Of a DNA stretch of 64,000 nt, positions 1 to 64,000 are shown piece by piece. This stretch comes from Methanobrevibacter millerae (GTDB lineage: Archaea > Methanobacteriota > Methanobacteria > Methanobacteriales > Methanobacteriaceae): assembly GCF_001477655.1 (NCBI RefSeq), contig NZ_CP011266.1, positions 2,030,001 to 2,094,000 on the forward strand, read 5' to 3'. A program made the position numbers and the translations under genes. How positions within the stretch are numbered: position 1 is the stretch's first letter; every line of letters begins with the position of its first letter. The notes under the pieces are model-generated. The model had not been told where the DNA came from, ran no database searches, and saw only the letters and a list, made by a program, of their open reading frames with translations.

Positions 1-320
1 TCCAGTTTCTCAAAATATGAAAAGCTTTCGGATTCAAAATCATTAAAAAGCTTCAAATCAGCAAACTTCTTTTGAATATAATCTATTGATTTTTCGTCCA
101 GATGATGAATCTTACTTGAAACTCTCTTTTTTAAATCATTTAAAATTGGAGACCAAGGATAACTGGCCAAATAATTAGTTTCAAAGAATCTGTCAGGATA
201 AATCATTTCATTTATATTAAAATAAGCATTTCCACGAACTAAATCTATAATAAAACAATCATAATGCTTATTTAATTTTTTAAAATTGAATCTTTGGATA
301 ATCTCTATTTTTTCAAGCAA
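1..320 (-). CDS. Partial hypothetical protein (C-terminus outside window)
   Basis: An open frame runs on the minus strand from about 320 off the left edge, giving some 106 residues with no stop. The likely start is a TTG at 318-320, because GGTGA lies about 4 bases upstream and the frame has no ATG near its beginning; a stop lies a little further upstream. The visible residues include the segments YDCFIIDLVRGNAYFNINE and YPWSPILNDLKKRV, and the composition is typical of a soluble protein. I do not recognise the family. Codon use resembles the neighbouring real genes, which is the main reason to call it. Confidence 0.5.
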   Translation of the reverse strand, partial: MLEKIEIIQRFNFKKLNKHYDCFIIDLVRGNAYFNINEMIYPDRFFETNYLASYPWSPILNDLKKRVSSKIHHLDEKSIDYIQKKFADLKLFNDFESESFSYFEKL

Positions 321-408
321 ATTTTCACCGACACAGATTATTGATAATAATATTTGTAATGAATACTTTTAAATAATATTGATTAACTAATTTTAATTTA
401 GTGATAAT

Positions 409-930
409 ATGGTTATAAGAAGATGCCCTAAATGCCACACAACAAGTGACGACCAATATGGATTTTGTATAAAATGCGGATATGAATTTCCAGAATTAGA
501 AGTTGATGCAAACACATGCCCATTATGCAATTATTCAAATCCTGAAGAGGCAGATTACTGTGTAAAATGCGGTAGCCCATTGATTTTTAAAAAACAGTTT
601 GAACAGGAACAGTCACTCAATCCCATTATCATTCAAAGAAAAATATCTGAAGATGCCCAAAGAATTAATGCGCCACATACCAGCAGATTTTTAATTCTTT
701 TAGGATACATCTTCTCAATTTTAGGTGGACTTTTAGGTCTAATTATTGCAATTTATCTTATAACAAGAAAAGATCCTGTCGCAAAAAAACACGGACGCAT
801 TCAGCTTGCAATATTCATATTCTATTTAGTGCTGATATTAATATTGATATTGACTGGCACGATAAATACCGATACATTAATGAACTATAGCCAAATGAAT
901 TTTGCTAATTTGACTAACGTGACCTTATAA
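409..930 (+). CDS. Zinc-ribbon membrane protein
   Basis: This 173-residue protein begins with two zinc ribbons: CPKC at residues 6-9 with CIKC near 20-23, then CPLC near 37-40 with CVKC near 51-54. A linker follows, then two hydrophobic segments near residues 93-118 and 131-148. The architecture is a cytoplasmic metal-binding head on a two-helix membrane anchor, common in methanogens and of unknown function. Its last 17 bases overlap the end of the convergent acetyltransferase gene. The start is the first ATG of the frame, after a very A/T-rich leader without an obvious ribosome-binding site. The function cannot be stated beyond zinc binding and membrane location. Confidence 0.8.
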   Translation: MVIRRCPKCHTTSDDQYGFCIKCGYEFPELEVDANTCPLCNYSNPEEADYCVKCGSPLIFKKQFEQEQSLNPIIIQRKISEDAQRINAPHTSRFLILLGYIFSILGGLLGLIIAIYLITRKDPVAKKHGRIQLAIFIFYLVLILILILTGTINTDTLMNYSQMNFANLTNVTL

Positions 931-1360
931 TCGGTAAATACATCACAATAGCCCCATCACCACCATCATAATAATTCGGAACTATCCTATCAACTTTAAA
1001 ATTAAACTGCTTATAGAATTTATATGCACCACAGTTATTTTCATTAACTTCCAAATAGATATTTGCTATGTCAAACATCATTAAAACTTGAATAGCTTTG
1101 GATAATAAACGAGTTCCTGCCTTTAATCGCCTGTAATTCTTATCAACTGCAAGAGAAATAATGTGGCCCTGATTTTCATACTTAATCCAGAAAATTATAT
1201 AGCCGATTACATAGCCGTCTTCTTCTGCAACCAAAAAACCAGTACCCATATCATATAATCCCTTAAATGTATTTATCCCATATGATTGACTAAATGACAT
1301 GTTTTCAATTTCAAAAACTCTCTTTAAATCACTCGGCCTGAACTCACGTATTATCATCAT
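914..1360 (-). CDS. rimI: GNAT N-acetyltransferase, RimI-type
   Basis: The 148-residue product is a complete GNAT fold. The acetyl-CoA-binding motif A is visible as RRLKAGT at about residues 77-83, after the strand that reads HIISLAVDKNY, and the C-terminal part reads YLEVNENNCGAYKFYKQFNF, which is characteristic of RimI/Ard1-type enzymes. Archaeal RimI relatives acetylate protein N-termini; the exact substrate here is inferred. The gene is convergent with the zinc-ribbon gene and overlaps its 3' end. Two consecutive ATG codons open the frame, so the start could be 3 bases later. It is divergent from the UPF0146 gene across a 136-base A/T-rich spacer. Confidence 0.85.
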   Translation of the reverse strand: MMIIREFRPSDLKRVFEIENMSFSQSYGINTFKGLYDMGTGFLVAEEDGYVIGYIIFWIKYENQGHIISLAVDKNYRRLKAGTRLLSKAIQVLMMFDIANIYLEVNENNCGAYKFYKQFNFKVDRIVPNYYDGGDGAIVMYLPIIRSR

Positions 1361-1496
1361 ATCAATAATATAACAAAGAAGTTATTTAAATATTATTAAG
1401 AAAAAAATATACATCTTTTTGTAACCAAAATTATTAAGAAAAATTTAATATTATAAATTACTTAAATATTAAAGATATATTATAAGAGTTGATTAT

Positions 1497-1889
1497 ATGT
1501 GGCAGAATTTCGCAGAATATATTTTATCACGATGTGAAAAAAATCCAACCAGAATATGTGAAATAGCTGTTGGAAAATTCACACAGGTTTTTGATTATTT
1601 AAATGAGCAGGAAAATGTTGAAATTATAAAAACAGACATTTCTCCAAACGATCCAAGTGTGATAAAAGACGACATTACTAATCCAAATTTGAAAATATAT
1701 GAAAATTTAGATATAATCTATTCAATAAGGCCACCAAGCGAGTTGCAACCATATATAATTAATCTGGCATTAAAAACGGACACAAAACTAATCATTAAAC
1801 CGTTATTTAATGAAGATATAAATGGAAAAAATGTAAAATTAAAATTAAAAAACTATAAAAAAGCAAGTTTTTATACATTGGGTGTCTAA
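1497..1889 (+). CDS. UPF0146 family protein
   Basis: This 130-residue protein matches the archaeal UPF0146 family: an N-terminal WQNFAEYI segment, a nucleotide-binding-like strand RICEIAVGKF (about residues 18-27), the acidic TDISPN segment (about 46-51) and the IYSIRPPSELQPYI motif (about 74-87). The family looks like a minimal Rossmann methyltransferase-like domain, but no activity is established. A TATA-like tract at about 1472-1483 lies just upstream of the ATG and there is no clear Shine-Dalgarno sequence, so the mRNA may be leaderless. Its stop codon is followed immediately by the ATG of the ATPase gene, so the two are probably co-transcribed. Confidence 0.75.
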   Translation: MWQNFAEYILSRCEKNPTRICEIAVGKFTQVFDYLNEQENVEIIKTDISPNDPSVIKDDITNPNLKIYENLDIIYSIRPPSELQPYIINLALKTDTKLIIKPLFNEDINGKNVKLKLKNYKKASFYTLGV

Positions 1890-4327
1890 ATGACAAACGA
1901 CATTTTATCAAAATATCAAACATCGAAAAATGGATTAAACGAAAGCGAAGTTCGAAAAAGACAAGAAAAATACGGTCCGAATAAACTCTTAGAACAAAAA
2001 CCAAAAAGTCCTGTTTTTTATTTTTTGAACAGTTCGTGGATGTTTTAATAGCTCTTTTAATTATTGCAGCCATTGCTGCTTATGCTATTGGAGATGTTAT
2101 AGATGCAGGAGTAATCATCTTAGCCATTTTATTAAATGTTATCATGGGATTTATACAGGAATATCGCTCCCAAAAAGCAGTAGAAATGCTTAAAACATTA
2201 ATAACAAAACATGCAATAGTAAAAAGAGATGGTGAAATTAAAACAATCGATTCAGAAGAACTGACTATTGGAGACATAGTGCTTTTAGAGGAAGGAATTA
2301 AAGTACCTGCAGATTTAATTTTAATCGAATCAAATAATCTTATTGTTGATGAATCATCCCTGACAGGCGAATCAGAAGGCGTTAACAAAAACATTGGTGA
2401 TGAAGCACACATGGATTCAAATATTTTATCCGGAAATGCTGTTGGCGTTGTCTCAAACATAGGTATGTCCACAAGCATTGGAAGGATTGCCGAAGTTGTC
2501 CAGCAGGAATCCAGCGAAACACCTCTTCAAAAGAAAGTTGACAGATTAGGAAAATCATTATCTGCAATTGCAATAATTGTATGTATTGTTGTTTTCTTTT
2601 TAGAGTTATTCAAGGGCGTTCCTCTGGTTCAGACATTCATGACTGCAGTTTCACTTGCAGTTGCAGCAATTCCCGAAGGATTGCCTGCCGTTTTAACATT
2701 GACCCTGGCTTTAGGAATGCAGCAGATGGCAAAATCAAATGCAATAGTTAAAAGACTGCTTTCTGTTGAAACTCTTGGATCATGTACAGTCATATGCAGT
2801 GATAAAACAGGTACATTAACAGAAAACAAAATGACAGTTACTGATTCATTTTATTATAATGAGGAAAAGACTGCATTTATTGGAACATTATGCAACAATG
2901 CACTGATTAAAGAGAATGAAACAATTGGAAACTCAACCGACATTGCAATTTTAAAACATTTCCAAGACAAAAAAATCAAAACTGAAAGATATGATAGAGT
3001 AAATGAAATTCCACTTGACCGTTCTCGTAAAATAATGACTACTGAATATACGTGCAGTGATGAAAATAATATTATTTTATCAAAAGGTGCTCCAGAAATA
3101 ATAATATCCAAATGTAAATACATAGATAATAATGGAAGTACTAAAATAATCACACCTGAAATCAAGGAAACGCTATCTAAAAAAATTAATGAAATGACAG
3201 GCAATGCTTTAAGAGTAATAGGTTTTGCATATAAAATCAAAGATGAAAATCCGGATGAAGAAAACCTTACATTTACTGGCCTTGTTGGAATAATAGATCC
3301 TGCTAAAAAAAGTGCTGAAAAAGCAGTGAAAGACTGTAAAAAAGCAGGAATCAAAGTAGTGATGATAACAGGAGACCACAAAAAAACAGCAACTGCTATT
3401 GCAAAAAATCTCAAAATACTGACAACAGGCAAGGTCATAACAGGAGAAGAACTTGATTCAATGAATGATGAAGAATATTCCAAAATCGTAGAAGATATTC
3501 AGGTCTATGCAAGGGTAAAACCAACACAAAAAATGAGAATTGTTGAAACACTGAAAAACAAAGGAAACATAGTTTCAATGACTGGAGACGGTGTTAATGA
3601 TGCCCCTGCACTTAAAAAAGCATCAATAGGAGTTTCAATGGGAAATGGTACAGATGTTGCTCATGAAGCATCAGATATGATAATAGAAGACAATGACTTT
3701 GCAACAATAGTCAAAGCAATAAAAGAAGGAAGAAAAATCTATGACAACATTAAAAGATTCGTAAAGTTTCAGGTATCCACAAATGTTGGTGCAATATTAA
3801 CAATTATAGGTACATCAATCTTATCTCTCCCATTGCCGTTCAATCCAGCACAACTGTTATGGATTAATATAGTAATGGACGGACCTCCTGCACAGACATT
3901 AGGTCTTGAAGGTGCAGAAAAAGACATAATGGAAAGAAAACCAGAAACAGGAGATATTTTAAATAGAAATGTGCTGCTTAAAATATTCATATCAGGAATT
4001 GTTATGGCCATCGGAACAATTGGCGTTTTTATTCATGAATTGAATACATCAAACGACACTAAAGCAATGACTGTTGCATTTACATTATTTGTGGTTTATC
4101 AATTGTTTAATGCATATAACTGCAAGGCAAACTCTGAAAGCTCAAGTAAATACCTGTATTTGGGAATATCTCTTTCATTAATACTGCAAATTTTAATAAT
4201 ATATATTCCACAACTTCAAATTATATTTAAGACAACATCTATCGGATTAATAGATTGGATCATTATTATAATCGTTGCATTTACAATAATAATAACTGAA
4301 AAAGTAATGAATAAAGTGATACAATGA
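1890..4327 (+). CDS. Cation-transporting P-type ATPase, interrupted by a -1 frameshift
   Basis: The reconstructed protein of about 812 residues is a P2-type cation pump, related to Ca2+ and PMR1-like ATPases. It has an N-terminal cation-ATPase domain (GLNESEVRKRQEKYGPNKL), the actuator motif TGES, the membrane motif PEGLPAVLTLTLA, the phosphorylated aspartate in DKTGTLT, the hinge TGDGVNDAPALKKA, and C-terminal membrane helices. The frame starting at ATG 1890 reads correctly through about 2026 and then stops at 2046-2048. The conserved continuation EQFVDVLIALL resumes at 2027 in the -1 frame and runs to 4327. The junction is a run of six T at 2021-2026 followed by G. The ion is not determinable from sequence. 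The last four bases overlap the start of the next gene. Confidence 0.85.
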
Positions 4328-5139
4328 AAGATTTGAACATATTTATTTTGGGAGGAACCAAGGACTCAACTGAAATAATTAAACACTTGAAAAATAATTA
4401 CAATACCCATATTTTAACTACCACAACAACAGAATATGGATCAAAATTAGCTGCGGAAGCGGGAAGCGATGATACAATATCAAGACCTCTCCTAAAAGAT
4501 GAAATTATCAAAATCATAAACAATTCTGACTTTGATTTGCTGATAGATGCAACACACCCATTTGCAGAACACATTACAAAAACAAGCGTAAGCGTTTCAA
4601 AGATTTGCAATATCTCATACATCAGATTTGAAAGGCCATCACTAAACTTTGACAATATAGACACATCACATATAATTTATGCAAAATCCTTTGAAAATGC
4701 AGGACAGATAATATCTGAAGAAATACCCGAGGGAAATATCCTTCACTTTGCTGGCGCAAACACTATGGAAGATGTATTGAAAAATGTTTCAACAGAACGA
4801 TTTTATCCACGAATTTTAAAAGTTCCAAAATCCATTGAAAAATGCGAAAAGCTGGGAATAAAAGAGGACCATATCATAGCTATGGAAGGTGCCGCCAGCT
4901 TAAAGGAAAACATGGATTTAATTGAAAAACATAATGCAAGTGTCATGATTACAAAGGAAAGCGGTGAAATAGGCGGAGTAATTGAAAAAATTGATGCTGC
5001 AAACAAGAAAGACATATCTCTAATCATGATTAAAAGACCATTCATCAAAGAATTGAATAAAAAAGACATTGTTTCTAATTTAGAAGAACTTGATGAAAAA
5101 ATAGAAAAAATAATTAAAAGCGCCGAGACTGAGATTTGA
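4324..5139 (+). CDS. cbiJ: Cobalt-precorrin-6A reductase
   Basis: The 271-residue product has the dinucleotide-binding start GGTKDSTEI at about residues 10-18 and the family signature LLIDATHPFAEHIT near residues 72-85, followed by YIRFERPS; these identify the CbiJ/CobK precorrin-6A reductase family. It catalyses an NAD(P)H-dependent reduction of the corrin ring in anaerobic cobamide synthesis. It starts inside the end of the ATPase gene (ATGA overlap), so translation may be coupled, although the ATPase has no obvious link to cobamides. The final codons (SAETEI and stop) are read from DNA that is also the 3' end of a minus-strand tRNA-Ser gene, an overlap of 19 bases. Confidence 0.85.
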   Translation: MKDLNIFILGGTKDSTEIIKHLKNNYNTHILTTTTTEYGSKLAAEAGSDDTISRPLLKDEIIKIINNSDFDLLIDATHPFAEHITKTSVSVSKICNISYIRFERPSLNFDNIDTSHIIYAKSFENAGQIISEEIPEGNILHFAGANTMEDVLKNVSTERFYPRILKVPKSIEKCEKLGIKEDHIIAMEGAASLKENMDLIEKHNASVMITKESGEIGGVIEKIDAANKKDISLIMIKRPFIKELNKKDIVSNLEELDEKIEKIIKSAETEI

Positions 5140-5203
5140 ACTCAGGAGGAGAAACTCCACGGGATTTCAAGTCCCGCGCCTTACCAGACTAGACTACCTC
5201 GGC
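5121..5203 (-). tRNA. tRNA-Ser (UGA), copy 1
   Basis: The minus strand folds as a class II tRNA with a long variable arm. The acceptor stem GCCGAGG pairs with TCTCGGC (one G-U pair), the anticodon loop is CTTGAAA with anticodon TGA, the T-arm is CTGAG-TTCAAAT-CTCAG, and the discriminator is G. It differs from the neighbouring copy at a handful of positions. The T-stem changes are compensatory, so both copies look functional. No CCA is encoded. It overlaps the end of cbiJ on the opposite strand. Confidence 0.93.
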
Positions 5204-5261
5204 CCACAAAACAAATGATATAAAAAAAATCTTATTTTTAAATTTGAAAAATTTATAATAA

Positions 5262-5344
5262 CGCCGAGACTGGGATTTGAACCCAGGCGGAGAAACTCCA
5301 CGGGATTTCAAGTCCCGCGCCTTACCAGGCTAGACTATCTCGGC
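5262..5344 (-). tRNA. tRNA-Ser (UGA), copy 2
   Basis: This is a class II tRNA with a perfect seven-pair acceptor stem (GCCGAGA/TCTCGGC), anticodon TGA in the loop CTTGAAA, a long variable arm, T-arm CTGGG-TTCAAAT-CCCAG and discriminator G. It lies 58 bases upstream of copy 1 on the same strand and downstream of rps10. The two genes are a tandem duplication of the same isoacceptor. Confidence 0.95.
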
Positions 5345-5362
5345 TTTATGAATATAACAAGG

Positions 5363-5388
5363 AAATATTTAGAAAAGTCTAAATATTT
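5363..5388 (-). terminator. Perfect hairpin at the end of rps10
   Basis: A perfect 11-base inverted repeat (TCTAAATATTT and its complement, four-base loop) overlaps the rps10 stop codon. No strong T-run follows on the minus strand before tRNA-Ser copy 2. It may mark the transcript end, or a processing or stability hairpin between the ribosomal-protein mRNA and the tRNA. Confidence 0.45.
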
Positions 5389-5695
5389 ATCCTTTAAGTT
5401 CAATTTCTATACTTACATTATCAGGAACATTAACTTTCATTACTTGTCTCATTGCACGTTCGTCAGCTCCAATACCGACTAAACGTTTGTGAATCCTAAG
5501 TTCCCATTTTTCCCAAGAAGCTTTTCCTTCACCATCTGGTGATTTTCTTGTAGGAACTACTAATTTTTTAGTAGGTAATGGAATAGGACCAGATAAATCC
5601 ACACCAGTTCTTTCAGCAATGTTTTTAAGTTGGTCACAAACATATGCTAATTTTTCTGGATCGGTTCCTGTAAGCTTAATTCTTGCTTGATTCAT
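5387..5695 (-). CDS. rps10: 30S ribosomal protein S10 (uS10)
   Basis: The 102-residue protein is full length for archaeal uS10. Typical segments are [20 protein letters not shown] at the N-terminus, the loop [20 protein letters not shown] (about residues 36-56) and [18 protein letters not shown] (about 69-86). It is a component of the 30S head. It lies 74 bases downstream of the EF-1A gene in the usual archaeal order EF-2, EF-1A, S10. GGAGGAT just upstream of the ATG is a good ribosome-binding site. The gene ends in a perfect hairpin. Confidence 0.97.
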
Positions 5696-5769
5696 TAATT
5701 ATCCTCCAAAGTACAAAAAAAAGAAAAGATAGTGTTAAGTTAAAAACTTAAACACAAATTTTCACAAAC

Positions 5770-7011
5770 TTATTGTTTTTCAGTAATTTCAATACATAAA
5801 CCAGCTGCAACAGTTTGACCCATATCTCTGATAGCAAATCTACCCATTTGTGGGATTTCTTTTGCGTTTTCGAGACACATTGGTTTAGTAGGTTTGATTT
5901 TAACAATAGCTGCATTACCAGTTTTTAAGAAATCAGGGTTTTCTTCGTCAACAGCACCAGTAGCAGGGTTTAATTTTTGCATTAATTCTAAGAAAGTACA
6001 TGCTACTTGGGAAGTGTGACAGTGGAATACAGGAGTGTATCCAACGGTGATTACACCAGGGTGTTGTAAAACAACAATTTGTGCTTTGAATTCTCTTGCA
6101 ACAGTAGGAGCGGAATCAGTGTGTCCAGCTACGTCTCCTCTTCTGATATCGTTTTTACCGACACCTCTTACGTTAAATCCAATGTTGTCACCAGGTTCAG
6201 CAACATCAAATACTTCGTGGTGCATTTCGATAGATTTAACTTCTCCGGAAGCTCCAGCAGGTTGGAAGATAACGTTTTCACCTTTTTTCATGATACCGGT
6301 TTCAACTCTTCCTACAGGTACAGTACCTACACCAGTAATGGAGTAGACATCTTGAATAGGAATTCTTAAAGGTAAGTCGGTTGGTTTTTCAGGTGGAGTT
6401 AATTTGTCTAAAGCGTCAATTAATGCGTCACCTTTGTACCAAGGAGTGTTGGAACTTGCTTCTTTAATGTTGTCCCCTTCAAATGCAGATAATGGGATGA
6501 AAGGTACTTCAGCAGGGTTGAAACCTACGGTTTTGATTAAGTTTGATACTTCTTCTTTTAATTCATTGTATTTGTCTTCACTGTAATCAACTAAGTCGAT
6601 TTTGTTAATAGCTACGATTAATTGGTTGATACCTAAAGTTTTGGATAAGAACACGTGTTCTTTAGTTTGTGGCATTACACCGTCGTCAGCTGCAACAACT
6701 AATACACCTGCGTCTGCTTGGGAAGCACCAGTGATCATGTTTTTAACGAAGTCTCTGTGTCCTGGGCAGTCTACTACAGTGTAGTCGTATTTTTTGGTGG
6801 AGAATTTTTGGTGAGCTAAATCGATAGTTACTCCTCTTTCTCTTTCTTCTCCTAATTTGTCCATAACAAATCTGAATTTGTTTTCTCCGTCATCTAATTG
6901 TTGTTCAGCGATTGCACCAGCTTTTAATAATAAGTGTCCAACTAAAGTGGATTTTCCGTGGTCAACGTGTCCAATAAATGCTAAGTTAAGATGTTCTTTT
7001 TCTTTTGCCAT
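5770..7011 (-). CDS. tuf: Translation elongation factor 1-alpha (EF-1A)
   Basis: At 413 residues this is a full-length archaeal EF-1A. The GTPase motifs are G1 GHVDHGKST (about residues 14-22), the switch I region [12 protein letters not shown]3 DCPGH, G4 NKID and G5 SAF. Domains II and III follow, with the [13 protein letters not shown] signature. It delivers aminoacyl-tRNA to the ribosome as a GTP complex. It is separated from EF-2 by 157 bases that contain its own TATA element, so it can be transcribed separately from the upstream operon. AGGTAT ends about 4 bases before the ATG. Confidence 0.98.
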
Positions 7012-7091
7012 TATAATACCTCATTTTAAATTATATATTAACAAACATTAGTAAGCTTAAATGTTAGCTTAAATTTAATTTATATTTTAAC

Positions 7092-7101
7092 ATATAAATA
7101 G
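7092..7101 (-). promoter_or_regulatory. Probable promoter of the EF-1A/rps10 unit
   Basis: On the minus strand this site reads CTATTTATATG, a good archaeal TATA box, about 80 bases upstream of the EF-1A ATG. Transcription would begin some 25 bases downstream, giving a leader of about 55 bases. The stretch between it and the EF-2 stop (7102-7168) is T-rich on the minus strand and could end the upstream transcript. Confidence 0.5.
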
Positions 7102-7168
7102 ATAATGTTTTTTTCATGAATTTTTTATAAAAATATAAAAAATAAAAAATTAAAATTAAATTTTAAAT

Positions 7169-9367
7169 TTATATGTCTCCTAAGTAGTGACTTGTAGGGA
7201 ACGGTTCTGGAGATAAACCTTTTCTTTGTCTGATTTCTCTCACAATTTGGTTTTGCATTTCACGTGGGAGTGGTTCAAATCCTGCAATTTCAGTAGACCA
7301 TAAACATCTACCTTCTGCTGCGGATCTGATGTCACCAGCAAAACCGAACATTTCTGCTACAGGAACTTTGGATTCGATTCTTGCCATGTCTCCTTCTTGA
7401 CCCATGTCAACAATTTGACCTCTTCTGTTTTGGATTTCACGGGTACATGCTCCCATGTAATCATTAGGAGTGTCAATAACTACTTTTTGCATAGGTTCAA
7501 GTAAAGCAGGTTCTGCAAGAGTCATAGCACCTAAAATTGCGTTTCTGATTGCAGGTAATACTTGTGCAGGTCCTCTGTGAACTGCGTCTTCGTGAAGTTT
7601 TGCATCGTGGAGTTTGAATTTTAATCCCATGGAGATTTCTTCACCTAATGGACCACTTTCCAAAGTGGATTCAAATCCTTCGAGTAACAATTCTTTAACT
7701 TCATCCAAGTATTGAATACCACGAGTCATGTTAAGGAATAAGCTTCTGTTGTGGACAGACCAGACTCTTCTAGCTTCTTCTTTATCTAATCCGTATTCCA
7801 TGAAGTCATTAGCTGCTTCTTTACCTTTAACTCTACCTTCTTTTATGTCACCATCTTGGATAGCGTCGTAAATAGCTGGTTCTAAAGGTTCGACAGTTAT
7901 GTAGAATCTGTTATGTTTGTTTGGAGATTTACCTTCAACTTGTGGAGATAATTTTCTTACAGTTTCTCTGTATACAACAATAGGTTCGGAAGTAGTGATA
8001 TCTACACCTTTTTCTCCAATTCTGTATCCGATAACTTCTAAGTGAAGTTCACCCATACCAGACACTAAGTGTTCACCAGTTTCTTCATTAATATCAATTT
8101 TAACAGTAGGATCTTCTTTACCAACTTGTCTTAATACTTCAATAAGTTTTGGTAAGTCTTTAGTATTTTTAGCTTCTACAGCAACAGTAACTACAGGTTC
8201 TGAAATGTGTTCTAAACCTTCAAACTCTTTAATTTTGTCTTCAGGTGAACAGAGAGTTTCCCCAGCGATTGCACCTTTTGCACCAGCAACATATACAATG
8301 TTACCTGCAGGTACTCTATCGGTGTTAACTCTTTCAGGACCGAAGTATACACCTACTTGTTGTACTCTGGATTTACCGTGAGAACCAACGAGATATACTT
8401 CTGTACCTTTTTCAATAGCTCCTCCATAAACCCTACCTGTTGCGATTTCACCAGCGTGCTTATCTACAGATACATTGGTAACCATTACAGCTAAAGGTCC
8501 GTCAGGAGAAGTTTCTACCATACATTGACCAGCAGGAGATTCGATGTCTCCATCCCATATGTTAGGTACTCTGTAAACTTGAGCTTCTTTAGGAGAAGGT
8601 AAGTGTTCTACTACCATACCTAATAATACGTCGGATAAAGGTACTTTTTGAGCTAATTCTTTTTCATTATCAGCATTACAGTAATCAATAATATCTTTAA
8701 AGTTGATTCCAGTTTCTTGCATGGTTGGAACATTGATAGCCCAGTTGTGGTATGCTGAACCGAAAGCTACACTACCGTCAGTGAAGTCTAATTTCCATTC
8801 TTCTTTTTTATCTTCAGGAGCCATGTTTTTGATTAACTTGTTAGCTTCCATGAAGATTTTCAAGAATCTGTTTTGTAATTCTTCAGGTTCTAATTTTAAC
8901 TCGTTGATTAATCTGTCAACTTTGTTAATGAATAAAACAGGTTTTACGTTTTCTTTTAAAGCTTGTCTGAATACAGTTTCTGTTTGAGGCATGATACCTT
9001 CTACAGCACAAACAACAACTACTGCACCATCCACAGCTCTCATAGCACGAGTTACATCCCCACCAAAGTCAACGTGACCTGGAGTATCAATTAAGTTAAT
9101 TAAGTATTCATTTTCTTTATAATCGTGTACCATAGATACGTTTGCTGCATCAATAGTAATACCACGAGCTTGTTCTTGCTCATCAAAATCTAAGAATCTT
9201 TGGTCACCAGCAAGTTCTTCAGAAATCATACCTGCACCTGCTAAGAGGTTATCAGATAAAGTGGTTTTACCGTGATCGATGTGAGCACAGATACCGATAT
9301 TTCTGATTTGGTCAGGTTCATACATTAATTCTTTGATTTTTGCAATCATTTTGTCTCTTCTACTCAA
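7169..9367 (-). CDS. fusA: Translation elongation factor 2 (EF-2)
   Basis: This is a complete archaeal EF-2 of 732 residues. It has G1 AHIDHGKTT, the switch I segment [11 protein letters not shown]3 DTPGH and G4 NKVDR, followed by domains II to V. The C-terminal region contains the diphthamide loop, with a histidine in the segment [13 protein letters not shown]. It catalyses ribosome translocation. The frame is open to a GTG at 9374-9376, but that codon lies inside the ribosome-binding site AGGTGG (9373-9378). The TTG at 9365-9367, five bases downstream of this site, is therefore the likely start. Like rps12 and rps7, it belongs to the downstream part of the cluster. Confidence 0.97.
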
Positions 9368-9392
9368 AATAACCACCTAAAATATTATAAGA

Positions 9393-9953
9393 TTAGTGTG
9401 CTGCTTTAGCAACTCTTTCTTTCTCTTCAGCTTTTTGTAAAGCAAAACTTCTTGAATCTTCTTCAGAAGCAAGAATTAATTCATCAGCCAAACATTCAGC
9501 AACAGATTTTTTGTTTTTGAATGATGATTGTAAAGTACCTCTAGTCAAGAAACCAAGGGATAAGTCAACTCTTCTTTGTGGAGAAATATCCACAGCCACT
9601 TGGTATCCGATACCACCGTATTTGATACGGGTAGTTTCTTCACGAGGTGCAGTATTTTCAACTGCAGTAACTAAAACTTGAACAGGATTCTTTTTAGTTC
9701 TTTTGTTGATAATTTCTAATGCTTCTTTTACAATGTTATAAGCTTTATTTTTCTTACCTGAGTTGAGGTGGGTTCTCATAACTTTGTTCATTAATCTTTC
9801 AACAATAGATACTTTTGATTTTGCGAATTGTCTTTTTACATGTCTACCTGAAGTGTGAGGTACAAGAGTTTCATCCAAACAAATGTATTTAATTAAACCT
9901 AAGTCCTCAACTTTTACTTCATCGAGATCCCATTTATCAAATAATTTACTCAT
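9393..9953 (-). CDS. rps7: 30S ribosomal protein S7 (uS7)
   Basis: The 186-residue product has archaeal uS7 features: KWDLDEVKVEDLGL at the start, HTSGRHVKRQFAK (about residues 33-45), the RLMNKVMRTHLNSGKKNKA region (about 53-71) and a C-terminal RSFALQKAEEKERVAKAAH tail. It is an assembly protein of the 30S head, where it binds 16S rRNA. It lies between rps12 (14 bases upstream) and EF-2 (25 bases downstream) in the conserved str-type cluster. Confidence 0.97.
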   Translation of the reverse strand: MSKLFDKWDLDEVKVEDLGLIKYICLDETLVPHTSGRHVKRQFAKSKVSIVERLMNKVMRTHLNSGKKNKAYNIVKEALEIINKRTKKNPVQVLVTAVENTAPREETTRIKYGGIGYQVAVDISPQRRVDLSLGFLTRGTLQSSFKNKKSVAECLADELILASEEDSRSFALQKAEEKERVAKAAH

Positions 9954-9967
9954 AAAAATTACCTTCC

Positions 9968-10393
9968 TTATCTTACAGGTTTTTCAATTTTTCCACTTAC
10001 CATTTCAGATAAAGCTACATTGTTAACTTTGGACACTTTCCAACGAACTCCAGGAATATCTCCCATGGATCTTCCGGATGGTCCTCCAATTCCTTCAATC
10101 ATAACTTCATCGTGCTCATCGATAAAACCAATAGCTCCGTCACCTGGTGCGAAAGCAGTTAATTGTTTACCGTTTTTAATTAATTGAACACGTACACATT
10201 TACGAATAGCAGAGTTAGGTTGTTTTGCTTCTATCCCTACTTTTTCGATTACAATACCTCTAGCTTGAGGAGCTCCTTCAAGAGGGTCTGCTTTAACGTC
10301 TAATCTTAAAGCTTTCCTTTTGTAATCCACATCTTTCCACTTAAAATTTTGTCTATTTTTTTTAAGTTTTTTTGCAGCAAAAAGTCCTGGCAT
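9968..10393 (-). CDS. rps12: 30S ribosomal protein S12 (uS12)
   Basis: The 141-residue protein is full-length archaeal uS12, with the conserved loop [19 protein letters not shown] (about residues 57-75) that contacts the decoding site and the [15 protein letters not shown] segment. It is the first gene of a transcription unit rps12-rps7-EF-2, preceded by a 341-base gap that contains a TATA element and an inverted repeat. AGAGG lies about 6 bases upstream of the ATG. Confidence 0.97.
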
Positions 10394-10454
10394 AATTTTT
10401 TCCTCTAAACATTTTTGTCAAAAAACATATCTAAGAATCCACCGCTGCGATTTA

Positions 10455-10498
10455 TACTGTACACTAACAGTACAATCTAAATTCTAAGATATAAATTA
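10455..10498 (-). promoter_or_regulatory. rps12 promoter with inverted repeat at the start site
   Basis: On the minus strand a TATA element TAATTTATATC lies at 10488-10498. About 20-30 bases downstream is an interrupted palindrome, TACTGT-acacta-ACAGTA, at 10455-10472, which covers the predicted transcription start. An inverted repeat at the start site is a common position for an archaeal repressor operator, or the repeat could be the first stem of the leader RNA. The leader from there to the ATG would be about 75 bases. The rest of the gap (10499-10716) is A/T-rich and holds one further palindrome, ACCTTTATAAAGGT, at 10638-10651. Confidence 0.45.
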
Positions 10499-10669
10499 GT
10501 AAATAATAATTAATAGATAAATAACAATTTTTATCTAAAACAAAGATATCTGAAAGTAAATTTTAAACATAGACAAAAAGCACACATAGTCATGTTTGTA
10601 ATAAGTATCGATATCTTACAATTAAATATCTTTTTTAACCTTTATAAAGGTATGGTTTTTATCAATGAA

Positions 10670-10740
10670 AAAATAAAAAAAATAAATTTTCAAAAAATGA
10701 AATAAAAAAAATATATAAATAGCTTTAAAAAAAGCTATTT
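10670..10740 (-). terminator. Hairpin plus T-rich tract at the end of nusA
   Basis: A perfect 10-base inverted repeat (AAATAGCTTT and its complement around a four-base loop, 10717-10740) spans the nusA stop codon. It is followed on the minus strand by a tract dominated by T down to about 10670. This looks like the end of the RNA polymerase operon, before the separate rps12 promoter. Confidence 0.6.
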
Positions 10741-11166
10741 TAAAATAATATTGTCAATATTATGAAGTCTATTAGCTAATAATTTAGCTCTTTCAATGTT
10801 AATACCATTTTTACCAATAGCAATACGCTTATTAGTATTATCTGTTGCAACAGTAGCAATTTTTTCTCCAGATTTTCTAGTTGAAATTTTTACACTTTGT
10901 AATTCTGCCGGAGATAAAACATTTCTAATAAATTGAGCCGGATCTTCATTTAATTCAATGACTTCAACTCCTCTATCTACTGCCCTTTGAACTTTTGATA
11001 CGGTACTTCCACGTTTGCCTATAGCTAATCCCATATCTCCTTGCTTAACAACGAAAGTAACCTTATTGTTATCATCATCGATAATGCAATCCTTAACCAT
11101 TGCTCCAGTCATATTTTCAAACAGAGCAATGAATCTTATTTCATTTGCACCGAATTTAATAGACAC
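10735..11166 (-). CDS. nusA: NusA-like KH-domain transcription protein
   Basis: The 143-residue protein consists of two KH domains without the S1 or N-terminal domains of bacterial NusA. The GXXG loops are GKRG at residues 50-53 and GKNG at 118-121. Archaeal NusA-like proteins of this size are encoded in the RNA polymerase/ribosomal operon and bind RNA; their role in elongation or termination is inferred from the bacterial relative. It lies 6 bases downstream of rpl30e. The final gene of the transcription unit ends in a hairpin with a T-rich tail. Confidence 0.92.
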   Translation of the reverse strand: MSIKFGANEIRFIALFENMTGAMVKDCIIDDDNNKVTFVVKQGDMGLAIGKRGSTVSKVQRAVDRGVEVIELNEDPAQFIRNVLSPAELQSVKISTRKSGEKIATVATDNTNKRIAIGKNGINIERAKLLANRLHNIDNIILK

Positions 11167-11172
11167 GTAAAT

Positions 11173-11472
11173 CTACCTCAAATCGTCTAATATAGTAGAA
11201 TCTCCTGGATCGTTAACGATTAATGTAGCAACGGTAAAAGGTTTACCACAAACAGAACCTAAATCAACACTTGTTCCATCATAAATGTGACAAGGAATTT
11301 CTGAGAGTCTTGCATAATATTCAACATCTTCAATAATGTCTTTAGGAGCATTTTGAGCAACAACAACAAGTTGTCCTTTTCCTAATTTTAAAGATTGAAT
11401 TGATTTTTCAGAGCCTAAAGTTACATCACCTGTATCAACAGCTACCCTGATTCCTCTATCTACGTCCATCAT
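11173..11472 (-). CDS. rpl30e: 50S ribosomal protein L30e
   Basis: This 99-residue protein belongs to the L7Ae/L30e/S12e RNA-binding fold. The segments RVAVDTGDVTLGSEKS (about residues 9-24), KGQLVVVAQNAPKDI (about 32-46) and SEIPCHIYDGTSVDLGSVCG (about 57-76) match archaeal L30e. Its place between rpoA'' and nusA is the standard archaeal order. AGGAGG lies four bases upstream of the first of two ATG codons, so the second ATG could also be used. Confidence 0.95.
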   Translation of the reverse strand: MMDVDRGIRVAVDTGDVTLGSEKSIQSLKLGKGQLVVVAQNAPKDIIEDVEYYARLSEIPCHIYDGTSVDLGSVCGKPFTVATLIVNDPGDSTILDDLR

Positions 11473-11480
11473 CTAGCCTC

Positions 11481-12971
11481 CTATTCATTTTTTGCCATTT
11501 TGACACCGATTGATCCGGTACCAAGAGGTATTGGTTGTCCAATAATAATATTTTCGATGATACCGGTTAAATCATCTACTTCACCACGAATACTTGCGTT
11601 AAGTAAATGTTTACCAGTTTCTTCAAAAGCTGCACGTGCTAAAACACTTGATTTTTCACCACTAATACCATGTCTACCAATAGATTTTACTTCACCCTCG
11701 GAAGTCATGATATCTGCAACTAACATAATATGTCTTACATCAACAGTAAGCCCTTGTTCTGAGAGAGTATTATTAGCCTCATTAATAATTGATTGACGAG
11801 CTGCTTCAATACCTAAAACATCTTCGATTTCACGAATACTGTTAGTTGTAGTTCTCCTAGCATCAATTCCATCAAAAGATAAAATTTCTTTAAGATTGGA
11901 TCCTTCAGTGTGAATAACCCATTCTTCATCTTTACGAATAATGACTTTACCAATTTTTTTGACACCACTGATTTGTAAATCACGAACTTTATCTGCTAAC
12001 AAACGGAGATTACGGATTCTGTGTCTGTCATCCCCATCCTGCTTAGGCTTGATTATTATGAGATTACCATTGATTTCTGGTTTCTCTTTTTTAAAGTCAG
12101 CTTCGATTTTTTGAATAATATCCTCTTTGACAAGTCTTCTTTCATCTATTTTTTTATCTGACAATGTAGCTTCAACTTGCATTTCAGCATAATTTAAGTT
12201 AAAATCATCAAGAATATCGTTAATAGTACTTTTTCCAATTTTATTTGCTAAAGTCTTAACAAATTCTTCATCATAACGTTTGTCTTCCTCAAAGTAAATA
12301 TCCATTGTTGGAGTTGCAATGTCTTTTCTTGCATCAACAATCTCAATAAGTCTCGGAAGACCTAATGTTACGTTTAATTCAGTAACCCCTGCATAGTGAA
12401 AAGTACGCATAGTCATCTGAGTACCCGGTTCACCAACAGATTGTGCAGCTACTGTTCCAACAGCCTCTCCAGCTTCAACATGAGCTCGGTCATAGGCAGT
12501 TTTTAGCTTGTCAACAAGTTTATCTAATTCATCATCAGTTAAATCACGACGAGTATAAGCATTTGCTAAATCTTCAACATAACCTTTAGGGAATTCAATA
12601 CCTTTATCGAATAGCACATTTAAAACTTTATCGATGACAGATATTTGGCCAATGACAGAGTCCAAATCTTCTTCGGAAAGTTGGTTAGTATTGAATTTGC
12701 TGAAAATATTTTTAATATAATAATAATCCAACAATTCAATATCATTTTCCTCTAAAGTTTGTGAAAATTCAACAAAATCCATATTAAATTGATTTAATAA
12801 ATTACAAATTAAATTAATATTTTTTAATTTAGCGATTATTTCTTCAAATACTTCATCAGTAACATCTATTGAATCATAATCCACTAAAATATTTTTAATA
12901 TCATAATTTTCTGGAATGCAAATATTACGCTCTTCCAAAGTATTTTGCACTTTTTCAATTAATTCATCCAT
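11481..12971 (-). CDS. rpoA2: RNA polymerase subunit A'' with triplicated N-terminal module
   Basis: The C-terminal 330 residues are standard A'': the motif [31 protein letters not shown] starts near residue 165 (bridge-helix/trigger-loop region), and the end has GRHGISG and [15 protein letters not shown]. The whole protein is 496 residues, clearly longer than the roughly 400 usual for the subunit. The extra length is N-terminal. Residues 12-49, 73-110 and 120-156 are three diverged copies of one unit. They share LEERNI/LEENDI/LFDKGI, then Y-x-I-K-N-I-like and Y/F residues, then V/LT/SDEE-x-L/F. The third copy is the normal N-terminal part of A''; the first two look like added duplicates. The gene is 11 bases downstream of rpoA'. 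Confidence 0.95.
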
Positions 12972-12982
12972 ATTTACACCCC

Positions 12983-15900
12983 TTATTTACCTACCTGAGA
13001 TATTTCATTAGATTTTTCTTCTAATTTAATCTCTTCAATGAGTTTGTCTAAGTTTGCTGCTATACCAAAGTCACTTTTAGCCGGATCTACTCCATCGTCA
13101 CCAAAGATTCTTTGAACAACATTACTTTGATTATCAGTTACAAGTCCGGATGGTTTTACCTGCAAGTCTTGAAGTGCGTTTACAAGTCTTCTTTGCATAT
13201 AACCTGATTGTGCTGTACGAATCGCAGTATCTACAAGACCTTCTCTTCCCCCCATTGCGTGGAAGAAGAATTCAATTGGGTCAAGTCCAGATTTATAACT
13301 TGAATGTACAAATCCTTTCGCTTTTGCCCCTAATTCGTTTCTTTTGAAGTGAGGCAATGTTCTTTCAATGTAACCCCTGTGGATACGTCCACCCCTAACT
13401 GCCTGTTGACCTACACAGGAAGTAATCTGAGTCAAGTTCAACATGGATGCCCTAGCACCGGTACGTGCCATGACAACAGAGTGATTGTGTTCCATAGTCA
13501 AGTAATCTTCTGCAATTTCACCAGATTTATCCCTAGCTTCCCCGAGAACTTGCATGATTCTCATTTCCAAAGTTTCTTCTAAACTTCTACCCGGCAAAGC
13601 ATCAAGAATACCTTCATTATATGCATCAATTAATCTATCTACTTTTTCTTCAGATTTTTGTAAATGCTCATTAATCCTTGCTTGAGCTTCTTCAGGAATT
13701 TCTTCATCGTTTAGACTGGTGGTGATACCAGTTACCATGATTCCACAGATAGCTAAGTCAGTTGATCTGTCTAAGAATTCTTTAGCTCTTCCAGGACCAT
13801 ATTCTTTAACTATTTTATCCAAAATTTGACCAGACATGGATCCATATGCTTTTTCATCGATTACTCCATGTTTTAAGATACCATTTTCAATCATAACATA
13901 AGCATCAATAGGACATAATTTATCATAATCGACAACTGATGGGTCAGGTGCCTCTCTTAAAATTTTGTCACATTGACCACATTTAGTACAAATTTCAGCT
14001 TTATAAGTTAAGTTTAAGTTATTTGGTAAGAGTAATGAGAATAACTCTTTACCAGTCCACTCATCACCATTATTTTTAATTATAAGTGAATCAGAGTTAT
14101 CTTCAGCATCTGATGAATATTTAGCAGCGATTTCATCAGCAATACGTTTCTTTGCAATGTTTTTAATGGTTTCTTTTTCTTCATCATCCCATTTGTTTGC
14201 TTTGAGACGTTTAGCTATTTCATCTTCAGTTAAATCTAAAGTGTTAAGATAAACTTCCTTATCTGCTTTAGTTCCACGGACATTTTTAGTCTTTTTAGCA
14301 ATTTCTCTTTCAATTTCCGGGCTTTCTTGAGATTCCGCTTTTAAAATCCATTTTTCCCCATCGTTTTGAGGTATTGGTAAATGTGATTTACGAACAATTT
14401 GCAATGCTTGTTCTTCAGTGAATTTCATTGTTTTTCTTGTTAACAGATATGCTCCAGAAATGTGGTCGTGAATTGCACCGATAATTGGTCCACCGAACCT
14501 TGGAGATAAAATGTGCTCTTGTACACGCATTAATGATTTTGCTTCTGCACGGGATTCATCAGTTTGGAAAACGTGCATGTTCATTTCGTCTCCATCGAAG
14601 TCTGCATTGTATGGAGGACATACACATAAGTTTAACCTGAAAGTTTTGTAAGGCAATACCCTTACTTCGTGTGCCATCATACTCATTCTGTGAAGAGAAG
14701 GTTGACGATTGAATAAAACCATATCTCCATCTTTCAAATGTCTTTCTACAATATCACCAGGTTTTAAATTCTCAAGGATAAATTCTTTTGTATCCTCATT
14801 GATTTTCCTTCTGTTTCCTGATTCGGTAATCATATAATTAGCACCAGGGTGTACATCAGGACCGTTTTCAATATATGTTTTGATTTCATCGATGTTCCAG
14901 TCATTTACATAAGCAGGTACGGTTACCTCTTTTGCAATCATTTCAGGAACACCAACTTCATTAATACTGATATTTGGATCAGGAGAAATTACAGTACGTG
15001 CTGAAAAGTTTACACGTTTACCAGAAAGGTTTGATCTGAATCTTCCTTCTTTTCCTTTTAACCTTTGAGTTAAGGTTTTTAATGGTCTGCCTGACCTATG
15101 TTTGGATGGTGGAACACCACTAGCCTCATTATCAAAGTAAGTGGTAACATGATATTGTAATAAATCCCATAAATCTTCAACAATTAATTGTGGAGCACCC
15201 GCTTCCATATTTTCAACTAATCTTTGATTAATACGTAAAATATCTACAAGCTTGTGAGTCAAGTCATCTTCTGAACGTTCACCAGTATCCAAAGTAATAG
15301 AAGGTCTAACAGTTACTGGAGGAACAGGTAAAACAGTTAAAACTAACCATTCAGGTCTAGCAACTTCAGGATTGATACCTAATACATATATATCTTCATC
15401 ATTGATTCTTTCGAGCCTTTCCCTGATTTCAGAAGCGGTTAACTTATATTCACCTTGGCTGATAGTAGTAGGCTTATCCAAAACAATGGATTCCTGAACA
15501 AGATCTTGAATATATGCTTTGATATAATCTCTGATACGTCTTTTAAATTCGTTGCTGAATTTCTTATCAGATTTTAATTCTTGTTCTTCAACTAATTTAG
15601 CCCTTTCTTCTTCTAATTTTTCAACTTCTTCACTGCTAATATCTTCAGCAAGTTTTTTATCGATTTTTTCTATTTTTTTAGTGTATTCGTCATCGATATT
15701 TGCACGGATATTTTCTTTGATGGATTCAATATCCGCAGTATTTTTTGTTTCGATTATATCATAGCTTGCTTCGATATCTTCCAAAGATTGGTTTTTCCTA
15801 CAATGAGGACAAAGCTGTTTTGGGTCGATGTACTTGAATGAATGTTTCTCTTCAGTTTCATCCCTTTCCATATATGCTTCAGCATAAAGTTGGTTCAAAA

Positions 15901-16444
15901 TATTCAACAAAATATCCTGTCTATCTGCATCATCATACTCATCATCCTTTTCAGGATAGATTTCACTCATGATTTTATCAACAAGATCATTTTGTTTGTT
16001 TTCATTCATTTCAACTTTTTTAGCTTCATTTTGAATCTTTTTTAAGATATCCTCCAAGTTTTCTTTATGATTTACTGCATCAGCAAGTTTTTCCCTGTAG
16101 TCATCTAAAACATCCTCAGGCAAGAGAACACGACCACAGTGATTACAAGTAGAACGTAAAATCTTGTGAATAATATCTCCAAAACCAACATGAAGAACAG
16201 GTCTTGCAAGTTCAATACTACCAAAGTGTCCTTGACAATCCCCACCTCTGACACCACAAGTGTGACATCTTAAAGAAGGATCTAAAACACCTAAACGAGG
16301 ATCCATTAAACCATTTTCAATTGGATAACCATCAGAGTCATAAGTATCTGGAGTTTCTACACGAACAACAGACATTTTACGAATATCTTCTGGAGACATT
16401 AATCCAAAGTTAATTCTTTCAATTTTTTTGATAAATTCTTTCAA
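12983..16444 (-). CDS. rpoA1: RNA polymerase subunit A' with large insertions
   Basis: This is the largest RNA polymerase subunit half. It has the clamp zinc ligands C60, C63, C70 and H73, further Cys pairs at 100/103 and 212/215, the [18 protein letters not shown] region (about 474-491), and the catalytic [10 protein letters not shown] at about 613-622, whose aspartates bind the active-site Mg2+. At 1153 residues it is well above the roughly 870-900 of typical euryarchaeal A'. The excess sits in charged, helix-rich segments at about 111-210, 231-315 and 700-790. A Cys cluster (CTKCGQC, then CP) follows the third insertion. The gene lies 18 bases downstream of rpoB', and GGAGCCGG precedes the ATG. 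Confidence 0.96.
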
Positions 16445-16462
16445 TGTACCGGCTCCTTCAAA

Positions 16463-18664
16463 TTATGCTTTGTCTCCTAAAACTAATTTAGGGAAGATAC
16501 ATAAACTTTTAAGTTCGTCTAATAATAATTTAAATGCGTATGATATTTCGACTGGATAAGTTTCTACATCTCCACAAATAGGACAATATTTTTTATTTCT
16601 ATTTTTATCTTCAACAGCTAACATTCCACAATTTTCACAAACAATTGCTTCATATTTATCGGATTCATCTAAAAGTCTTTCTTTTAAGGTTAAAGCAGCA
16701 CCATGAGCAATAAGACAATCTCTTTCCATTTCTCCAAACCTTAAACCTCCTTCACGAGCCCTACCTTCAGTAGGCTGACGTGTAAGAACTTGTACTGGAC
16801 CTCTAGAACGAGCATAAACTTTATCAGTTGTCATGTGGTGTAATTTTTGATAATATGCTACTCCAACGAAGATTTCAGCTTCAATTCTTTCACCAGTTAC
16901 ACCATTGTATAATGATTCACAACCTGCAGATTCAAATCCATGATTTAAAAGATGTTGTTTGATAGTTTTTTCAAGTTCTACATTGAATGGAGTACCGTCA
17001 ACACGTTCTCCTTCAAGACAACCAGCTTTACCTGCAACCATCTCAAGCACCTGACCTACAGACATCCTTGAAGGAATAGCGTGTGGATTAACAATTAAAT
17101 CCGGAACAACACCGAATTCTGTGAAAGGAACATCTTCAGGAGATAAGATTAAACCAATAACCCCTTTCTGACCGTGTCTTGATGCAAATTTATCACCAAA
17201 TTCAGGTTGCCTGGTATCCCTTACCCTAATTTTAGCTAGTCTGGAACCTTCAATAGTTTCAGTTAATAAAACAGCATCAACAATACCTTTTTCACCATGA
17301 CGTACAGTAACAGAAGTTTCTCTTCTTTTTTCTGCAGCACTGGCTAATTCATCAAATTCCCCTAAAAATCTTGGAGGTGAAGTTTTACCAATTAACACAT
17401 CACCAGATTCAACATAGGATTCAGGATTTACAACACCAAATTCATCCAAGTGTCTGTATGCTTCTTCAGAGCGGTATCCTTTAATGTTTTTATCAGGAAC
17501 TTCGAAATTATCCTCTTGACCACCAGGATATCTTTTTTCTGAAGTATCATAAGATCTGAAAAATGAAGATCTGCCTAATCCCCTTTCAAGAGAACCTTTG
17601 TTTATAACCATTGCATCCTCCATGTTATATCCTTCATAAGACATTAATGCAACAACAAAGTTTTGACCTGATGGTCTTAAATCATAGTTAGTTGAGTCAA
17701 TGATACGTGTTTTTACGATAGGGGTTTGAGGATGATGCAATAAATGAGCCCTAGTGTCAGTACGGAATGCATAATTAGATACATATAAACCTAAAGCCTG
17801 TTTTGTCATACCTGCTTCCATAGTGTTCCTTGGAGAGGAATTATGGTCTGAAAATGGAATGATACCTGCACAAATTCCCAACATAGTAGCAGGGTCAATT
17901 TCCAAATGAGTATGTTCAGCATTTAATTCATTTAATCTCATAGCAATGTAAGAGTTTTCCTCTTCTTCCGCATCCAAATATTCAATTAAACCTTTTTCTA
18001 TTAAGTCATCCCATTTTAACTTGCCGTTAGCAACTTTATTAAGATGATCTTCAGTGAGAAGAGGTTGACCTTCTTTAACAATGATTAAAGGCCTTCTAGC
18101 CCTACCTGGATCATTGAAGATATAAATCTCATTATTATCTTCATAATAAGTAATATTCATTTCATGAGAAATTTGACCATTTCTTCTTTTTTCTCTCATT
18201 TGTTGAGTAAACTCTTTAGGATTATCACAAGTTCCGAAAAGTTCACCATTTATGTAAATTTTTGTTTTAATAAATTGAGTAACTGGAGCTTCAACAACAA
18301 CTTCATTATCAATAACTTCTTCGCTTAAAGCAATTTCCATTGATTCTGTATCTTCATTCATAGTGACATCCTCAGATTCTTCTTCAACTTCATTTGGAGA
18401 TTCCATGTTTTCAAATACTTCATGGAATGCTTTGTTAAGTCTGGTATTTTTACCTAATTTTTTATGGGATTTGAAAAAGTTTTCAATGACCTCTTTGTGG
18501 AAATTGATTTCTGACATTTTCTCTTCATCGCCGCCATTATCCGGATGATGTTCTTTAACTAATTCTTCAAAGGCATCCCTAATTTTTTTACGAGTAACAA
18601 TACTATCATATCCAAAAAATTTATAAGCATTAATTACATCTTTATCAGTATATTTAGTCAACAT
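16463..18664 (-). CDS. rpoB1: RNA polymerase subunit B' with N-terminal J-domain-like module
   Basis: From about residue 125 the protein is a normal B' subunit: [13 protein letters not shown], the [18 protein letters not shown] motif, GEKGI and [11 protein letters not shown] near the active site, GFESAGCE, and the C-terminal zinc ribbon CENC-CPIC. The first 70 residues are foreign to this subunit. Helix I is [11 protein letters not shown], helix II is [16 protein letters not shown], the HPD tripeptide is at residues 40-42 followed by NGGDEEKM, and helix III is [14 protein letters not shown]. This is the plan of a DnaJ J-domain. An acidic linker (about 85-122) joins it to B'. AAGGAGGTG lies directly before ATG 18664, so the extension is in the natural reading frame. 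Total length is 733 against about 600 for the usual B'. Confidence 0.95.
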
Positions 18665-18673
18665 TTCACCTCC

Positions 18674-20257
18674 TTAAATCAATTCAACATCCATAGTTTC
18701 AATAATATCTTTTATTTCTTGTTCATCAGAACCTTCTGAAATATTACACATTAAAGCTAAATTCTTTACTAAACCACAATTTGGTCCCTCAGGAGTCTCA
18801 TTCGGACAAATTTTACCAAATTGAGTTGGATGCAAATCTCTTGCTTCAAAGTGAGGTTGACTTCTTGTTAATGGTGATACAACACGTCTTAAATGAGAAA
18901 GTGTACCCATATAACTAGTCCTATCTAAAAGTTGGCTTACACCAGCTCTTCCACCAACCCAATTACCCGTAGCAATCGCATGTTTAATGTTTTCAGTTAA
19001 AACATCACTACGAACTGCCTGTTTAATAGAAAGCTCTTTTCCTCGGGAAATACTTCTTTCAAGTTGGTAACTCATATCTCTTGTTAAATTAGTGAAAGCA
19101 ACTCTGAATAAATCTTCCATTAAATCTCCAGAAACTCTAAGTCTTTTATTAGTATAGTGGTCCTTATCGTGAGGTTCTCTTTGATCGTGAATGACTTCAA
19201 GCAACATTTCAGTCATTTCTGCTAAATAAGTAGCTTTATCTGCACGTTTTTCTTCACTATCCCCTAAATGAGGTAATAAATAACGATCAATTACTTCTTC
19301 AGCACGTTGAATACGATAATCCTCAGACATTTTAAAAGCAACACGGTTTCCAATATATTTAATAGCAGATGTAGTTAAATAATCATTCCTCTCTTCAATA
19401 GTTAATCCTTCCATTTCTTCAGGATCTATTTTGAGAGCTTCTTCAGATACTTTAATATCGTCTGCAATAATCATTTGGAAATTATTATTGGATTCTGAAA
19501 TTTTTGTAATAATTTGTTCATCAGTGGACAAACCTAAAGCCCTTAATAAAATAACAAGTGGTATTTCACCAGGAACATAAGGGAAAGATACTCTTAAAAA
19601 TGCTTTATTTTTACGTGGCTTCTTATATTCTAGAGTGATTCTAGCTCTAAAACCACTTCTAATTGAAGTTACAACAGCTTTAGCATGTCTATCTTCAATT
19701 TCTTTAACACGTTCAAGAATAACCTTATTAGGTGCAATTTCTTCCATAGTTACAACAGCCCTTTCAGAACCATTAACTATAAAGTAACCACCTAAATCCT
19801 GCGGATCTTCATTATGCTCTAACAACTCTTCAGCAGAAAGACCATTGAGATAGCAGTAATCAGATTTTAACATTACAGGCAATTCTCCAATGTAAACCTC
19901 TTCCAAAGGATTTTCTTCATCATCCTTATTTAATGCCATTTCAAGATACATATGTGCAGAATAGTTTAAATTTCTAAGTCTAGCATCTGTAGGATAAATA
20001 TCACTGTTAGAACCATCTGCTTCACGAGTAAATGGTTTTTTAATTTTAACTTCTCCAGTTTTTACAGTATATTTAACCTTCTTTAATTCACCAGTCTCAT
20101 CATCAGTCTCATCGTTTTCAATAACGATAGGTTCACTAATGTCAATAATTTTCTGAATTCTATTATTCACAAAATCATTGTATGATTTAATATGGTGATC
20201 AACTAAATCATATTTGTCAAAAAATGCATCAACTAACTTCCAGTTATTATCTGTCAT
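18674..20257 (-). CDS. rpoB2: RNA polymerase subunit B''
   Basis: The 527-residue product is the N-terminal half of the beta-like subunit. Visible features include IGELPVMLKSDYC (about residues 122-134), GGYFIVNGSERAVV (about 155-168), the lobe region, and the fork-loop-like ending RRVVSPLTRSQPHFEARDLHPTQFG followed by CPNETPEGPNCGL. Length and motifs are normal for archaea with a split B subunit. It is followed after 9 bases by B'. GGAGGAAG lies a few bases upstream of the ATG. The 217-base gap to rpoH contains TATA-like tracts (for instance near 20396-20404 on the minus strand), so a second promoter may exist here. Confidence 0.96.
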   Translation of the reverse strand: MTDNNWKLVDAFFDKYDLVDHHIKSYNDFVNNRIQKIIDISEPIVIENDETDDETGELKKVKYTVKTGEVKIKKPFTREADGSNSDIYPTDARLRNLNYSAHMYLEMALNKDDEENPLEEVYIGELPVMLKSDYCYLNGLSAEELLEHNEDPQDLGGYFIVNGSERAVVTMEEIAPNKVILERVKEIEDRHAKAVVTSIRSGFRARITLEYKKPRKNKAFLRVSFPYVPGEIPLVILLRALGLSTDEQIITKISESNNNFQMIIADDIKVSEEALKIDPEEMEGLTIEERNDYLTTSAIKYIGNRVAFKMSEDYRIQRAEEVIDRYLLPHLGDSEEKRADKATYLAEMTEMLLEVIHDQREPHDKDHYTNKRLRVSGDLMEDLFRVAFTNLTRDMSYQLERSISRGKELSIKQAVRSDVLTENIKHAIATGNWVGGRAGVSQLLDRTSYMGTLSHLRRVVSPLTRSQPHFEARDLHPTQFGKICPNETPEGPNCGLVKNLALMCNISEGSDEQEIKDIIETMDVELI

Positions 20258-20474
20258 TGACTTCCTCCAGCATTATATAAACAAAATAAAATAAATTAAA
20301 CAATAAAAATAAATACAAATGAAAATATCATTTTTTAAATCATTATTCTTAATTTACTCCCAACTATCTAATTATAAGATAATTCATCTCAAACTAATTT
20401 ATAATGAATTTCTAAAAAAACAAAAAATGCAGAAATTAAACAATATAAACTTACTCTAAAATTATATTAATTAT

Positions 20475-20723
20475 CTAACCTTCAATAATAATTCTATATG
20501 AAATAAATTCACCAGCAGTTTTACTATTACGAGTAATCTTTAAAACATCCCCTGCAGAAATATTGTGACTTTTAGCAAGTTCTTTAACTACAGGATCATT
20601 AATTTTAATTTTTGGAAGGTCATTAATATCAAAATCAGAATTCTGTTGTAACAATTCTTTTTCAGATTCTGAAATAACTTCATGCTTTGGTACTAAATCA
20701 TGTTGTTGAATATCTATTTTCAA
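20475..20723 (-). CDS. rpoH: RNA polymerase subunit H
   Basis: The 82-residue protein is the archaeal H (Rpb5 C-terminal-like) subunit: KIDIQQHDLVPKHEVIS at the start, then INDPVVKELAKSHNISAGDVLKITRNSKTAGEFISYRIIIEG. The start is the TTG at 20721-20723, placed after GGAGGAAAAAA. The frame is open further upstream, but that part would be read out of a tRNA-Lys gene and is not coding. It is the first gene of the RNA polymerase operon. Subunit H sits on the lower jaw and contributes to open-complex formation. Confidence 0.94.
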   Translation of the reverse strand: MKIDIQQHDLVPKHEVISESEKELLQQNSDFDINDLPKIKINDPVVKELAKSHNISAGDVLKITRNSKTAGEFISYRIIIEG

Positions 20724-20754
20724 ATTTTTTCCTCCAGCTAGAAAAGTTAAATAT

Positions 20755-20839
<85 letters not shown>

Positions 20840-20860
20840 AAAAAACATATAAAATTTAAG

Positions 20861-20932
<72 letters not shown>

Positions 20933-20946
20933 ACAGAACTTAAATT

Positions 20947-21001
20947 TAGTGTACATAAGAATACACTATTAATTAATTATGAATGTCATCATATATAAAT
21001 G
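20947..21001 (-). promoter_or_regulatory. Promoter of the tRNA-Asp/tRNA-Lys unit with inverted repeat
   Basis: The minus strand has a TATA element ATTTATATAT at about 20991-21000. An inverted repeat with 7-base arms, TAGTGTA and TACACTA at 20947-20953 and 20962-20968, lies around the predicted start of transcription. The nonamer TGTACACTA within it also occurs in the inverted repeat at the rps12 start site. Confidence 0.45.
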
Positions 21002-21060
21002 TTTTGAAAAAATATAGTATTTTTAAAAAAATTCATATGACATTAACAAAATAATTGAAA

Positions 21061-21134
<74 letters not shown>

Positions 21135-21141
21135 ACAAGAA

Positions 21142-21216
<75 letters not shown>

Positions 21217-21251
21217 AACAACATACAACATATTATAATATACATTTCATT

Positions 21252-21261
21252 CTATATAAAG
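21252..21261 (-). promoter_or_regulatory. TATA element of the tRNA-Pro/tRNA-Tyr unit
   Basis: The minus strand reads CTTTATATAG at this site, about 36 bases upstream of the mature tRNA-Pro 5' end. That spacing allows a start about 25 bases downstream with a short trailer to be removed by RNase P. Confidence 0.55.
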
Positions 21262-21293
21262 TTATCTAATAATATATCTAAAAATGTAGAATG

Positions 21294-21367
21294 AGCCCCG
21301 GGCGGGAATTGAACCCGCGACCACCAGATTACAAGTCTGGCGCTCTACCAGGCTGAGCCACCGAGGC
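21294..21367 (-). tRNA. tRNA-Thr (UGU)
   Basis: The cloverleaf has acceptor GCCTCGG pairing with CCGGGGC (one T-G pair), anticodon stem CCAGA/TCTGG with loop CTTGTAA and anticodon TGT, T-loop TTCAATT and discriminator T, as found in archaeal tRNA-Thr. It is the most upstream of the five tRNA genes in this cluster. Confidence 0.95.
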
Positions 21368-21487
21368 ACAAATGTGAGTATTTAATGTAACATAACATTA
21401 TTTATTAATTATTGTTTAAATACTTTTCGTAAAACAAACCAATTAAAGAAAAATTTTTAAATATAAGATAATTTATAATTAATAATC

Positions 21488-22354
21488 ATGATAAATAATG
21501 AAAATGAAATTCTAAAAAAAATACCGGATACATTAAATAAATTTAAAACCACAACACCATTAACCCAATGTATCACGAACTTTGTTACTGTAAATGATTG
21601 TGCAAATGCAATTTTAGCATTAGGTGGATCTCCAATAATGGCAGACGACCCCCAAGAAGTAGAAGAAATTGTTAATATCGCAAATGCATTGGTAATAAAT
21701 ATTGGAACAGTAAGAAAAGAACAAATTGAAGCAATGAAATTAAGTTCTGCTCAAGCTAACAAAACCAATACCCCAATCACAATAGATCCAGTAGGAGTTG
21801 GAATAAGCAAAGTTAGAAATGACACAACATTAGACTTAATTGAAAACTATGATGTTGCTGCAATTCGTGGAAATATCACTGAAATAAAAACAATATCTAA
21901 ATTAATCAATATTATTGATGATACAAATACTGCAAAGGGCGTAGATGTCTGTGATGATGACGTCATAACTGAAGAAAACTTAAAATTAAATGGTGAAATT
22001 ATTGCTAAAACTGCTGAAAAGTTAAATACGGTAATCTTAGCAAGTGGACCAATAGATATATTAAGTGATGGAAAAACAACCATAGCAATTTATGGTGGAG
22101 ATGAAATGATGCCACTAATAACAGGTAGTGGATGTATGTTATCATCACTTGTTGGAAGTTGTGCGGGTGCTGTTGACCCATTTAATGGAACTTTGCTTGC
22201 TATTCTTGCAATGAACAAAGCAGGTGAAAAGGCAAGAGCAAAAGTTGATGAAAATAATTTAGGAACCGGATCTTTTAGAACATTTTTAATTGATGCTTTA
22301 TACCAAACAGATGCTGAAGAACTGGTAAACGAATCAAAAATCAGGATATTATGA
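21488..22354 (+). CDS. thiM: Hydroxyethylthiazole kinase
   Basis: The 288-residue protein is a full-length ThiM of the ribokinase-like fold. It shows TPLTQCITNFVTVNDCAN (about residues 20-37), GGSPIMADDPQEVEE (about 46-60), TIDPVGVG (about 97-104), the Gly-rich segment ATIRGN-like AAIRGNITEI, and the catalytic ITGSGCMLSS (about 211-220). It phosphorylates hydroxyethylthiazole in thiamine salvage. A TATA-like TTTTTAAATATAAG at about 21454-21467 lies close to the ATG and no ribosome-binding site is visible, so the mRNA is probably leaderless. It overlaps thiE by four bases. I found no TPP riboswitch in the upstream spacer. Confidence 0.95.
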   Translation: MINNENEILKKIPDTLNKFKTTTPLTQCITNFVTVNDCANAILALGGSPIMADDPQEVEEIVNIANALVINIGTVRKEQIEAMKLSSAQANKTNTPITIDPVGVGISKVRNDTTLDLIENYDVAAIRGNITEIKTISKLINIIDDTNTAKGVDVCDDDVITEENLKLNGEIIAKTAEKLNTVILASGPIDILSDGKTTIAIYGGDEMMPLITGSGCMLSSLVGSCAGAVDPFNGTLLAILAMNKAGEKARAKVDENNLGTGSFRTFLIDALYQTDAEELVNESKIRIL

Positions 22355-22971
22355 ATAATATAGACTTATCCCTTTATCTAGTAACCGATAATAGTGACGA
22401 TGAAGAAAAATTTTTAAAAACAATAGAAGAAGCAATTAATGGTGGAGTTACTGTAGTCCAAATAAGAGAAAAAACTGCAGACACTTTAGATTTTTATAAT
22501 TTAGCATTAAAAGTTAAAGAGATTACAACAAAATATAATGTTCCATTAATAATTAATGACCGTGTTGATGTGGCATTGGCTGTTGATGCTGATGGGGTTC
22601 ATGTAGGCCAAAGCGACATGCCCTGTGACATTACACGCGAATTGATAGGTGAAAATAAAATATTAGGAGTATCCGCTGCAACCATTGATGAGGCAAAAAA
22701 AGCTGAAAAAGATGGTGCCGATTATATTGGAACCGGAGCAGTTTTTCCAACATCAACCAAAGATGATGCCCCAAGCATTACAAAAAAAGATTTAAAAAAT
22801 ATTGTGGATTCCATAAACATTCCTGTTGTAGCAATTGGTGGAATAAATATAGAAAATGCAAACGAATTAAAAAATACAGGGATTTCAGGATTATCTGTAG
22901 TTAGTGCAATAATGAGCGCAGACAATCCTAAAAAAGCTTCTGAAAAGCTATTAAATATTTTTAATAGCTAA
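22351..22971 (+). CDS. thiE: Thiamine-phosphate synthase
   Basis: The 206-residue TIM-barrel enzyme joins hydroxymethylpyrimidine pyrophosphate and hydroxyethylthiazole phosphate to thiamine phosphate. Diagnostic segments are LYLVTDNS at the start, GVTVVQIREK (about residues 32-41), LIINDRVDVALAVDADGVHVGQSDMP (about 65-90), DYIGTGAVFPTSTKDDAP (about 126-143) and VVAIGGINIENA (about 156-167). The start overlaps the end of thiM (ATGA), so the two are translationally coupled. The 3' end overlaps the convergent pgk gene by four bases. Confidence 0.96.
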   Translation: MNNIDLSLYLVTDNSDDEEKFLKTIEEAINGGVTVVQIREKTADTLDFYNLALKVKEITTKYNVPLIINDRVDVALAVDADGVHVGQSDMPCDITRELIGENKILGVSAATIDEAKKAEKDGADYIGTGAVFPTSTKDDAPSITKKDLKNIVDSINIPVVAIGGINIENANELKNTGISGLSVVSAIMSADNPKKASEKLLNIFNS

Positions 22972-24197
22972 TCTTTACTTTTTTTTAAAGCTTCAACAGC
23001 AGCCAGTTCTTTACCAGCCAACATACTAATACAAGCTCCACCGCCACTACTTACATGACTCATTTGGTCTTCACAACCAAGACCTGCAGTAGCTGCAGCA
23101 ATATGACCACCACCAATCAATGAAAAACCTTCAGAATTAGCAATAGCATTAATTAAATCTTCAGTACCCATTGCAAAGTTAGGGTCTTCAAATACACCTG
23201 CAGGACCATTTGCAAATATTGTTTTAGCTTTTCTTATTTCTCCAGCATAATAATTTATTGTTTTGACACCAATGTCGAAAATGGATTCATTAGGAATTTC
23301 TTCAAAGTCTATATCTACTCTTTCGCCATCCCTATCAACAGCAATATCAATAGGATACTTAACTTTATCACCAAATCTTTCAATTAATTCTTTGGACTTG
23401 GCAACCATATCCTCATATCCACGACTTGCAATAAAATCACGATTAACTTGTCCAATATCAACACCTGCTGCCCACATAACAATATTTGCTACAATACCTG
23501 TTGTCAATATTGAATCAGCAGTTCCATTGCTCAATACATTTTCCATAACATCAATGGAATCATCAGGTTTCATTCCACCAAGCAAAAATACACATGGGTG
23601 TTGTACATTATCTAATGCATCCTGAATTACTGTCAATTCTTTTTCCATGACACGACCTGCGGCAGATGGTGTATTAACTGTAAAACCAACCAAAGATGCT
23701 TGTGAACGGTGTGCTGCTGCAAATGCATCATTGACAAAATAATCAATCAATGGAGATAATTCCCTTACCAAAATAGTTTTGGATTGTTCTTCAGGGCTCC
23801 TTGAAAGTGATTCTTCAGAAAAAAACCTTACATTTTCAAGTAAAAGAATATCATGTGCTTTTAAATTCTTAATAGCTTCTTTGGCGGAAGCTGAAAATAT
23901 AGAATCAACATAATTAACTCTCAAATTCAAAATATCTGCTAAAGCATCAGCATGTTGAGACAATGTAGTGAAATCCTTTTTACCAGGACGACTTTGGTGA
24001 GCAAGAATTACTACACGAGCTCCCTTATTAGACAATTCTCTTATAGTTTGTGCATGTAATTTCAATCTTGTATCATCTAAAATAATTCCAGAACTTGGAT
24101 CTACTGGAGAATTTACATCAATACGTACAAGAACAGTTTTATCTTCAATGTCAAAATCATCTATTGTATTAAATTTCCCAGACATACTCCCACTCAT
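22968..24197 (-). CDS. pgk: Phosphoglycerate kinase
   Basis: The 409-residue enzyme has the archaeal PGK layout: VLVRIDVNSPVDP (about residues 21-33), RVVILAHQSRPGK (about 60-72), LLLENVRFFSEE (about 117-128), DYFVNDAFAAAHRSQAS (about 152-168), the LGGMKPDDSI loop and the C-terminal IGGGHIAAATAGLG nucleotide site. It interconverts 1,3-bisphosphoglycerate and 3-phosphoglycerate in gluconeogenesis and glycolysis. It follows tpiA directly, and the two form a triose-phosphate operon. A second candidate start lies four codons downstream. Confidence 0.97.
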   Translation of the reverse strand: MSGSMSGKFNTIDDFDIEDKTVLVRIDVNSPVDPSSGIILDDTRLKLHAQTIRELSNKGARVVILAHQSRPGKKDFTTLSQHADALADILNLRVNYVDSIFSASAKEAIKNLKAHDILLLENVRFFSEESLSRSPEEQSKTILVRELSPLIDYFVNDAFAAAHRSQASLVGFTVNTPSAAGRVMEKELTVIQDALDNVQHPCVFLLGGMKPDDSIDVMENVLSNGTADSILTTGIVANIVMWAAGVDIGQVNRDFIASRGYEDMVAKSKELIERFGDKVKYPIDIAVDRDGERVDIDFEEIPNESIFDIGVKTINYYAGEIRKAKTIFANGPAGVFEDPNFAMGTEDLINAIANSEGFSLIGGGHIAAATAGLGCEDQMSHVSSGGGACISMLAGKELAAVEALKKSKD

Positions 24198-24866
24198 TTA
24201 TATTTTACTTACGAGGTCTAATAAAGCATCTTTTGGACTTTCAGCCTTTATAATTCCAGAAGCAAGCAATACCCCATCAGCACCTAAATCCATAGCTGCT
24301 TTCATATCATCACCATTAGTGATTCCTGCACCACATAAAACTTTAACATCTTTATTAATAGATTTTACACCATTAACGCTATCTTCTACAACTTCAGGCT
24401 GTGCTTGTGAAACAGGAATACCAGTACCAATAAGTTCTGGTGGTTCAACAGCAACTGCATCAGGATTTAAACTTGCAACAGCTTTACTGGTTGCAATATT
24501 ATTGGTACAAACACATGATTCAATTTCATGCTGTTTGCATAATCGAATAACTTCATCAATGCCTGCAAGTTGCATTCTTTTTTCAGAATGATTGATTAAA
24601 GAACCTGAAACTCCAGCTTCAACCAAAGTTTCAATTAAGTTACCTCCAGTATGTCCACCAGGAGTAATTGAATCAATATGTTGAGCGAAAATAGGTAAAG
24701 ATGTTTCTTCAGAAATTCTATAAATATCTGCAGCTTGAGGAACAGCAACCATTGGGATTCCAGACTCTGCAGAAGCACTCTCTAAATCACGTGCGAGATT
24801 TAAAGCATTCAATCCACTTGATTCTAAATAAGTTTTATAATTTAATATCACTATTGGTGTATTCAT
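24198..24866 (-). CDS. tpiA: Triosephosphate isomerase
   Basis: The 222-residue protein is the short archaeal form of TIM. The N-terminus has the substrate lysine in LNYKTYLESSG, the electrophilic histidine segment is SLINHSEKRMQ (about residues 91-101), the catalytic glutamate lies in AVEPPELIGTGIPVSQAQPE (about 138-157), and the phosphate loop is VLCGAGITNGDD (about 176-187). Its stop codon directly abuts the pgk start, with no spacer. A TATA-like ACATATATAG lies about 25-35 bases upstream. Confidence 0.97.
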   Translation of the reverse strand: MNTPIVILNYKTYLESSGLNALNLARDLESASAESGIPMVAVPQAADIYRISEETSLPIFAQHIDSITPGGHTGGNLIETLVEAGVSGSLINHSEKRMQLAGIDEVIRLCKQHEIESCVCTNNIATSKAVASLNPDAVAVEPPELIGTGIPVSQAQPEVVEDSVNGVKSINKDVKVLCGAGITNGDDMKAAMDLGADGVLLASGIIKAESPKDALLDLVSKI

Positions 24867-25177
24867 AATATCCCCATATACTAACTTATTACTATATATG
24901 TTTGAATAACATTATTAAAAAGACTTATGATTAGAAATTCTTGTGAATATGTGGACTATCTTAAAAAAAAATATCAGTTGATTAATTGATTTTATTCACA
25001 TGAAACCTAAAAATTGCTTTTTAATATATATGTAAATAATTCTGGTCAAAAATGGATTTGAATGAAATTAATTTAAATTAATTCATTGAATCAATAATGT
25101 AAATACCAAAAAATCATTAAATTTTAAAAATAGCCTAAAATACTAATACTAAAAAAACTAAAAATAATTGTGATTTT
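24867..25177. other. Divergent promoter region with a long imperfect hairpin
   Basis: This 311-base spacer separates the divergent tpiA and taw1 genes. It holds the tpiA TATA element (about 24892-24901, minus strand) and TATA-like tracts upstream of taw1. In the middle, AATTAATTTAAATTAATT at 25066-25083 is a perfect palindrome. Its flanks extend the pairing, with one bulge and a few mismatches, to a stem of about 17 pairs across 25054-25092. I see no open frame with coding character. Confidence 0.4.
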
Positions 25178-26095
25178 ATGTCATTTAATACAAGTCAACA
25201 AGAAAAATTAGAAAAAAGTGGATACCGATTCGTAGGAACTCATGGTCATGCAGCAGTTAAAACCTGCCATTGGACTCGCCAAAGTATTGTAGATAAAGGA
25301 GTTTGCTATAAAGAAAAATTCTATGGAATTGAGTCACATAGATGTTTGCAGATGTCACCTGCTGTTCCTAATTGCCAGCAAGAATGCGAGTTTTGTTGGA
25401 GAGACTTAACCTACACTCAGACAGAATGGGAAGATGACGAATATGATGATCCAAAAACAATAGTTGATGGAGCAATTGAAGCACAAAATAATTTATTGTG
25501 CGGATATTATGGGAATGACAAAGCAAATTCAAAAAAACTTGAAGAAATAAAAAAACCAACCAATGCTGCAATTTCACTGGCTGGTGAACCTACACTTTAT
25601 CCTAAAATTGATGAGTTAATTGGTGAATTTAACAAAAGAGATTTTACAACATTTGTAGTGAGTAACGGTCAATGTGTTGATAGATTAAGAAATCTGGAAA
25701 ATGATCCGTACCAATTATATCTCTCCTTGGATGCACCTACAAGTAAAATTTATGATGCTGTCTGTAGACCTAGAATAAGTAATGCTTGGGACAATTTAAA
25801 TGAATCACTTGAAACACTTTCAAGTTTTAACTCACGTACATGTATAAGAAATACATGTGTTAAGGGAAGAAATATGGTTAATCCTGAAAAATATGCACAA
25901 TTAATTGATAAGGCAAATCCGGATTTTGTTGAAGTGAAAGCATATATGTGTGTTGGTTCATCACGTCAAAGACTAACATTAGATAACATGCCGACATTTG
26001 ATGAAGTAAAAGACTTCGCTCAAAAAATTGGAGATAACTGCGGTAGAGAAATATCTAATGAATCAGAAGTCAGTCGTGTTGTACTTTTAGAATAA
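25178..26095 (+). CDS. taw1: 4-demethylwyosine synthase (radical SAM)
   Basis: The 305-residue enzyme matches archaeal TYW1/Taw1. The radical-SAM cysteines are CQQECEFC at residues 66-73. Additional cysteines C30, C43 and C56 lie in the N-terminal region expected to bind a second cluster. The family segments CHWTRQS, ISLAGEPTLYP (about 132-142) and VEVKAYMCVGSSRQRL are present. It builds the tricyclic wyosine base at G37 of tRNA-Phe from methylguanosine and pyruvate. The gene is monocistronic, and GTGA lies just upstream of the ATG. Confidence 0.95.
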   Translation: MSFNTSQQEKLEKSGYRFVGTHGHAAVKTCHWTRQSIVDKGVCYKEKFYGIESHRCLQMSPAVPNCQQECEFCWRDLTYTQTEWEDDEYDDPKTIVDGAIEAQNNLLCGYYGNDKANSKKLEEIKKPTNAAISLAGEPTLYPKIDELIGEFNKRDFTTFVVSNGQCVDRLRNLENDPYQLYLSLDAPTSKIYDAVCRPRISNAWDNLNESLETLSSFNSRTCIRNTCVKGRNMVNPEKYAQLIDKANPDFVEVKAYMCVGSSRQRLTLDNMPTFDEVKDFAQKIGDNCGREISNESEVSRVVLLE

Positions 26096-26115
26096 ATACA
26101 TCTATTTTAAAAAAA

Positions 26116-26373
26116 TTAAGGATTAACTGCCTCATCAGCAGCACCCATCGTAACCTTGATGCTATCGGAAAAATTAATTTCTGAAATTTTTTTAGATGAC
26201 TCTGATTTTCCAATGTAATATGCCTGAGCAAAATTCATAGTAACAAAAATAACATCTTTAAAATCTAAAATAAATTCTTTTTCAGGTATTTTATTTAAAA
26301 TATCAATTAATTCATTAGCTATATCATTTGATTCCAAATGTGTGCCAAATTCTGCACCAATATTAATAAGCAT
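26116..26373 (-). CDS. STAS-like (DUF4325-type) small protein
   Basis: The 85-residue protein has the pattern of the STAS-like DUF4325 family: GAEFGTHLESNDIANELIDIL, the strand EFILDFKDVIFVTMNFAQAYYIGK and a short C-terminal tail. Members often accompany ATPase or regulatory partners, but no such partner is visible here. It is convergent with taw1, 20 bases away. AGAGGTGA lies directly upstream of the ATG. An insertion sequence sits 281 bases upstream, so an original upstream partner gene may have been separated from it. Confidence 0.7.
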   Translation of the reverse strand: MLINIGAEFGTHLESNDIANELIDILNKIPEKEFILDFKDVIFVTMNFAQAYYIGKSESSKKISEINFSDSIKVTMGAADEAVNP

Positions 26374-26479
26374 TATTTCACCTCTTATATAATATATAGT
26401 TCATTATTTATTAATTATTTCAAATATTTCATCATATTGAACTTGTCCATATCACATTTATATTTCTATAAAATAACAT

Positions 26480-26602
26480 TCAAATGACCTTTACAATTAT
26501 AGTATTTGAATTTTTAAGTTCTATCAAAATACTTTCAGCCATTTTATAATTACTTTCCATTAATAAGTTTCTAATCCTGAATTCAACTTCATGAGGATGC
26601 AT
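26480..26602 (-). CDS. Possible small protein, 40 residues
   Basis: A short minus-strand frame starts ATG CAT CCT CAT GAA and encodes a charged, helix-prone peptide (MHPHEVEFRIRNLLMESNYK, then MAESILIELKNSNTIIVKVI) before a TGA. Codon use looks like that of genuine local genes, and it lies 106 bases upstream of the STAS-like gene on the same strand. It could be a real small gene or the remnant of a longer one. The insertion sequence begins 52 bases upstream. Confidence 0.3.
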   Translation of the reverse strand: MHPHEVEFRIRNLLMESNYKMAESILIELKNSNTIIVKVI

Positions 26603-26644
26603 GAACCACTTATTTTTTATATAATATATTATTATAAAATTTAT

Positions 26645-26676
26645 AAAATTTTTTCAATGCCGTCAACCTAATTTTT
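26645..26676 (+). repeat. Left target duplication and inverted repeat of IS 1
   Basis: AAAATTTTTT at 26645-26654 is the 10-base target duplication. The terminal inverted repeat CAATGCCGTCAACCTAAT continues for 22 matching bases at 26655-26676. Confidence 0.9.
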
Positions 26677-28535
26677 TCTAATTTGTCTTATTTTAGTTAT
26701 TATTAATATATTATTAATTTATTGTCTTTATATGGTGTTTATTTTTTTTTATTTTTAAAATAAGTTTGTTTTTAACTAGTATACTTCATTTAAATGAATA
26801 TTTATGCTCCATTATTATTTAAACTTTACTATTAAAATCCGATTTAATCAAAGGGCCTTTTATTTTGCTCGTACTATCATGTAATCATGTTGATTTTCAA
26901 TCGAGTGATATTCATGAATTTGTTAATTTATAGTATAGTAATTTGATTTTAAAAACAGTATTGAAGCACTATGGATAGTTTTATTAAGGATTGAGGGTAT
27001 ATTATATATTATGCGAGAAAATAACAAACCCTCAATACTATATTGGGGTAACAAATTAATTAATCTTTCTATTTTTTGCGAAAAAATAGAATTTTTGAAA
27101 GTTGCTGTAAAATGTTTAAAAAATGAAATAAACAGTATTTTTAATGTTTTTTCATCCCAGTATGGTGTTGTGATGCTTCATGTTTTCTTATTTTAAATCA
27201 GCAATTGATAATATTGTAAAACCAGCATCATTCTTTGTAATTGATGAAAAAAGATTTACAAGAGATAGTAAATTTTCATTCAAAGATTATGTGACTTTCT
27301 TTTGCGTAAACAAAGGCACTTCCAATCAAGCAGATCTTGAAGATTTCATCGAAGATGATTTCACCAACAATCTAGAAACAATAACAAGACAAGCACTATC
27401 CAAACAAAGAGTATTCATAAATCCACTAGTATTTAAAGAAATAAGTAAAGAATATTTACGTTTAATTGGTTATAATAGAAATAATCACTTTTTTAAGGAA
27501 TACAAAGGTTTTCGTTTGTATGGTGGTGACGGATCTGATTTTGAAATTCCTGATTTTGAAGAAGTGCGAAGAGATTTTGGAATCAAAGACACACCAAAAT
27601 ACAGAAAACCTGCAATAGCCAAATTTTCATCAATAATGGACTTATTAAACGGATTTATACTCGATGGAATCATAGGAAACTACAAACAAGCAGAATTACC
27701 ACTCATGCACCAAAATCTTGACAACATTCAAGACTTAATAATCCCAGAAAAATCAATTTTCATATTTGACAGAGGATACAATGCCATGGAACTATACGCA
27801 CACATAATGTCCATAAATAGTTATTTTATAGTCAGATTAAAGGATAAAAGCTACATAGACGAACGGTACACAATTAAAGAAAACGACTCCGAAATCAAAA
27901 TCAAACTAACCAAAGACAGAATAAAAAAATTCCACAACCCCTCATTAAAAGAAGAATATGGAAAAGAAGAACATCTAAATCTAAGAATACTAACCATTGA
28001 ACTAGATAATGGAAAAACAGAAACATTATTAACAAACATTTTCAATAAAGAGTTCCAAATCGAAGATTTTAAAGAACTCTATAATTTACGCTGGGGAATC
28101 GAAACCAACTACAATACAATGAAAAACAGACTAAACATCGAAAATTACAGCGGCAAAAAAAGAATAACAATAGAACAAGACATATATTCAAAATTCCTAA
28201 AATATAACGTCTTTCAACATTACGAAAACTACTTCAACCTACTAATAAACAGAACGCAACGACAAAAAGGAAAACTTGGACTCTTCAAGGTAAATCAAGC
28301 ACACTTAATTCGAAAATTAAAAAAATATTTGCCTATAATGATTTTAAACCCAACACCAGAAATAATACGAACTTACACAAAAAATCTGATAATTTCCTGC
28401 ACGAAATCCCCAAACAAATCCACGAAAAAACAGACAACAAAAAGAAACCCTAAAAAACAGAGAAAATTCAATCTGAACTACAGACCAACATAAAAGGAAA
28501 AAAATATGAAATTAAAAATTAGGTTGACGGCATTG
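26655..28535 (+). mobile_element. Complete IS4-family insertion sequence (IS 1)
   Basis: The 1881-base element has 22-base perfect terminal inverted repeats, beginning CAATGCCGTCAACC at the left and its complement at the right, and is flanked by the 10-base duplication AAAATTTTTT. It carries one transposase gene with DDE and YREK signatures. The leader of about 525 bases contains a 9-base inverted repeat, ATTGAGGGT/ACCCTCAAT, at 26990-27036. A short open frame at 27011-27196 overlaps the transposase start, but I do not consider it established. Intact ends, duplications and transposase suggest a recent, possibly active insertion. It lies between the STAS-like gene and the DUF4012 gene. Confidence 0.92.
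27180..28493 (+). CDS. IS4-family transposase of IS 1
   Basis: The 437-residue protein has a DDE transposase core. The first aspartate is probably in YGGDGSDFEIPD, the second in IFIFDRGYNAMEL, and the catalytic glutamate in the YREK signature YNLRWGIETNYNTMK, which fits Y-(2)-R-(3)-E-(6)-K exactly. A strongly basic tail (KKQTTKRNPKKQRK) ends the protein. It is about 25-30 percent similar by eye to the other transposase in the window, so the two represent different elements of one family. No frameshift is needed. Confidence 0.93.
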   Translation: MFSYFKSAIDNIVKPASFFVIDEKRFTRDSKFSFKDYVTFFCVNKGTSNQADLEDFIEDDFTNNLETITRQALSKQRVFINPLVFKEISKEYLRLIGYNRNNHFFKEYKGFRLYGGDGSDFEIPDFEEVRRDFGIKDTPKYRKPAIAKFSSIMDLLNGFILDGIIGNYKQAELPLMHQNLDNIQDLIIPEKSIFIFDRGYNAMELYAHIMSINSYFIVRLKDKSYIDERYTIKENDSEIKIKLTKDRIKKFHNPSLKEEYGKEEHLNLRILTIELDNGKTETLLTNIFNKEFQIEDFKELYNLRWGIETNYNTMKNRLNIENYSGKKRITIEQDIYSKFLKYNVFQHYENYFNLLINRTQRQKGKLGLFKVNQAHLIRKLKKYLPIMILNPTPEIIRTYTKNLIISCTKSPNKSTKKQTTKRNPKKQRKFNLNYRPT

Positions 28536-28545
28536 AAAATTTTTT
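28514..28545 (+). repeat. Right inverted repeat and target duplication of IS 1
   Basis: Positions 28514-28535 are the inverted copy of the left end, and AAAATTTTTT at 28536-28545 is the second copy of the target duplication. Confidence 0.9.
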
Positions 28546-28721
28546 AATAAGATATATGATAATTAATCAATTTATATCAAAAGTTGAATGAATGTTAAAA
28601 TTAAAATTTTACAAAGATCACCGCATTATATTAAGAAACTGATAATGAAATACAATTTTTAAGCATTTAATTAATTTTTTATTTTACAAAAAAATAGAAT
28701 TAAGGTTTTATTAAAAAAAGA

Positions 28722-28730
28722 TTTATATAA
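28722..28730 (+). promoter_or_regulatory. TATA element of the DUF4012 gene
   Basis: TTTATATAA, preceded by an A-run with a G (a plausible BRE), lies 89 bases upstream of the ATG. The leader of about 65 bases ends with GGAATGTGA before the start codon. Confidence 0.5.
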
Positions 28731-28818
28731 TTTAATCTAAATAGTATTATTAGTAAAAATATTTTACTCATTATTAAATTAATCAATTAATTCATTAAAC
28801 TATAGGAATGTGAATTAA

Positions 28819-29544
28819 ATGAAGAGAACTAAAAAACTAATTATAGCTATCCTTATTGTTATCCTTATAGGTCTACTAACAATAATTGCTGGCGCATTAT
28901 TTGTTGGACCAAGTTTAACTGAAGAAAGCAAAAATGTACTTGTTTTAGCATCAGATAAAGGAGAACAACCAAATGGTGCAGTAGATATGGCATTTATGGT
29001 TCATTTAGAAAATGGTACTATTGCTAATTATACACCAATATATCCAGGAGGTATGACACACCCTTCACAATCAGAACCTGCGGGAACAGGGGTTGGTGGA
29101 AGAATGCTTCTACACGACTGTCTTTGGGATGGTGTGAAACCAGGTATGAAGTATGCTAGTGAAATTGTGGAATATAATACAAAAATGCATGCTGATGCAG
29201 TAGTTATTGTTTATACTGATGGAATAGATGCAATCATTAAGTCTATTAGTCCACTTAAAGTGGATGGTGTTGAAACTAACCTAAGTGCAGAAGATATTAT
29301 TCGTGAAAACGATGCATATAACGGATATCCGGGTAACGGCAATGTTCAAGGAAACATGTCTAGAGGAGATGCAGTAATGGTTCTTGTTAAAGCACTTGCA
29401 GAAGCAGCTAAAGATCCTACTAAGAAAAATACAATGGTTCAAACTGCTTTAGACCAATATTCTAAAGGTAATATTATAATGACCCCAGAAGGATCATTTA
29501 CAAGAATGCTTGCCACAAAAGGATTTGAAAATTTAGCGAATTGA
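28819..29544 (+). CDS. DUF4012-type membrane-anchored protein
   Basis: The 241-residue protein begins with a basic stretch and one hydrophobic helix (about residues 7-31), so it is either a signal-anchored extracytoplasmic protein or secreted. The rest includes NVLVLASDKGEQPNGAVDMAF, NYTPIYPGGMTHPSQ and DAVVIVYTDGIDAIIKSI, which I recognise as DUF4012-like, a family distantly related to LytR-CpsA-Psr proteins. No catalytic function is established for it. It is monocistronic, with its own TATA element and a strong hairpin terminator. Confidence 0.65.
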   Translation: MKRTKKLIIAILIVILIGLLTIIAGALFVGPSLTEESKNVLVLASDKGEQPNGAVDMAFMVHLENGTIANYTPIYPGGMTHPSQSEPAGTGVGGRMLLHDCLWDGVKPGMKYASEIVEYNTKMHADAVVIVYTDGIDAIIKSISPLKVDGVETNLSAEDIIRENDAYNGYPGNGNVQGNMSRGDAVMVLVKALAEAAKDPTKKNTMVQTALDQYSKGNIIMTPEGSFTRMLATKGFENLAN

Positions 29545-29546
29545 TG

Positions 29547-29585
29547 TCTTTAAAGAATAATTTCTTTAAAGAACTTTTTTATTTT
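29547..29585 (+). terminator. Hairpin terminator after the DUF4012 gene
   Basis: A perfect 11-base stem, TCTTTAAAGAA around the loop TAAT, occupies 29547-29572 just after the stop codon. It is followed by ACTTTTTTATTTT, the pattern of an intrinsic terminator. Confidence 0.65.
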
Positions 29586-29632
29586 AAAAACTTTTTTATA
29601 AAATTTATATATGTGATGGATTAATTAAAAAA

Positions 29633-30289
29633 TTAGTCGCATGCTTTTTTTGCAATATTTTGACCAATTTCAAATGCGAATTGTAAATCTTGAGGAAATT
29701 GAGTTTCACGAATATGTCTTCTTTCTTTTTCATCAAAAATATCAGAAACATATCTTGAATAATCTTTAAATTGATAAGTTTCATGAACATAGAGATGTTC
29801 AGGTTTTGTAAAAATTCTTTCTAAAGTACTTTCATATTTATCAAAGAGTTCATGATAGCCCATCCTATAAGAAGCTTCATCATTAACATTCATTGTATAA
29901 ATACATGCCAAAGGCATTCTTTTGTGATTAACTGTTTCAACATTACTGTACACTAGAAAAGGAAACATGAACCTTTCCAAAAAGCATCTCATATTCCCAG
30001 TCAAATCACCAAAATAAACTGGTGAGCCTAAAATTACACCATCTGATTGTGTAACCTCATTTAATATAGGTTTAAAATCATCATTATAGACACAACGTCC
30101 ATAATGACGACCATTTATTCTTTTACAAGCAAAACAACTTTTGCAACCATTAAACGGAATATCATATAAATCTATTCTTTCAACTTCGGCCTCTGGAAGA
30201 ATAGATTTAATTCCTTCTAAGGATTTATCCAGTAATTGTGCTGTATTAAAAGTTTTTCTAGGACTGCCGTTTATAGCAAAAAATTTCAT
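29633..30289 (-). CDS. FMN-binding flavoprotein with Cys motif (Isf/NADPH-FMN reductase type)
   Basis: The 218-residue protein is flavodoxin-like. The phosphate-binding loop is INGSPRKTFNTAQLL (about residues 6-20), followed by a compact cysteine motif CKSCFACKRINGRHYGRC (about 49-66) and the FMN loop GSPVYFGDLTGNMRCFLER (about 88-106). Proteins of this type are iron-sulfur flavoproteins or NAD(P)H-dependent FMN reductases; whether a cluster is bound here is inferred from the cysteines. The gene starts inside the end of sucC (four-base overlap) and is the last gene of the kor-sucC unit, so it may be a redox accessory to it. Confidence 0.85.
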   Translation of the reverse strand: MKFFAINGSPRKTFNTAQLLDKSLEGIKSILPEAEVERIDLYDIPFNGCKSCFACKRINGRHYGRCVYNDDFKPILNEVTQSDGVILGSPVYFGDLTGNMRCFLERFMFPFLVYSNVETVNHKRMPLACIYTMNVNDEASYRMGYHELFDKYESTLERIFTKPEHLYVHETYQFKDYSRYVSDIFDEKERRHIRETQFPQDLQFAFEIGQNIAKKACD

Positions 30290-31401
30290 TCTTTAGCCTT
30301 TAGTTCATTGCACAAATCAACTGCCTTTTTAGCAGCATTTTCCATTGAAATTTCGTATGGAATTCCTGCTTCCTCAAGAAGTTTTTGGCCTTCTTCTTCA
30401 TTAGTTCCTGTTAATCTGATAACTATATGCACTTCCCTATCTGCTTGTTTTAATGCATTGATGACACCGCGTGCAACATCATCCGCTTTGGTAATACCAC
30501 CTAAAACATTTAAGAATACCACTTTAACAGGATCATAATTTAATACAATATTTAATGCCTGATTAATAACATGTTCGGAAGCTCCACCACCGATATCTAA
30601 AAAGGTTGCCGGTTCTCCACCATTAAGCTTAATCATGTCCATAGCAGTTAGTGTTAAACCTGCACCATTACCAATTACAGCAATGTCTCCATCCAATTTA
30701 ACGAAGTCAACTGCTTTTTTCTTATAATGCAACATGTTAACTAAATCCTGATGTCTGTATAAAGCATCATTTTCAACTTCCAATTTAGCATCAGCAGCGA
30801 TTAAGCCATCAGGAGTCAATACTAACGGATTGATTTCAGCAATTTCACAGTCATATTTGTCAAAGACATTATATAGTTTCCAAATTACGTCACCCATAGG
30901 ACCTATCAATTCAGAAGGAACTTCCATTTTACGTGCAATTTCACGAGCTTCATATGGCAAGAAATCAATTAAAGGCTGTGGATAATATTTAATGATTTTT
31001 TCAGGATTTGTTTTTGCAAGATTTTCAATTTCAACTCCACCCTCCTTACTTACCATAATAAGTGGTCTTCTTTCAGACCGGTCTATTGAGATACTTAAGA
31101 AATATTCCTGTTGAATATCAGCTTTTTCTTCAATTAATAAATGCTTTACTTTTTCGCCTTTTATTTCCATTCCTAAAATTTCATCAGCAACTTTTAAAGC
31201 TTCACCAGGATTATCTGCAAATTTTACACCACCAGCTTTACCTCTACCACCAGTTAAAACCTGTGCCTTTAACACAACTGGTACTCCCATTTCTGAGCAT
31301 ATTGCTACAGCTTCTTCGGGAGAGTATGCTACATGTCCTTCAAGAATTTTAATTCCTTCCTTATTGAATACCTTTTTTGCTACATTTTCGAAAAACTTCA
31401 T
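30286..31401 (-). CDS. sucC: Succinyl-CoA ligase, beta subunit
   Basis: The 371-residue protein has the ATP-grasp start (VLKAQVLTGGRGKAGGVKF, about residues 40-58), IEKADIQQEYFLSISIDRSERRP, the metal-binding segment EINPLVLTPDG, and the C-terminal FLDIGGGASEHVI and NVLGGITKADDVARGV. With the alpha subunit it interconverts succinyl-CoA and succinate with nucleotide; in this pathway it makes succinyl-CoA for Kor. The alpha subunit gene is not in the window. It lies 12 bases downstream of korC. Confidence 0.95.
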   Translation of the reverse strand: MKFFENVAKKVFNKEGIKILEGHVAYSPEEAVAICSEMGVPVVLKAQVLTGGRGKAGGVKFADNPGEALKVADEILGMEIKGEKVKHLLIEEKADIQQEYFLSISIDRSERRPLIMVSKEGGVEIENLAKTNPEKIIKYYPQPLIDFLPYEAREIARKMEVPSELIGPMGDVIWKLYNVFDKYDCEIAEINPLVLTPDGLIAADAKLEVENDALYRHQDLVNMLHYKKKAVDFVKLDGDIAVIGNGAGLTLTAMDMIKLNGGEPATFLDIGGGASEHVINQALNIVLNYDPVKVVFLNVLGGITKADDVARGVINALKQADREVHIVIRLTGTNEEEGQKLLEEAGIPYEISMENAAKKAVDLCNELKAKE

Positions 31402-31413
31402 TTTAACACCTAA

Positions 31414-31959
31414 TTAAACTAAATTATATCCTGCCTCAAAAGCCTTAATATTTTTTTCTTCGGTTCCTGCGGGAACACTATCTTTAATTGCTTCAACAGC
31501 AGCATTTTCAGATATAATACCTGTAATTTTTGTAATTGCTCCCACCATAACAATATTAGCAACGATTTTAAGGCCGATTTCGTCATTTGCTGTTTTTGTT
31601 GCGGGAGCCTCATAAACTTTAATGTTATGTTGGTCTATGAAATCACGTACATCTTCCACATCAGTGGTGCCTGGATCAACAATTAAAGTACCGTCATCCT
31701 TTAAATCAACAATATATTTGATTAAAGCCTCATTAGACATTGCTACCAATATATCTGGACTTTGTACTTTTGGATAATCGATTTCATCATCACTGACAAC
31801 GACTTCACATTTTGAAGCTCCTCCACGAGCTTCAGGACCATAAGATTGAGTTTGAACAGCTTCATTTTCATCAAAGATACTTGCAGCCTTACCCAAAATA
31901 ATTCCTGCAAGAATTACTCCCTGACCTCCAAATCCACCTATTCTTATTTCAGTTCTCAT
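31414..31959 (-). CDS. korC: 2-oxoglutarate:ferredoxin oxidoreductase, gamma subunit
   Basis: The 181-residue protein is the gamma subunit of the 2-oxoacid:acceptor oxidoreductase family: IRIGGFGGQGVILAGIILGKAA (about residues 5-26), QTQSYGPEARGGASKCEVVVSDDEIDYP (about 37-64) and a C-terminal domain with NIVMVGAITKITG. It has a one-base overlap with korB. The subunit order D, A, B, C in transcription direction, together with sucC, points to the 2-oxoglutarate rather than the pyruvate enzyme. Confidence 0.94.
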   Translation of the reverse strand: MRTEIRIGGFGGQGVILAGIILGKAASIFDENEAVQTQSYGPEARGGASKCEVVVSDDEIDYPKVQSPDILVAMSNEALIKYIVDLKDDGTLIVDPGTTDVEDVRDFIDQHNIKVYEAPATKTANDEIGLKIVANIVMVGAITKITGIISENAAVEAIKDSVPAGTEEKNIKAFEAGYNLV

Positions 31960-32816
31960 TATAATTCCTCTTCATATGCTGAATTGATTAAAGTTTTTTT
32001 ACCAAATTTCTCTTCACTGATTCTTTCAATATTTTGTGTAAACTCCTCTCTTTGGGAATTAGCAAATTCACCAACAACTATTTTTCCTTCCAAGTCTTTT
32101 TTCCTCATCCTATCAGCAGAGGATTTGAATACAGTATTCATTTTTAAAGTTACAGCCATAGCTGTTGGAGTTCTAAGTTTATTTTTACGACCATAATAAG
32201 TTGGACATTGAGTTACAACTTCAATGAATGAAAAACCAGGATTTTTTAAACCGTCCTTAATAGCTGTAACCAAACTTTCAATTTGAATTGTAGTCCATCT
32301 TGCAGAGTAGGTAGCACCTGCAGCAGCTACAAGTTCAGCCAAATTGAATGGAGTATCCATATTTCCATATGGTGCAGTAGTTCCGAAACTACCTTTAGGA
32401 GAAGTAGGGCTGATTTGACCCCCAGTCATACCATAAATATTATTGTTAATACATATTACGGTTAAATTAATGTTTCTTCTTGCGGCATGGATTAAATGAT
32501 TACCTCCAATAGATGCACAGTCACCATCACCAGTGAATACAACAACATCCAAATCCTTATTGGCAGTTTTCAAACCGGTTGCAAAGCTTAAAGCTCTACC
32601 GTGAGTAGTGTGCAATGAATCACAATTCATATAACCCGGAATTCTTGATGAACATCCGATACCTGAAACCATTGCAATATTATCAAAGTCCATTTCTGCT
32701 TTTTCCATACCTTGAAGGAAAGCATTCATGATAGTTCCATTTCCACATCCCGGACAGAATATGTGAGGCAATCTGTCTTCTCTCATATATGGAGTAAATT
32801 TATTTTCTTTAGACAT
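31959..32816 (-). CDS. korB: 2-oxoglutarate:ferredoxin oxidoreductase, beta subunit (TPP-binding)
   Basis: The 285-residue beta subunit has the cluster and TPP signatures HIFCPGCGNGTIMNAFLQG (about residues 18-36), GIGCSSRIPGYMNCDSLHTTHGRALSFATG (about 52-81) and the TPP-Mg motif VVFTGDGDCASIGGNHLIHAARRN followed by NNNIYGMTGGQ. It carries the active site for reductive carboxylation of succinyl-CoA to 2-oxoglutarate. Its start is one base after the korA stop, which indicates coupled translation. Confidence 0.96.
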   Translation of the reverse strand: MSKENKFTPYMREDRLPHIFCPGCGNGTIMNAFLQGMEKAEMDFDNIAMVSGIGCSSRIPGYMNCDSLHTTHGRALSFATGLKTANKDLDVVVFTGDGDCASIGGNHLIHAARRNINLTVICINNNIYGMTGGQISPTSPKGSFGTTAPYGNMDTPFNLAELVAAAGATYSARWTTIQIESLVTAIKDGLKNPGFSFIEVVTQCPTYYGRKNKLRTPTAMAVTLKMNTVFKSSADRMRKKDLEGKIVVGEFANSQREEFTQNIERISEEKFGKKTLINSAYEEEL

Positions 32817-33947
32817 TTAATTTCCCCCTATTTCATTTATTTTAGATAATATTTCATCTGGAGTAGGCATCAAACCGCCAACTTGACCCATAAGATAAAC
32901 ATCAGCATCTCTTCTCAATACGCGGTCGACTTCATAAAACATTTGACCTAAGTTCAATTCAACGACCATGACTTTAGATGCATTTTTAGTCAATTCTTTT
33001 ACCTGTTCTTCTGGGAAAGGCCATGGAGTATCCAATTTGACATAACCTACTTTTTTGCCTTCTGCTCTTGCTTTTTCAACAGCTTCTGAAGCGGACCTTA
33101 CTGGAGCACCATAGGATACAATAACAAAGTCTGCATCTTCACAGTATTTGGATTGTACTGAACAGATTTTATCCCTGTTATTCAATACCTTATCACATAA
33201 CCTTTGAACTAAAGCATCATGAGTTTCAGGATCATTAGTATCAGGATAACCTCTTTCATCGTGAGTTAATCCAGTTACGTGGATATTAAAGCCTTCACCG
33301 AATGCAGGCATTGGATTTGTTCCATTTTCAACATTTCTGAATGGCAAAAAGTTTTCCTTATCTTCAGGCATTTGCCTTGCGACAATTTCAATATCATCTT
33401 CAACAGTTATCTTTTCTCTCATGTGCCCAATGATTTCATCAGCCATTACAAACACAGGAGTTCTATACTGTTCAGCCAGGTTAAATGCTTTAATTGTAAA
33501 ATCAAAGAATTCCTGAACACTGGAAGGTGATAACGCAATCGGTTCATAGTCTCCATGAGAACCCCAGCGGGCCTGCATCATATCACCCTGTGCGGCCATG
33601 GTTGGCTGACCGGTTGAAGGTGAACCTCTTTGAACATCAACAATGACAATAGGAGTTTCAGAAATGAATGCATATCCGATGTTTTCCTGCATTAAAGATA
33701 AACCCGGACCTGATGTTGCAGTCATTGATTTAGTTCCACCCCAGGAACCACCAATAATTGCTCCGGCTGATGCTATTTCATCTTCCATTTGAACAAATGA
33801 TCCCCCTACTTTCGGAAGTTCACGAGATAAGGTTTCTGCAACTTCAGTGGATGGAGTAATAGGATAACCTGCAAAAAATCTACAACCTGCTTTTAGTGCA
33901 CCTTTTGCACAAGCCTCATTTCCTTGAATAAAAAATTCTTCTGACAT
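32817..33947 (-). CDS. korA: 2-oxoglutarate:ferredoxin oxidoreductase, alpha subunit
   Basis: The 376-residue alpha subunit shows FIQGNEACAKGALKAGCRFFAGYPITPSTE (about residues 6-35), QMEDEIASAGAIIGGSWGGTKSMTATSGPGLSLMQENIG and VQRGSPSTGQPTMAAQGDMMQARWGSHGD, the typical pyrophosphate-binding and interface segments. The C-terminal domain has a PWPFPEEQV motif. It forms the catalytic complex with KorB, KorC and the ferredoxin KorD, and lies 8 bases after korD. Confidence 0.96.
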   Translation of the reverse strand: MSEEFFIQGNEACAKGALKAGCRFFAGYPITPSTEVAETLSRELPKVGGSFVQMEDEIASAGAIIGGSWGGTKSMTATSGPGLSLMQENIGYAFISETPIVIVDVQRGSPSTGQPTMAAQGDMMQARWGSHGDYEPIALSPSSVQEFFDFTIKAFNLAEQYRTPVFVMADEIIGHMREKITVEDDIEIVARQMPEDKENFLPFRNVENGTNPMPAFGEGFNIHVTGLTHDERGYPDTNDPETHDALVQRLCDKVLNNRDKICSVQSKYCEDADFVIVSYGAPVRSASEAVEKARAEGKKVGYVKLDTPWPFPEEQVKELTKNASKVMVVELNLGQMFYEVDRVLRRDADVYLMGQVGGLMPTPDEILSKINEIGGN

Positions 33948-33955
33948 TTTAACAC

Positions 33956-34219
33956 CTATTTCTTCCCGTTTGAAAATTTAGGATTGAATGAATTATCTTC
34001 TTTTCCAACCCACCAATTTTTATTAATATCAACTGTAATAGCTTGATCAGGACATATTACTTCACAAACTCCACAGCTAGTACATCTATCTTCAAAATTT
34101 ACATAAGGAAGTAGTACTCCCTTCTTATTTGCTTCTGAAGATATTGCATATACGTTTTTATAACACATAAATAAGCAAAGGTGACAACCTTTACATAAAT
34201 CCTCATTAATTATAATCAA
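33956..34219 (-). CDS. korD: 2-oxoglutarate:ferredoxin oxidoreductase, delta (ferredoxin) subunit
   Basis: The 87-residue protein contains two [4Fe-4S] motifs, CKGCHLCLFMC near residues 9-19 and CTSCGVCEVICP near 46-57, and is the delta subunit of the Kor complex. It is the first gene of the operon. The start is a TTG, supported by GGAGAT seven to eight bases upstream and by agreement with the family N-terminus. A TATA-like tract lies at about 34258-34272 in the divergent spacer with the fumarate hydratase gene. Confidence 0.94.
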   Translation of the reverse strand: MIIINEDLCKGCHLCLFMCYKNVYAISSEANKKGVLLPYVNFEDRCTSCGVCEVICPDQAITVDINKNWWVGKEDNSFNPKFSNGKK

Positions 34220-34357
34220 ATTTACAATCTCCTAAACAAATCATTAAATTATAATGTATAATATATTTGTGTTCAAACCTTTAAATAACTTATTGAAATT
34301 TTAATATTTAAATGAAATAAGAAATTTTAAAATAAATTAAAAACCATAAAAGAAATT

Positions 34358-34849
34358 ATGAAAAAAATTACTACACCTGTCAGTGAAGAAGAAATACTTT
34401 CTCTTGATGTTGGCGACCAGATTTCCATTTCAGGCATTATGTACACTGGCCGTGACGCCGCACTGCCCCAACTTGTTGAATTAATCATACAAGACAAACT
34501 AAATTTTAATATAGAAGGGTCCGCCATAATGCATACTGCAGTCAGCAATGCAGGAATAGCTCCAACAACAAGTAACAAAGAGGAAATCGAATCAACGATT
34601 CCGTTTTTAAGTAAAAATGGAGTGAAAATACATATTGGAAAGGGAATGCTTCATGAGGAAACAATCAAATCATTAAAGGAAAATAATTCTATTTTTGTTA
34701 TAACACCACCAGTAGCTGCATTATTGACTAGCAAAGTTATTGAAAAGGAATGCATTCTATTTGAAAATGAAGGAATGGAAGCTTTTTATAGGTTAAAAGT
34801 AGATAATATTCCCGGAATTGTTGCAGTAAGCAATGGTAAAAGTATTTAA
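34358..34849 (+). CDS. fumB: Fumarate hydratase, beta subunit (class I, C-terminal part)
   Basis: The 163-residue protein matches the swivelling C-terminal domain of class I fumarase: DQISISGIMYTGRDAALPQLVELI (about residues 20-43), MHTAVSNAGIAPTTSNKEEIES (about 59-80), and the KGMLHEETI and TPPVAALLTSKVI segments. The iron-sulfur alpha subunit must be encoded elsewhere. It converts malate and fumarate in the same reductive pathway as the divergent kor-sucC operon. The end is convergent with the FKBP gene. Confidence 0.92.
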   Translation: MKKITTPVSEEEILSLDVGDQISISGIMYTGRDAALPQLVELIIQDKLNFNIEGSAIMHTAVSNAGIAPTTSNKEEIESTIPFLSKNGVKIHIGKGMLHEETIKSLKENNSIFVITPPVAALLTSKVIEKECILFENEGMEAFYRLKVDNIPGIVAVSNGKSI

Positions 34850-34876
34850 AAAAAAGTAAAAAATTAAGAAGAAAGA

Positions 34877-35611
34877 TTATTCTTCATCTTCTTCATCATC
34901 AGATTCTTCTCTTTTTTCGAAAGCATCTACGAAGTTTACTTTAGTAACTTCTTCAATGTTTTCCCAGATGTCTTTAGCTATTCTGAATCTTGCGAATGTA
35001 ATGTCCATGTAGGATTGTTGATCGAATTTAGCCATTTCATCTAATTGAATGTCTACAACACCATCTTCAATGGAGATTTCAGTTTTTTCTAAGTCCACAT
35101 TAGGATTGGAATAGTGTAACTCAATCATACTTTTGATTTTTTCTTCGTTGTCTTCGATGATTTCAGTTACTTCAACATCATAAATTAAGTCTTTTCCTGC
35201 TAATGGGTGGTTGAAATCAACTTTTACTCTTCCGCCGTTAACGGTTAAGATTCTACCTTCCCCACCTTCAGCCTGAATTCTCATACCTGGATATGGAGTC
35301 ATGCCTTGTTTTTTGAATTCTTTCATAGGGATTAATTGTATTGCTTTAGGGTCACGTGGACCGAATCCATTGTCGCTGTCTACTTCAACAGTTTTACGTT
35401 CTCCTGCTTCAAGACCAACAATTTCTTTTTCAATAGCAGGTAATAAGTGGTTTCCTCCAACTACAATTGGGATTGGTTTGTAAGTTTTGTTTTCATCAAA
35501 AATTTCAGCTTCTTGAGCTATTTCATCATAAGTAGTATCAAATACTTCATCATTTTCTTTTATTTTACCAGTAAAATTTACACGAACAAAGTCGCCGTCT
35601 TTAATTGCCAT
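34877..35611 (-). CDS. FKBP-type peptidyl-prolyl cis-trans isomerase (SlyD-like)
   Basis: The 244-residue protein has the SlyD-like archaeal FKBP pattern: [21 protein letters not shown] (about residues 7-27), an IF-domain insertion, [24 protein letters not shown], and the [20 protein letters not shown] segment. A C-terminal extension of about 90 residues with an acidic [10 protein letters not shown] tail follows. It assists folding of nascent proteins in the cytoplasm. The gene is monocistronic and highly expressed in related organisms; the last point is inference. Confidence 0.93.
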
Positions 35612-35754
35612 AAATAATAACGCTCCTATAAATAATTAATAAACATTATAACATTAATAACTATATTTATACTACTTATTAAAGTTTTGTTTTGAAAAAC
35701 TTATCAAATGCTCTCACAATATTTTTATAAATAAATAAAAAATAAAATATTATT

Positions 35755-36849
35755 ATGCAAAGACGAGGAGCAGTCAATTTACCACTACATGGAGGGCATC
35801 CGCCAAGATGGCTATTTTCAAGAATGGTTGAGTTATCCGGAGCATTGACATCAGTCATTATTGAAGAATATAGCTTAAATGAATTTATTAGAAGAATATC
35901 CAATCCATACTGGTTTCAAGCATTCTCCTGTGTTTTAGGCTTTGACTGGCATTCCTCCGGAACAACCACCACCACAATGGGTGCTCTAAAAGAATCATTA
36001 TCTCCCGAAGAGCATGGAATATATCTAAGTGGAGGAAAAGGTGCAAAATCTAGAAAAACCCCCGATGGAATTGCACATGCAGGAGAAATATTCAACTTGA
36101 AAACAAAAACAACTGAAAAATTAATTGAAACCAGCAAACTATCTGCAAAAATAGATAATTCATGCATTCAGGACGGCTATACATTATATCAGCACAATTT
36201 CTTTGTAACTGAAAAAGGAGACTGGGCAGTGATACAACAGGGAATGAATACAGATAACAAGTATGCCCGCCGCTATCACTGGATGGGGGAGGAAGTTGAT
36301 GATTTGCTGATGGATCCCCATAGCGGAATATCATGTGACATGAAAACACCGCAAACACTAAACATGACTGACAAGCAAAGCAAATCCGCACAAAAAATTA
36401 GTGTTGATTTGATTAATGATAATCCTGACCATTTAAGGCAGTACTTCAAAAGAAAAGATAATCAAATGCTTTTGGAGGATTTTACAATGCCTGAACACCA
36501 TCCTGTCCTAGACATGGACATATCAGATAAGGAATTTGAAGTTCTAAAGAATGCCTGGGAAATACAGCCTGAAAATTATGAAGAATTGATTTTGCTTCAG
36601 GGAATTGGTCCTAAAAAAATAAGAGCCCTTGCACTGATATCGGATTTGGTTTATGGAGAGCCTGCAAGCTGGAAAGATCCTGTAAAATACAGTTTCACCC
36701 ACGGAGGAAAAGATGGTTTTCCATATCCAGTAGATAAAGAGGTTTATGACAATTCAATTCAAACGATAAAAGATGCCCTTGACCAGGCAAGAATAAAAAA
36801 AGATGAAAAATTGAAAGCCATTAAAAGACTGGATGATTTTATCTCTTAA
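35755..36849 (+). CDS. DUF763 family protein
   Basis: The 364-residue protein is a typical DUF763 member. It starts with RRGAVNLPLHGGHPPRWLF, continues with WFQAFSCVLGFDWHSSGTTTTTMGALK (about residues 53-79), GIAHAGEIF, and DWAVIQQGMN (about 157-166), and has a C-terminal helix-hairpin-helix-like LLQGIGPKKIRALALISDLVYG. The helix-hairpin-helix suggests DNA binding, but the function is not established. It overlaps the convergent trm56 gene by four bases. Confidence 0.9.
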   Translation: MQRRGAVNLPLHGGHPPRWLFSRMVELSGALTSVIIEEYSLNEFIRRISNPYWFQAFSCVLGFDWHSSGTTTTTMGALKESLSPEEHGIYLSGGKGAKSRKTPDGIAHAGEIFNLKTKTTEKLIETSKLSAKIDNSCIQDGYTLYQHNFFVTEKGDWAVIQQGMNTDNKYARRYHWMGEEVDDLLMDPHSGISCDMKTPQTLNMTDKQSKSAQKISVDLINDNPDHLRQYFKRKDNQMLLEDFTMPEHHPVLDMDISDKEFEVLKNAWEIQPENYEELILLQGIGPKKIRALALISDLVYGEPASWKDPVKYSFTHGGKDGFPYPVDKEVYDNSIQTIKDALDQARIKKDEKLKAIKRLDDFIS

Positions 36850-37385
36850 CGGTTTTCATCATGAATATTTACATTTTTACCATGAGCCGTTGGAATTACT
36901 TCCAATACAGGATTTTCAAATTCCAAATCAAACTCTTTACCATCCATCAATAAATGCTGGAATACTGCTAGAGAAGACACTTCAGAGTGGGGCTGTGTTG
37001 TAACTGACACATTCCAGTCAGCAGCCTTATAGACTTTTCCAGGGACTTTAGAACCCCCAACAATAATTAAAATATCACTGCCATCTTCCCTGATTTCAGG
37101 TGCTACTTCATGAGCCTGTGAGCCGTACATTGTCAAGTGAACTACTTTTCCACCTTCCTTTTTCCAGTTATTGATTACACCCATATAAGAATCAGTATGT
37201 TCTATTTCAAAATTACCCCCAAATCTCTTGGAAGTATCTCTTACATTATCCATAAGTTTATTGTCCTCTTCGCCTGCAAGATAAATTTTGCTTGCACCAA
37301 ATGCACGGGCAGTTAAACATACATGAGTTGTGATACGAGTATCCCTTTTTAATCTATGATCCAATCTTAAAACATTAACATTCAT
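36846..37385 (-). CDS. trm56: tRNA (cytidine(56)-2'-O)-methyltransferase
   Basis: The 179-residue protein is an archaeal aTrm56 of the SPOUT class. It starts VNVLRLDHRLKRDTRITTHVCLTARAFGA and has the knot region HLTMYGSQAHEVAPEI, IIVGGSKVPGKVYKAADWNVSVTTQPHSEVSSLAVF (about residues 107-142). It methylates the 2'-OH of C56 in the T-loop of tRNAs. It lies 12 bases downstream of cobS and is probably co-transcribed with it. Confidence 0.95.
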   Translation of the reverse strand: MNVNVLRLDHRLKRDTRITTHVCLTARAFGASKIYLAGEEDNKLMDNVRDTSKRFGGNFEIEHTDSYMGVINNWKKEGGKVVHLTMYGSQAHEVAPEIREDGSDILIIVGGSKVPGKVYKAADWNVSVTTQPHSEVSSLAVFQHLLMDGKEFDLEFENPVLEVIPTAHGKNVNIHDENR

Positions 37386-37397
37386 TTTATCACCAAA

Positions 37398-38180
37398 TTA
37401 TAAAAAATATAAAGCTATTGACATGAACAGTAAAGCCATTAATCTCCCGACTTCATTACTCATTCCCAATACATCACCATTTGCAACACCAAAGTTTCTT
37501 CGGGCAATTTGAGATATTAAAAATCCAGAAATTATAGCTCCCAAAAGTCCAATTAAACCAACAATTCCACCCAACAAGAATGCGATAATTGCCACAATTA
37601 TAGTTGACAATGCATAGTTAAATGAGTTTGTTGAAGATATGAAATAGCTTCCAATTCCCGGAGTTAAAGGCTTTGATGTTAAGGCAGTTGTTAAAAGTGA
37701 GTTTTTAGCCACCATTTCACAAATGATTATTCCCATGAAGAACTTATAATCCAAAACATTGCAAATTCCTGCAATTGTAATTGAAGCTACTATAAATAAT
37801 GTCGCTATTCCACCAGCACCCACTGATGAGTCCTTAACAACACTAATCTTTTTTTCTGGAGTTCCATGAACCATGACACCATCAGCCATATCCATTACAC
37901 CATCAAGATGATTATAACCCGTTATTAACATTAAAAATGCATAAACTAAGGCTGAAGTTAAAAATGTATTTAAATGCAGAATTTCACCACAGACAAATCC
38001 ACAAACTGCAGCCAAAATACCAATAATCAAATGTAAAAATGGCCAGCACCATGTTAAACGTGTCATATATTCAATTGATGTGAAAACATTAATCGGGAGT
38101 ATTGTCGAAAAAGTCAATAGCCCCAAAAGAGATTTGATGGGTGAAAATCCTTCTTCTGTAAAATAATCATCATCTTCCAT
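37398..38180 (-). CDS. cobS: Adenosylcobinamide-GDP ribazoletransferase (cobamide synthase)
   Basis: The 260-residue membrane protein has the CobS signature, including TFSTILPI near the start, TGYNHLDGVMDMADGVMVHGTPEKKISVVKDSSVGAGGIA (about residues 87-126) with the aspartate-rich substrate site, and several hydrophobic helices. It joins AdoCbi-GDP and alpha-ribazole (or its phosphate) in the last step of cobamide assembly. Its promoter has a palindrome directly downstream of the TATA box. CbiJ and a CobZ-like phosphatase gene are also in this window. Confidence 0.95.
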   Translation of the reverse strand: MEDDDYFTEEGFSPIKSLLGLLTFSTILPINVFTSIEYMTRLTWCWPFLHLIIGILAAVCGFVCGEILHLNTFLTSALVYAFLMLITGYNHLDGVMDMADGVMVHGTPEKKISVVKDSSVGAGGIATLFIVASITIAGICNVLDYKFFMGIIICEMVAKNSLLTTALTSKPLTPGIGSYFISSTNSFNYALSTIIVAIIAFLLGGIVGLIGLLGAIISGFLISQIARRNFGVANGDVLGMSNEVGRLMALLFMSIALYFL

Positions 38181-38673
38181 TAACTATCCCCAATAATAAT
38201 TTAAGTAAAATTATAAGTTAATTAAAATTAAAAAATAATCTTTAATATTTAATATGATATGTCATACTTTATATATTACATTTACTCCCAGTTAAGAAAC
38301 AGCCAAAAAAGCAAACACAACATACAACAAAAAACTTGAAAAAGAATATTAATTATCACACCCCGCAAACCAATTTTGATTTAAATTTTCTAATCAATAA
38401 TAAAAAATCTTCATTTTTAATCCGAAATTATATGAAACAGTTTTAAATATATTTCTTATTTTATAGTTTATGTAAGTAAAAACAATAAATTTTTAAAATA
38501 ATCCACAATTAATAGAGAATGATTAAAAAATACTCAATAAAAATAATTATTTTTAGTAAAAGTTATATGTCATCATTCCATAATATATTATCTGTATATA
38601 ATTTAGCTTATATGCAATCAAAATTCAAACGGATAGATGATTACAAACAATAAAATAAATAGGGGGCTTAATT
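38181..38673. other. Large A/T-rich divergent spacer between cobS and the adhesin gene
   Basis: This stretch of about 490 bases holds the minus-strand cobS promoter (38253-38276) at one end and plus-strand TATA-like elements at the other. The best of the latter for the adhesin is GTATATAATTT at 38594-38604, about 75 bases upstream of its probable start. The middle (about 38280-38580) has no coding frame, RNA gene or repeat that I can support. Confidence 0.5.
38253..38276 (-). promoter_or_regulatory. cobS promoter with putative operator palindrome
   Basis: On the minus strand a TATA element TATATAAAG occupies 38267-38275. It is followed immediately by the palindrome TATGA-catA-TCATA-type site at 38253-38266 (arms TATGA/TCATA, four-base spacer). 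This places an inverted repeat between the TATA box and the expected start of transcription, where archaeal repressors commonly bind. The regulator is not identifiable. Confidence 0.4.
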
Positions 38674-38706
38674 ACGAAACTCAATAAAAGTTTATTAATC
38701 TGCTTA

Positions 38707-41082
38707 ATGCTTTTAGTTTCATGTCTTGCAATTAGTGCTGCAAGTGCTGCAGACATCAACAATACAAATGATGCAGTATTATCAGACACATCAGATCTTG
38801 AATTGAAAGCTATTAGCGAAGCAGATTTATTATCCAATAACACCAACAATATTGAATTAACCGTAAGCACAAATGCTACACCATACAATGAAAATGCAAC
38901 CATTGAAGTTTCCATCGCAGATACCGATACTTCAAAAGATTATAATGGAAGTGTCGTACTCCTAGCAATAGATGGAAAAAATGTAAATAACATTACACTC
39001 AACAGTGAAGGAAAAGGATCATACATCATTCCTGCAAGTACCTATGAAGTAGGTACATACCATGTTGAAGGTGTTTACCAAACCGAAAATGATCAAATTA
39101 TTATAGAAGACACTATTTTAAATATTACAAAAGTTACTCCGATTGTTAGCGTTGAAAATGTCACCGTAAAAACCGGAGAAGCAGTAACTATTCCATTCAA
39201 TGTAACTGACAATAAAGGAAAACGTATTGCTGGAGGAGTTATTGTAACTATCTTCTGGGAAAATGATAGTCTAAGCAAATATGTTGAAATTGATGAAGGA
39301 AAAGGTGCTGCTGATTTCAATTTAGGAGAGTTAATTGGAATATTCAGCAATAGTAATGGTACATTTAATATTTCAAGCCTATTTAACGGAACCGGCATCA
39401 ACATATCAAGCTTATTTAACGGATCAAGCATAAACTTAGGTAACTTAACTAACGGAACCAGTTTAAACATTTCCAGTTTATTCAACGGAACCAGTTTAAA
39501 CATTTCAAGCTTATTCAACGGAACAAGCATAGACTTAGGTAGCCTATTAAACGGAACCACAATCGACATATCCAGCATAATAAACAGAAATTCAACATCC
39601 GACAGCACTGATGTATTAGGTGCAAGTATTGATATTGATACATCAAGTCTAATAAATGGAACCAGCATAGACTTAGGCAGTCTATTTAACGGAACCAGCA
39701 TAGACATATCAAGTTTATTTAATGGAACCAGTATTGATACATCCAGCCTGTTTAACGGAACAAGTATAGACTTAAGTAGTCTATTAAACGGAACCAGCAT
39801 AGACTTAGGTAACTTAACTAACGGAACTATCGACATATCCAGCCTATTAAATGGAACAAGCATAGGCAATACTTCAATTAACACAAGTGGAATTGCAGAT
39901 GCCCTTTCAAAGATACTTAAAGATAATACACAAGTAACATTCAATTATATTTTTGTTCCAGGAACTTACAACGTAACTGTTACTTATTTAGGCAACAGAA
40001 ATTATAATAAAGCTATAAATGATACCGCTAAACTCATCATAGTACCTAGAGCGAATATTACTGCAGATAATGTTATAATGCGCTATAAAGATGGTTCTAA
40101 ATACATTGTTAATTTAACTGATTATGAAGGTAATCCATTGGCTAATGAAACTATAACTATACTCATTAACGGCCAAAGCTACAACAGAACAACCGACAAC
40201 AATGGTACAGCATCCCTAGCAATTAATTTAGAATCAGGAAATTATACTGTTTCTGCATCATATACTGCTAAAGGAGATTACTTCACAAATACTGTAGAAA
40301 ATAATATTACTGTTTTAACATCCATTGATGGTAATGACATAGTCAAAATGTTTAAAAACGACACACAATACTACGCTACTTTCTTTGACGAACAAGGAAA
40401 AGCATTGCCTAAAGATACAACAGTTACTTTCAACATTAATGGTGTAATGTATGAAAGAAAAGTTAATGAAAATGGTACCGCTAAATTGAACATTAACCTA
40501 GGAGCTGGTGAATATATCATCACTGCAACCAATCCTGTTACCGGTGAAAAACATTCAAATAATATTACAGTATTGTCTTATATCCAATCAAGCGATTTAG
40601 TGAAATACTATAAAAACGAATCACAGTATGTTGTTACAATATTAGGTAAAGATGGAAAAGCAGTTGGTGCTGGCGAAACTGTAACATTCAACATTAACGG
40701 TGTATTTTACACCCGCCAAACCAATGCATCTGGCCAGGCTAAATTAAACATTAATCTAATGCCAGGTAACTATGTAATCACTGCAGAATATAAAGATTGT
40801 AAAGTTTCCAACAATATAGAAGTCCTATCTATTTTAACTGCTACTGATCTTGTAAAATCAACTAGTGAAACAAAAGCATTCGGAGCTAAATTAGTTGACG
40901 GACAAGGCAATCCATTAGCAAATAAAACTGTTAACTTCAATATCAATGGAGTAACATACAACAGAGTTACTGACAGCCAAGGTATTGCAAAATTAAACAT
41001 TAACCTACAAAAAGGAGAATACATTATAACCTCAAGTTATAATGGCCAAAACATTGCAAATACCATTACTGTAACAGAATAA
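38707..41082 (+). CDS. Adhesin-like surface protein with 11-residue NGT repeats and Ig-like repeats
   Basis: This 791-residue protein (from ATG 38707) is exported. The signal sequence continues in frame upstream of that ATG, as KLNKSLLICLMLLVSCLAISAASA, so translation may begin at 38671-38676, where ATT and ACG codons follow AGGGGG by 4-7 bases; a canonical start there has been lost. After an N-terminal beta domain, residues about 217-388 are some 17 imperfect copies of an 11-residue unit with consensus [ST]I[DN][LI]SSLFNGT. The C-terminal part (about 441-791) has four Ig-like repeats of about 85 residues with the recurring FNINGVxY and KLNINL motifs. No C-terminal membrane anchor is visible. 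It resembles the adhesin-like proteins of host-associated Methanobrevibacter. Confidence 0.88.
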   Translation: MLLVSCLAISAASAADINNTNDAVLSDTSDLELKAISEADLLSNNTNNIELTVSTNATPYNENATIEVSIADTDTSKDYNGSVVLLAIDGKNVNNITLNSEGKGSYIIPASTYEVGTYHVEGVYQTENDQIIIEDTILNITKVTPIVSVENVTVKTGEAVTIPFNVTDNKGKRIAGGVIVTIFWENDSLSKYVEIDEGKGAADFNLGELIGIFSNSNGTFNISSLFNGTGINISSLFNGSSINLGNLTNGTSLNISSLFNGTSLNISSLFNGTSIDLGSLLNGTTIDISSIINRNSTSDSTDVLGASIDIDTSSLINGTSIDLGSLFNGTSIDISSLFNGTSIDTSSLFNGTSIDLSSLLNGTSIDLGNLTNGTIDISSLLNGTSIGNTSINTSGIADALSKILKDNTQVTFNYIFVPGTYNVTVTYLGNRNYNKAINDTAKLIIVPRANITADNVIMRYKDGSKYIVNLTDYEGNPLANETITILINGQSYNRTTDNNGTASLAINLESGNYTVSASYTAKGDYFTNTVENNITVLTSIDGNDIVKMFKNDTQYYATFFDEQGKALPKDTTVTFNINGVMYERKVNENGTAKLNINLGAGEYIITATNPVTGEKHSNNITVLSYIQSSDLVKYYKNESQYVVTILGKDGKAVGAGETVTFNINGVFYTRQTNASGQAKLNINLMPGNYVITAEYKDCKVSNNIEVLSILTATDLVKSTSETKAFGAKLVDGQGNPLANKTVNFNINGVTYNRVTDSQGIAKLNINLQKGEYIITSSYNGQNIANTITVTE
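39353..39870 (+). repeat. Tandem 33-base coding repeats in the adhesin gene
   Basis: About 17 imperfect tandem units of 33 bases encode the 11-residue NGT repeat, with recurring GGAACCAGCATAGACTTAGG-type segments. Almost every unit has an N-G-T sequon. The units are diverged rather than identical, so they are not an assembly artefact. Confidence 0.85.
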
Positions 41083-41093
41083 AAATTAGTGGC

Positions 41094-41128
41094 GGGATGA
41101 TTATTCATCCCATTTTATCTTTTTTTAG
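41094..41128 (+). terminator. Intrinsic-type terminator of the adhesin gene
   Basis: A perfect 7-base stem, GGGATGA around the loop TTAT (41094-41111), lies 11 bases after the stop codon and is followed by ATTTTATCTTTTTTT. It resembles a bacterial intrinsic terminator. The T-run adjoins the end of the convergent gene. Confidence 0.7.
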
Positions 41129-41129
41129 T

Positions 41130-42173
41130 TTAATCATCAAAAATTTTTGATACACAACCTGCAATTAAACCTGCAAAGACATTATCAACCATCGGAGGCA
41201 AATATGCCAATACTCCAGGTTTAACTGTAATATAGCGATTAAAATTGAATACTGCTTTTGTTCCTGCAATCTGATTTGAAATAGCTAAACCAAGCAATTC
41301 ATTAGAATAAATATTATTATGACCTACAGCATTTATTTCACGTATTCTTCCAGCGGAAACATCCTGTTCTGTTCTAAATGCTGCCATTAATAACATGATT
41401 ACATTAATATCAGACAATGCTTTTAATATTTGATTTTCCATTTTTTGTTTTAATTCTTCAGTTACATCAGCATCATCGACCAGTTCCATTCCAGAATCAA
41501 TCAAATCTCCAATCAATATGCCTTCAGAGACAAGATAATCCAATATTCCGAAAGTCAAATCGAATTTTTTAAATGATTCATCCATAGAATTGATAATAGA
41601 CTCTTCAATATTCAATTCATCAATGTCAATACTATCGAACTTAAGTTCATCATCTTTTGGAACATCACATAAAATAGCTAAAAATTCATTATTATCCAAT
41701 ATATTTGTGATATGGCGAGGCAAGTTTAAATTAGCCAAATATTTGGCCTTGATTTTTGAAACAGTTTTAAATATTTCAATCAAATCTTTTTTTGATAAAG
41801 CTTTCTTAATATACACAACATGGCTGATATCAAGTTTTGCATTTTCAAAACCTTTTGTAGAGTTTAAAACTTGCAGGTTTTCAGTGAAATCCTGAAGGAT
41901 TAAATCATTTGAGATGAATGTATATAAAATCAAATCCCCATAGGATTTTCTAAAAAAATTTATTGAATCTATTTCATGAGCAATATACTTTCTAGTTTCC
42001 TGATTAAGCAATGGTTTTGATGCACTTTTAGAACTGTTTTGTGATTTAATAATATTGACATTTTCAACAATATTTATTCCATCACTATCTGCAAAGTCGC
42101 TGACTGCTAAAAAGTGGTCAGGATTGTTAATAAAAACCCCATAATCTTTTTCTGTAATATTTACTCTATTCAT
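41130..42173 (-). CDS. CobZ/PgpA-like phosphatase with unusual N-terminal domain
   Basis: The C-terminal 150 residues of this 347-residue protein match the archaeal CobZ (alpha-ribazole phosphate phosphatase)/PgpA family: GILIGDLID (about residues 217-225), RTEQDVSAGRIREINAVGHNNIYSNELLGLAISNQIAGTKAVFNFNRY, then KPGVLAYLPPMVDNVFAGLIAGCVSKIF. The N-terminal 190 residues are not recognised with certainty. They are acidic and could be a decayed adenosylcobinamide hydrolase (CbiZ) domain, which would give a CbiS-type fusion. With cobS nearby, a role in cobamide nucleotide-loop assembly is plausible; phosphatidylglycerophosphatase is the alternative. It lies 4 bases downstream of the next gene. Confidence 0.7.
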   Translation of the reverse strand: MNRVNITEKDYGVFINNPDHFLAVSDFADSDGINIVENVNIIKSQNSSKSASKPLLNQETRKYIAHEIDSINFFRKSYGDLILYTFISNDLILQDFTENLQVLNSTKGFENAKLDISHVVYIKKALSKKDLIEIFKTVSKIKAKYLANLNLPRHITNILDNNEFLAILCDVPKDDELKFDSIDIDELNIEESIINSMDESFKKFDLTFGILDYLVSEGILIGDLIDSGMELVDDADVTEELKQKMENQILKALSDINVIMLLMAAFRTEQDVSAGRIREINAVGHNNIYSNELLGLAISNQIAGTKAVFNFNRYITVKPGVLAYLPPMVDNVFAGLIAGCVSKIFDD

Positions 42174-42177
42174 AGTT

Positions 42178-42864
42178 TCACCTCAAATCCGCAATACATG
42201 ATATTTCGCCCAGTTCATCCTCATAGACAATGACCCTAACAATGTCTCCTGCATTTATACCAAAATCCTGACTTGGCTGATTAAGCAATTTAGCCAAGAT
42301 ATGGTCTTTTTTAAGTTCCATACCTCGAACCCACATGCCTTCAGGATTTAATCCTTCCTTAAAAAAATAAACTAAAAAATCATCAGGAAAATCCTCATTC
42401 CTACAGGAATCAAGTTCTTCGAAAAATCTTAGCATCTCTATTTCATCATTGTCTCGATAACTTTCAGTTTGTCTTATTGCATAATTAACATAATATTCTA
42501 TATCAAAATCATTATTGATAAACAAATCTTTTAAAAAGAAGAATTCTTTATCGTTCAAAGTGTCTTTTCTAATTACCTGAAACGTATCGAAATTTGGACG
42601 ATCATAAAGAGTAATTTCATCACCCTCAATCAATCCTGTTGTAACAAGTAAAAAAGAAAACCCCCGATCATAATCCAAAAATGGGAAAAGAAACATTGCA
42701 TTTACTTTCCTATCAATGGATATTTTATCAAATTCTTCTTCAAAATTTTCTAAATCAATGTTTTCAATGTTAAATAATTTTTCCTGATATTCAGCATCTT
42801 TTTTTGATTTGACTATAATGGGAGTATACAATAAATCTCTAAAAGTTGCATTATTAAATAACAT
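42178..42864 (-). CDS. Hypothetical protein, 228 residues
   Basis: I do not recognise this protein. It is acidic, has no membrane segment or zinc motif, and contains recurring aromatic-rich stretches (RDNDEIEMLRFFEELDSC, DDFLVYFFKEGLNPEGMW) and a C-terminal strand-rich domain (GDIVRVIVYEDELGEISC) that looks like a small beta barrel. It is only 4 bases upstream of the CobZ-like gene and is probably co-transcribed with it. The promoter region is shared with the divergent larC gene. Confidence 0.75.
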   Translation of the reverse strand: MLFNNATFRDLLYTPIIVKSKKDAEYQEKLFNIENIDLENFEEEFDKISIDRKVNAMFLFPFLDYDRGFSFLLVTTGLIEGDEITLYDRPNFDTFQVIRKDTLNDKEFFFLKDLFINNDFDIEYYVNYAIRQTESYRDNDEIEMLRFFEELDSCRNEDFPDDFLVYFFKEGLNPEGMWVRGMELKKDHILAKLLNQPSQDFGINAGDIVRVIVYEDELGEISCIADLR

Positions 42865-42940
42865 GAAATCACCAATACTATTAATACTATTTAAACAAAA
42901 CTATTATTAAATGTTTATATGAAATTTAGGAGAATTATTT

Positions 42941-44113
42941 ATGACAATAATTATTGACCCCCAAAGTAGTGGAATATCCGGAAACATGATAATTGGTGCA
43001 TTGGTTGATTTGGGTGCTGATAAAAATGAACTGGAAGAAGTAATGAAAAAATCAGCAAAAATAATTGGAGAAATTAATGTAATATTTGACAAAATTAATA
43101 AAAAAGGTATTGATGCTACATATTGCCATGTTGAAATGCTTGATAAAAAAAGTCATGTTCATTATAATGAATTAGTCGATAAAATAAATGCCCTAAATTT
43201 AGATGAAAGTATTAAAAAAACATCTCTTAATGTGTTTAAAAGAATAGCTATTGCAGAGTCAAAAGTTCATGGAAAAAATTTGGATGAAATACACTTTCAT
43301 GAAGTTGGTGCAAGCGATGCGGTGGCAGATGTAGTCGGTTCAGTTTGGGCATATTATTCCCTGAATTTAGATAAAGAAAAGATAATTGGCCTTCCTATAT
43401 CTGTAGGTGGAGGCCAGGTAAAAACTGCCCATGGAATTCTGCCTGTTCCGGCACCGGCAGTTCTGGAAATATTGAACGGACTGAACTTTAAGGGAGGGCC
43501 TGTTTCAAGTGAACTTGCAACACCAACAGGATGTGCGATTTATGCTGAGTTGTGTGATGAAATAAATGAATTTATTCCTCTGGTTAAAGCTAAAAAAACA
43601 GGTTATGGAGCAGGAAGCAAAGACTTTGACCACCCAAATGTATTAAGAATCATCCAAACAGAAGATGAGAATGAAGATGATAAAATTGATGTTATAGAAA
43701 CAAACATTGATCATTTGACCGGTGAGGAAATAGGTTACCTGTTTGATGTTATAATGGATGCAGGAGCATCTGATGTGTCAATAACACCAATCATCATGAA
43801 AAAGAATCGTCAAGGAAGTTTGCTGAAGGTAATTTCCAAAAAAAGCAAACGTGACGAAATAGTCAACTTGATATTTAAAGAAACAGGAAGCTTGGGAATA
43901 AGAATCGCTCCAAACATTCACCGAGGACTTGCAAAACGAGAATTCATAAAAAAGACTTATGAAATAGAAGGTAAAGAATATGAAGTTACCTTCAAAATAG
44001 GCTATGTTAATGGTGAAATAATTTCCAAAAGGCCAGAATATGAGGATTTAAAAAGAATAGCTATTGATAGCGGTTTGAGTTTAAGAAAAGTTAAGGAGAT
44101 AATTCATGAATAA
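42941..44113 (+). CDS. larC: Nickel pincer cofactor biosynthesis protein LarC-like
   Basis: The 390-residue protein is a full-length LarC (DUF111) homologue: IIDPQSSGISGNMIIGALVDLGAD (about residues 4-27), the metal-site motif IHFHEVGASDAVADVVG (about 113-129), VPVPAPAVLEIL and GGPVSSELATPTGCAI, and the C-terminal CTP-binding domain with ETNIDHLTGEEIGYLFDVIMDAGASDVSITPI. LarC inserts nickel into the pincer nucleotide in bacteria. In methanogens without lactate racemase the role is open. A ribosome-binding site (TAGGAGA) precedes the ATG. It overlaps queC by 8 bases. Confidence 0.92.
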   Translation: MTIIIDPQSSGISGNMIIGALVDLGADKNELEEVMKKSAKIIGEINVIFDKINKKGIDATYCHVEMLDKKSHVHYNELVDKINALNLDESIKKTSLNVFKRIAIAESKVHGKNLDEIHFHEVGASDAVADVVGSVWAYYSLNLDKEKIIGLPISVGGGQVKTAHGILPVPAPAVLEILNGLNFKGGPVSSELATPTGCAIYAELCDEINEFIPLVKAKKTGYGAGSKDFDHPNVLRIIQTEDENEDDKIDVIETNIDHLTGEEIGYLFDVIMDAGASDVSITPIIMKKNRQGSLLKVISKKSKRDEIVNLIFKETGSLGIRIAPNIHRGLAKREFIKKTYEIEGKEYEVTFKIGYVNGEIISKRPEYEDLKRIAIDSGLSLRKVKEIIHE

Positions 44114-44783
44114 AGCAATAGCAGTATTTTCAGGAGGGCTTGACTGTACCGTGGCAGCAAGCGTTTATGCAAAAGACTATGAAATTCATGCAATCACATT
44201 CAACTATGGACAAAAGGCATTTGAACAGGAATTAAAAGCATCTCAAATAATCTGTGAAAAAATGGGATTTAAACACCATATAATAAATCTTGATTGGTTA
44301 TCTAAAATCAGCACATCAAGTTTAAACACATCAGAAGAAATTCCTAATGTTGATTTTAAAGATTTGGATGATGCTGAAAAGTCAGCCGAAAGTGCCAGCA
44401 GCGTATGGGTTCCTGCAAGAAATACTGTATTTACATCAATTGCCGCATCATATGCTGAAAGCATAGGTGCTGAGATAATAATCGTCGGATGGGATAAGGA
44501 AGAGGCAAATACATTTCCAGACAATTCAAAAGAATTTTTAAAAAGTTTTAATGAACTGTTTAAAGTTGGATCACCAATAGACATTGAAATTAAAGCACCT
44601 GCCATTGATTTGGATAAGGATGAAATTGTTAAGTTAGGTTCTGATGTTAATGCCCCGATGGAACTAAGTTATTCATGTTATAAAGGAACCGACATTCACT
44701 GCGGTGTTTGTGAAAGCTGCATGAGAAGAAAAAGAGGATTTAAAAAAGCAGGCATAAAAGATTTGACAATATACGAAAAATAA
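44106..44783 (+). CDS. queC: 7-cyano-7-deazaguanine synthase
   Basis: The 225-residue protein is a QueC: the ATP-pyrophosphatase loop AVFSGGLDCTVAA (about residues 6-18), HAITFNYGQKAFEQELKAS (about 28-46), SVWVPARNTVFTSIAASYAE, and the zinc-binding cysteines in SCYKGTDIHCGVCESC (about 191-206). It forms preQ0, the precursor of archaeosine in tRNA. It starts within the end of larC, so the two are coupled. Confidence 0.95.
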   Translation: MNKAIAVFSGGLDCTVAASVYAKDYEIHAITFNYGQKAFEQELKASQIICEKMGFKHHIINLDWLSKISTSSLNTSEEIPNVDFKDLDDAEKSAESASSVWVPARNTVFTSIAASYAESIGAEIIIVGWDKEEANTFPDNSKEFLKSFNELFKVGSPIDIEIKAPAIDLDKDEIVKLGSDVNAPMELSYSCYKGTDIHCGVCESCMRRKRGFKKAGIKDLTIYEK

Positions 44784-44812
44784 AAAAAGAAGTGTAATTG
44801 AAAATTACACTT
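44783..44812 (-). terminator. Hairpin terminator between queC and the dehydrogenase
   Basis: A perfect 10-base stem, AAGTGTAATT around a three-base loop (44790-44812), overlaps the end of the minus-strand dehydrogenase gene. On that strand it is followed by TCTTTTTTTA. It lies directly after the queC stop, so it may serve both directions. Confidence 0.6.
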
Positions 44813-45581
44813 AAATAGCTGTCCAACCACCATCTACACAGATTAATTGACCTGTACAGAAGCTTGAAGCATCAGATGCTAAATAAATTGCAAGACCGTC
44901 GAGTTCACCAGGTTCACCGAGTCTTCCCATAGGACAATATGCCGCAATCAAGTCCATGAATCCTTCCATTTCAATACTTTCAGTGGTAAGTTCAGTTGCA
45001 AATACTGCAGGACCAATTGCATTAACAGTAATATTATATTTTGCCCATTCAACAGCTAAGTTTTTAGTTAAGTTCATTACTCCACCTTTTGCTGAGGAGT
45101 ATGCGGAAATTCCTCCACCCGGGAAGATTACACGTGAGTGAATTGAACCAATGTTGATTATTTTACCATAGTTTTGTTCAATCATTACTTTTCCTACTTC
45201 AGCACAAGTGTAGTAAACACCACTCAAATCGATTTTGATGTGTCTATCCCATTCTTCTGTGCTTTGATCCATTACAGGTTTGTTGTTACCCATACCAGCA
45301 GCAGTTACTAGGATATCGATTCTTCCAAAATGATCCACTACTTTTTTAACAGATTCAGCGATGTTTTCTGGGTCTCCGACATCTGTTACTGCATACATTA
45401 CTTCTACACCATATTCGTCTTCCAATTCTTTTTTGTTTTCTATGAGTCTTTCTTCTCTTCTTGCAAATAATGCTAATTTAGCTCCTTGACTAGCATATGC
45501 TTGAGCAATTTGCCAACCAAGACCGGAAGATGCACCAGTTACAAGAGCGACTTTATCTTTAATGTCAAAGTAGTTTTTCAT
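44811..45581 (-). CDS. Short-chain dehydrogenase/reductase (gluconate 5-dehydrogenase-like)
   Basis: The 256-residue protein is a classical SDR: the NAD(P)-binding motif VTGASSGLGWQIAQAYASQGAKLALFARREERL (about residues 14-46), VLVTAAGMGNN, the catalytic serine in NIGSIHSR (about 143-150) with YSSAKGG (Y and K at about 161 and 165), and a C-terminal FCTGQLICVDGGWTAI. The arginine-rich RREERL segment favours NADP(H). The sequence resembles gluconate/3-ketoacyl reductases, but the substrate is unknown. GGAGACTAAAAG precedes the ATG. A TATA element lies about 75 bases upstream (45652-45661). Confidence 0.88.
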   Translation of the reverse strand: MKNYFDIKDKVALVTGASSGLGWQIAQAYASQGAKLALFARREERLIENKKELEDEYGVEVMYAVTDVGDPENIAESVKKVVDHFGRIDILVTAAGMGNNKPVMDQSTEEWDRHIKIDLSGVYYTCAEVGKVMIEQNYGKIINIGSIHSRVIFPGGGISAYSSAKGGVMNLTKNLAVEWAKYNITVNAIGPAVFATELTTESIEMEGFMDLIAAYCPMGRLGEPGELDGLAIYLASDASSFCTGQLICVDGGWTAI

Positions 45582-45869
45582 CTTTTAGTCTCCTTAAATC
45601 ATATTCAAAGTTTTTTATAAAACATTGACAATATTAATTTTATACCATGAAATATATAAATTTGTCTAATCAAACTCTAATAAAATAATTATTTATTCAA
45701 ATGTTAGGTAAACAAAAATTAAAATTTTTAATAAAAGTTATTGAAAAATATAATTTTTTATGAAAAAATTGAATAACAAATAACATGAAAAAAACAAAAA
45801 AAGAATATTTTGAAAAAAAATACAGAAAATACAAAAAAAGCCAATATAAATAAACAGAAAGAAATTATT
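45582..45869. other. A/T-rich spacer between the dehydrogenase and pycB
   Basis: Both neighbours are on the minus strand. The spacer carries the dehydrogenase promoter near 45652-45661 (ATTTATATAT on the minus strand). The remainder is almost pure A on the plus strand, so the pycB 3' region is T-rich. Short Lys-rich frames exist but are composition artefacts. Confidence 0.5.
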
Positions 45870-45921
45870 TTAAAAAAAATATATAAAAAAAGTGAAATAA
45901 AGGTTATCCTATTGGATAACC
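45870..45921 (-). terminator. Intrinsic-type terminator of pycB
   Basis: A perfect 8-base stem, GGTTATCC around the loop TATT (45902-45921), overlaps the last codons of pycB. On the minus strand it is followed by a long T-rich run with several stretches of six to eight T. Confidence 0.65.
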
Positions 45922-47618
45922 ATCAAAATATCTCCAGCACTAACCGCATCACCAGGTTCTACGAAAATTTCTTTAACGACACCTTCAACTTCAGATTGAA
46001 TATCGTTTTCCATCTTCATAGCCCCAATTACTGCAATTGTTGAGCCAACTGATACATTATCTCCAACATTGACATTTAATTTGATTACCATACCTTGCAT
46101 TGAAGATAATACTCCTCCTTCAACAGGAGTGAATGGACCTTTTTCAGTTTCTTCAATTTCCATAAATCCTGTAGGCATGATTTTAACTTCAAATACATCA
46201 CCATCAACTTCAACGTTATATTGTGTTGGAATTCCAATTTCAGTATCATCTGCAATAGATGGTGCTTTGAGCTCTTCTTCAACAGCTTCCCCTTTAAGGA
46301 ATTTAGGAGCTATTGGAGGATATAATGCATATGTTAATGCATCCTCATCAGATTTAACAAATCCTTCTTCCATACCTTCAGACTTATACTTATCAAATTC
46401 AGGTTCCAATAAATCAGCAGGCCTGCATGTAATTACTTCTTCATCACCAATGATTCTTTTAGATATTTCAGGATCAACTGGTGCTGGAGGTTTACCATAA
46501 TTACCTTTCATATATTCTTTTACTTCATTGGACACGGTTTTATATCTTTCCCCACCTAAAACATTCATAACTGCCTGAATACCTACAATTTGACTTGTCG
46601 GAGTTACGAGTGGTGGATAACCCATGTCTTTTCTTACACGAGGCATTTCCTCAAGAACATCATCATATCTATCTAAAGCATTTTGTTCTTTAAGCTGTGA
46701 AATAAGGTTTGAAAGCATTCCACCAGGAATCTGGTATAATAAAACATCAGCATCAATACTTTCTGCTATCGGATCAAGTAAAGTTGCATATTTCTCTTTG
46801 ATATCATCAAAGTATTCTTTAATGTGTGTTAATTGTCTTAAATCCAATCCAGTATCATAAGGAGTCCCTTGCAGTGCTGCAACCATACTTTCAGTAGGTG
46901 GCTGTGATGTTCCCCAGGATAATGGTGAAATTGCGGTATCTAATATATCAACACCTGCCTGACAAGCAGCATAATAACTGATTGGAGTCATACCGCTGGT
47001 ACAATGACAGTGCAAATCTACAAGCAAATCAGTCTCTTCTTTTAATTTTGATACCAAATCATATGCTGCAGTTGGTGTGATTAAACCTGCCATATCTTTA
47101 ATAGCTACTGAATCACAATCAAGTGCTTCTAAATCTTTTGCCAAATCAACAAAGTCATCTAATGTATGAACCGGACTGATAGTATAACTAATAGTTCCTT
47201 GTACATGAGCACCTTGAGCCTTAGCAACTTTAATAGCTTTTTCCATATTCCGAATATCATTTAAAGCATCAAACACTCTAAATATATCCACACCATTCTC
47301 ATAGGATTTTTCAACAAATTTTTCTACAACATCATCAGGATAATGTTTATATCCTACCAAATTTTGTCCTCTTAAAAGCATTTGAATAGGAGTATTGTTA
47401 AATTCAGATTTTAAATTTCTTAATCTTTCCCAAGGATCTTCATTTAAATATCTGATACATGTATCAAAAGTTGCTCCTCCCCAAGCTTCTACTGAGAAAT
47501 AACCAACTTTATCCATTTCTTCAGCAATAGGAATCATGTCCCTAGTTCTCATCCTAGTTGCAAGTAAAGATTGGTGAGCATCCCGAAGTGCGGTTTCAGT
47601 AAATCTTACTTTTGCCAT
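45909..47618 (-). CDS. pycB: Pyruvate carboxylase subunit B (carboxyltransferase and biotin carrier)
   Basis: The 569-residue protein has an N-terminal HMG-lyase-like carboxyltransferase domain (TALRDAHQSLLATRMRTRDM; EAWGGATFDTCIRYL; GVDIFRVFDALND; SVAIKDMAGLITP with the lysine and metal site; LHCHCTSGM) and a C-terminal biotinyl domain whose biotin lysine is in VIGAMKMENDI near residue 540. With subunit A, encoded elsewhere, it forms oxaloacetate, which feeds the reductive branch that includes fumarase and Kor in this window. The gene is monocistronic and ends in a hairpin terminator. Confidence 0.96.
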   Translation of the reverse strand: MAKVRFTETALRDAHQSLLATRMRTRDMIPIAEEMDKVGYFSVEAWGGATFDTCIRYLNEDPWERLRNLKSEFNNTPIQMLLRGQNLVGYKHYPDDVVEKFVEKSYENGVDIFRVFDALNDIRNMEKAIKVAKAQGAHVQGTISYTISPVHTLDDFVDLAKDLEALDCDSVAIKDMAGLITPTAAYDLVSKLKEETDLLVDLHCHCTSGMTPISYYAACQAGVDILDTAISPLSWGTSQPPTESMVAALQGTPYDTGLDLRQLTHIKEYFDDIKEKYATLLDPIAESIDADVLLYQIPGGMLSNLISQLKEQNALDRYDDVLEEMPRVRKDMGYPPLVTPTSQIVGIQAVMNVLGGERYKTVSNEVKEYMKGNYGKPPAPVDPEISKRIIGDEEVITCRPADLLEPEFDKYKSEGMEEGFVKSDEDALTYALYPPIAPKFLKGEAVEEELKAPSIADDTEIGIPTQYNVEVDGDVFEVKIMPTGFMEIEETEKGPFTPVEGGVLSSMQGMVIKLNVNVGDNVSVGSTIAVIGAMKMENDIQSEVEGVVKEIFVEPGDAVSAGDILMVIQ

Positions 47619-47745
47619 TTAATAAACACCTCTTTATTATTTTATATAAAAAATTTTGAATAATTTTCATTGATTATGTATTAATATATATCATTTCATA
47701 TATTAATAAATTTGTAAAATTTAAAAAAAATAAGATATTGAAAAA

Positions 47746-48840
47746 TTATCTTTCTAAATCGCCAGAAATGAATTTTTCAACATTATTATATGCTTCATCA
47801 TCAGTGTATTGAATTGGAGGATGTTTCATAGTGTAAGAAGAAATAGAAGTTAATTGTCCACCAATACCTCTTTCTAAACCAATTTTACAACATCTGACTG
47901 CATCAATTACACAGCCAGCAGAGTTAGGTGAGTCTTCAACACTTAATCTGAGTTCAATGTTCATTGGAACATCCCCAAAGGTACGTCCTTCCATTCTGAG
48001 GAAACATAATTTATTATCATTTTGCCATGGGACATAGTCACTAGGTCCAATATGAATATCCCTATCTTCCATTCTTTCTTTTAAAACGGATTGGACAGCT
48101 TCAGTTTTTGATTCTTTTTTAGAATCCAATCTGTCCCTATTGAGCATATTAAGAAAATCAGTGTTACCACCAGTATTAATTTGATAGGTCTTATCTAACT
48201 TTACACCCCTATCCATAAATAAACTAGCTAGTGTTCTATGAGTGATAGTAGCACCAATTTGAGCTTTGATATCGTCTCCAACAATAGGTATTCCTTTTTC
48301 TCTAAATTTAGCATCCCATTCATCATCACTTACAATGAATACTGGCATGCAGTTTACATAAGCGACACCTGCATCCAAAGCGCATTGTGCATAATATCTC
48401 GCAGCCTTTTCAGATCCGACAGGCAAATAGTTTACAAGAATTTCAGCACCGCTTTCTTTTAAAACTTCAACAACATCAACAGGATCTTCATCACTTACGA
48501 CAAAAGTATATTCATCATCATAATTAGACATATGTTCTGCAACACCATCTAAAACATGACCCATGCTTACTTTTGCATCATATTTTGGAATATCTTTTTG
48601 GAAAACGGTTGTACAGTTTGGTTTGGCAAATATTGCTTCATCAATAGTTTTTCCAACTTTCCTTTCATCAACATCAAAAGCAGCTACAACCTCTATATCA
48701 CTAGGTTTATAACCACCAATATCCCAATGCATTAATCCTATTGCATCTTCAGGGTTTTTTCCATCATAATAATGAATTCCTTGAATAAGTGAACTTGCAC
48801 AGTTACCTATTCCAACAATTGCTATTTTAATCTTGTTCAA
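47746..48840 (-). CDS. ino1: Inositol-1-phosphate synthase (archaeal type)
   Basis: The 364-residue protein matches the archaeal/actinobacterial MIPS family: KIAIVGIGNCASSLIQGIHYY (about residues 5-25), VVAAFDVDERKVGK (about 52-65), a central EILVNYLPVGSEKAARYYAQCALDAGVAYVNCMPVFI, and DDIKAQIGATITHRTLASLF. It converts glucose-6-phosphate to inositol-1-phosphate, the head-group precursor of archaetidylinositol. It is monocistronic, with a TATA-like tract in the A/T-rich divergent spacer before the prenyltransferase gene. Confidence 0.93.
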   Translation of the reverse strand: MNKIKIAIVGIGNCASSLIQGIHYYDGKNPEDAIGLMHWDIGGYKPSDIEVVAAFDVDERKVGKTIDEAIFAKPNCTTVFQKDIPKYDAKVSMGHVLDGVAEHMSNYDDEYTFVVSDEDPVDVVEVLKESGAEILVNYLPVGSEKAARYYAQCALDAGVAYVNCMPVFIVSDDEWDAKFREKGIPIVGDDIKAQIGATITHRTLASLFMDRGVKLDKTYQINTGGNTDFLNMLNRDRLDSKKESKTEAVQSVLKERMEDRDIHIGPSDYVPWQNDNKLCFLRMEGRTFGDVPMNIELRLSVEDSPNSAGCVIDAVRCCKIGLERGIGGQLTSISSYTMKHPPIQYTDDEAYNNVEKFISGDLER

Positions 48841-48956
48841 TTTAACACCAGCTAAAAAGTAATAATATAAATTTAATAAATAATATACTAATATATGTAT
48901 TACTTCACATAGTTTATATAATTATTGTTTAATGATATAATTTAAGGAGATATGCA

Positions 48957-49799
48957 ATGAATCCATATATAGAAATACTTAGGCCAGGAAATGTGATAAT
49001 GGCAATGATTGCCATCATACTTGTAGCTATAGTAGCACATTCAATTTCCATACCAATAATACTTGCAATGTTAGCAGTATTTTTTGAAATAAGTGCTGGA
49101 AATGTGATTAACGATTATTTCGATTATAAAATTGATTTGATTAATAAACCAGAAAGACCCATACCCTCAGGAAGAATAGGTCTTAAAACTGCTAGAAACT
49201 ATGCATATATATTGTTTTTATGTGGAACAATATGTGGATTTTTAATTAGCTATCTAACCAATAACTGGATTCCATTTATCATTGTTCTGTGTGCAGACAT
49301 TATACTTTACATATACGCTTACAAACTCAAGTCTACACCGTTAATAGGTAATTTAACTGTTGGATTTATGACCGGATTGTGCTTTGCATTCGGTGGATTT
49401 TCTATAGGCACACCACAAATGATTTATACTTCAATATTTTTAGGATTCTTTGCATTTGTAATGACTACTGCCCGTGAAATAACAAAAGACATTGAAGATA
49501 TTGAAGGAGACAAAGCAGAAGGTGCTAAAACTTTTCCAATACTTTACGGAACTAAAATATCTGCGATAATAACATTTATCTTAATTATCCTGGATTGTGT
49601 TTTATGCCCATTACTATACTTCCAGCACATATTCAGCATATTGTACTTAATCATAATATCCATTGCAGTTATACTCTTCATTTATGCTGGAATATTACTT
49701 ATTAGAAATCAGAACACAGAAACTGCATCCAAAGTTTCAAAATATTTAAAAATTGGAATGCTGATTGCATTTGTTTCATTTGCAATAGGATCATTTTAA
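48957..49799 (+). CDS. UbiA-family prenyltransferase (geranylgeranylglyceryl phosphate geranylgeranyltransferase)
   Basis: The 280-residue membrane protein has about eight hydrophobic segments and the two aspartate-rich motifs of the UbiA family: NVINDYFDYKIDLINKPERPIPSGRI (about residues 50-75), and the later REITKDIEDIEGDKAEGAKTFP (about 173-194). The archaeal homologue with this pattern is digeranylgeranylglyceryl phosphate synthase, which attaches the second geranylgeranyl chain in ether-lipid synthesis. AAGGAGATATGCA precedes the ATG. Confidence 0.9.
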   Translation: MNPYIEILRPGNVIMAMIAIILVAIVAHSISIPIILAMLAVFFEISAGNVINDYFDYKIDLINKPERPIPSGRIGLKTARNYAYILFLCGTICGFLISYLTNNWIPFIIVLCADIILYIYAYKLKSTPLIGNLTVGFMTGLCFAFGGFSIGTPQMIYTSIFLGFFAFVMTTAREITKDIEDIEGDKAEGAKTFPILYGTKISAIITFILIILDCVLCPLLYFQHIFSILYLIIISIAVILFIYAGILLIRNQNTETASKVSKYLKIGMLIAFVSFAIGSF

Positions 49800-51368
49800 G
49801 TGATTATTATGAATTTCAACATAACCGATAAAAAAGAAATAATATTGATTACTTTAATAAGCTCAATACTTGTTGCTTATTACATTAATTTCAATAATAA
49901 TTTGGGAATATACTGCTCAGATGTTTATGTCTATCTGTTAAATGCACTATATTTTGCAGGAACAAACATCCACTCAACAAAATCCATTTATTTATCCCCA
50001 GTAGTCTGTTTTTTAACATCCCTGATTTTTGATTTGGGCTATGTTGACAAAGTTGCAATTTTTATATCAACAGGAATACTTGCAATAATCGGAAACATAG
50101 GTCTTTATTTACTTTTAAGATTAAGATTTAATAATTTATTAAGCTTTACTGGAACAATAATTTATACAACACTTGCACTCAATTTAGCCTGGCTTGCAAA
50201 CGGCAGCCTGGACATACCCGCAGTAACATTCACCATTTGGGCAGTATACTTTGCAATACTGGCCATCAAAAAAAATCCAAAATATTATATAGCCCTATTT
50301 CCTTTGCTTGTTATAGGATTTTTCACAAGGTATACCGTTGGTTTGATTTTACCGCCATTATTTTTATATTACGTCCTTGAAAATTCATTTAAGATAAAAC
50401 GTGAAGAAATTAAATTCATTGCAATAGGACTGATTATGGCAATCCTATTATTTGCAATTATTTTTTCAACCATAAACTACATGGGTAACGGATTTATTGC
50501 TTTCGATGGTTTGCTTTCAAGCGGAGTTAGCGGTAACCTTGGATCTACACATGACAACTCATATAATCCCGACCTTGGATATTATCTAGTGAATATGGGA
50601 AATTTCATTTCTTCATCAAATACGACATTTGTTGCCAAAACTCCATCACTGGCAAATCCAACAATACTTTCAGGATTAGTATTTCTGATTTTGATTATTG
50701 GAGCAGCATTATGGGTCAGAAGAACGAATTTTGATATAAATAAAACAAAAACTGCAGGAATAATAATTTGTTTAATAGCATTAGTTACCTTTACTCAATT
50801 CAGTTCAACAATTACAATCATCCTAACAATGATTGGACTATTCTTAATCGGAAAGGACAGCAAATATAAAATGGCAATTTTTATGCTGGCATGGATTTTA
50901 AGCTATTTCATTTTCCAGTCATACTATATAGTAAAAGTTAACAGATACATCATTCCAACATTTCCTCCATTAATCTATTTTTTAATGGTGAGCATTGATG
51001 AGATTAATGCTAAAATAAATAGGAAAAACATTCTGCCAATAATATTAATTGTTTTGTTTTTAATTCAAGGATTTGCATTCACATACACATTCGAACAGAC
51101 AGATGAATTCAACTCACCTGAGCTGATGACAAATTACATTAAGGAAAATATAGATAACTGGAGTGAAATCCAAATAGGAAACTACAATATACGACCATAC
51201 TATTGGTATTTAGGCCTAAACTCACCGGGAATTGAAAGCGGCAATACACAGAAAATTATAGACAGCAATGTTAGTTATTACATCTCGAATCATCCTCAAA
51301 AGAACTTAACGAATTATACTGAAATCAAAAATATTAATGATCTTTATTTATACAAAAGAAATGGATAA
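49800..51368 (+). CDS. Polytopic membrane glycosyltransferase (GT39/GT-C type)
   Basis: The 522-residue protein has about ten to eleven hydrophobic helices, a first loop with the acidic motif YCSDVYVYLLNALYF and a soluble C-terminal tail, which is the plan of GT-C enzymes that use polyprenyl-phosphate sugars. Several segments (SLDIPAVTFTIWAVYFAILA; YYIVKVNRYIIPTFPPLIYF) fit the GT39/ArnT-like group. Substrate and acceptor are unknown. The frame begins at a GTG (49800), while ATG 49809 is an equally plausible start. It follows the prenyltransferase gene directly and may be co-transcribed. Confidence 0.7.
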   Translation: MIIMNFNITDKKEIILITLISSILVAYYINFNNNLGIYCSDVYVYLLNALYFAGTNIHSTKSIYLSPVVCFLTSLIFDLGYVDKVAIFISTGILAIIGNIGLYLLLRLRFNNLLSFTGTIIYTTLALNLAWLANGSLDIPAVTFTIWAVYFAILAIKKNPKYYIALFPLLVIGFFTRYTVGLILPPLFLYYVLENSFKIKREEIKFIAIGLIMAILLFAIIFSTINYMGNGFIAFDGLLSSGVSGNLGSTHDNSYNPDLGYYLVNMGNFISSSNTTFVAKTPSLANPTILSGLVFLILIIGAALWVRRTNFDINKTKTAGIIICLIALVTFTQFSSTITIILTMIGLFLIGKDSKYKMAIFMLAWILSYFIFQSYYIVKVNRYIIPTFPPLIYFLMVSIDEINAKINRKNILPIILIVLFLIQGFAFTYTFEQTDEFNSPELMTNYIKENIDNWSEIQIGNYNIRPYYWYLGLNSPGIESGNTQKIIDSNVSYYISNHPQKNLTNYTEIKNINDLYLYKRNG

Positions 51369-51477
51369 ATACAATTTTTTTGATTTTCATATTCGCAATA
51401 TGATGATTAAAATGAATATATTTAATAATAAAAAAATATCATATCTAATAATATAAAGGCAAATTAAAGAGGATATT

Positions 51478-52995
51478 ATGAAAGTTGTATGTTGTAAGAA
51501 CTGTGGTGCTAAATACCAACTCGATGATAATGACGATATTACATCATTTGAGTGTTCTTCATGTGCAGGTGACTTAGAACTTTTAGAAAATTATTCTAAT
51601 GAAAACTCACAAGGTCACGGTATATTAAGTTCAATAAAATATGATAATTCACAAATTGTTCAATGTGAGGATTGTGGATTGAAATATAAAATAAAGGCAA
51701 ATGACAATATACTGGACTACGAATGTGACAGCTGTGGAGGTTCTTTAAGATATCTTGATTCTGAAATGAATAAAGAATTAGATGAATATATTGATGAAAG
51801 AAAAAAAGAACTTGCTGAAATTAGAAAAAATCAACAGGAAACACCTGATGAGGAACAAAGTGCTGAAAATCAACACTCCATAAAATCCATTACTAATAAA
51901 CTTGAAACTTTCTTTTCAGAAGATGAAATGCAGAAAATTGCAGAAGAAGAGCTTGAAGAAGAAAAATTACAAGTTGAATATGCGCCAAGAACTGCAAGAA
52001 CAACAATTCCAAAACCGGTTTTATCAAAATTTGAAAAAGAATTTGCTGTTCCAAAATCCAATGATTATAATATATTAAAAAATTTCTTAAAAGATGAATT
52101 TTTTAAAGGCATGAAAGTATATTATCAGGACATACCTGAAAGAGAATCTTCAGGAATACTTGGAAACTTGAAAAGTAAATTAGTAATTAACGAACCAGGA
52201 GACGGAATCGTTTCAACTGATAGATTAGTTGATGATGGACCTGACTTTGACATGAAGAATTTATCAACAGATCACTATATCATCATTGCAGGTATTGTAA
52301 TATTTATTTTAAGCATAATAGAAGTCATATTAGTTAACAGTGGAGTAGGACTTGCAGCCTTATTAATTGCAATCGTCATTATAGCATTTGGATTTTATAG
52401 AACTAAAGATACACAGGAAACTACTGTTAGGACAAGAATTATTAGGGAACACTTGTTAACTTTACCTCAAGAGTATTATGTATTCTATAATGTAAAAACC
52501 CCAACTTCACCTGCTGGAATTAACCATGTTGTTGTTGGACCTACAGGAATCTATGCACTTCTTTCCCAAAAATATAATCCTAAAAATAGATTAAATTCTG
52601 AAAATGAAAATATTGAATTGATTAAATCTGCTGAAGCAGATGAAGCAAAATTCGAAATTGCAGATGTGGGAAACAGAAGACGATTTAGATATACAACAAA
52701 ACAAGCAAAATTTTCACAAGATAATGCCATAAAACAAAAAGCATTAACACTAGGCGAAGATTTAATTAATTTCCTTAATGACAATAATATTAGAAACTGT
52801 TTTGTAGAGCCCCTAGTCGGTTTTATTAACAATGAAGTTGTTGTAATAAATATGCCTTTGACTGATGAAGACTTATTTATTGATGAATTGCTAAATACTA
52901 TTCAAAATAGTACTATTAAATTAAATTCTGATACAATAGATAAATGTGCAGTATTGCTTAGCAAATACTCTGCAGATTGTTCTTCAGAATTTTAA
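51478..52995 (+). CDS. Zinc-ribbon, membrane and NERD-like protein
   Basis: The 505-residue protein starts with two short zinc ribbons: CKNCGAKY with CSSCAGDL, then CEDCGLKY with CDSCGGSL. A charged coiled-coil segment follows (about residues 95-170), then a conserved block, two hydrophobic helices near 263-305, and a C-terminal domain with EYYVFYNVKTPTSPAGINHVVVGPTGIYAL. This resembles the NERD (nuclease-related) domain core. The function is unknown; the layout suggests a membrane-tethered nucleic-acid or zinc-sensing protein. GAGGATATT precedes the ATG. An insertion sequence lies 20 bases downstream of the stop. Confidence 0.75.
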   Translation: MKVVCCKNCGAKYQLDDNDDITSFECSSCAGDLELLENYSNENSQGHGILSSIKYDNSQIVQCEDCGLKYKIKANDNILDYECDSCGGSLRYLDSEMNKELDEYIDERKKELAEIRKNQQETPDEEQSAENQHSIKSITNKLETFFSEDEMQKIAEEELEEEKLQVEYAPRTARTTIPKPVLSKFEKEFAVPKSNDYNILKNFLKDEFFKGMKVYYQDIPERESSGILGNLKSKLVINEPGDGIVSTDRLVDDGPDFDMKNLSTDHYIIIAGIVIFILSIIEVILVNSGVGLAALLIAIVIIAFGFYRTKDTQETTVRTRIIREHLLTLPQEYYVFYNVKTPTSPAGINHVVVGPTGIYALLSQKYNPKNRLNSENENIELIKSAEADEAKFEIADVGNRRRFRYTTKQAKFSQDNAIKQKALTLGEDLINFLNDNNIRNCFVEPLVGFINNEVVVINMPLTDEDLFIDELLNTIQNSTIKLNSDTIDKCAVLLSKYSADCSSEF

Positions 52996-53006
52996 TTTTA
53001 TTTTCT

Positions 53007-53032
53007 TTTTTTAATCATTCCTAGAAACTTAA
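53007..53032 (+). repeat. Left target duplication and inverted repeat of IS 2
   Basis: TTTTTTAAT at 53007-53015 is the 9-base target duplication. CATTCCTAGAAACTTAA at 53016-53032 is the terminal inverted repeat, 17 bases matching. Confidence 0.88.
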
Positions 53033-54773
53033 TATATTTTTGGATGAAATTTTTCATCATAATTGGTTTTTAATAACATTGTTATATTATTTTGGTATGG
53101 ATAATTGATTTTTCGTAAGTTTTTTATATTATTTGTGAACAAAAAATTAAACAAGATTTAAAAACTCACTAATTTTTGTGTGTTGAATTGTTGATTAGTG
53201 TGTTTTTTTCTTGTTTCCCGGATGTTTGTTATTAACATCTGGGGTTTTTCGCTCTTTTTCATCATATTGATGTTCTTCGTATTGTGTTAGTTCTTTGGAT
53301 GCTTCTTTTATTATAAAATCGATTATTTCTTCTCTTTTTGTTCTCGATCCAAATAGTATGTCAAAGAAGAATAAATAGATATTTCCTATTATTTTTGCGA
53401 AATTCGACTGATAAATTATTTTTTTATCTTTATTTCTGGGTGTTCTTGTTATATTGTTTTCTGCGTGGTTTTTTATGGTTATTGCTAGGTTATAAACGAA
53501 TATATGTGCGTAAAAATCTTGTTCGATTATTTGTCTTCGTATTCCGCTGAAATCTTCGATTTCGATGAGATTTTTTAATCTATCGAATCCTGTTTCTACT
53601 GTCCATCTTTTTGCATATAATTCTTTTAAATCTTCTGTTGAGAATTCTTCTGGTGTTAAATTTGTTGCTAGTATTTCTGGTTCTTCATTTCCAATATCTA
53701 TTAATGCTATTCTTATTTCTAATCGTCCCATTTTTCTTGCTTTTTCTTTTAAATTTTCATCATCAAATTTCTTTAATCTGTTGTTTGTCATGTTGATTTG
53801 TATTATTTCATCATTGGTTTTCATTTGTTTAATTTGATGTGCAAATACGTTTTTTGGTAGTCTTATTAAAAATTTTGAGTTCAAATCAATAGTTTTTGCC
53901 ATTAATTCGATTGATGGATAACCCCTGTCATAAATTGTAATTAATTTTGTGATGTCTAATCGTTGTTTTAAGTTATTTAGATGTTCTATTGCTAAATCAA
54001 TTTCATTTACTACTGTTTCAACAATTTTTACAGTTAAAATATGTTTGGAATGCACATCCAATACGCATGAAACTCTTGCACGAATTCTTTTTTCTTTTAA
54101 CAAGTTTTCATCACCAACAGGAAATTCTTCACGTGTTAAAGTAACATTTGGAAGATCAACAATACTCCCATCACACGCACTGACAATATATCCTTTAAAT
54201 TTTGAAAATCCTGGAAATTTGTTATATAATTCATCAATAAAACATTCATACATGTCAATAAACACTTTAGGGTCAATAAACATTCTCTGTTTTCCAATTC
54301 CCTGACTCGAAATCGTTTCAAAATCTTTCTTCATCCACATAGTAAAAAATCTAATCGTTTCAATATAACTAGTACAGCTCCTTTGGGAAAGAATAAATGC
54401 AGTATATTCTTTTTGAGTCATTTTTCTATCCCTAATAAATCGATTATCTTCAGTAATATATCTTTTTGATATAAAACACTCAAATAATCGAAAAAAATTT
54501 TTGATAAACCTATCAAAAGAATACATAAAATACTCCTCCAATTAACTAAATTCGTAATCAAAAAACTTCAATTACATATATAATTATATATAACTCATAA
54601 TATTTAAAATAAACTATTAATAATTATTAAAATAAGATATAAATAAATTAAAAGTAATTAAACAAGTATTAAAATAAATAACGTTTGATTCAATTAAAAT
54701 AAATAAAAATTAGATGTTTTCAATATTGAAAACATAGTTAAAAATAAGTTAAATCCTTAAGTTTCTAGGAATG
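53016..54773 (-). mobile_element. Complete IS4-family insertion sequence (IS 2)
   Basis: This 1758-base element has 17-base perfect terminal inverted repeats (CATTCCTAGAAACTTAA) and is flanked by the 9-base duplication TTTTTTAAT. It carries one minus-strand transposase gene. The 232-base leader inside the transposase-proximal end contains a perfect 22-base palindrome with half-site ATGTTTTCAAT at 54714-54735. Its repeats and protein differ from IS 1, so the two are separate elements. The insertion sits just after the zinc-ribbon/NERD gene without disrupting it. Confidence 0.92.
53195..54541 (-). CDS. IS4-family transposase of IS 2
   Basis: The 448-residue protein has the DDE core: SACDGSIVDLPN carries the first aspartate, LITIYDRGYPSIELMAKT the second, and the YREK signature is YAKRWTVETGFDRLK, fitting Y-(2)-R-(3)-E-(6)-K. 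The N-terminal region (TEDNRFIRDRKMTQKEYTAF) aligns with that of the other transposase. A second ATG five codons in (MYSFDRF) is the more likely start, as AGGAGTATTTT lies upstream of it. Confidence 0.93.
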   Translation of the reverse strand: MEEYFMYSFDRFIKNFFRLFECFISKRYITEDNRFIRDRKMTQKEYTAFILSQRSCTSYIETIRFFTMWMKKDFETISSQGIGKQRMFIDPKVFIDMYECFIDELYNKFPGFSKFKGYIVSACDGSIVDLPNVTLTREEFPVGDENLLKEKRIRARVSCVLDVHSKHILTVKIVETVVNEIDLAIEHLNNLKQRLDITKLITIYDRGYPSIELMAKTIDLNSKFLIRLPKNVFAHQIKQMKTNDEIIQINMTNNRLKKFDDENLKEKARKMGRLEIRIALIDIGNEEPEILATNLTPEEFSTEDLKELYAKRWTVETGFDRLKNLIEIEDFSGIRRQIIEQDFYAHIFVYNLAITIKNHAENNITRTPRNKDKKIIYQSNFAKIIGNIYLFFFDILFGSRTKREEIIDFIIKEASKELTQYEEHQYDEKERKTPDVNNKHPGNKKKTH

Positions 54774-54882
54774 TTTTTTAATGACAAATTAAATTAATAG
54801 TTTAATATAAAAATAGAATAATTCTAATACTAAAATCAATAATTATTAATCGAACAATTTATTCGAGCATATCATCTATGAA
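54542..54882. other. Gene-free stretch: IS 2 leader and right flank
   Basis: Positions 54542-54773 are the transposase leader inside IS 2, including the palindrome at 54714-54735. The target duplication follows at 54774-54782. Positions 54783-54882 are the chromosomal tail of the zinc-ribbon/TPR gene, A/T-rich with nothing else recognisable. Confidence 0.6.
54757..54782 (+). repeat. Right inverted repeat and target duplication of IS 2
   Basis: Positions 54757-54773 are the inverted copy of the left end, and TTTTTTAAT at 54774-54782 is the second duplication. Confidence 0.88.
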
Positions 54883-55584
54883 TCATTCTTCTTTTAATTT
54901 TTTCAAACAAAAATCCCATTTAGTCTTTGATGATGCACTAAGAGGAGAAATAATACTGGCTTTTTTAAAAAATTTGTCTGCTTCCAAATAATCTTTTTTA
55001 TCAAAATAAACTAAAGCCTTGCCATTTAATGCATCAAAGTTTTTATCATCTATGTTTAAAACGGAATCATAGACATCATTCGCATAATCCAAATCCCCTT
55101 TTAAAAATGATGCCCTTGCAATATATTCTCTAGCTTTAATATTATTTTCATTAAGAGCCAAACTGTTAATCAACTCTTCAATAGCTTCATCATATCTTCC
55201 TACATTAATTAAAGCTCTTCCTTTTAAGTAGTAAGCTTCCCAATTCCTTTCATCTATAACCAGTGCCTTATTACAAAGATGTATTACTCTTTGATTATCT
55301 CCAGAATTTTCTAATTTTTTTCTGGCACGGTAAATATAGAATTCATCCCTATTCAATGCCTTTTTAGAATTTTTGGAAAAATCATCAAATGCATCCCCAA
55401 TATCAATATCATCCAACATTTCTAAAGTATTATTTTTTAAATGATTCATATCATCCAAAAACTGATTAAAAATAGATTCAACAAAGTATTCAGTATCTTC
55501 AGGATTTTTTAATTCATTTCCACATTCGGGACATACTTTTTCATAGCCTTCCAATTTATAACCGCATTCATGACAAAATTTCAT
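54883..55584 (-). CDS. Zinc-ribbon TPR-repeat protein
   Basis: The 233-residue protein starts with a zinc ribbon (CHECGYKL with CPECGNEL), continues with an acidic helical region, and ends in about four tetratricopeptide repeats (WEAYYLKGRALINVGRYDEA; KAREYIARASFLKGDLDYA; FDALNGKALVYFDKKDYLEA). Such proteins are common scaffolds in methanogens; the partner is unknown. The frame is open to a TTG at 55594-55596, but GGTGGTGA lies directly before the ATG at 55582-55584, which is therefore the start. It follows neuB by 22 bases on the same strand. Confidence 0.85.
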   Translation of the reverse strand: MKFCHECGYKLEGYEKVCPECGNELKNPEDTEYFVESIFNQFLDDMNHLKNNTLEMLDDIDIGDAFDDFSKNSKKALNRDEFYIYRARKKLENSGDNQRVIHLCNKALVIDERNWEAYYLKGRALINVGRYDEAIEELINSLALNENNIKAREYIARASFLKGDLDYANDVYDSVLNIDDKNFDALNGKALVYFDKKDYLEADKFFKKASIISPLSASSKTKWDFCLKKLKEE

Positions 55585-55606
55585 GTTCACCACCAAAAAT
55601 TATTCA

Positions 55607-56626
55607 TTATCCAATCATGTCAAAATCAATTAATGTATCTTTTGAAATATCCACCAAAGCGGTTTTACCAATAACTTCATTAATTTTTGCAGGAGCTATT
55701 CCAGTTCCCGGCATTTTAAATGCTATTAAATCAGCCGTAATTTTTTCACCTTTTTTAATATCCTGAATTAAAACAATAGAACGTCTAGATTCACGCTTTG
55801 AAGAAGACTCGCAAATCAAAGGTTGTTTGTTTTTCATTCCACTAATCTGAGATAAAAAACCAATATTTGTTTTGAAAATCATCACATCCTCCGGATCCAT
55901 AGAATGATTATGGTCATTTCCTGGAAGAGATTTATCTAGAGTAAAATGCTTTTCTATAATTCCTGCACCATAATTATAGGCAGTAGTTAAAACAAACATG
56001 TTTAAATCAGGTTTAGTGTGATCAGAATATCCTATCTCATAATCAGGAAAACTTTGAGCCAAATCCTTAATCATTGCCAAATTAGCATCCTTATATTCTG
56101 TAGGATATGCCAATACTGAATGCATAATGGCAATATCTACAGTTGATACTTCTTCAATAGCCCTGACAGCTTGTTTAACTTCATTTAATGTTGCAGCACC
56201 AGTTAACAACAACATAGGTTTATTTTTCTTTGCAATATATTGGATAAAAGGAATATTTGTTAAATCAGATGATGAAATTGGATAAATATCCATAAATTCA
56301 TCCAAATAATCTGCAGATTCAAAATCTAGTGGTGTTGATAAAAATCTTATTTTTAACTCATTACAATAATCAGACAATTCACGAAACTCTTCCCGTCCGA
56401 ATTTATCATATTTTTTAAATAAATCAAACTGATCAGTAGATTCTGCAGAAATAATGTTTTCAGTTTTGTATGATTCAAATTTAACAGCATCAACACCAGC
56501 TTTTTTAGCTTCCAAAATCATTAGTTTAGCCGCATCTATTTCAGAAATATCTTCCTTTTGAGCGATATCATAGTAATTAACACCAACATCAGCAATTAAA
56601 AATGGCTTTTTATAAAAAATATTCAT
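55607..56626 (-). CDS. neuB: N-acetylneuraminate-type synthase (nonulosonic acid synthase)
   Basis: The 339-residue protein is a NeuB-family enzyme: FLIADVGVNYYDIAQKED at the start, GVDAVKFESYKTENIIS, LSTPLDFESADYLDEF, the EIGYSDHTKPDLNMFVLTTAYNYGAGIIEKHFTLDKSLPGNDHNHSMDPE core with metal and phosphate ligands, and a C-terminal SAF-like domain (RRSIVLIQDIKKGEKIT). It condenses a hexose derivative with phosphoenolpyruvate. Whether the product is sialic, legionaminic or pseudaminic acid is open, but the PseG part of its neighbour favours a trideoxy sugar. The start is ATG 56624-56626, after AGGTGA. Confidence 0.9.
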   Translation of the reverse strand: MNIFYKKPFLIADVGVNYYDIAQKEDISEIDAAKLMILEAKKAGVDAVKFESYKTENIISAESTDQFDLFKKYDKFGREEFRELSDYCNELKIRFLSTPLDFESADYLDEFMDIYPISSSDLTNIPFIQYIAKKNKPMLLLTGAATLNEVKQAVRAIEEVSTVDIAIMHSVLAYPTEYKDANLAMIKDLAQSFPDYEIGYSDHTKPDLNMFVLTTAYNYGAGIIEKHFTLDKSLPGNDHNHSMDPEDVMIFKTNIGFLSQISGMKNKQPLICESSSKRESRRSIVLIQDIKKGEKITADLIAFKMPGTGIAPAKINEVIGKTALVDISKDTLIDFDMIG

Positions 56627-56634
56627 TTTTTCAC

Positions 56635-58314
56635 CTAATGATTTTGCTCGAATTGACGAGCCCAATATTTCTGTTCAACAGCAGACCAGATATTTTCAAA
56701 TCCATGTTTCAAATCAACGCTTTTCATCAAATTACTCATATTTTGCCTTAAATCAAAATCCTGCCAAACAATTTTAAACTGTTTTGTAATATCTTCATTG
56801 GATAATGTTTCTGCAAGGCCCATGTTAATAAATCCGTTTTTATGAGACCCGAATTCATGTGTTTGTTCTCTTCCATTCTGACAAATGCAAATACATGGTG
56901 TTCCAACAGCACAGACTTCATACATTTTTCTGCCGGCAGATGAAAATACTATGTCCGCACGTAGCATGAACTCACTGATGTTATTTACATTAGTGTAAAC
57001 CTGAACATTGTTGTTTGATTCATATTTTTGAATGAATTCATTTTTATTTTCATATCCCAATGGTAAAATTACATCAATTCTTCCAGCAAAACCACTATCC
57101 AAAACAGAGTCCGCTACTTTTTCAGAGAGATTATTTATATCATTTCCACCAAATGCAAGCAAAACAGTATTCACATCAGGACCTACAATTTTTGACGGCT
57201 GAAAATAAAATTCGTCTCTCAGCACATAATATTGATATCCGCTAAAGATATTTCCAAATCCACCATTATGCTCGTATAAAGTATCAAATACAACATCCGC
57301 ATCTTCAGACCCGGAACCAAGGTCTTCAAAGTTAATTACAAAATAACCTGCTTCCTTTTGACGGCAGACATATTCTTTAGTAGTATCCAATATATCATTC
57401 ACAACAATATGGGGATTGAATTCATTTAATAATGAGAATAATTCGTCTTCGCCATCATAGACCTTGAAAGGGTAATTGAAACCTTTAACAATATCAATGC
57501 CCAATGAAGAATTTTCATCAAGTAAAAATAAAACATCATCACTCAATAATCTTGAAGCAAGAGAAATGCAGCGATAAATATGACCAATGCCTATTACGTT
57601 ATTTGCATTAACTACCATAGCAATTTTTTTCTTATTCAAATATTTTTCAGCAACCCACCAGTCTTCAAATGATGTAATATCAATACTCTCTTCACGAGAA
57701 ACTTCAATCAAATCGACATTATTACCCAAACGAGAATTAGGGGTTATGAATGAACGCCTTGTTGCAAAAATACCTCCAGTTTCAATATACTCTTTAGGAA
57801 GATATTGCTGATTAAGCCTTTCAGAATATAATGGGAAAAAACGATTATCCTTTTCATTAAAACCCCAACTCAAATGCTTATCCCCAATGACGGAAATAAC
57901 AGTATCAATATCAAAATTTTTAAATTTTTCAATAGCTTTGTCAAGTGTTTCAGTTCTTAAAAGAGGTGATGTTGTCTGGAGCGTTATTACAATATCATAC
58001 TCATCAAAAGCTAGTTTTTCTTTTTGAACAGTTGCATCAAAAACTACTGGGTCAATTGGAATCTGGTCTCCGGCCAAATCGGGAGAACGTCTAATGACAC
58101 TAGCTCCAAATTTTTCAGCGATCTTTGAAGTTTCAGGGTCTTCAGTTGATACTACAACATCATCAACATACTGTGAAGATTTTGCTATATTGATTGCATA
58201 ATAGATTAATGGCTTATCAGCGAGTAAACGAATATTTTTGCGGCGAATTCTTTTTGAACCACCTCTCGCAGGAATTACTACCAATATTTTATTGTCGTTA
58301 AACATGTTAATCAC
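56635..58314 (-). CDS. Fused CMP-nonulosonate cytidylyltransferase (NeuA) and PseG-like hydrolase
   Basis: Two enzymes are joined in 559 residues. Residues 1-225 are NeuA-like: nucleotide-binding IPARGGSKRIRRKNI (about 14-28), LQTTSPLLR (about 112-120), IETGGIFATRR. Residues about 231-559 are PseG-like, a GT-B fold. In this part VNANNVIGIGHIYRCISLASRL takes the place of the usual DGS-GxGHxxR start, FGGND lies in the middle, and FSSAGRKMYEVCAVGTPCI near the end. PseG removes UDP from an activated altropyranose, and NeuA activates the finished acid with CTP. The gene is followed after 8 bases by neuB. Both GTG 58312-58314 and ATG 58303-58305 are possible starts. Confidence 0.9.
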   Translation of the reverse strand: MINMFNDNKILVVIPARGGSKRIRRKNIRLLADKPLIYYAINIAKSSQYVDDVVVSTEDPETSKIAEKFGASVIRRSPDLAGDQIPIDPVVFDATVQKEKLAFDEYDIVITLQTTSPLLRTETLDKAIEKFKNFDIDTVISVIGDKHLSWGFNEKDNRFFPLYSERLNQQYLPKEYIETGGIFATRRSFITPNSRLGNNVDLIEVSREESIDITSFEDWWVAEKYLNKKKIAMVVNANNVIGIGHIYRCISLASRLLSDDVLFLLDENSSLGIDIVKGFNYPFKVYDGEDELFSLLNEFNPHIVVNDILDTTKEYVCRQKEAGYFVINFEDLGSGSEDADVVFDTLYEHNGGFGNIFSGYQYYVLRDEFYFQPSKIVGPDVNTVLLAFGGNDINNLSEKVADSVLDSGFAGRIDVILPLGYENKNEFIQKYESNNNVQVYTNVNNISEFMLRADIVFSSAGRKMYEVCAVGTPCICICQNGREQTHEFGSHKNGFINMGLAETLSNEDITKQFKIVWQDFDLRQNMSNLMKSVDLKHGFENIWSAVEQKYWARQFEQNH

Positions 58315-58390
58315 TAGGTATTATAAAAAAATTTAATTAATATCTATACTTAATATTAATATATTATAATATTAAATCTTTGGTGTTAAA

Positions 58391-59437
58391 ATGAAAAATA
58401 TGTCAAAAGAACTATTGGATAGAATTAATAAATTAGCAACACCCGTTAAAATAATGCACGTATGCGGTTCACACGAACACACTATAATGGAAAACGGTAT
58501 TAGAAGCCTGTTACCTGATGAAGTGGAAATTGTAGCAGGTCCCGGTTGTCCCGTATGTGTTGTTCCATCCCGTGAGATAGACGAATGTTTGGAGTTAGTT
58601 GAGAAAGGAGTGACAATAACCACTTTTGGAGATATGTTAAGAGTGCCTGGATCAAACGGCTCCCTTGCAGATGCTAAAGCTGAAGGCGGTGATGTAAGAA
58701 TCGTTTATGGAATAAATAAAGCTATTGAAATAGCTGAAAAAGAAGACAATGATGTTGTATTCATGGCAGCGGGCTTTGAAACAACTGCACCTACAACAGC
58801 TGCTGAAATACTTGCAACACCACCTGAAAACTTCTCAGTATTATCCTGCCACAGATTAATACCTCCAGCAATTGATTTTTTAATCAATTCCGGACAAACA
58901 AGTTTAAACGCATTGATTCAGCCAGGACATGTATGTACAATCATTGGAACTAAACCGTTTGAATATTTTTCCACTGATTTCGGCATTCCACAGGCCGTAG
59001 CAGGATTTAATCCATTAGATATTTTAATGTCAGTCTATATGATTTTAAGACAAATACATAATGAAACACCAAAAATAGACAATGAATATGCAAGAGCAGT
59101 AAGGGAAGAAGGGAATGAAATTGCAACAGAAATGATTGATGAAGTGTTTGATGTTGCAAGCAGAGAATGGAGAGGATTTCCTAAAATACCAAATTCAGTT
59201 TTAGAAATCAAAGACGAATTTGCAGAATTCAATGCCCGTGAAAAATATGATATAGAAGTTAAAGACGTTAAAGAGGCACCGAAAGGATGTATCTGCGGAC
59301 CTATTTTAAGAGGCCTTGCAAGACCTGAAGACTGTAAACTATTTAGAAATGAATGTAATCCACTTCATCCGATTGGAGCATGTATGGTAAGTAAAGAGGG
59401 AACCTGCAATATTGCACACAGATATTCAAGAAGGTAG
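58391..59437 (+). CDS. hypD: Hydrogenase maturation protein HypD
   Basis: The 348-residue protein is HypD. It has the CGSHEHTIMENGIRSLLP motif (about residues 21-38), the cysteine segment GPGCPVCVVPSREID (about 51-65), FMAAGFETTAPTTAAEI, and a C-terminal cysteine-rich cluster-binding region with GCICGPILRG and later CNPLHPIGACMVSKEGTC. It is the scaffold on which the Fe(CN)2CO group of [NiFe]-hydrogenase is built. The ATG follows TTGGTGTTAAA, and an A/T-rich inverted repeat lies at 58350-58375. The phosphoglycolate phosphatase gene follows after 4 bases. Confidence 0.97.
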   Translation: MKNMSKELLDRINKLATPVKIMHVCGSHEHTIMENGIRSLLPDEVEIVAGPGCPVCVVPSREIDECLELVEKGVTITTFGDMLRVPGSNGSLADAKAEGGDVRIVYGINKAIEIAEKEDNDVVFMAAGFETTAPTTAAEILATPPENFSVLSCHRLIPPAIDFLINSGQTSLNALIQPGHVCTIIGTKPFEYFSTDFGIPQAVAGFNPLDILMSVYMILRQIHNETPKIDNEYARAVREEGNEIATEMIDEVFDVASREWRGFPKIPNSVLEIKDEFAEFNAREKYDIEVKDVKEAPKGCICGPILRGLARPEDCKLFRNECNPLHPIGACMVSKEGTCNIAHRYSRR

Positions 59438-59441
59438 AATC

Positions 59442-60149
59442 ATGAAAATAGAAGCAATAGCTGTAGATATAGATGGGACAATAACTGATGATACTAGAAA
59501 AATTTGCATATCCGCTATTGAATCATTGAGAGCGGCAGAAGAAAAAGGAATTCCAACAATAATTGTTACAGGCAATGTAGTCAATTATGCATATGCTGCT
59601 GAAGTTCTGATTGGTTGCAGCGGAGGGCTTGTAGCTGAAAACGGTGGAGTAATTTTTAAAGAAGGATACAACAACAATGCTGTTGAAATATTGGTAAACA
59701 GAGAATATATTGAAAAAGCCGATGAACACCTTAAAAGAAAATTAGGTGAGGAATACAACAAACATGCATCACATGACAATAACTATCGTGCAACCGAAGT
59801 TGTATTTTACAAAACAATTAAACGAGAAATCATAGAAGAAGCACTCAAAGATTATGAGCATGTTGATGAATTAGAACTCTATGATAGCGGGTTTGCTATT
59901 CATGTTACAGACAAACGTGTCAACAAGGGAAGTTCACTCAAAAGATTATGTGAGAAGAACGGCATAAATATGGAAAATGTAATGGCTATCGGTGATAGTG
60001 AAAACGATGAGGACTTTTTAAGGGAAGTTGGTGTAAAAATAGCTGTTGGGAATGCTGATGAAACACTGAAAGAAATCAGCACATACACCTGTAAAAGAAA
60101 CTTTGGTGATGGAGTGGCCGAAGCTATTGAGAAATTTGCATTGAGATGA
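59442..60149 (+). CDS. Phosphoglycolate phosphatase (archaeal HAD type)
   Basis: The 235-residue protein is a HAD hydrolase of the archaeal TA0175/Cof subgroup: catalytic DIDGTITD (about residues 9-16), IPTIIVTGNVV (about 38-48), the substrate-cap GGLVAENGGVI (about 63-73), and KGSSLKRLCEKNGINMENVMAIGDSENDEDFLREVGVKIAVGNA at the C-terminal acidic metal site. It removes phosphate from phosphoglycolate. The frame is open 30 bases further upstream, but GGTAGA before the ATG at 59442 and the homology boundary support this start. Confidence 0.9.
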   Translation: MKIEAIAVDIDGTITDDTRKICISAIESLRAAEEKGIPTIIVTGNVVNYAYAAEVLIGCSGGLVAENGGVIFKEGYNNNAVEILVNREYIEKADEHLKRKLGEEYNKHASHDNNYRATEVVFYKTIKREIIEEALKDYEHVDELELYDSGFAIHVTDKRVNKGSSLKRLCEKNGINMENVMAIGDSENDEDFLREVGVKIAVGNADETLKEISTYTCKRNFGDGVAEAIEKFALR

Positions 60150-60153
60150 TAAT

Positions 60154-61461
60154 ATGATTTATGAAATAGCTGATAAATGTGTAAAAGAAGTTGAAAAGCT
60201 ATCTGACAACTGGGAAATATACCTTGCCAATAGTGAAAGTATTGAAGTTGAATCCAAAAAGGATATTTTAAACTTCGCTAAAGAGGAAATTGAAAACGGC
60301 ATAGGAATTAGAATAATTAAAGATAACAAGATTGGTTTTGCATACACTTCAGATTTAGATAAAATCGAACAAACTGCTAAAAAAGCTTTAGATAATGCTA
60401 AATTAAATAAAATTGATGAAAATTATGAATTTGCATCTGTTGAAAAAGTAAAGGATGTTAAAGGAACATATGATAAGAAATATGATGATTTGACTTTAGA
60501 TGAATGCTGTGAATTTTTAGAAAATATTATTGAAAGAACAAAAGAAAACAAATGTGATATTACATCTTCAGGCTTTTCAGCTTCAAAAGGAGAGGAATTA
60601 ATATTAAATTCAAATGGAGTATCCATTTATGACAAAGGCACTGGATTTGGTGGAAGTCTGTCAGTAAATATTGAAAAAGATGGACAATTTGCAACTGCAT
60701 ATGATTATACTGCATCCAGACATCTGGATTTGGAATACGAACAATTAACCGATGACGTGTGCAAATTGGCACAGGATTCACTTAATCCAAAAGCAATTGA
60801 AACAAAAGATTGTGATGTTGTTTTGGATTATTTTGCTGCATCAGGATTACTTTCAACATTTATCCAAGGATTTAACTCAGAAAATGTCTTAAGAGGAAGA
60901 TCAATACTCCATGACAAGATTGGTTCACAAATAACCAGTGAAAATCTATCCATTATTGATAATCCATTACTTGAAGGAGCAATGGGAACCTGCAAAGCAG
61001 ATGGTGAAGGAACAGTATCTAAAAAAACAGTACTGGTTGAAGATGGAATTTTAAAATCTTTCATATATGATATTTACAATTCCAACAAAGCAGATTGTGA
61101 AAGCACATCAAATGGATATAGAGGGTCATATTTAACAACACCAGACGTATCTCCTTCAAATTTAGAATTCAAATTTAAAACAAATGTTGGAATTGACGAA
61201 ATTGATTCCGGAATAATTACAACAAGCGTCTTAGGTGCACACACCGCAAACCCTATTTCCGGTGATTTTTCTGTAGAAGCAAATAATGCATTTGTTATTG
61301 AAAACGGTGAAATCAAAGACGGCATCAAAAAAGCAATGATATCCGGAAATATTTATGAACTAATGGGTAAATGTGATGGAGTCAAATCTGAAATAAAACA
61401 AAAAGGATCATTTATTATTCCAAAAATCCTCGTTCATGACTTGAAAGTTATTGGACTATAA
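60154..61461 (+). CDS. TldD/PmbA-family protein, PmbA (TldE)-like
   Basis: The 435-residue protein belongs to the TldD/PmbA family. It lacks the HExxxH metalloprotease motif, so it is the PmbA/TldE partner type. Characteristic segments are SNGVSIYDKGTGFGGSLSV, DYFAASGLLSTFIQGFNSENVLRGRS, the TCKADGEGTVSKKTVLVEDGILKSFIYDIYNS region (about residues 276-307) and LLGAHTANPISGDFSVEANNAFVIENGEI. In bacteria the TldD/TldE pair trims peptides. The TldD partner is not in the window. It follows the phosphatase gene after 4 bases. Confidence 0.88.
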   Translation: MIYEIADKCVKEVEKLSDNWEIYLANSESIEVESKKDILNFAKEEIENGIGIRIIKDNKIGFAYTSDLDKIEQTAKKALDNAKLNKIDENYEFASVEKVKDVKGTYDKKYDDLTLDECCEFLENIIERTKENKCDITSSGFSASKGEELILNSNGVSIYDKGTGFGGSLSVNIEKDGQFATAYDYTASRHLDLEYEQLTDDVCKLAQDSLNPKAIETKDCDVVLDYFAASGLLSTFIQGFNSENVLRGRSILHDKIGSQITSENLSIIDNPLLEGAMGTCKADGEGTVSKKTVLVEDGILKSFIYDIYNSNKADCESTSNGYRGSYLTTPDVSPSNLEFKFKTNVGIDEIDSGIITTSVLGAHTANPISGDFSVEANNAFVIENGEIKDGIKKAMISGNIYELMGKCDGVKSEIKQKGSFIIPKILVHDLKVIGL

Positions 61462-61470
61462 TGTGATACC

Positions 61471-61847
61471 ATGAACACGAGACTGAATGAATTACTTAAC
61501 ATCAATCCTAATGAAGCAACCAAAAAGACAATGATGCATTGATTGAAGAGTTGAAAACCTCCAAATTAATAATGCCCGTTGAAATAGAATCAGATAATGA
61601 TGAAATTGATGAAAGTTTCAGATTCAGGCCAGTGAAAATCATGGATGAAAATAAAAAGACATTCATTCCATTATATAGTGATGATTCAGAGGTTCATGGC
61701 CACACATCCGCAATTGACATTTACACCAAAGATTTAGCCAATATGATTGAGGACAATCCTGAGAATATAAATGGTGTGGTGATTAATCCATTTAGCAAGT
61801 TTAATGTAGAATTGCCAATGGATTCATTTTTAAAAATATTTAAATAA
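61471..61847 (+). CDS. SseB-like protein, interrupted by a -1 frameshift
   Basis: ATG 61471 opens a frame MNTRLNELLNINPNEATKK that ends at TGA 61540-61542. The matching continuation NDALIEELKTSKLIMPVEIE resumes in the -1 frame from 61527 and runs to 61847, giving a reconstructed protein of about 125 residues similar to SseB N-terminal domains (RPVKIMDENKKTFIPLYSD; DIYTKDLANMIEDNPENINGVVINPF). The junction is a run of five A followed by G. No ribosome-binding site precedes the internal TTG 61539, so an independent start there is unlikely. A one-base deletion, a sequencing error or recoding would all explain it. Confidence 0.65.
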
Positions 61848-61853
61848 GAAAAT

Positions 61854-62105
61854 TTAAATCTTATTTAATTTTTTCTTATATCTTTCTACTGATGAGTCAG
61901 TGTAATCAGTCAGAATATGTTTTTCTTTTAACATATTATTTTCATCAAATAACTTTTCCTTTGAATTGATTGCACTATCAATGTCTTTTTCCAATTGATT
62001 TATTCTGGACTCAAAAAGTCTTTCTGATTTCATGATATTTACTCTAGTCTTTCTAGAAATCCTTTCAATTTCTTTATCAACATCAAATTTTTCTTTTTTG
62101 GCCAT
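61854..62105 (-). CDS. Small coiled-coil protein
   Basis: The 83-residue protein is highly charged and helical, with heptad-like segments (DKEIERISRKTRVNIMKSERL; NQLEKDIDSAINSKEKLFDE) and no domain that I recognise. It follows the GyrI-like gene by 10 bases on the same strand and may be co-transcribed with it. GTGATAGATA lies upstream of the ATG. Its function is unknown. Confidence 0.75.
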   Translation of the reverse strand: MAKKEKFDVDKEIERISRKTRVNIMKSERLFESRINQLEKDIDSAINSKEKLFDENNMLKEKHILTDYTDSSVERYKKKLNKI

Positions 62106-62115
62106 TATCTATCAC

Positions 62116-62577
62116 CTACATTTCAATAATAGGCAACTGAATTTCAGTAATGAATTCATTTTCATTAGAACAGTTATGGAAACTTTTGATTAAAACCTCT
62201 TTTGGTGAACCTATAATATCGTAGTTATTAGCCTGAGAAACTTCAACCAACTCAGAATATGTATCTAAAATGTTATCCACCGGACCTTCATGAATTCCAG
62301 TCAGCATTTTATGTTCAACCATGTCAACGACACGAATTATATCCTTGTCATCAGCATCAGTTTTAATGACGATTCCTACATCATAAACTGCATCCCCTTC
62401 ATTTACTTCATGTCTTGGTGAATAGTAAACAACAAACGGTTCACCTTCAACTTCAATTTCTTCTGCTTCAACCCATCCCATTAATTTAGAAACCAATATA
62501 TCCAAATCTTCAATAGGTCCTTTATAATTAATTACTGCTAATTTTTGATCGGGAATGATTTTTATTTCATGTTCCAT
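62116..62577 (-). CDS. GyrI-like small-molecule-binding domain protein
   Basis: The 153-residue protein matches the GyrI-like/AraC effector-binding (SHS2) fold: IKIIPDQKLAVINYKGPIEDL at the start, EPFVVYYSPRHEVNEGDAVYDVGIVIKT (about residues 46-73) and the paired HKMLTGIHEGPVDNILDTYSEL (about 88-109), with a C-terminal VLIKSFHN-ITEIQLPI segment. It is a stand-alone domain without a DNA-binding part, of the kind that binds hydrophobic ligands; the ligand is unknown. It lies between moeA and the small coiled-coil gene. Confidence 0.85.
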   Translation of the reverse strand: MEHEIKIIPDQKLAVINYKGPIEDLDILVSKLMGWVEAEEIEVEGEPFVVYYSPRHEVNEGDAVYDVGIVIKTDADDKDIIRVVDMVEHKMLTGIHEGPVDNILDTYSELVEVSQANNYDIIGSPKEVLIKSFHNCSNENEFITEIQLPIIEM

Positions 62578-62604
62578 AATTACACCTTCAATATTAATTT
62601 TAAT

Positions 62605-63828
62605 TTAATTGAATAAATAAACTTCTACTTCTTCTCCTTCATCCAACAATTCAACAGACTTTTCTACTTTCACATAACCATCGGCGGTTGATAATGAAAA
62701 TATTGCACCAGAATCTTTAAATATAGGATGTATATCATCACCATCAACTTTCACAAGCTGATACTGCATACGGCCAACAGGAGAGTGGATTCTTCTAGTC
62801 ATGACTCCCTTTACAACTTTTTTCTCGAAATCTTTTTTAATTCCAGAAAGACTGGTCAGAGGAGGTGCCACGAATGCATTGAATATCATTAAAGCAGATA
62901 CAGGATTACCTGGCAAACCAATAACTAATTTTTCATCGATTACACCAACAATAGTTGGTTTTCCAGGTTGAACAGATATTCCATGAATATGAACTTCACC
63001 CAATTCATCAAGAACATGTTTTATAACATCTCCAAGACCTGCTGAAGTTCCGCCAGAACATAAAAGAATATCAACATCTTTTAAGGAATCCTGAATTTTT
63101 TCTTTAACTTGTTCATAGTTGTCACGGACAACTCCTAAAAATTTAGCATCAGCACCGCAGGACACAGCATCATTTTTAATCATGTTACCATTGACATCAT
63201 AGATTTTACCGAACGGCAAATCCTCACCCTGCATAGTGATTTCATTTCCAGATGAAATTACTCCAACAGTAGGTTTTTTATATACTTCAATAGTTTTAAA
63301 GCCCTGTGACAACAATACTCCAATTTTACCTGGATTTAAAACATCACCTTTTTTAAGAATTAAATTTCCTTCCTCAATGTCTGAACCTTTTTTAGCAACA
63401 TCCTGTGATGGAGTTGCTGTAGTAAGCAAATTAACTTTATCATCAAATTTTTCAGAGTACTCTACCATTACAACAGCATTTGCACCTTCAGGCATTGCTG
63501 CACCAGTACTTATTTCTACGCATTTTCCTTTTTCTACAACCTTATCTGTGATGGAACCCGCTTCAAGAAAATCAATGATTTCCAAAGTATTCGGTGATTC
63601 TTCACTTGCACCATAACTGTCTTCAGATAAAATTGCAAATCCATCTTTTAAAGCTTTATCAAAAGGTGGAAAATCCATTCTACTATAAACGTCATTGAAT
63701 AATACTCTTCCATAAGCATCTTCACAGTCAATTTCTTCACTTTCAGGCTTACAGTACTTATCAAATAAATCTTGAATAATATCTTGTGCTTCATCGCACT
63801 CTTTTATTTTTAAAAATTCGGTACCCAT
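62605..63828 (-). CDS. moeA: Molybdopterin molybdenumtransferase
   Basis: The 407-residue protein is full-length MoeA: PPFDKALKDGFAI (about residues 54-66), the SAGLGDV/CSGGTSAG motif (about 262-270), IHGISVQPGKPTIVG, IGLPGNPVSALMIFNAFV (about 306-323), and a C-terminal domain. It inserts molybdate or tungstate into adenylylated molybdopterin, needed for formylmethanofuran dehydrogenase and formate dehydrogenase. One atypical feature is DKALKDGFA where DRS-MDG is common. The ATG is preceded by AGGTGTTTTA. Confidence 0.94.
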   Translation of the reverse strand: MGTEFLKIKECDEAQDIIQDLFDKYCKPESEEIDCEDAYGRVLFNDVYSRMDFPPFDKALKDGFAILSEDSYGASEESPNTLEIIDFLEAGSITDKVVEKGKCVEISTGAAMPEGANAVVMVEYSEKFDDKVNLLTTATPSQDVAKKGSDIEEGNLILKKGDVLNPGKIGVLLSQGFKTIEVYKKPTVGVISSGNEITMQGEDLPFGKIYDVNGNMIKNDAVSCGADAKFLGVVRDNYEQVKEKIQDSLKDVDILLCSGGTSAGLGDVIKHVLDELGEVHIHGISVQPGKPTIVGVIDEKLVIGLPGNPVSALMIFNAFVAPPLTSLSGIKKDFEKKVVKGVMTRRIHSPVGRMQYQLVKVDGDDIHPIFKDSGAIFSLSTADGYVKVEKSVELLDEGEEVEVYLFN

Positions 63829-63938
63829 TAAAACACCTTTTTATAAAATCCAATAAATTAATATATAGTATATTGATAAATATATAAATAATTTATATAA
63901 AATTGTGAAAGTTATCTTAAAATTTTGGAGGAGAGTAT

Positions 63939-64000
63939 TTGTCTAAATCTAATAACAATAACCAACAAGAATATAGAAGAGTAAGAACTCCTAAAAAAGG
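63939..64000 (+). CDS. eif1A: Translation initiation factor aIF1A, 5' part
   Basis: The last 62 bases start at TTG 63939, after GGAGGAGAGTAT. They encode SKSNNNNQQEYRRVRTPKKG, which matches the N-terminus of archaeal aIF1A (…EYRRVRTPRRGE). The rest of the gene lies beyond the right edge. aIF1A binds the ribosomal A site during initiation. Confidence 0.75.
   Translation, partial: MSKSNNNNQQEYRRVRTPKK

Follow-up and report, generated by a model that had tools for sequence, protein, structure and literature searches.

The window, i.e., the whole 64,000-nucleotide stretch of Methanobrevibacter millerae DNA analysed here, carries the genes for RNA polymerase subunits A' and A'' (Rpo1C) on its minus strand, with A' (12983-16444, 1153 aa) directly upstream of A'' and 11 bases between them (Table 1). 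Reading of the surrounding sequence placed a B subunit upstream of this pair and L30e, a NusA-like KH protein and S12 downstream, together with S7, EF-2, EF-1A and S10. The Pfam profile RNA_pol_Rpb1_5 was shared out between the two proteins, with positions 1-67 found at the end of A' and positions 48-265 in A'', where the core was present at E 1.2e-55; among solved archaeal chains, A'' was matched by P. furiosus Rpo1C (E 4e-108). The window A' also contains two inserts (approximately residues 145-316 and 705-780) that are absent from many relatives in the genus.

A sequence-only reading of the window had described a 38-residue module occurring three times in residues 12-156 of A'' (12938-12504, minus strand), and the open reading frame, its coordinates and these residues were all reproduced here. 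A wrongly assigned start codon is unlikely because an SD-like site was seen only before the far ATG, none being found on reading the sequence ahead of internal ATG64 or GTG119, and because codon-level constraint covers the extension. An intein was rejected, as the frame is unbroken and the extra sequence matches the module.

Table 1 Features of the A'' gene in the window.
Feature	Position	Strand	Evidence
RNA polymerase subunit A'' (Rpo1C), 496 aa	11481..12971	-	ORF; Pfam RNA_pol_Rpb1_5; solved Rpo1C chains
Gap from A' stop to A'' ATG, with SD-like GGGGTG	12972..12982	-	direct reading: TAAGGGGTGTAAATATG
Extra module copy 1, residues 1-51	12819..12971	-	14.8-18.9 bits; profile-profile E 4.3e-8; second-best genome match
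Connector, residues 52-69, possible degenerate half copy	12765..12818	-	module-like start by eye
Extra module copy 2, residues 70-110	12642..12764	-	7.2-11.2 bits; profile-profile E 8.8e-6 to normal module
Normal A'' N-terminal module (copy 3), residues 111-160, part of foot	12492..12641	-	66.9 bits
A'' core, residues 161-496	11484..12491	-	42-46% identity to solved archaeal Rpo1C (structure match); invariant motifs kept

Triplication of the A'' N-terminal module

The N-terminal module of the window A'' is triplicated, with two extra, diverged copies in front of the normal one. When 93 single-copy A'' proteins, none of which belonged to the window clade, were used to build a normal-module profile, three parts of the window A'' matched it: residues 1-51 at 14.8 bits, residues 71-109 at 7.2 bits and residues 112-160 at 66.9 bits. 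In solved Rpo1C chains, it is the N-terminal part with which the last of these segments aligned. Its earlier identification as the ordinary A'' N-terminus was right, as was the description of the first two copies as additional and more diverged. Scored in isolation, residues 1-62 and 50-114 reached 18.9 and 11.2 bits, respectively, values attained by none of 2000 shuffled segments (null maxima of 9.3 and 9.4 bits), and the 527 tiles taken from the other long frames of the window scored at most 4.8 bits. Profile-profile comparison likewise gave significant similarity among the three segments: copy 1 matched the normal module with E 4.3e-8 (prob. 95), copy 2 matched it with E 8.8e-6 (prob. 83), and the two extra copies matched each other with E 1.2e-9 (prob. 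96). Against the clade's own copy 3, copy 1 gave E 2.6e-6 (prob. 89) and copy 2 a weak E 0.0025 (prob. 12). Triplication was thus borne out by profile E-values and shuffles, although the boundaries first proposed for the modules were slightly too narrow. Residues 52-69 did not compare significantly with the module profile (E 0.008, prob. 5) and were rejected as a further copy.

When the whole 2.54 Mb genome was searched in six frames, the module matched copy 3 best (88 bits), with copy 1 in second place (18.7 bits, E 0.005); copy 2 went undetected, and the only further match was a 22-codon frame (E 0.28). No donor copy was found elsewhere in the genome. Copy 2 is the weakest link in the repeat evidence. 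It was clearer in two relatives, reaching about 13 bits with the normal-module profile in G021 and G102, and a search of the entire G102 genome gave it 19.9 bits (E 0.0026).

Distribution in the genus and recurrence in other archaea

Among the 54 genomes of the genus that gave a match, 11 had the long form of A'' (G000, G009, G013, G019, G021, G031, G034, G096, G102, G103 and G111), and the named relatives sharing the extension are Methanobrevibacter, including M. millerae SIG13. Nearly all remaining genomes carry single-copy A'' frames of 385-411 codons, so that an excess of about 100 residues, as noted from the sequence, holds for the 496-aa window protein. In every complete long-form member examined, 169 or 170 residues precede the VGTVAAQS motif. 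A tree built on the A'' core without the extension, in which nine long forms were taken in, grouped these in a single clade (SH-aLRT 100) that branches within the single-copy relatives; the long/short label required about six changes on this tree, counting in the unrelated extensions of G032 and G061. The window A'' departs from the single N-terminal module and the length of about 380-410 aa by which archaeal Rpo1C may be recognised, and it is a variant of archaeal A''/Rpo1C and not a non-member.

One module, not three, is what the majority of the examined archaeal A'' proteins carry, and single copies are the norm throughout the outgroups and in most genera. Extra copies nevertheless recur outside the window clade, so the sequence-only reading of an internal duplication at the A'/A'' break was right for this locus but too narrow. 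One extra copy (residues 2-46, 10-17 bits) was found in eight genomes that presumably belong to a Methanothermobacter-like family. In another genus of the family, the sequences of ruminantium-type genomes (G077, G083, G092 and G093) reveal three extra copies (up to 33 bits), and one more unit is indicated by the helix pattern alone, giving four or five copies in all; this fourth unit is unrecognisable by sequence in G077, and a structure model of a relative of G077 continues the helical pattern where it would lie. Two copies in a row (26 and 24 bits, L110) occur in Poseidoniales, which belong to another archaeal phylum.

The extra copies look like independent local tandem duplications, a reading favoured over one ancient array since they are most similar to modules of their own or neighbouring lineages. 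Those of the ruminantium type scored best against ruminantium-type single-copy modules, and window copy 1 against single-copy modules of its own genus and its nearest neighbours (G062/G063); the best-scoring modules for the Methanothermobacter-like extra copy included those of a sister family (f3). Window copy 1 and the Methanothermobacter-like copy barely matched in profile-profile comparison (prob. 5), which points the same way. Judged from these sequence comparisons, the N-terminus that the A'/A'' split sets free within the Rpb1 foot appears to be a recurrent site of growth.

Several other A'' proteins differ in architecture. The 342-residue N-terminus of G061 contained no clear extra copies, and the long N-terminus of G032 was rejected as a module because its domains are apparently different and beta-rich by eye: its 589-codon frame (L044) has approximately 190 added N-terminal residues resembling two beta-rich, carboxypeptidase-regulatory-like domains, again by eye. 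Thermoplasmata-type and Poseidoniales A'' have N-terminal extensions that begin with a helix-hairpin-helix-like segment and are approximately 60 to 370 residues long (L110, L118, L121, L124, L130, L134, L137, L148 and L154). Acidic, low-complexity inserts occur in the middle of ruminantium-type A'' (L162 of G079, L168, L173 and L170) and are very long in G093, and the G079 protein has a C-terminal repeat (GGKGKSGGSASESKEVNSGIA). About 10 kb from its normal A'' gene, G093 also has a second, diverged A''-like gene (L171, G093:C9:218000-224000), in which the motif is altered (VGIIAGQSIGEAFTQM) and beside which the stretch read contains no A'. Diverged A'' genes in which the otherwise invariant motif is altered directly follow A' in G127 (L177) and G156 (L178), and these are possibly second polymerases or fast-evolving ones. 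Second A'-like genes were seen in two Methanothermobacter-like genomes (G041:C2:109178-111331 and G047:C1:232995-235001).

Predicted fold, constraint and probable position in the foot

AlphaFold2 was used to model the N-terminal 256 residues of a multi-copy relative (L099), with block pLDDT values of 88-98 over residues 11-220. Its helices span residues 26-37, 43-62, 69-80, 86-105 and 112-124 in the first half and 129-145, 151-164, 173-186, 193-206 and 210-237 in the second, and the end of one copy is joined to the start of the next by long helices. The window A'' model has an equivalent order of helices (2-14, 26-32, 39-61, 66-72, 83-90, 100-123, 129-141 and 146-163), with pLDDT mostly 78-87 over them; the scores of both models came from shallow alignments of 17 and 31 sequences, and helical repeats can receive inflated predicted confidence. 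The whole-chain model of the window A'' was poor (pTM 0.49), perhaps owing to the missing partner subunits. Foldseek matches were mainly to designed helical repeats (best E 0.05) with no natural fold relative at a significant E-value, and neither Pfam nor the PDB yielded a significant match to a natural repeat family (e.g., TPR, HEAT). No Pfam family scored above its cut-off in A'' residues 1-115, the best being DUF5891 (18.8 bits against a cut-off of 27). The models suggest that the tandem copies probably form an alpha-solenoid of helical hairpins for which no close natural relative was found.

Median dN/dS values of 0.21 in the extension, 0.15 in the normal module and 0.07 in the A'' core show purifying selection on the extension, which evolves about three times faster than the core. 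Since the module stretch as a whole is far less conserved than the core, the earlier remark that a duplication here is unexpected in such a conserved subunit was overstated. Clade-wide identity is 80% for copy 1 and 82% for the normal module but only 59% for copy 2. Net charge per 100 residues is -16 to -20 in the extension, about -3 in the core and -12 to -17 in ruminantium-type arrays; single-copy modules are acidic as well (mean -9.9), and acidity is therefore not peculiar to the extra copies. Such an acidic extension would suit protein docking or spacing more than nucleic-acid binding.

When aligned to yeast Rpb1 (chain 1i3q_A), the last 134 residues of A' corresponded to residues 774-877 and the start of A'' to residues 1037-1145. 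The interval between them (878-1036) we take to be the foot, which places the A'/A'' break, and hence the array, within it. As the array begins at this break, it would be expected to project from the foot, away from the active site, and the new surface that the sequence-only reading envisaged on the polymerase is plausible.

Interpretation and comparison with known systems

Overall, we consider it probable that the foot has grown repeatedly, by tandem duplication, into an acidic helical arm with a possible docking role. The structural part of this explanation, duplication into a helical arm, we hold with considerable confidence. The A'/A'' split would leave a chain end free, at which the N-terminal module could be duplicated in tandem and in frame. 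In the predicted arrangement, each copy ends in a helix that continues as the opening helix of the next copy, with a short helix after it, and through this continuity the copies would stack into an alpha-solenoid standing out from the foot as an acidic arm. The arm may then offer an extra docking surface, or act as a spacer, for a lineage-specific partner, by analogy with the eukaryotic foot, which contacts the capping enzyme (PMC6107522) and has been described as an interface for DSIF and PAF (PMC7747717). This last step is put forward tentatively, as a serious possibility somewhat short of an even chance, and the fact that close relatives of the window clade get by without extra copies counts against it, as do the faster evolution of the extension and the low conservation of copy 2.

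Growth close to neutrality is a strong rival to the docking part and a credible account, if not the one we would choose. The chain end would simply tolerate additions, slippage would duplicate the module, and selection would maintain only foldability and solubility, leaving an arm with no specific partner. Quite different additions at the same chain end in G032, Thermoplasmata and Poseidoniales are in keeping with this, as are the absence of extra copies in close relatives, the divergence of copy 2 and the inflation of this family's polymerases elsewhere (the jaw inserts of ruminantium-type A'', and A' frames that range from about 900 to 1164 codons across the genus). However, conservation across the clade is as high for the outermost copy as for the normal module, and an array of constant length in 11 species exceeds what pure tolerance needs.

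The two remaining alternatives concern the copies themselves. That a single ancient multi-copy array was inherited and then lost from most lineages is improbable: within the ruminantium-type genus, G093 and G079/G090/G095 do hint at a single loss or at a wrongly placed branch, but single copies in all outgroups and most genera, the closeness of extra copies to modules of their own or neighbouring lineages and the scant match between window copy 1 and its Methanothermobacter-like counterpart all argue against it. A chance likeness of charged, amphipathic helices that are not homologous is very improbable and, for copy 1, largely excluded by the shuffles, the low-scoring unrelated tiles, the absence of any match of similar strength from the rest of the genome, profile E-values as low as 1e-9 and the clear copies of multi-copy relatives; what speaks for it is that copy 2 taken alone is weak (7-11 bits) and that the module profile also matches the sequences of designed helical-repeat proteins.

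RNA polymerase is among the most conserved machines of life, and its large subunits seldom change architecture within a genus; the organisms concerned here are abundant rumen and gut methanogens. To our knowledge, the archaeal foot has been little studied, and a series of A'' with one, two, three, four or five copies is natural material for asking what its role is. Searches of the open literature, subscription journals being outside their scope, found no papers on A'' repeats or extensions in Methanobacteriales. The recurrence of growth at this site suggests that the division of Rpb1 into A' and A'' made a free chain end available for growth. A broader proposition, that archaea have repeatedly and independently made the foot end of A'' a helical-repeat arm recruiting lineage-specific factors, we regard as doubtful. 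If it were true, the arm would bring factors such as chromatin or RNA-processing proteins to the polymerase during transcription and would serve as a recruitment platform made of repeats, with a role like that of the eukaryotic Rpb1 tail, at a different site of the enzyme.

The window A'' is the same subunit as the Rpo1C of P. furiosus, Thermococcus kodakarensis and Sulfolobus, sharing their core and normal N-terminal module, but it has 496 residues, compared to 391-397 in the solved chains, and two further module copies in front. The foot of eukaryotic Rpb1 and RPC1 occupies the same place in the polypeptide as the array and is multihelical, variable and, in Pol II, a partner-binding surface (PMC6107522, PMC7747717); eukaryotic feet are, in contrast, one continuous insertion, for which we found no report of tandem module copies, whereas the A'' array consists of such copies. 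Alpha-solenoids and designed helical repeats stack helical hairpins as predicted for the array, which differs from natural repeat families in having a unit of approximately 42 residues derived from the polymerase's own foot module. Lineage-specific insertions of bacterial RNA polymerase, such as the BEAN and HABAS domains, are, like the array, repeated and polyphyletic additions to large subunits (PMC11515920). However, these are insertional, have other folds and lie mainly in bacterial beta and beta', whereas in A'' a resident module was copied at the end of an archaeal chain.

Follow-up and report, generated by a model that had tools for sequence, protein, structure and literature searches.

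Does a compact pair of genes in a rumen methanogen, one encoding a CMP-sugar synthetase fused to a PseG-like hydrolase and the other a NeuB-type synthase, still serve to make a nonulosonic acid (NulO), or have its products been kept in some other role? The pair lies in a 64,000-nucleotide stretch of Methanobrevibacter millerae DNA (the window, meaning throughout the whole of the stretch analysed); strain SM9 of this species reportedly came from sheep rumen and has a chromosome of 2.54 Mb. The original prediction saw here a minimal functioning cassette that would provide surface mimicry.

The fusion, its NeuB partner and their active sites

The longest form of the fusion reading frame (56635-58314, minus strand) starts at GTG and encodes 559 residues, and the fusions of relatives begin at an in-frame ATG three codons past this GTG (58305; 556 residues). 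Pfam places CTP_transf_3 at residues 12-136 (1.6e-24), the synthetase domain matches PDB entry 6ifd (1.1e-24), and the NCBIfam models PseF (residues 12-223; 114.9 bits, cut-off 205.7) and PseG (residues 230-479; 113 bits, cut-off 153.55) give significant matches that lie below their cut-offs. The PseG half encoded by the genome taken as M. ruminantium reaches 158.7 bits against the cut-off of 153.55. The NeuB frame as listed begins at TTG (56665), and the ATG at 56626, which follows AGGTGA, yields a protein of 339 residues with the start seen in relatives. Pfam detects both a NeuB and a SAF domain in this protein, which scores higher with NeuB_NnaB (TIGR03569; 263 bits, cut-off 399.65) than with PseI (199.9 bits, cut-off 340.25), both values being below cut-off. 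No second NeuB was found in the 2,543,538-bp single-contig genome. Reading frame and domain matches thus bear out the predicted fusion of synthetase and hydrolase in one 559-residue protein, followed by a NeuB (Table 1).

Table 1. Features of the locus, in window coordinates
Feature	Position	Strand	Basis or remark
NeuB-type synthase with SAF domain	55607..56626	-	339 aa from ATG; predicted Neisseria NeuB-like fold
NeuB R314 site (SAF domain): Met	55712..55714	-	alignment
NeuB K129 site: Pro	56279..56281	-	alignment
NeuB Q55 site: Glu	56474..56476	-	alignment
NeuB E25 site: Asp	56588..56590	-	alignment
CSS-PseG fusion (CMP-NulO synthetase-like N-half, PseG-like C-half)	56635..58305	-	probable ATG start
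PseG-like hydrolase domain	56878..57627	-	residues 230-479, NCBIfam PseG
PseG-type His245 codon (GIGHIYR), kept in window	57580..57582	-	alignment
CMP-sugar synthetase domain, PseF/NeuA-like	57646..58281	-	residues 12-223 of 559-aa ORF
Residue 214 codon (Thr), aligned with the Mg-ligand Asp211 in the CMP-Neu5Ac synthetase of Neisseria	57673..57675	-	alignment
HypD, conserved divergent flank, control gene	58391..59437	+	Pfam, synteny
Stretch between NeuB and conserved c5 gene	52996..55606		TPR gene and IS4-family element here; synteny

Catalytic roles were transferred from the Neisseria enzymes, whose residue numbers are used here. The predicted structure of the window NeuB (pLDDT 92) has a TM-score of 0.83 to Neisseria NeuB (1xuu; 29% identity), with which it has the TIM barrel and SAF domain in common but from which it differs by E25D, Q55E, K129P and R314M. 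It retains K53, His215, His236 and Asp247, the two histidines presumably serving as metal ligands. Excerpts of PMC6795526 list E25, Q55, K129 and R314 as lining the active site of the Neisseria enzyme, in which R314A is inactive and R314K active. Sequencing error is an unlikely source of the substitutions because the same residues are altered in sister genomes.

Both the CMP-NulO synthetase (NeuA/PseF) and the PseG domain are recognizable in the other protein, but there they are fused, Asp211 is absent and the PseG match is below cut-off. Only one of the two Mg-binding aspartates of the synthetase half is present, Asp209 being kept and Asp211 replaced by threonine (D211T); R12, K21, N22 and Q104 are also retained, together with the RGGSK and KN motifs. 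The histidine of the PseG GxGHxxR motif, which we take to be catalytic, is present in the window and missing in the close sister genomes G050, G080, G057 and G070. In the portion of PMC2901514 consulted, D211A lowers kcat of Neisseria CMP-Neu5Ac synthetase 15,000-fold. Because D211A and R314A cripple the Neisseria enzymes, we think it likely that activity is crippled in the window proteins, and by the same analogy catalysis may well be abolished in other relatives with such losses; some activity may remain in the window proteins, since the PseG histidine and Asp209 are kept. Loss of catalytic residues from both parts, named beforehand as a finding that would refute the predicted cassette, is therefore largely what the alignment reveals, in NeuB and in the synthetase half, with the PseG histidine as the exception. 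An Asp missing from the PseG motif had also been taken as a hint of altered specificity. It is indeed absent from the window motif (VNANN), but among the 15 genus fusions intact at the core catalytic positions only G040 has Asp there and the other 14 carry Asn, which is therefore no mark of altered specificity.

Distribution of the module and of its pathway partners

A search of 138 genomes of the family (E <= 0.001) gave matches to the fusion in 107 and to NeuB in 100, many of them weak, and full-length close relatives occur in 8 of 17 genus codes (g1, g3, g5-g9 and g11), which we take to be Methanobrevibacter-type. Loci were retrieved for 80 of 92 relatives of an intact Methanobrevibacter query, and 19 of these come from other phyla or orders (Chloroflexi, Deltaproteobacteria, Thermococci, Methanomicrobiales, Argoarchaeum and others), their fusions being 41-47% identical to the intact query and 37-44% identical to the window protein. 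A NeuB gene lies near the fusion in 18 of the 19, the last locus stopping at a contig end, and some of these modules add a pyruvyltransferase-like gene, a flippase or a protein resembling c14, a gene described below. The modules of these other archaea and bacteria contain the same fusion as the window, but their NeuB proteins keep the catalytic E, Q, K and R (16 of 16 aligned). We had considered that the fusion might be unique to Methanobrevibacter. Because it is found in these 19 loci, it is neither new nor restricted; the fusion is old.

No other enzyme of the pathway is encoded near the cassette, as had been predicted, and the proposed genome-wide search for PseB (294 bits, cut-off 408), PseC (346, cut-off 423.5) and PseH (20.8, cut-off 93.1) gave no match above cut-off. 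The best genome-wide match to NeuC (101 bits, cut-off 236) is likewise sub-threshold. A sub-threshold PseB/PseC-like pair lies at 1.193-1.195 Mb, about 0.9 Mb from the cassette and with no adjoining NulO genes, and there are two more sub-threshold matches to PseC. We therefore reject a dispersed Pse/Leg pathway in this genome, where only the orphan pair and the sub-threshold PseC and NeuC matches could represent it.

PseB exceeds its cut-off in 15 of the 138 family genomes. One of these genomes, of 1,853,160 bp, we take to be M. smithii ATCC 35061. Its PseB gene heads an operon whose further genes resemble PseC, a cytidylyltransferase, PseG and NeuB/PseI (the first two of these labels were assigned by eye, the other two from search matches), and its fusion gene sits away from this Pse-type operon, with no cognate NeuB. 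Extracts of M. smithii have been reported to contain pseudaminic acid (Lewis 2009, as related in part of PMC6137143; this study and that of Kandiba and Eichler 2013 are both cited in the portions consulted of PMC6137143 and PMC4335013), and the separate operon can explain this report better than the fusion cassette can. Predicted sialic acid biosynthesis genes are mentioned in the M. ruminantium paper, one of a set of four (PMC4987999, PMC2812497, PMC3746419 and PMC13135261), and term searches of the available text of the set returned nothing else on NulOs.

Losses of operon genes and active-site residues in the genus

Twenty-six loci with long flanks were compared, 13 with intact active sites and 13 others that include the window. 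In 12 of the 13 intact loci the fusion and NeuB genes are followed by two genes, c14 and c13, and 8 of the 13 also have c17; a few have extra inserted genes. The one intact locus with no neighbouring c14 is that of G005, from outside the genus, where c14 lies on another contig. Among the other 13 loci none has c14, c13 or c17, and c5 is retained on that side in every one; synteny places the window locus among those from which all three are absent, and no c14 homologue is found anywhere in its genome. Across the family, c14 is detected in 46 of 138 genomes. Whereas c13 is a Wzx-type flippase (PF01943) and c17 a hexapeptide acyltransferase, c14 (about 480 residues) has no Pfam or NCBIfam match (two members searched against each) and no PDB match (one member). 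Its predicted model (pLDDT 89) adopts a GT-B fold, the nearest structures among the 50 matches listed being NeuC/UDP-GlcNAc 2-epimerases and TarL/TagF, with TM-scores of 0.35-0.47 by query length. Because there is no family match, and a predicted fold points this way, we call c14 a putative glycosyltransferase. The cassette looks minimal, then, since it has lost two genes that accompany it in relatives, those for the putative transferase and the flippase.

The active sites were compared in an alignment that covered 84 fusions from the retrieved loci, among them 21 of the 31 found outside genus g1, along with 74 cognate NeuB proteins and 13 canonical NeuB sequences; most relatives are metagenome-assembled genomes, and loss is defined by 18 hand-chosen core catalytic columns. 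The g1 set comprises 67 genomes, four of which (G043, G053, G067 and G068) have no whole fusion, and since G053 and G067 enter by NeuB alone, 65 are counted. Sixteen of these 65 have no loss at the 18 columns; the other 49 show losses, a single one in G062 and in G071. The outgroup is intact in 20 fusions and 19 NeuB proteins (one residue of G103, K53, being unread). A 21st outgroup fusion, that of G002, was set apart, as it has losses and both c14 and the cognate NeuB are gone. Canonical and outgroup NeuB proteins keep K53, Q55, K129, His215, His236, Asp247 and R314, and two canonical rows have Asp at E25. At outgroup-invariant positions of the fusion, 162 of 471 catalytic cells have changed versus 906 of 6147 others (about 2.3-fold), and the corresponding counts for NeuB are 114 of 305 versus 854 of 4413 (about 1.9-fold), comparisons in which some of the other invariant columns are probably ligand-binding too.

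The presence of c14 goes with intact active sites in g1, with 14 genomes having c14 and intact sites, 48 having neither, one having c14 and decayed sites, and two being intact with no c14 (Fisher p 3e-11, with no correction for relatedness). The exceptions are G045, which keeps c14 yet has a decayed NeuB, and G040 and G084, which are intact yet have no c14. Relatedness was handled on a tree of 74 rows built by a quick method from the fusion itself and one neighbour, HypD, with the catalytic columns removed. On this tree, c14 presence changes 11 times, 9 of these changes being forced by well-supported branches; the count remains 11, with 8 forced, when G002 is omitted, and is 10 within g1 alone. 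Parsimony counts gains and losses together, and we read the changes as losses because c14 sits at one place in one order. Changes also recur at Asp211 (12), the PseG histidine (11), K129 (7) and E25 (7). Nine independent pairs that differ in c14 gave a mean of 8.3 concordant and 0 discordant outcomes (sign test, median p 0.008), and without G002 eight pairs gave on average 7.3 concordant outcomes and none discordant (median p 0.016, range 0.008-0.06). In this genus c14 has been lost in parallel at least eight times, and active-site residues have been lost in step, with few exceptions.

Selection, retention and competing explanations

Neither window gene contains a stop or frameshift, both frames being open, and the cassette does not qualify as a pseudogene. 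We estimated dN/dS from Nei-Gojobori counts for 16 decayed and 13 intact close pairs, picked by hand from the closest. In the decayed pairs the values are 0.06-0.18 for the fusion (15 pairs, the 16th being saturated) and 0.06-0.17 for NeuB (12 pairs), and in the 13 intact pairs they are 0.04-0.17 and 0.02-0.17; the HypD control gives 0-0.11. The pair G041/G037, which shares its losses and in which both members are missing the cognate NeuB, has a fusion dN/dS of 0.079, and by 300 simulations of this pair under neutrality one branch should have gathered 12 in-frame stops on average, where none is seen. Over all pairs with dS 0.2-1.6, median values in decayed versus intact proteins are 0.26 and 0.24 for the fusion and 0.22 and 0.17 for NeuB, and decayed fusions reach up to 0.69, still below 1, suggesting that constraint is somewhat relaxed in the decayed proteins. 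Because saturation inflates these all-pairs values, which are similar in the two classes, it is the close pairs that carry the argument. Of the 41 g1 genomes with a completeness of 90% or more, all have a full-length fusion, 37 the cognate NeuB and 8 c14.

The explanation that we favour, with moderate confidence, is that the fusion, and with less strictness NeuB, persists as a pseudoenzyme with a non-catalytic role, the pair being the remnant of an old NulO glycan operon. In the ancestral operon, the CSS-PseG fusion would have freed the sugar from its UDP form and charged the finished NulO with CMP, NeuB would have carried out the condensation with PEP, and c14, perhaps the NulO transferase, would have acted with the c13 flippase and, in many genomes, the c17 acyltransferase. 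We infer that c14 was lost before the active sites decayed, both in the line leading to this rumen methanogen and in seven or more further lineages of the genus. With c14 gone the pathway would have had no outlet and catalysis would no longer have been needed; all three active sites, those of synthetase, PseG and NeuB, would then have lost catalytic residues in parallel, while persisting purifying selection would keep the proteins as a scaffold, partner or regulator. The loss of operon genes and of residues, its repetition, the purifying selection and the retention can each be read from the sequences, and the kept role would be non-catalytic. As in pseudoenzymes in general (PMC10211241, a review seen in part), conserved catalytic motifs have been lost from the window proteins, but in this case the losses have struck two adjacent proteins, and three active sites, together and repeatedly in one genus. 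Titles and abstract openings in the open PMC literature yielded no account of NulO enzyme decay in Methanobrevibacter.

The main rival is plain slow decay, in which function was lost after the transferase and no new role arose, the open frames reflecting recent or partial relaxation. The active sites have indeed decayed in many different ways between lineages, and dN/dS is mildly raised. The cognate NeuB has been lost in several lineages, including the genomes taken as M. smithii, and its frame is broken in G080; the fusion is split between frames on one contig in G043 (66% complete), and none is seen in G068 (77% complete). Outside the genus everything is absent from some genomes, such as G010 (94% complete), with no fusion, cognate NeuB or c14, and the role is therefore not indispensable in the wider family. 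Slow decay is nevertheless weakened by dN/dS values that stay far below 1 where both members of a pair have the same losses, by the missing stops and by retention of the fusion in every near-complete g1 genome although its neighbours were lost at the same place, and we regard it as unlikely, if worth keeping in mind.

Altered catalysis, whether with a different substrate or through a single domain (the PseG half might act as a UDP-sugar hydrolase, for example), would suit the residues that the window retains in both proteins, the PseG histidine among them, as well as a NeuB that is predicted to fold well. The losses are lineage-specific, however, and the decayed proteins have gained no conserved motif or active-site residue beyond one Ile/Val; close sisters have lost the PseG histidine, and the D211A and R314A variants, in what was seen of PMC2901514 and PMC6795526, are crippling, all of which makes this reading improbable. 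Domains and gene order would also fit a working minimal NulO cassette that yields a sialic-acid mimic from precursors made by dispersed genes, the PseB/PseC-like pair at 1.193-1.195 Mb could contribute to it, and pseudaminic acid is reported from M. smithii (PMC6137143, in part). Against this stand the active-site losses, the genome-wide absence of a c14 homologue and sub-cut-off matches for PseB, PseC, PseH and NeuC; the genome taken as M. smithii, moreover, has its separate Pse-type operon and a fusion with no cognate NeuB. We consider such a cassette very improbable, and the functioning mimicry module first envisaged is not supported, given that K129, R314, E25 and Q55 of NeuB and Asp211 of the synthetase are lost.

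Returning to the pseudoenzyme explanation, we advance one extension only tentatively, as slightly more doubtful than not: the fusion may already have had a second, non-catalytic function in the Methanobrevibacter ancestor, and the pathway may have been dropped independently in many lineages, including M. smithii, leaving all three active sites free to decay and the protein kept, as a pseudoenzyme and conserved cell component, in a dominant human gut archaeon. If the explanation is correct, a gene pair that many gut methanogens carry, and that annotation would label a sialic-acid-type synthesis module, does not yield this sugar, and predictions of host mimicry from NeuA/NeuB annotation would need species-by-species checking in this genus. 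The pseudaminic acid reported from M. smithii, with its separate Pse-type operon, would be set apart from the fusion cassette. The genus would also offer a natural experiment, with at least eight parallel losses of the pathway, nearly all with active-site loss and with the fusion kept, in which the hidden second function could be sought by comparing intact with decayed species.

Insertion element and decay at the cassette

At the site from which the operon genes have been lost, the window probably carries a complete insertion element, whose 20-nt inverted repeats (95% complementary) enclose an IS4-family transposase gene. The element is found in the window alone among the 26 compared long-flank loci, and is therefore probably a later arrival. 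The gene adjoining the element, c5, is a conserved neighbour of the cassette across many genomes; zinc-ribbon-like cysteines can be read in its product by eye, and c5 of one relative gives a sub-threshold NERD match. Exceptionally, c14 and the flippase are still present in genome G045 of genus g1 (loci L026 and L157), in which NeuB has lost His215, His236, and Asp247 (Neisseria numbering) and the fusion has lost the PseG histidine. With these genes retained but catalytic residues lost, either the assembly is mixed or the decay is very recent.

Coordinates of the features discussed
Feature	Location	Strand	Remarks
c5	window 51478-52995	+	505 aa; on the NeuB side of the cassette
Insertion element	window 53013-54776		
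Inverted repeats	window 53013-53032 and 54757-54776		
Transposase gene	window 53195-54541	-	IS4 family
PseB/FnlA-like dehydratase and PseC-like aminotransferase	L039:9186-11376 (genome C1:1193185-1195375)		orphan pair
Pse-type operon	L059:5577-11012		M. smithii-size genome
c14	L043:6265-7689	-	~480 aa; relatives elsewhere

Pseudaminic acid-type genes elsewhere

The window's genome encodes an orphan PseB/PseC-like pair, with no recognised glycan genes among the ORFs listed around it in L039. In several relatives, dehydratases of this kind are encoded close to a second NeuB, a canonical one. The PseG-like protein of the Pse-type operon in the M. smithii-size genome, at 465 aa, has room for a second domain, which may be PseH-like.

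Possible modification and transfer of the glycan

A PS_pyruv_trans-cluster protein is encoded at seven loci with the CMP-sugar synthetase/PseG-like fusion and NeuB (L215, L218, L226, L231, L232, L234, and L235), with PF04230 checked and confirmed in L218 and L226 only and the other five assigned by cluster, which suggests that the nonulosonic acid glycan is pyruvylated or otherwise modified in these lineages. No family match was obtained for c14, and its predicted structure has a GT-B fold. It occurs near modules of the fusion and NeuB in archaea and in three deltaproteobacterial MAGs (L215, L218, and L219), and is a candidate for a new family of nonulosonic acid transferases.
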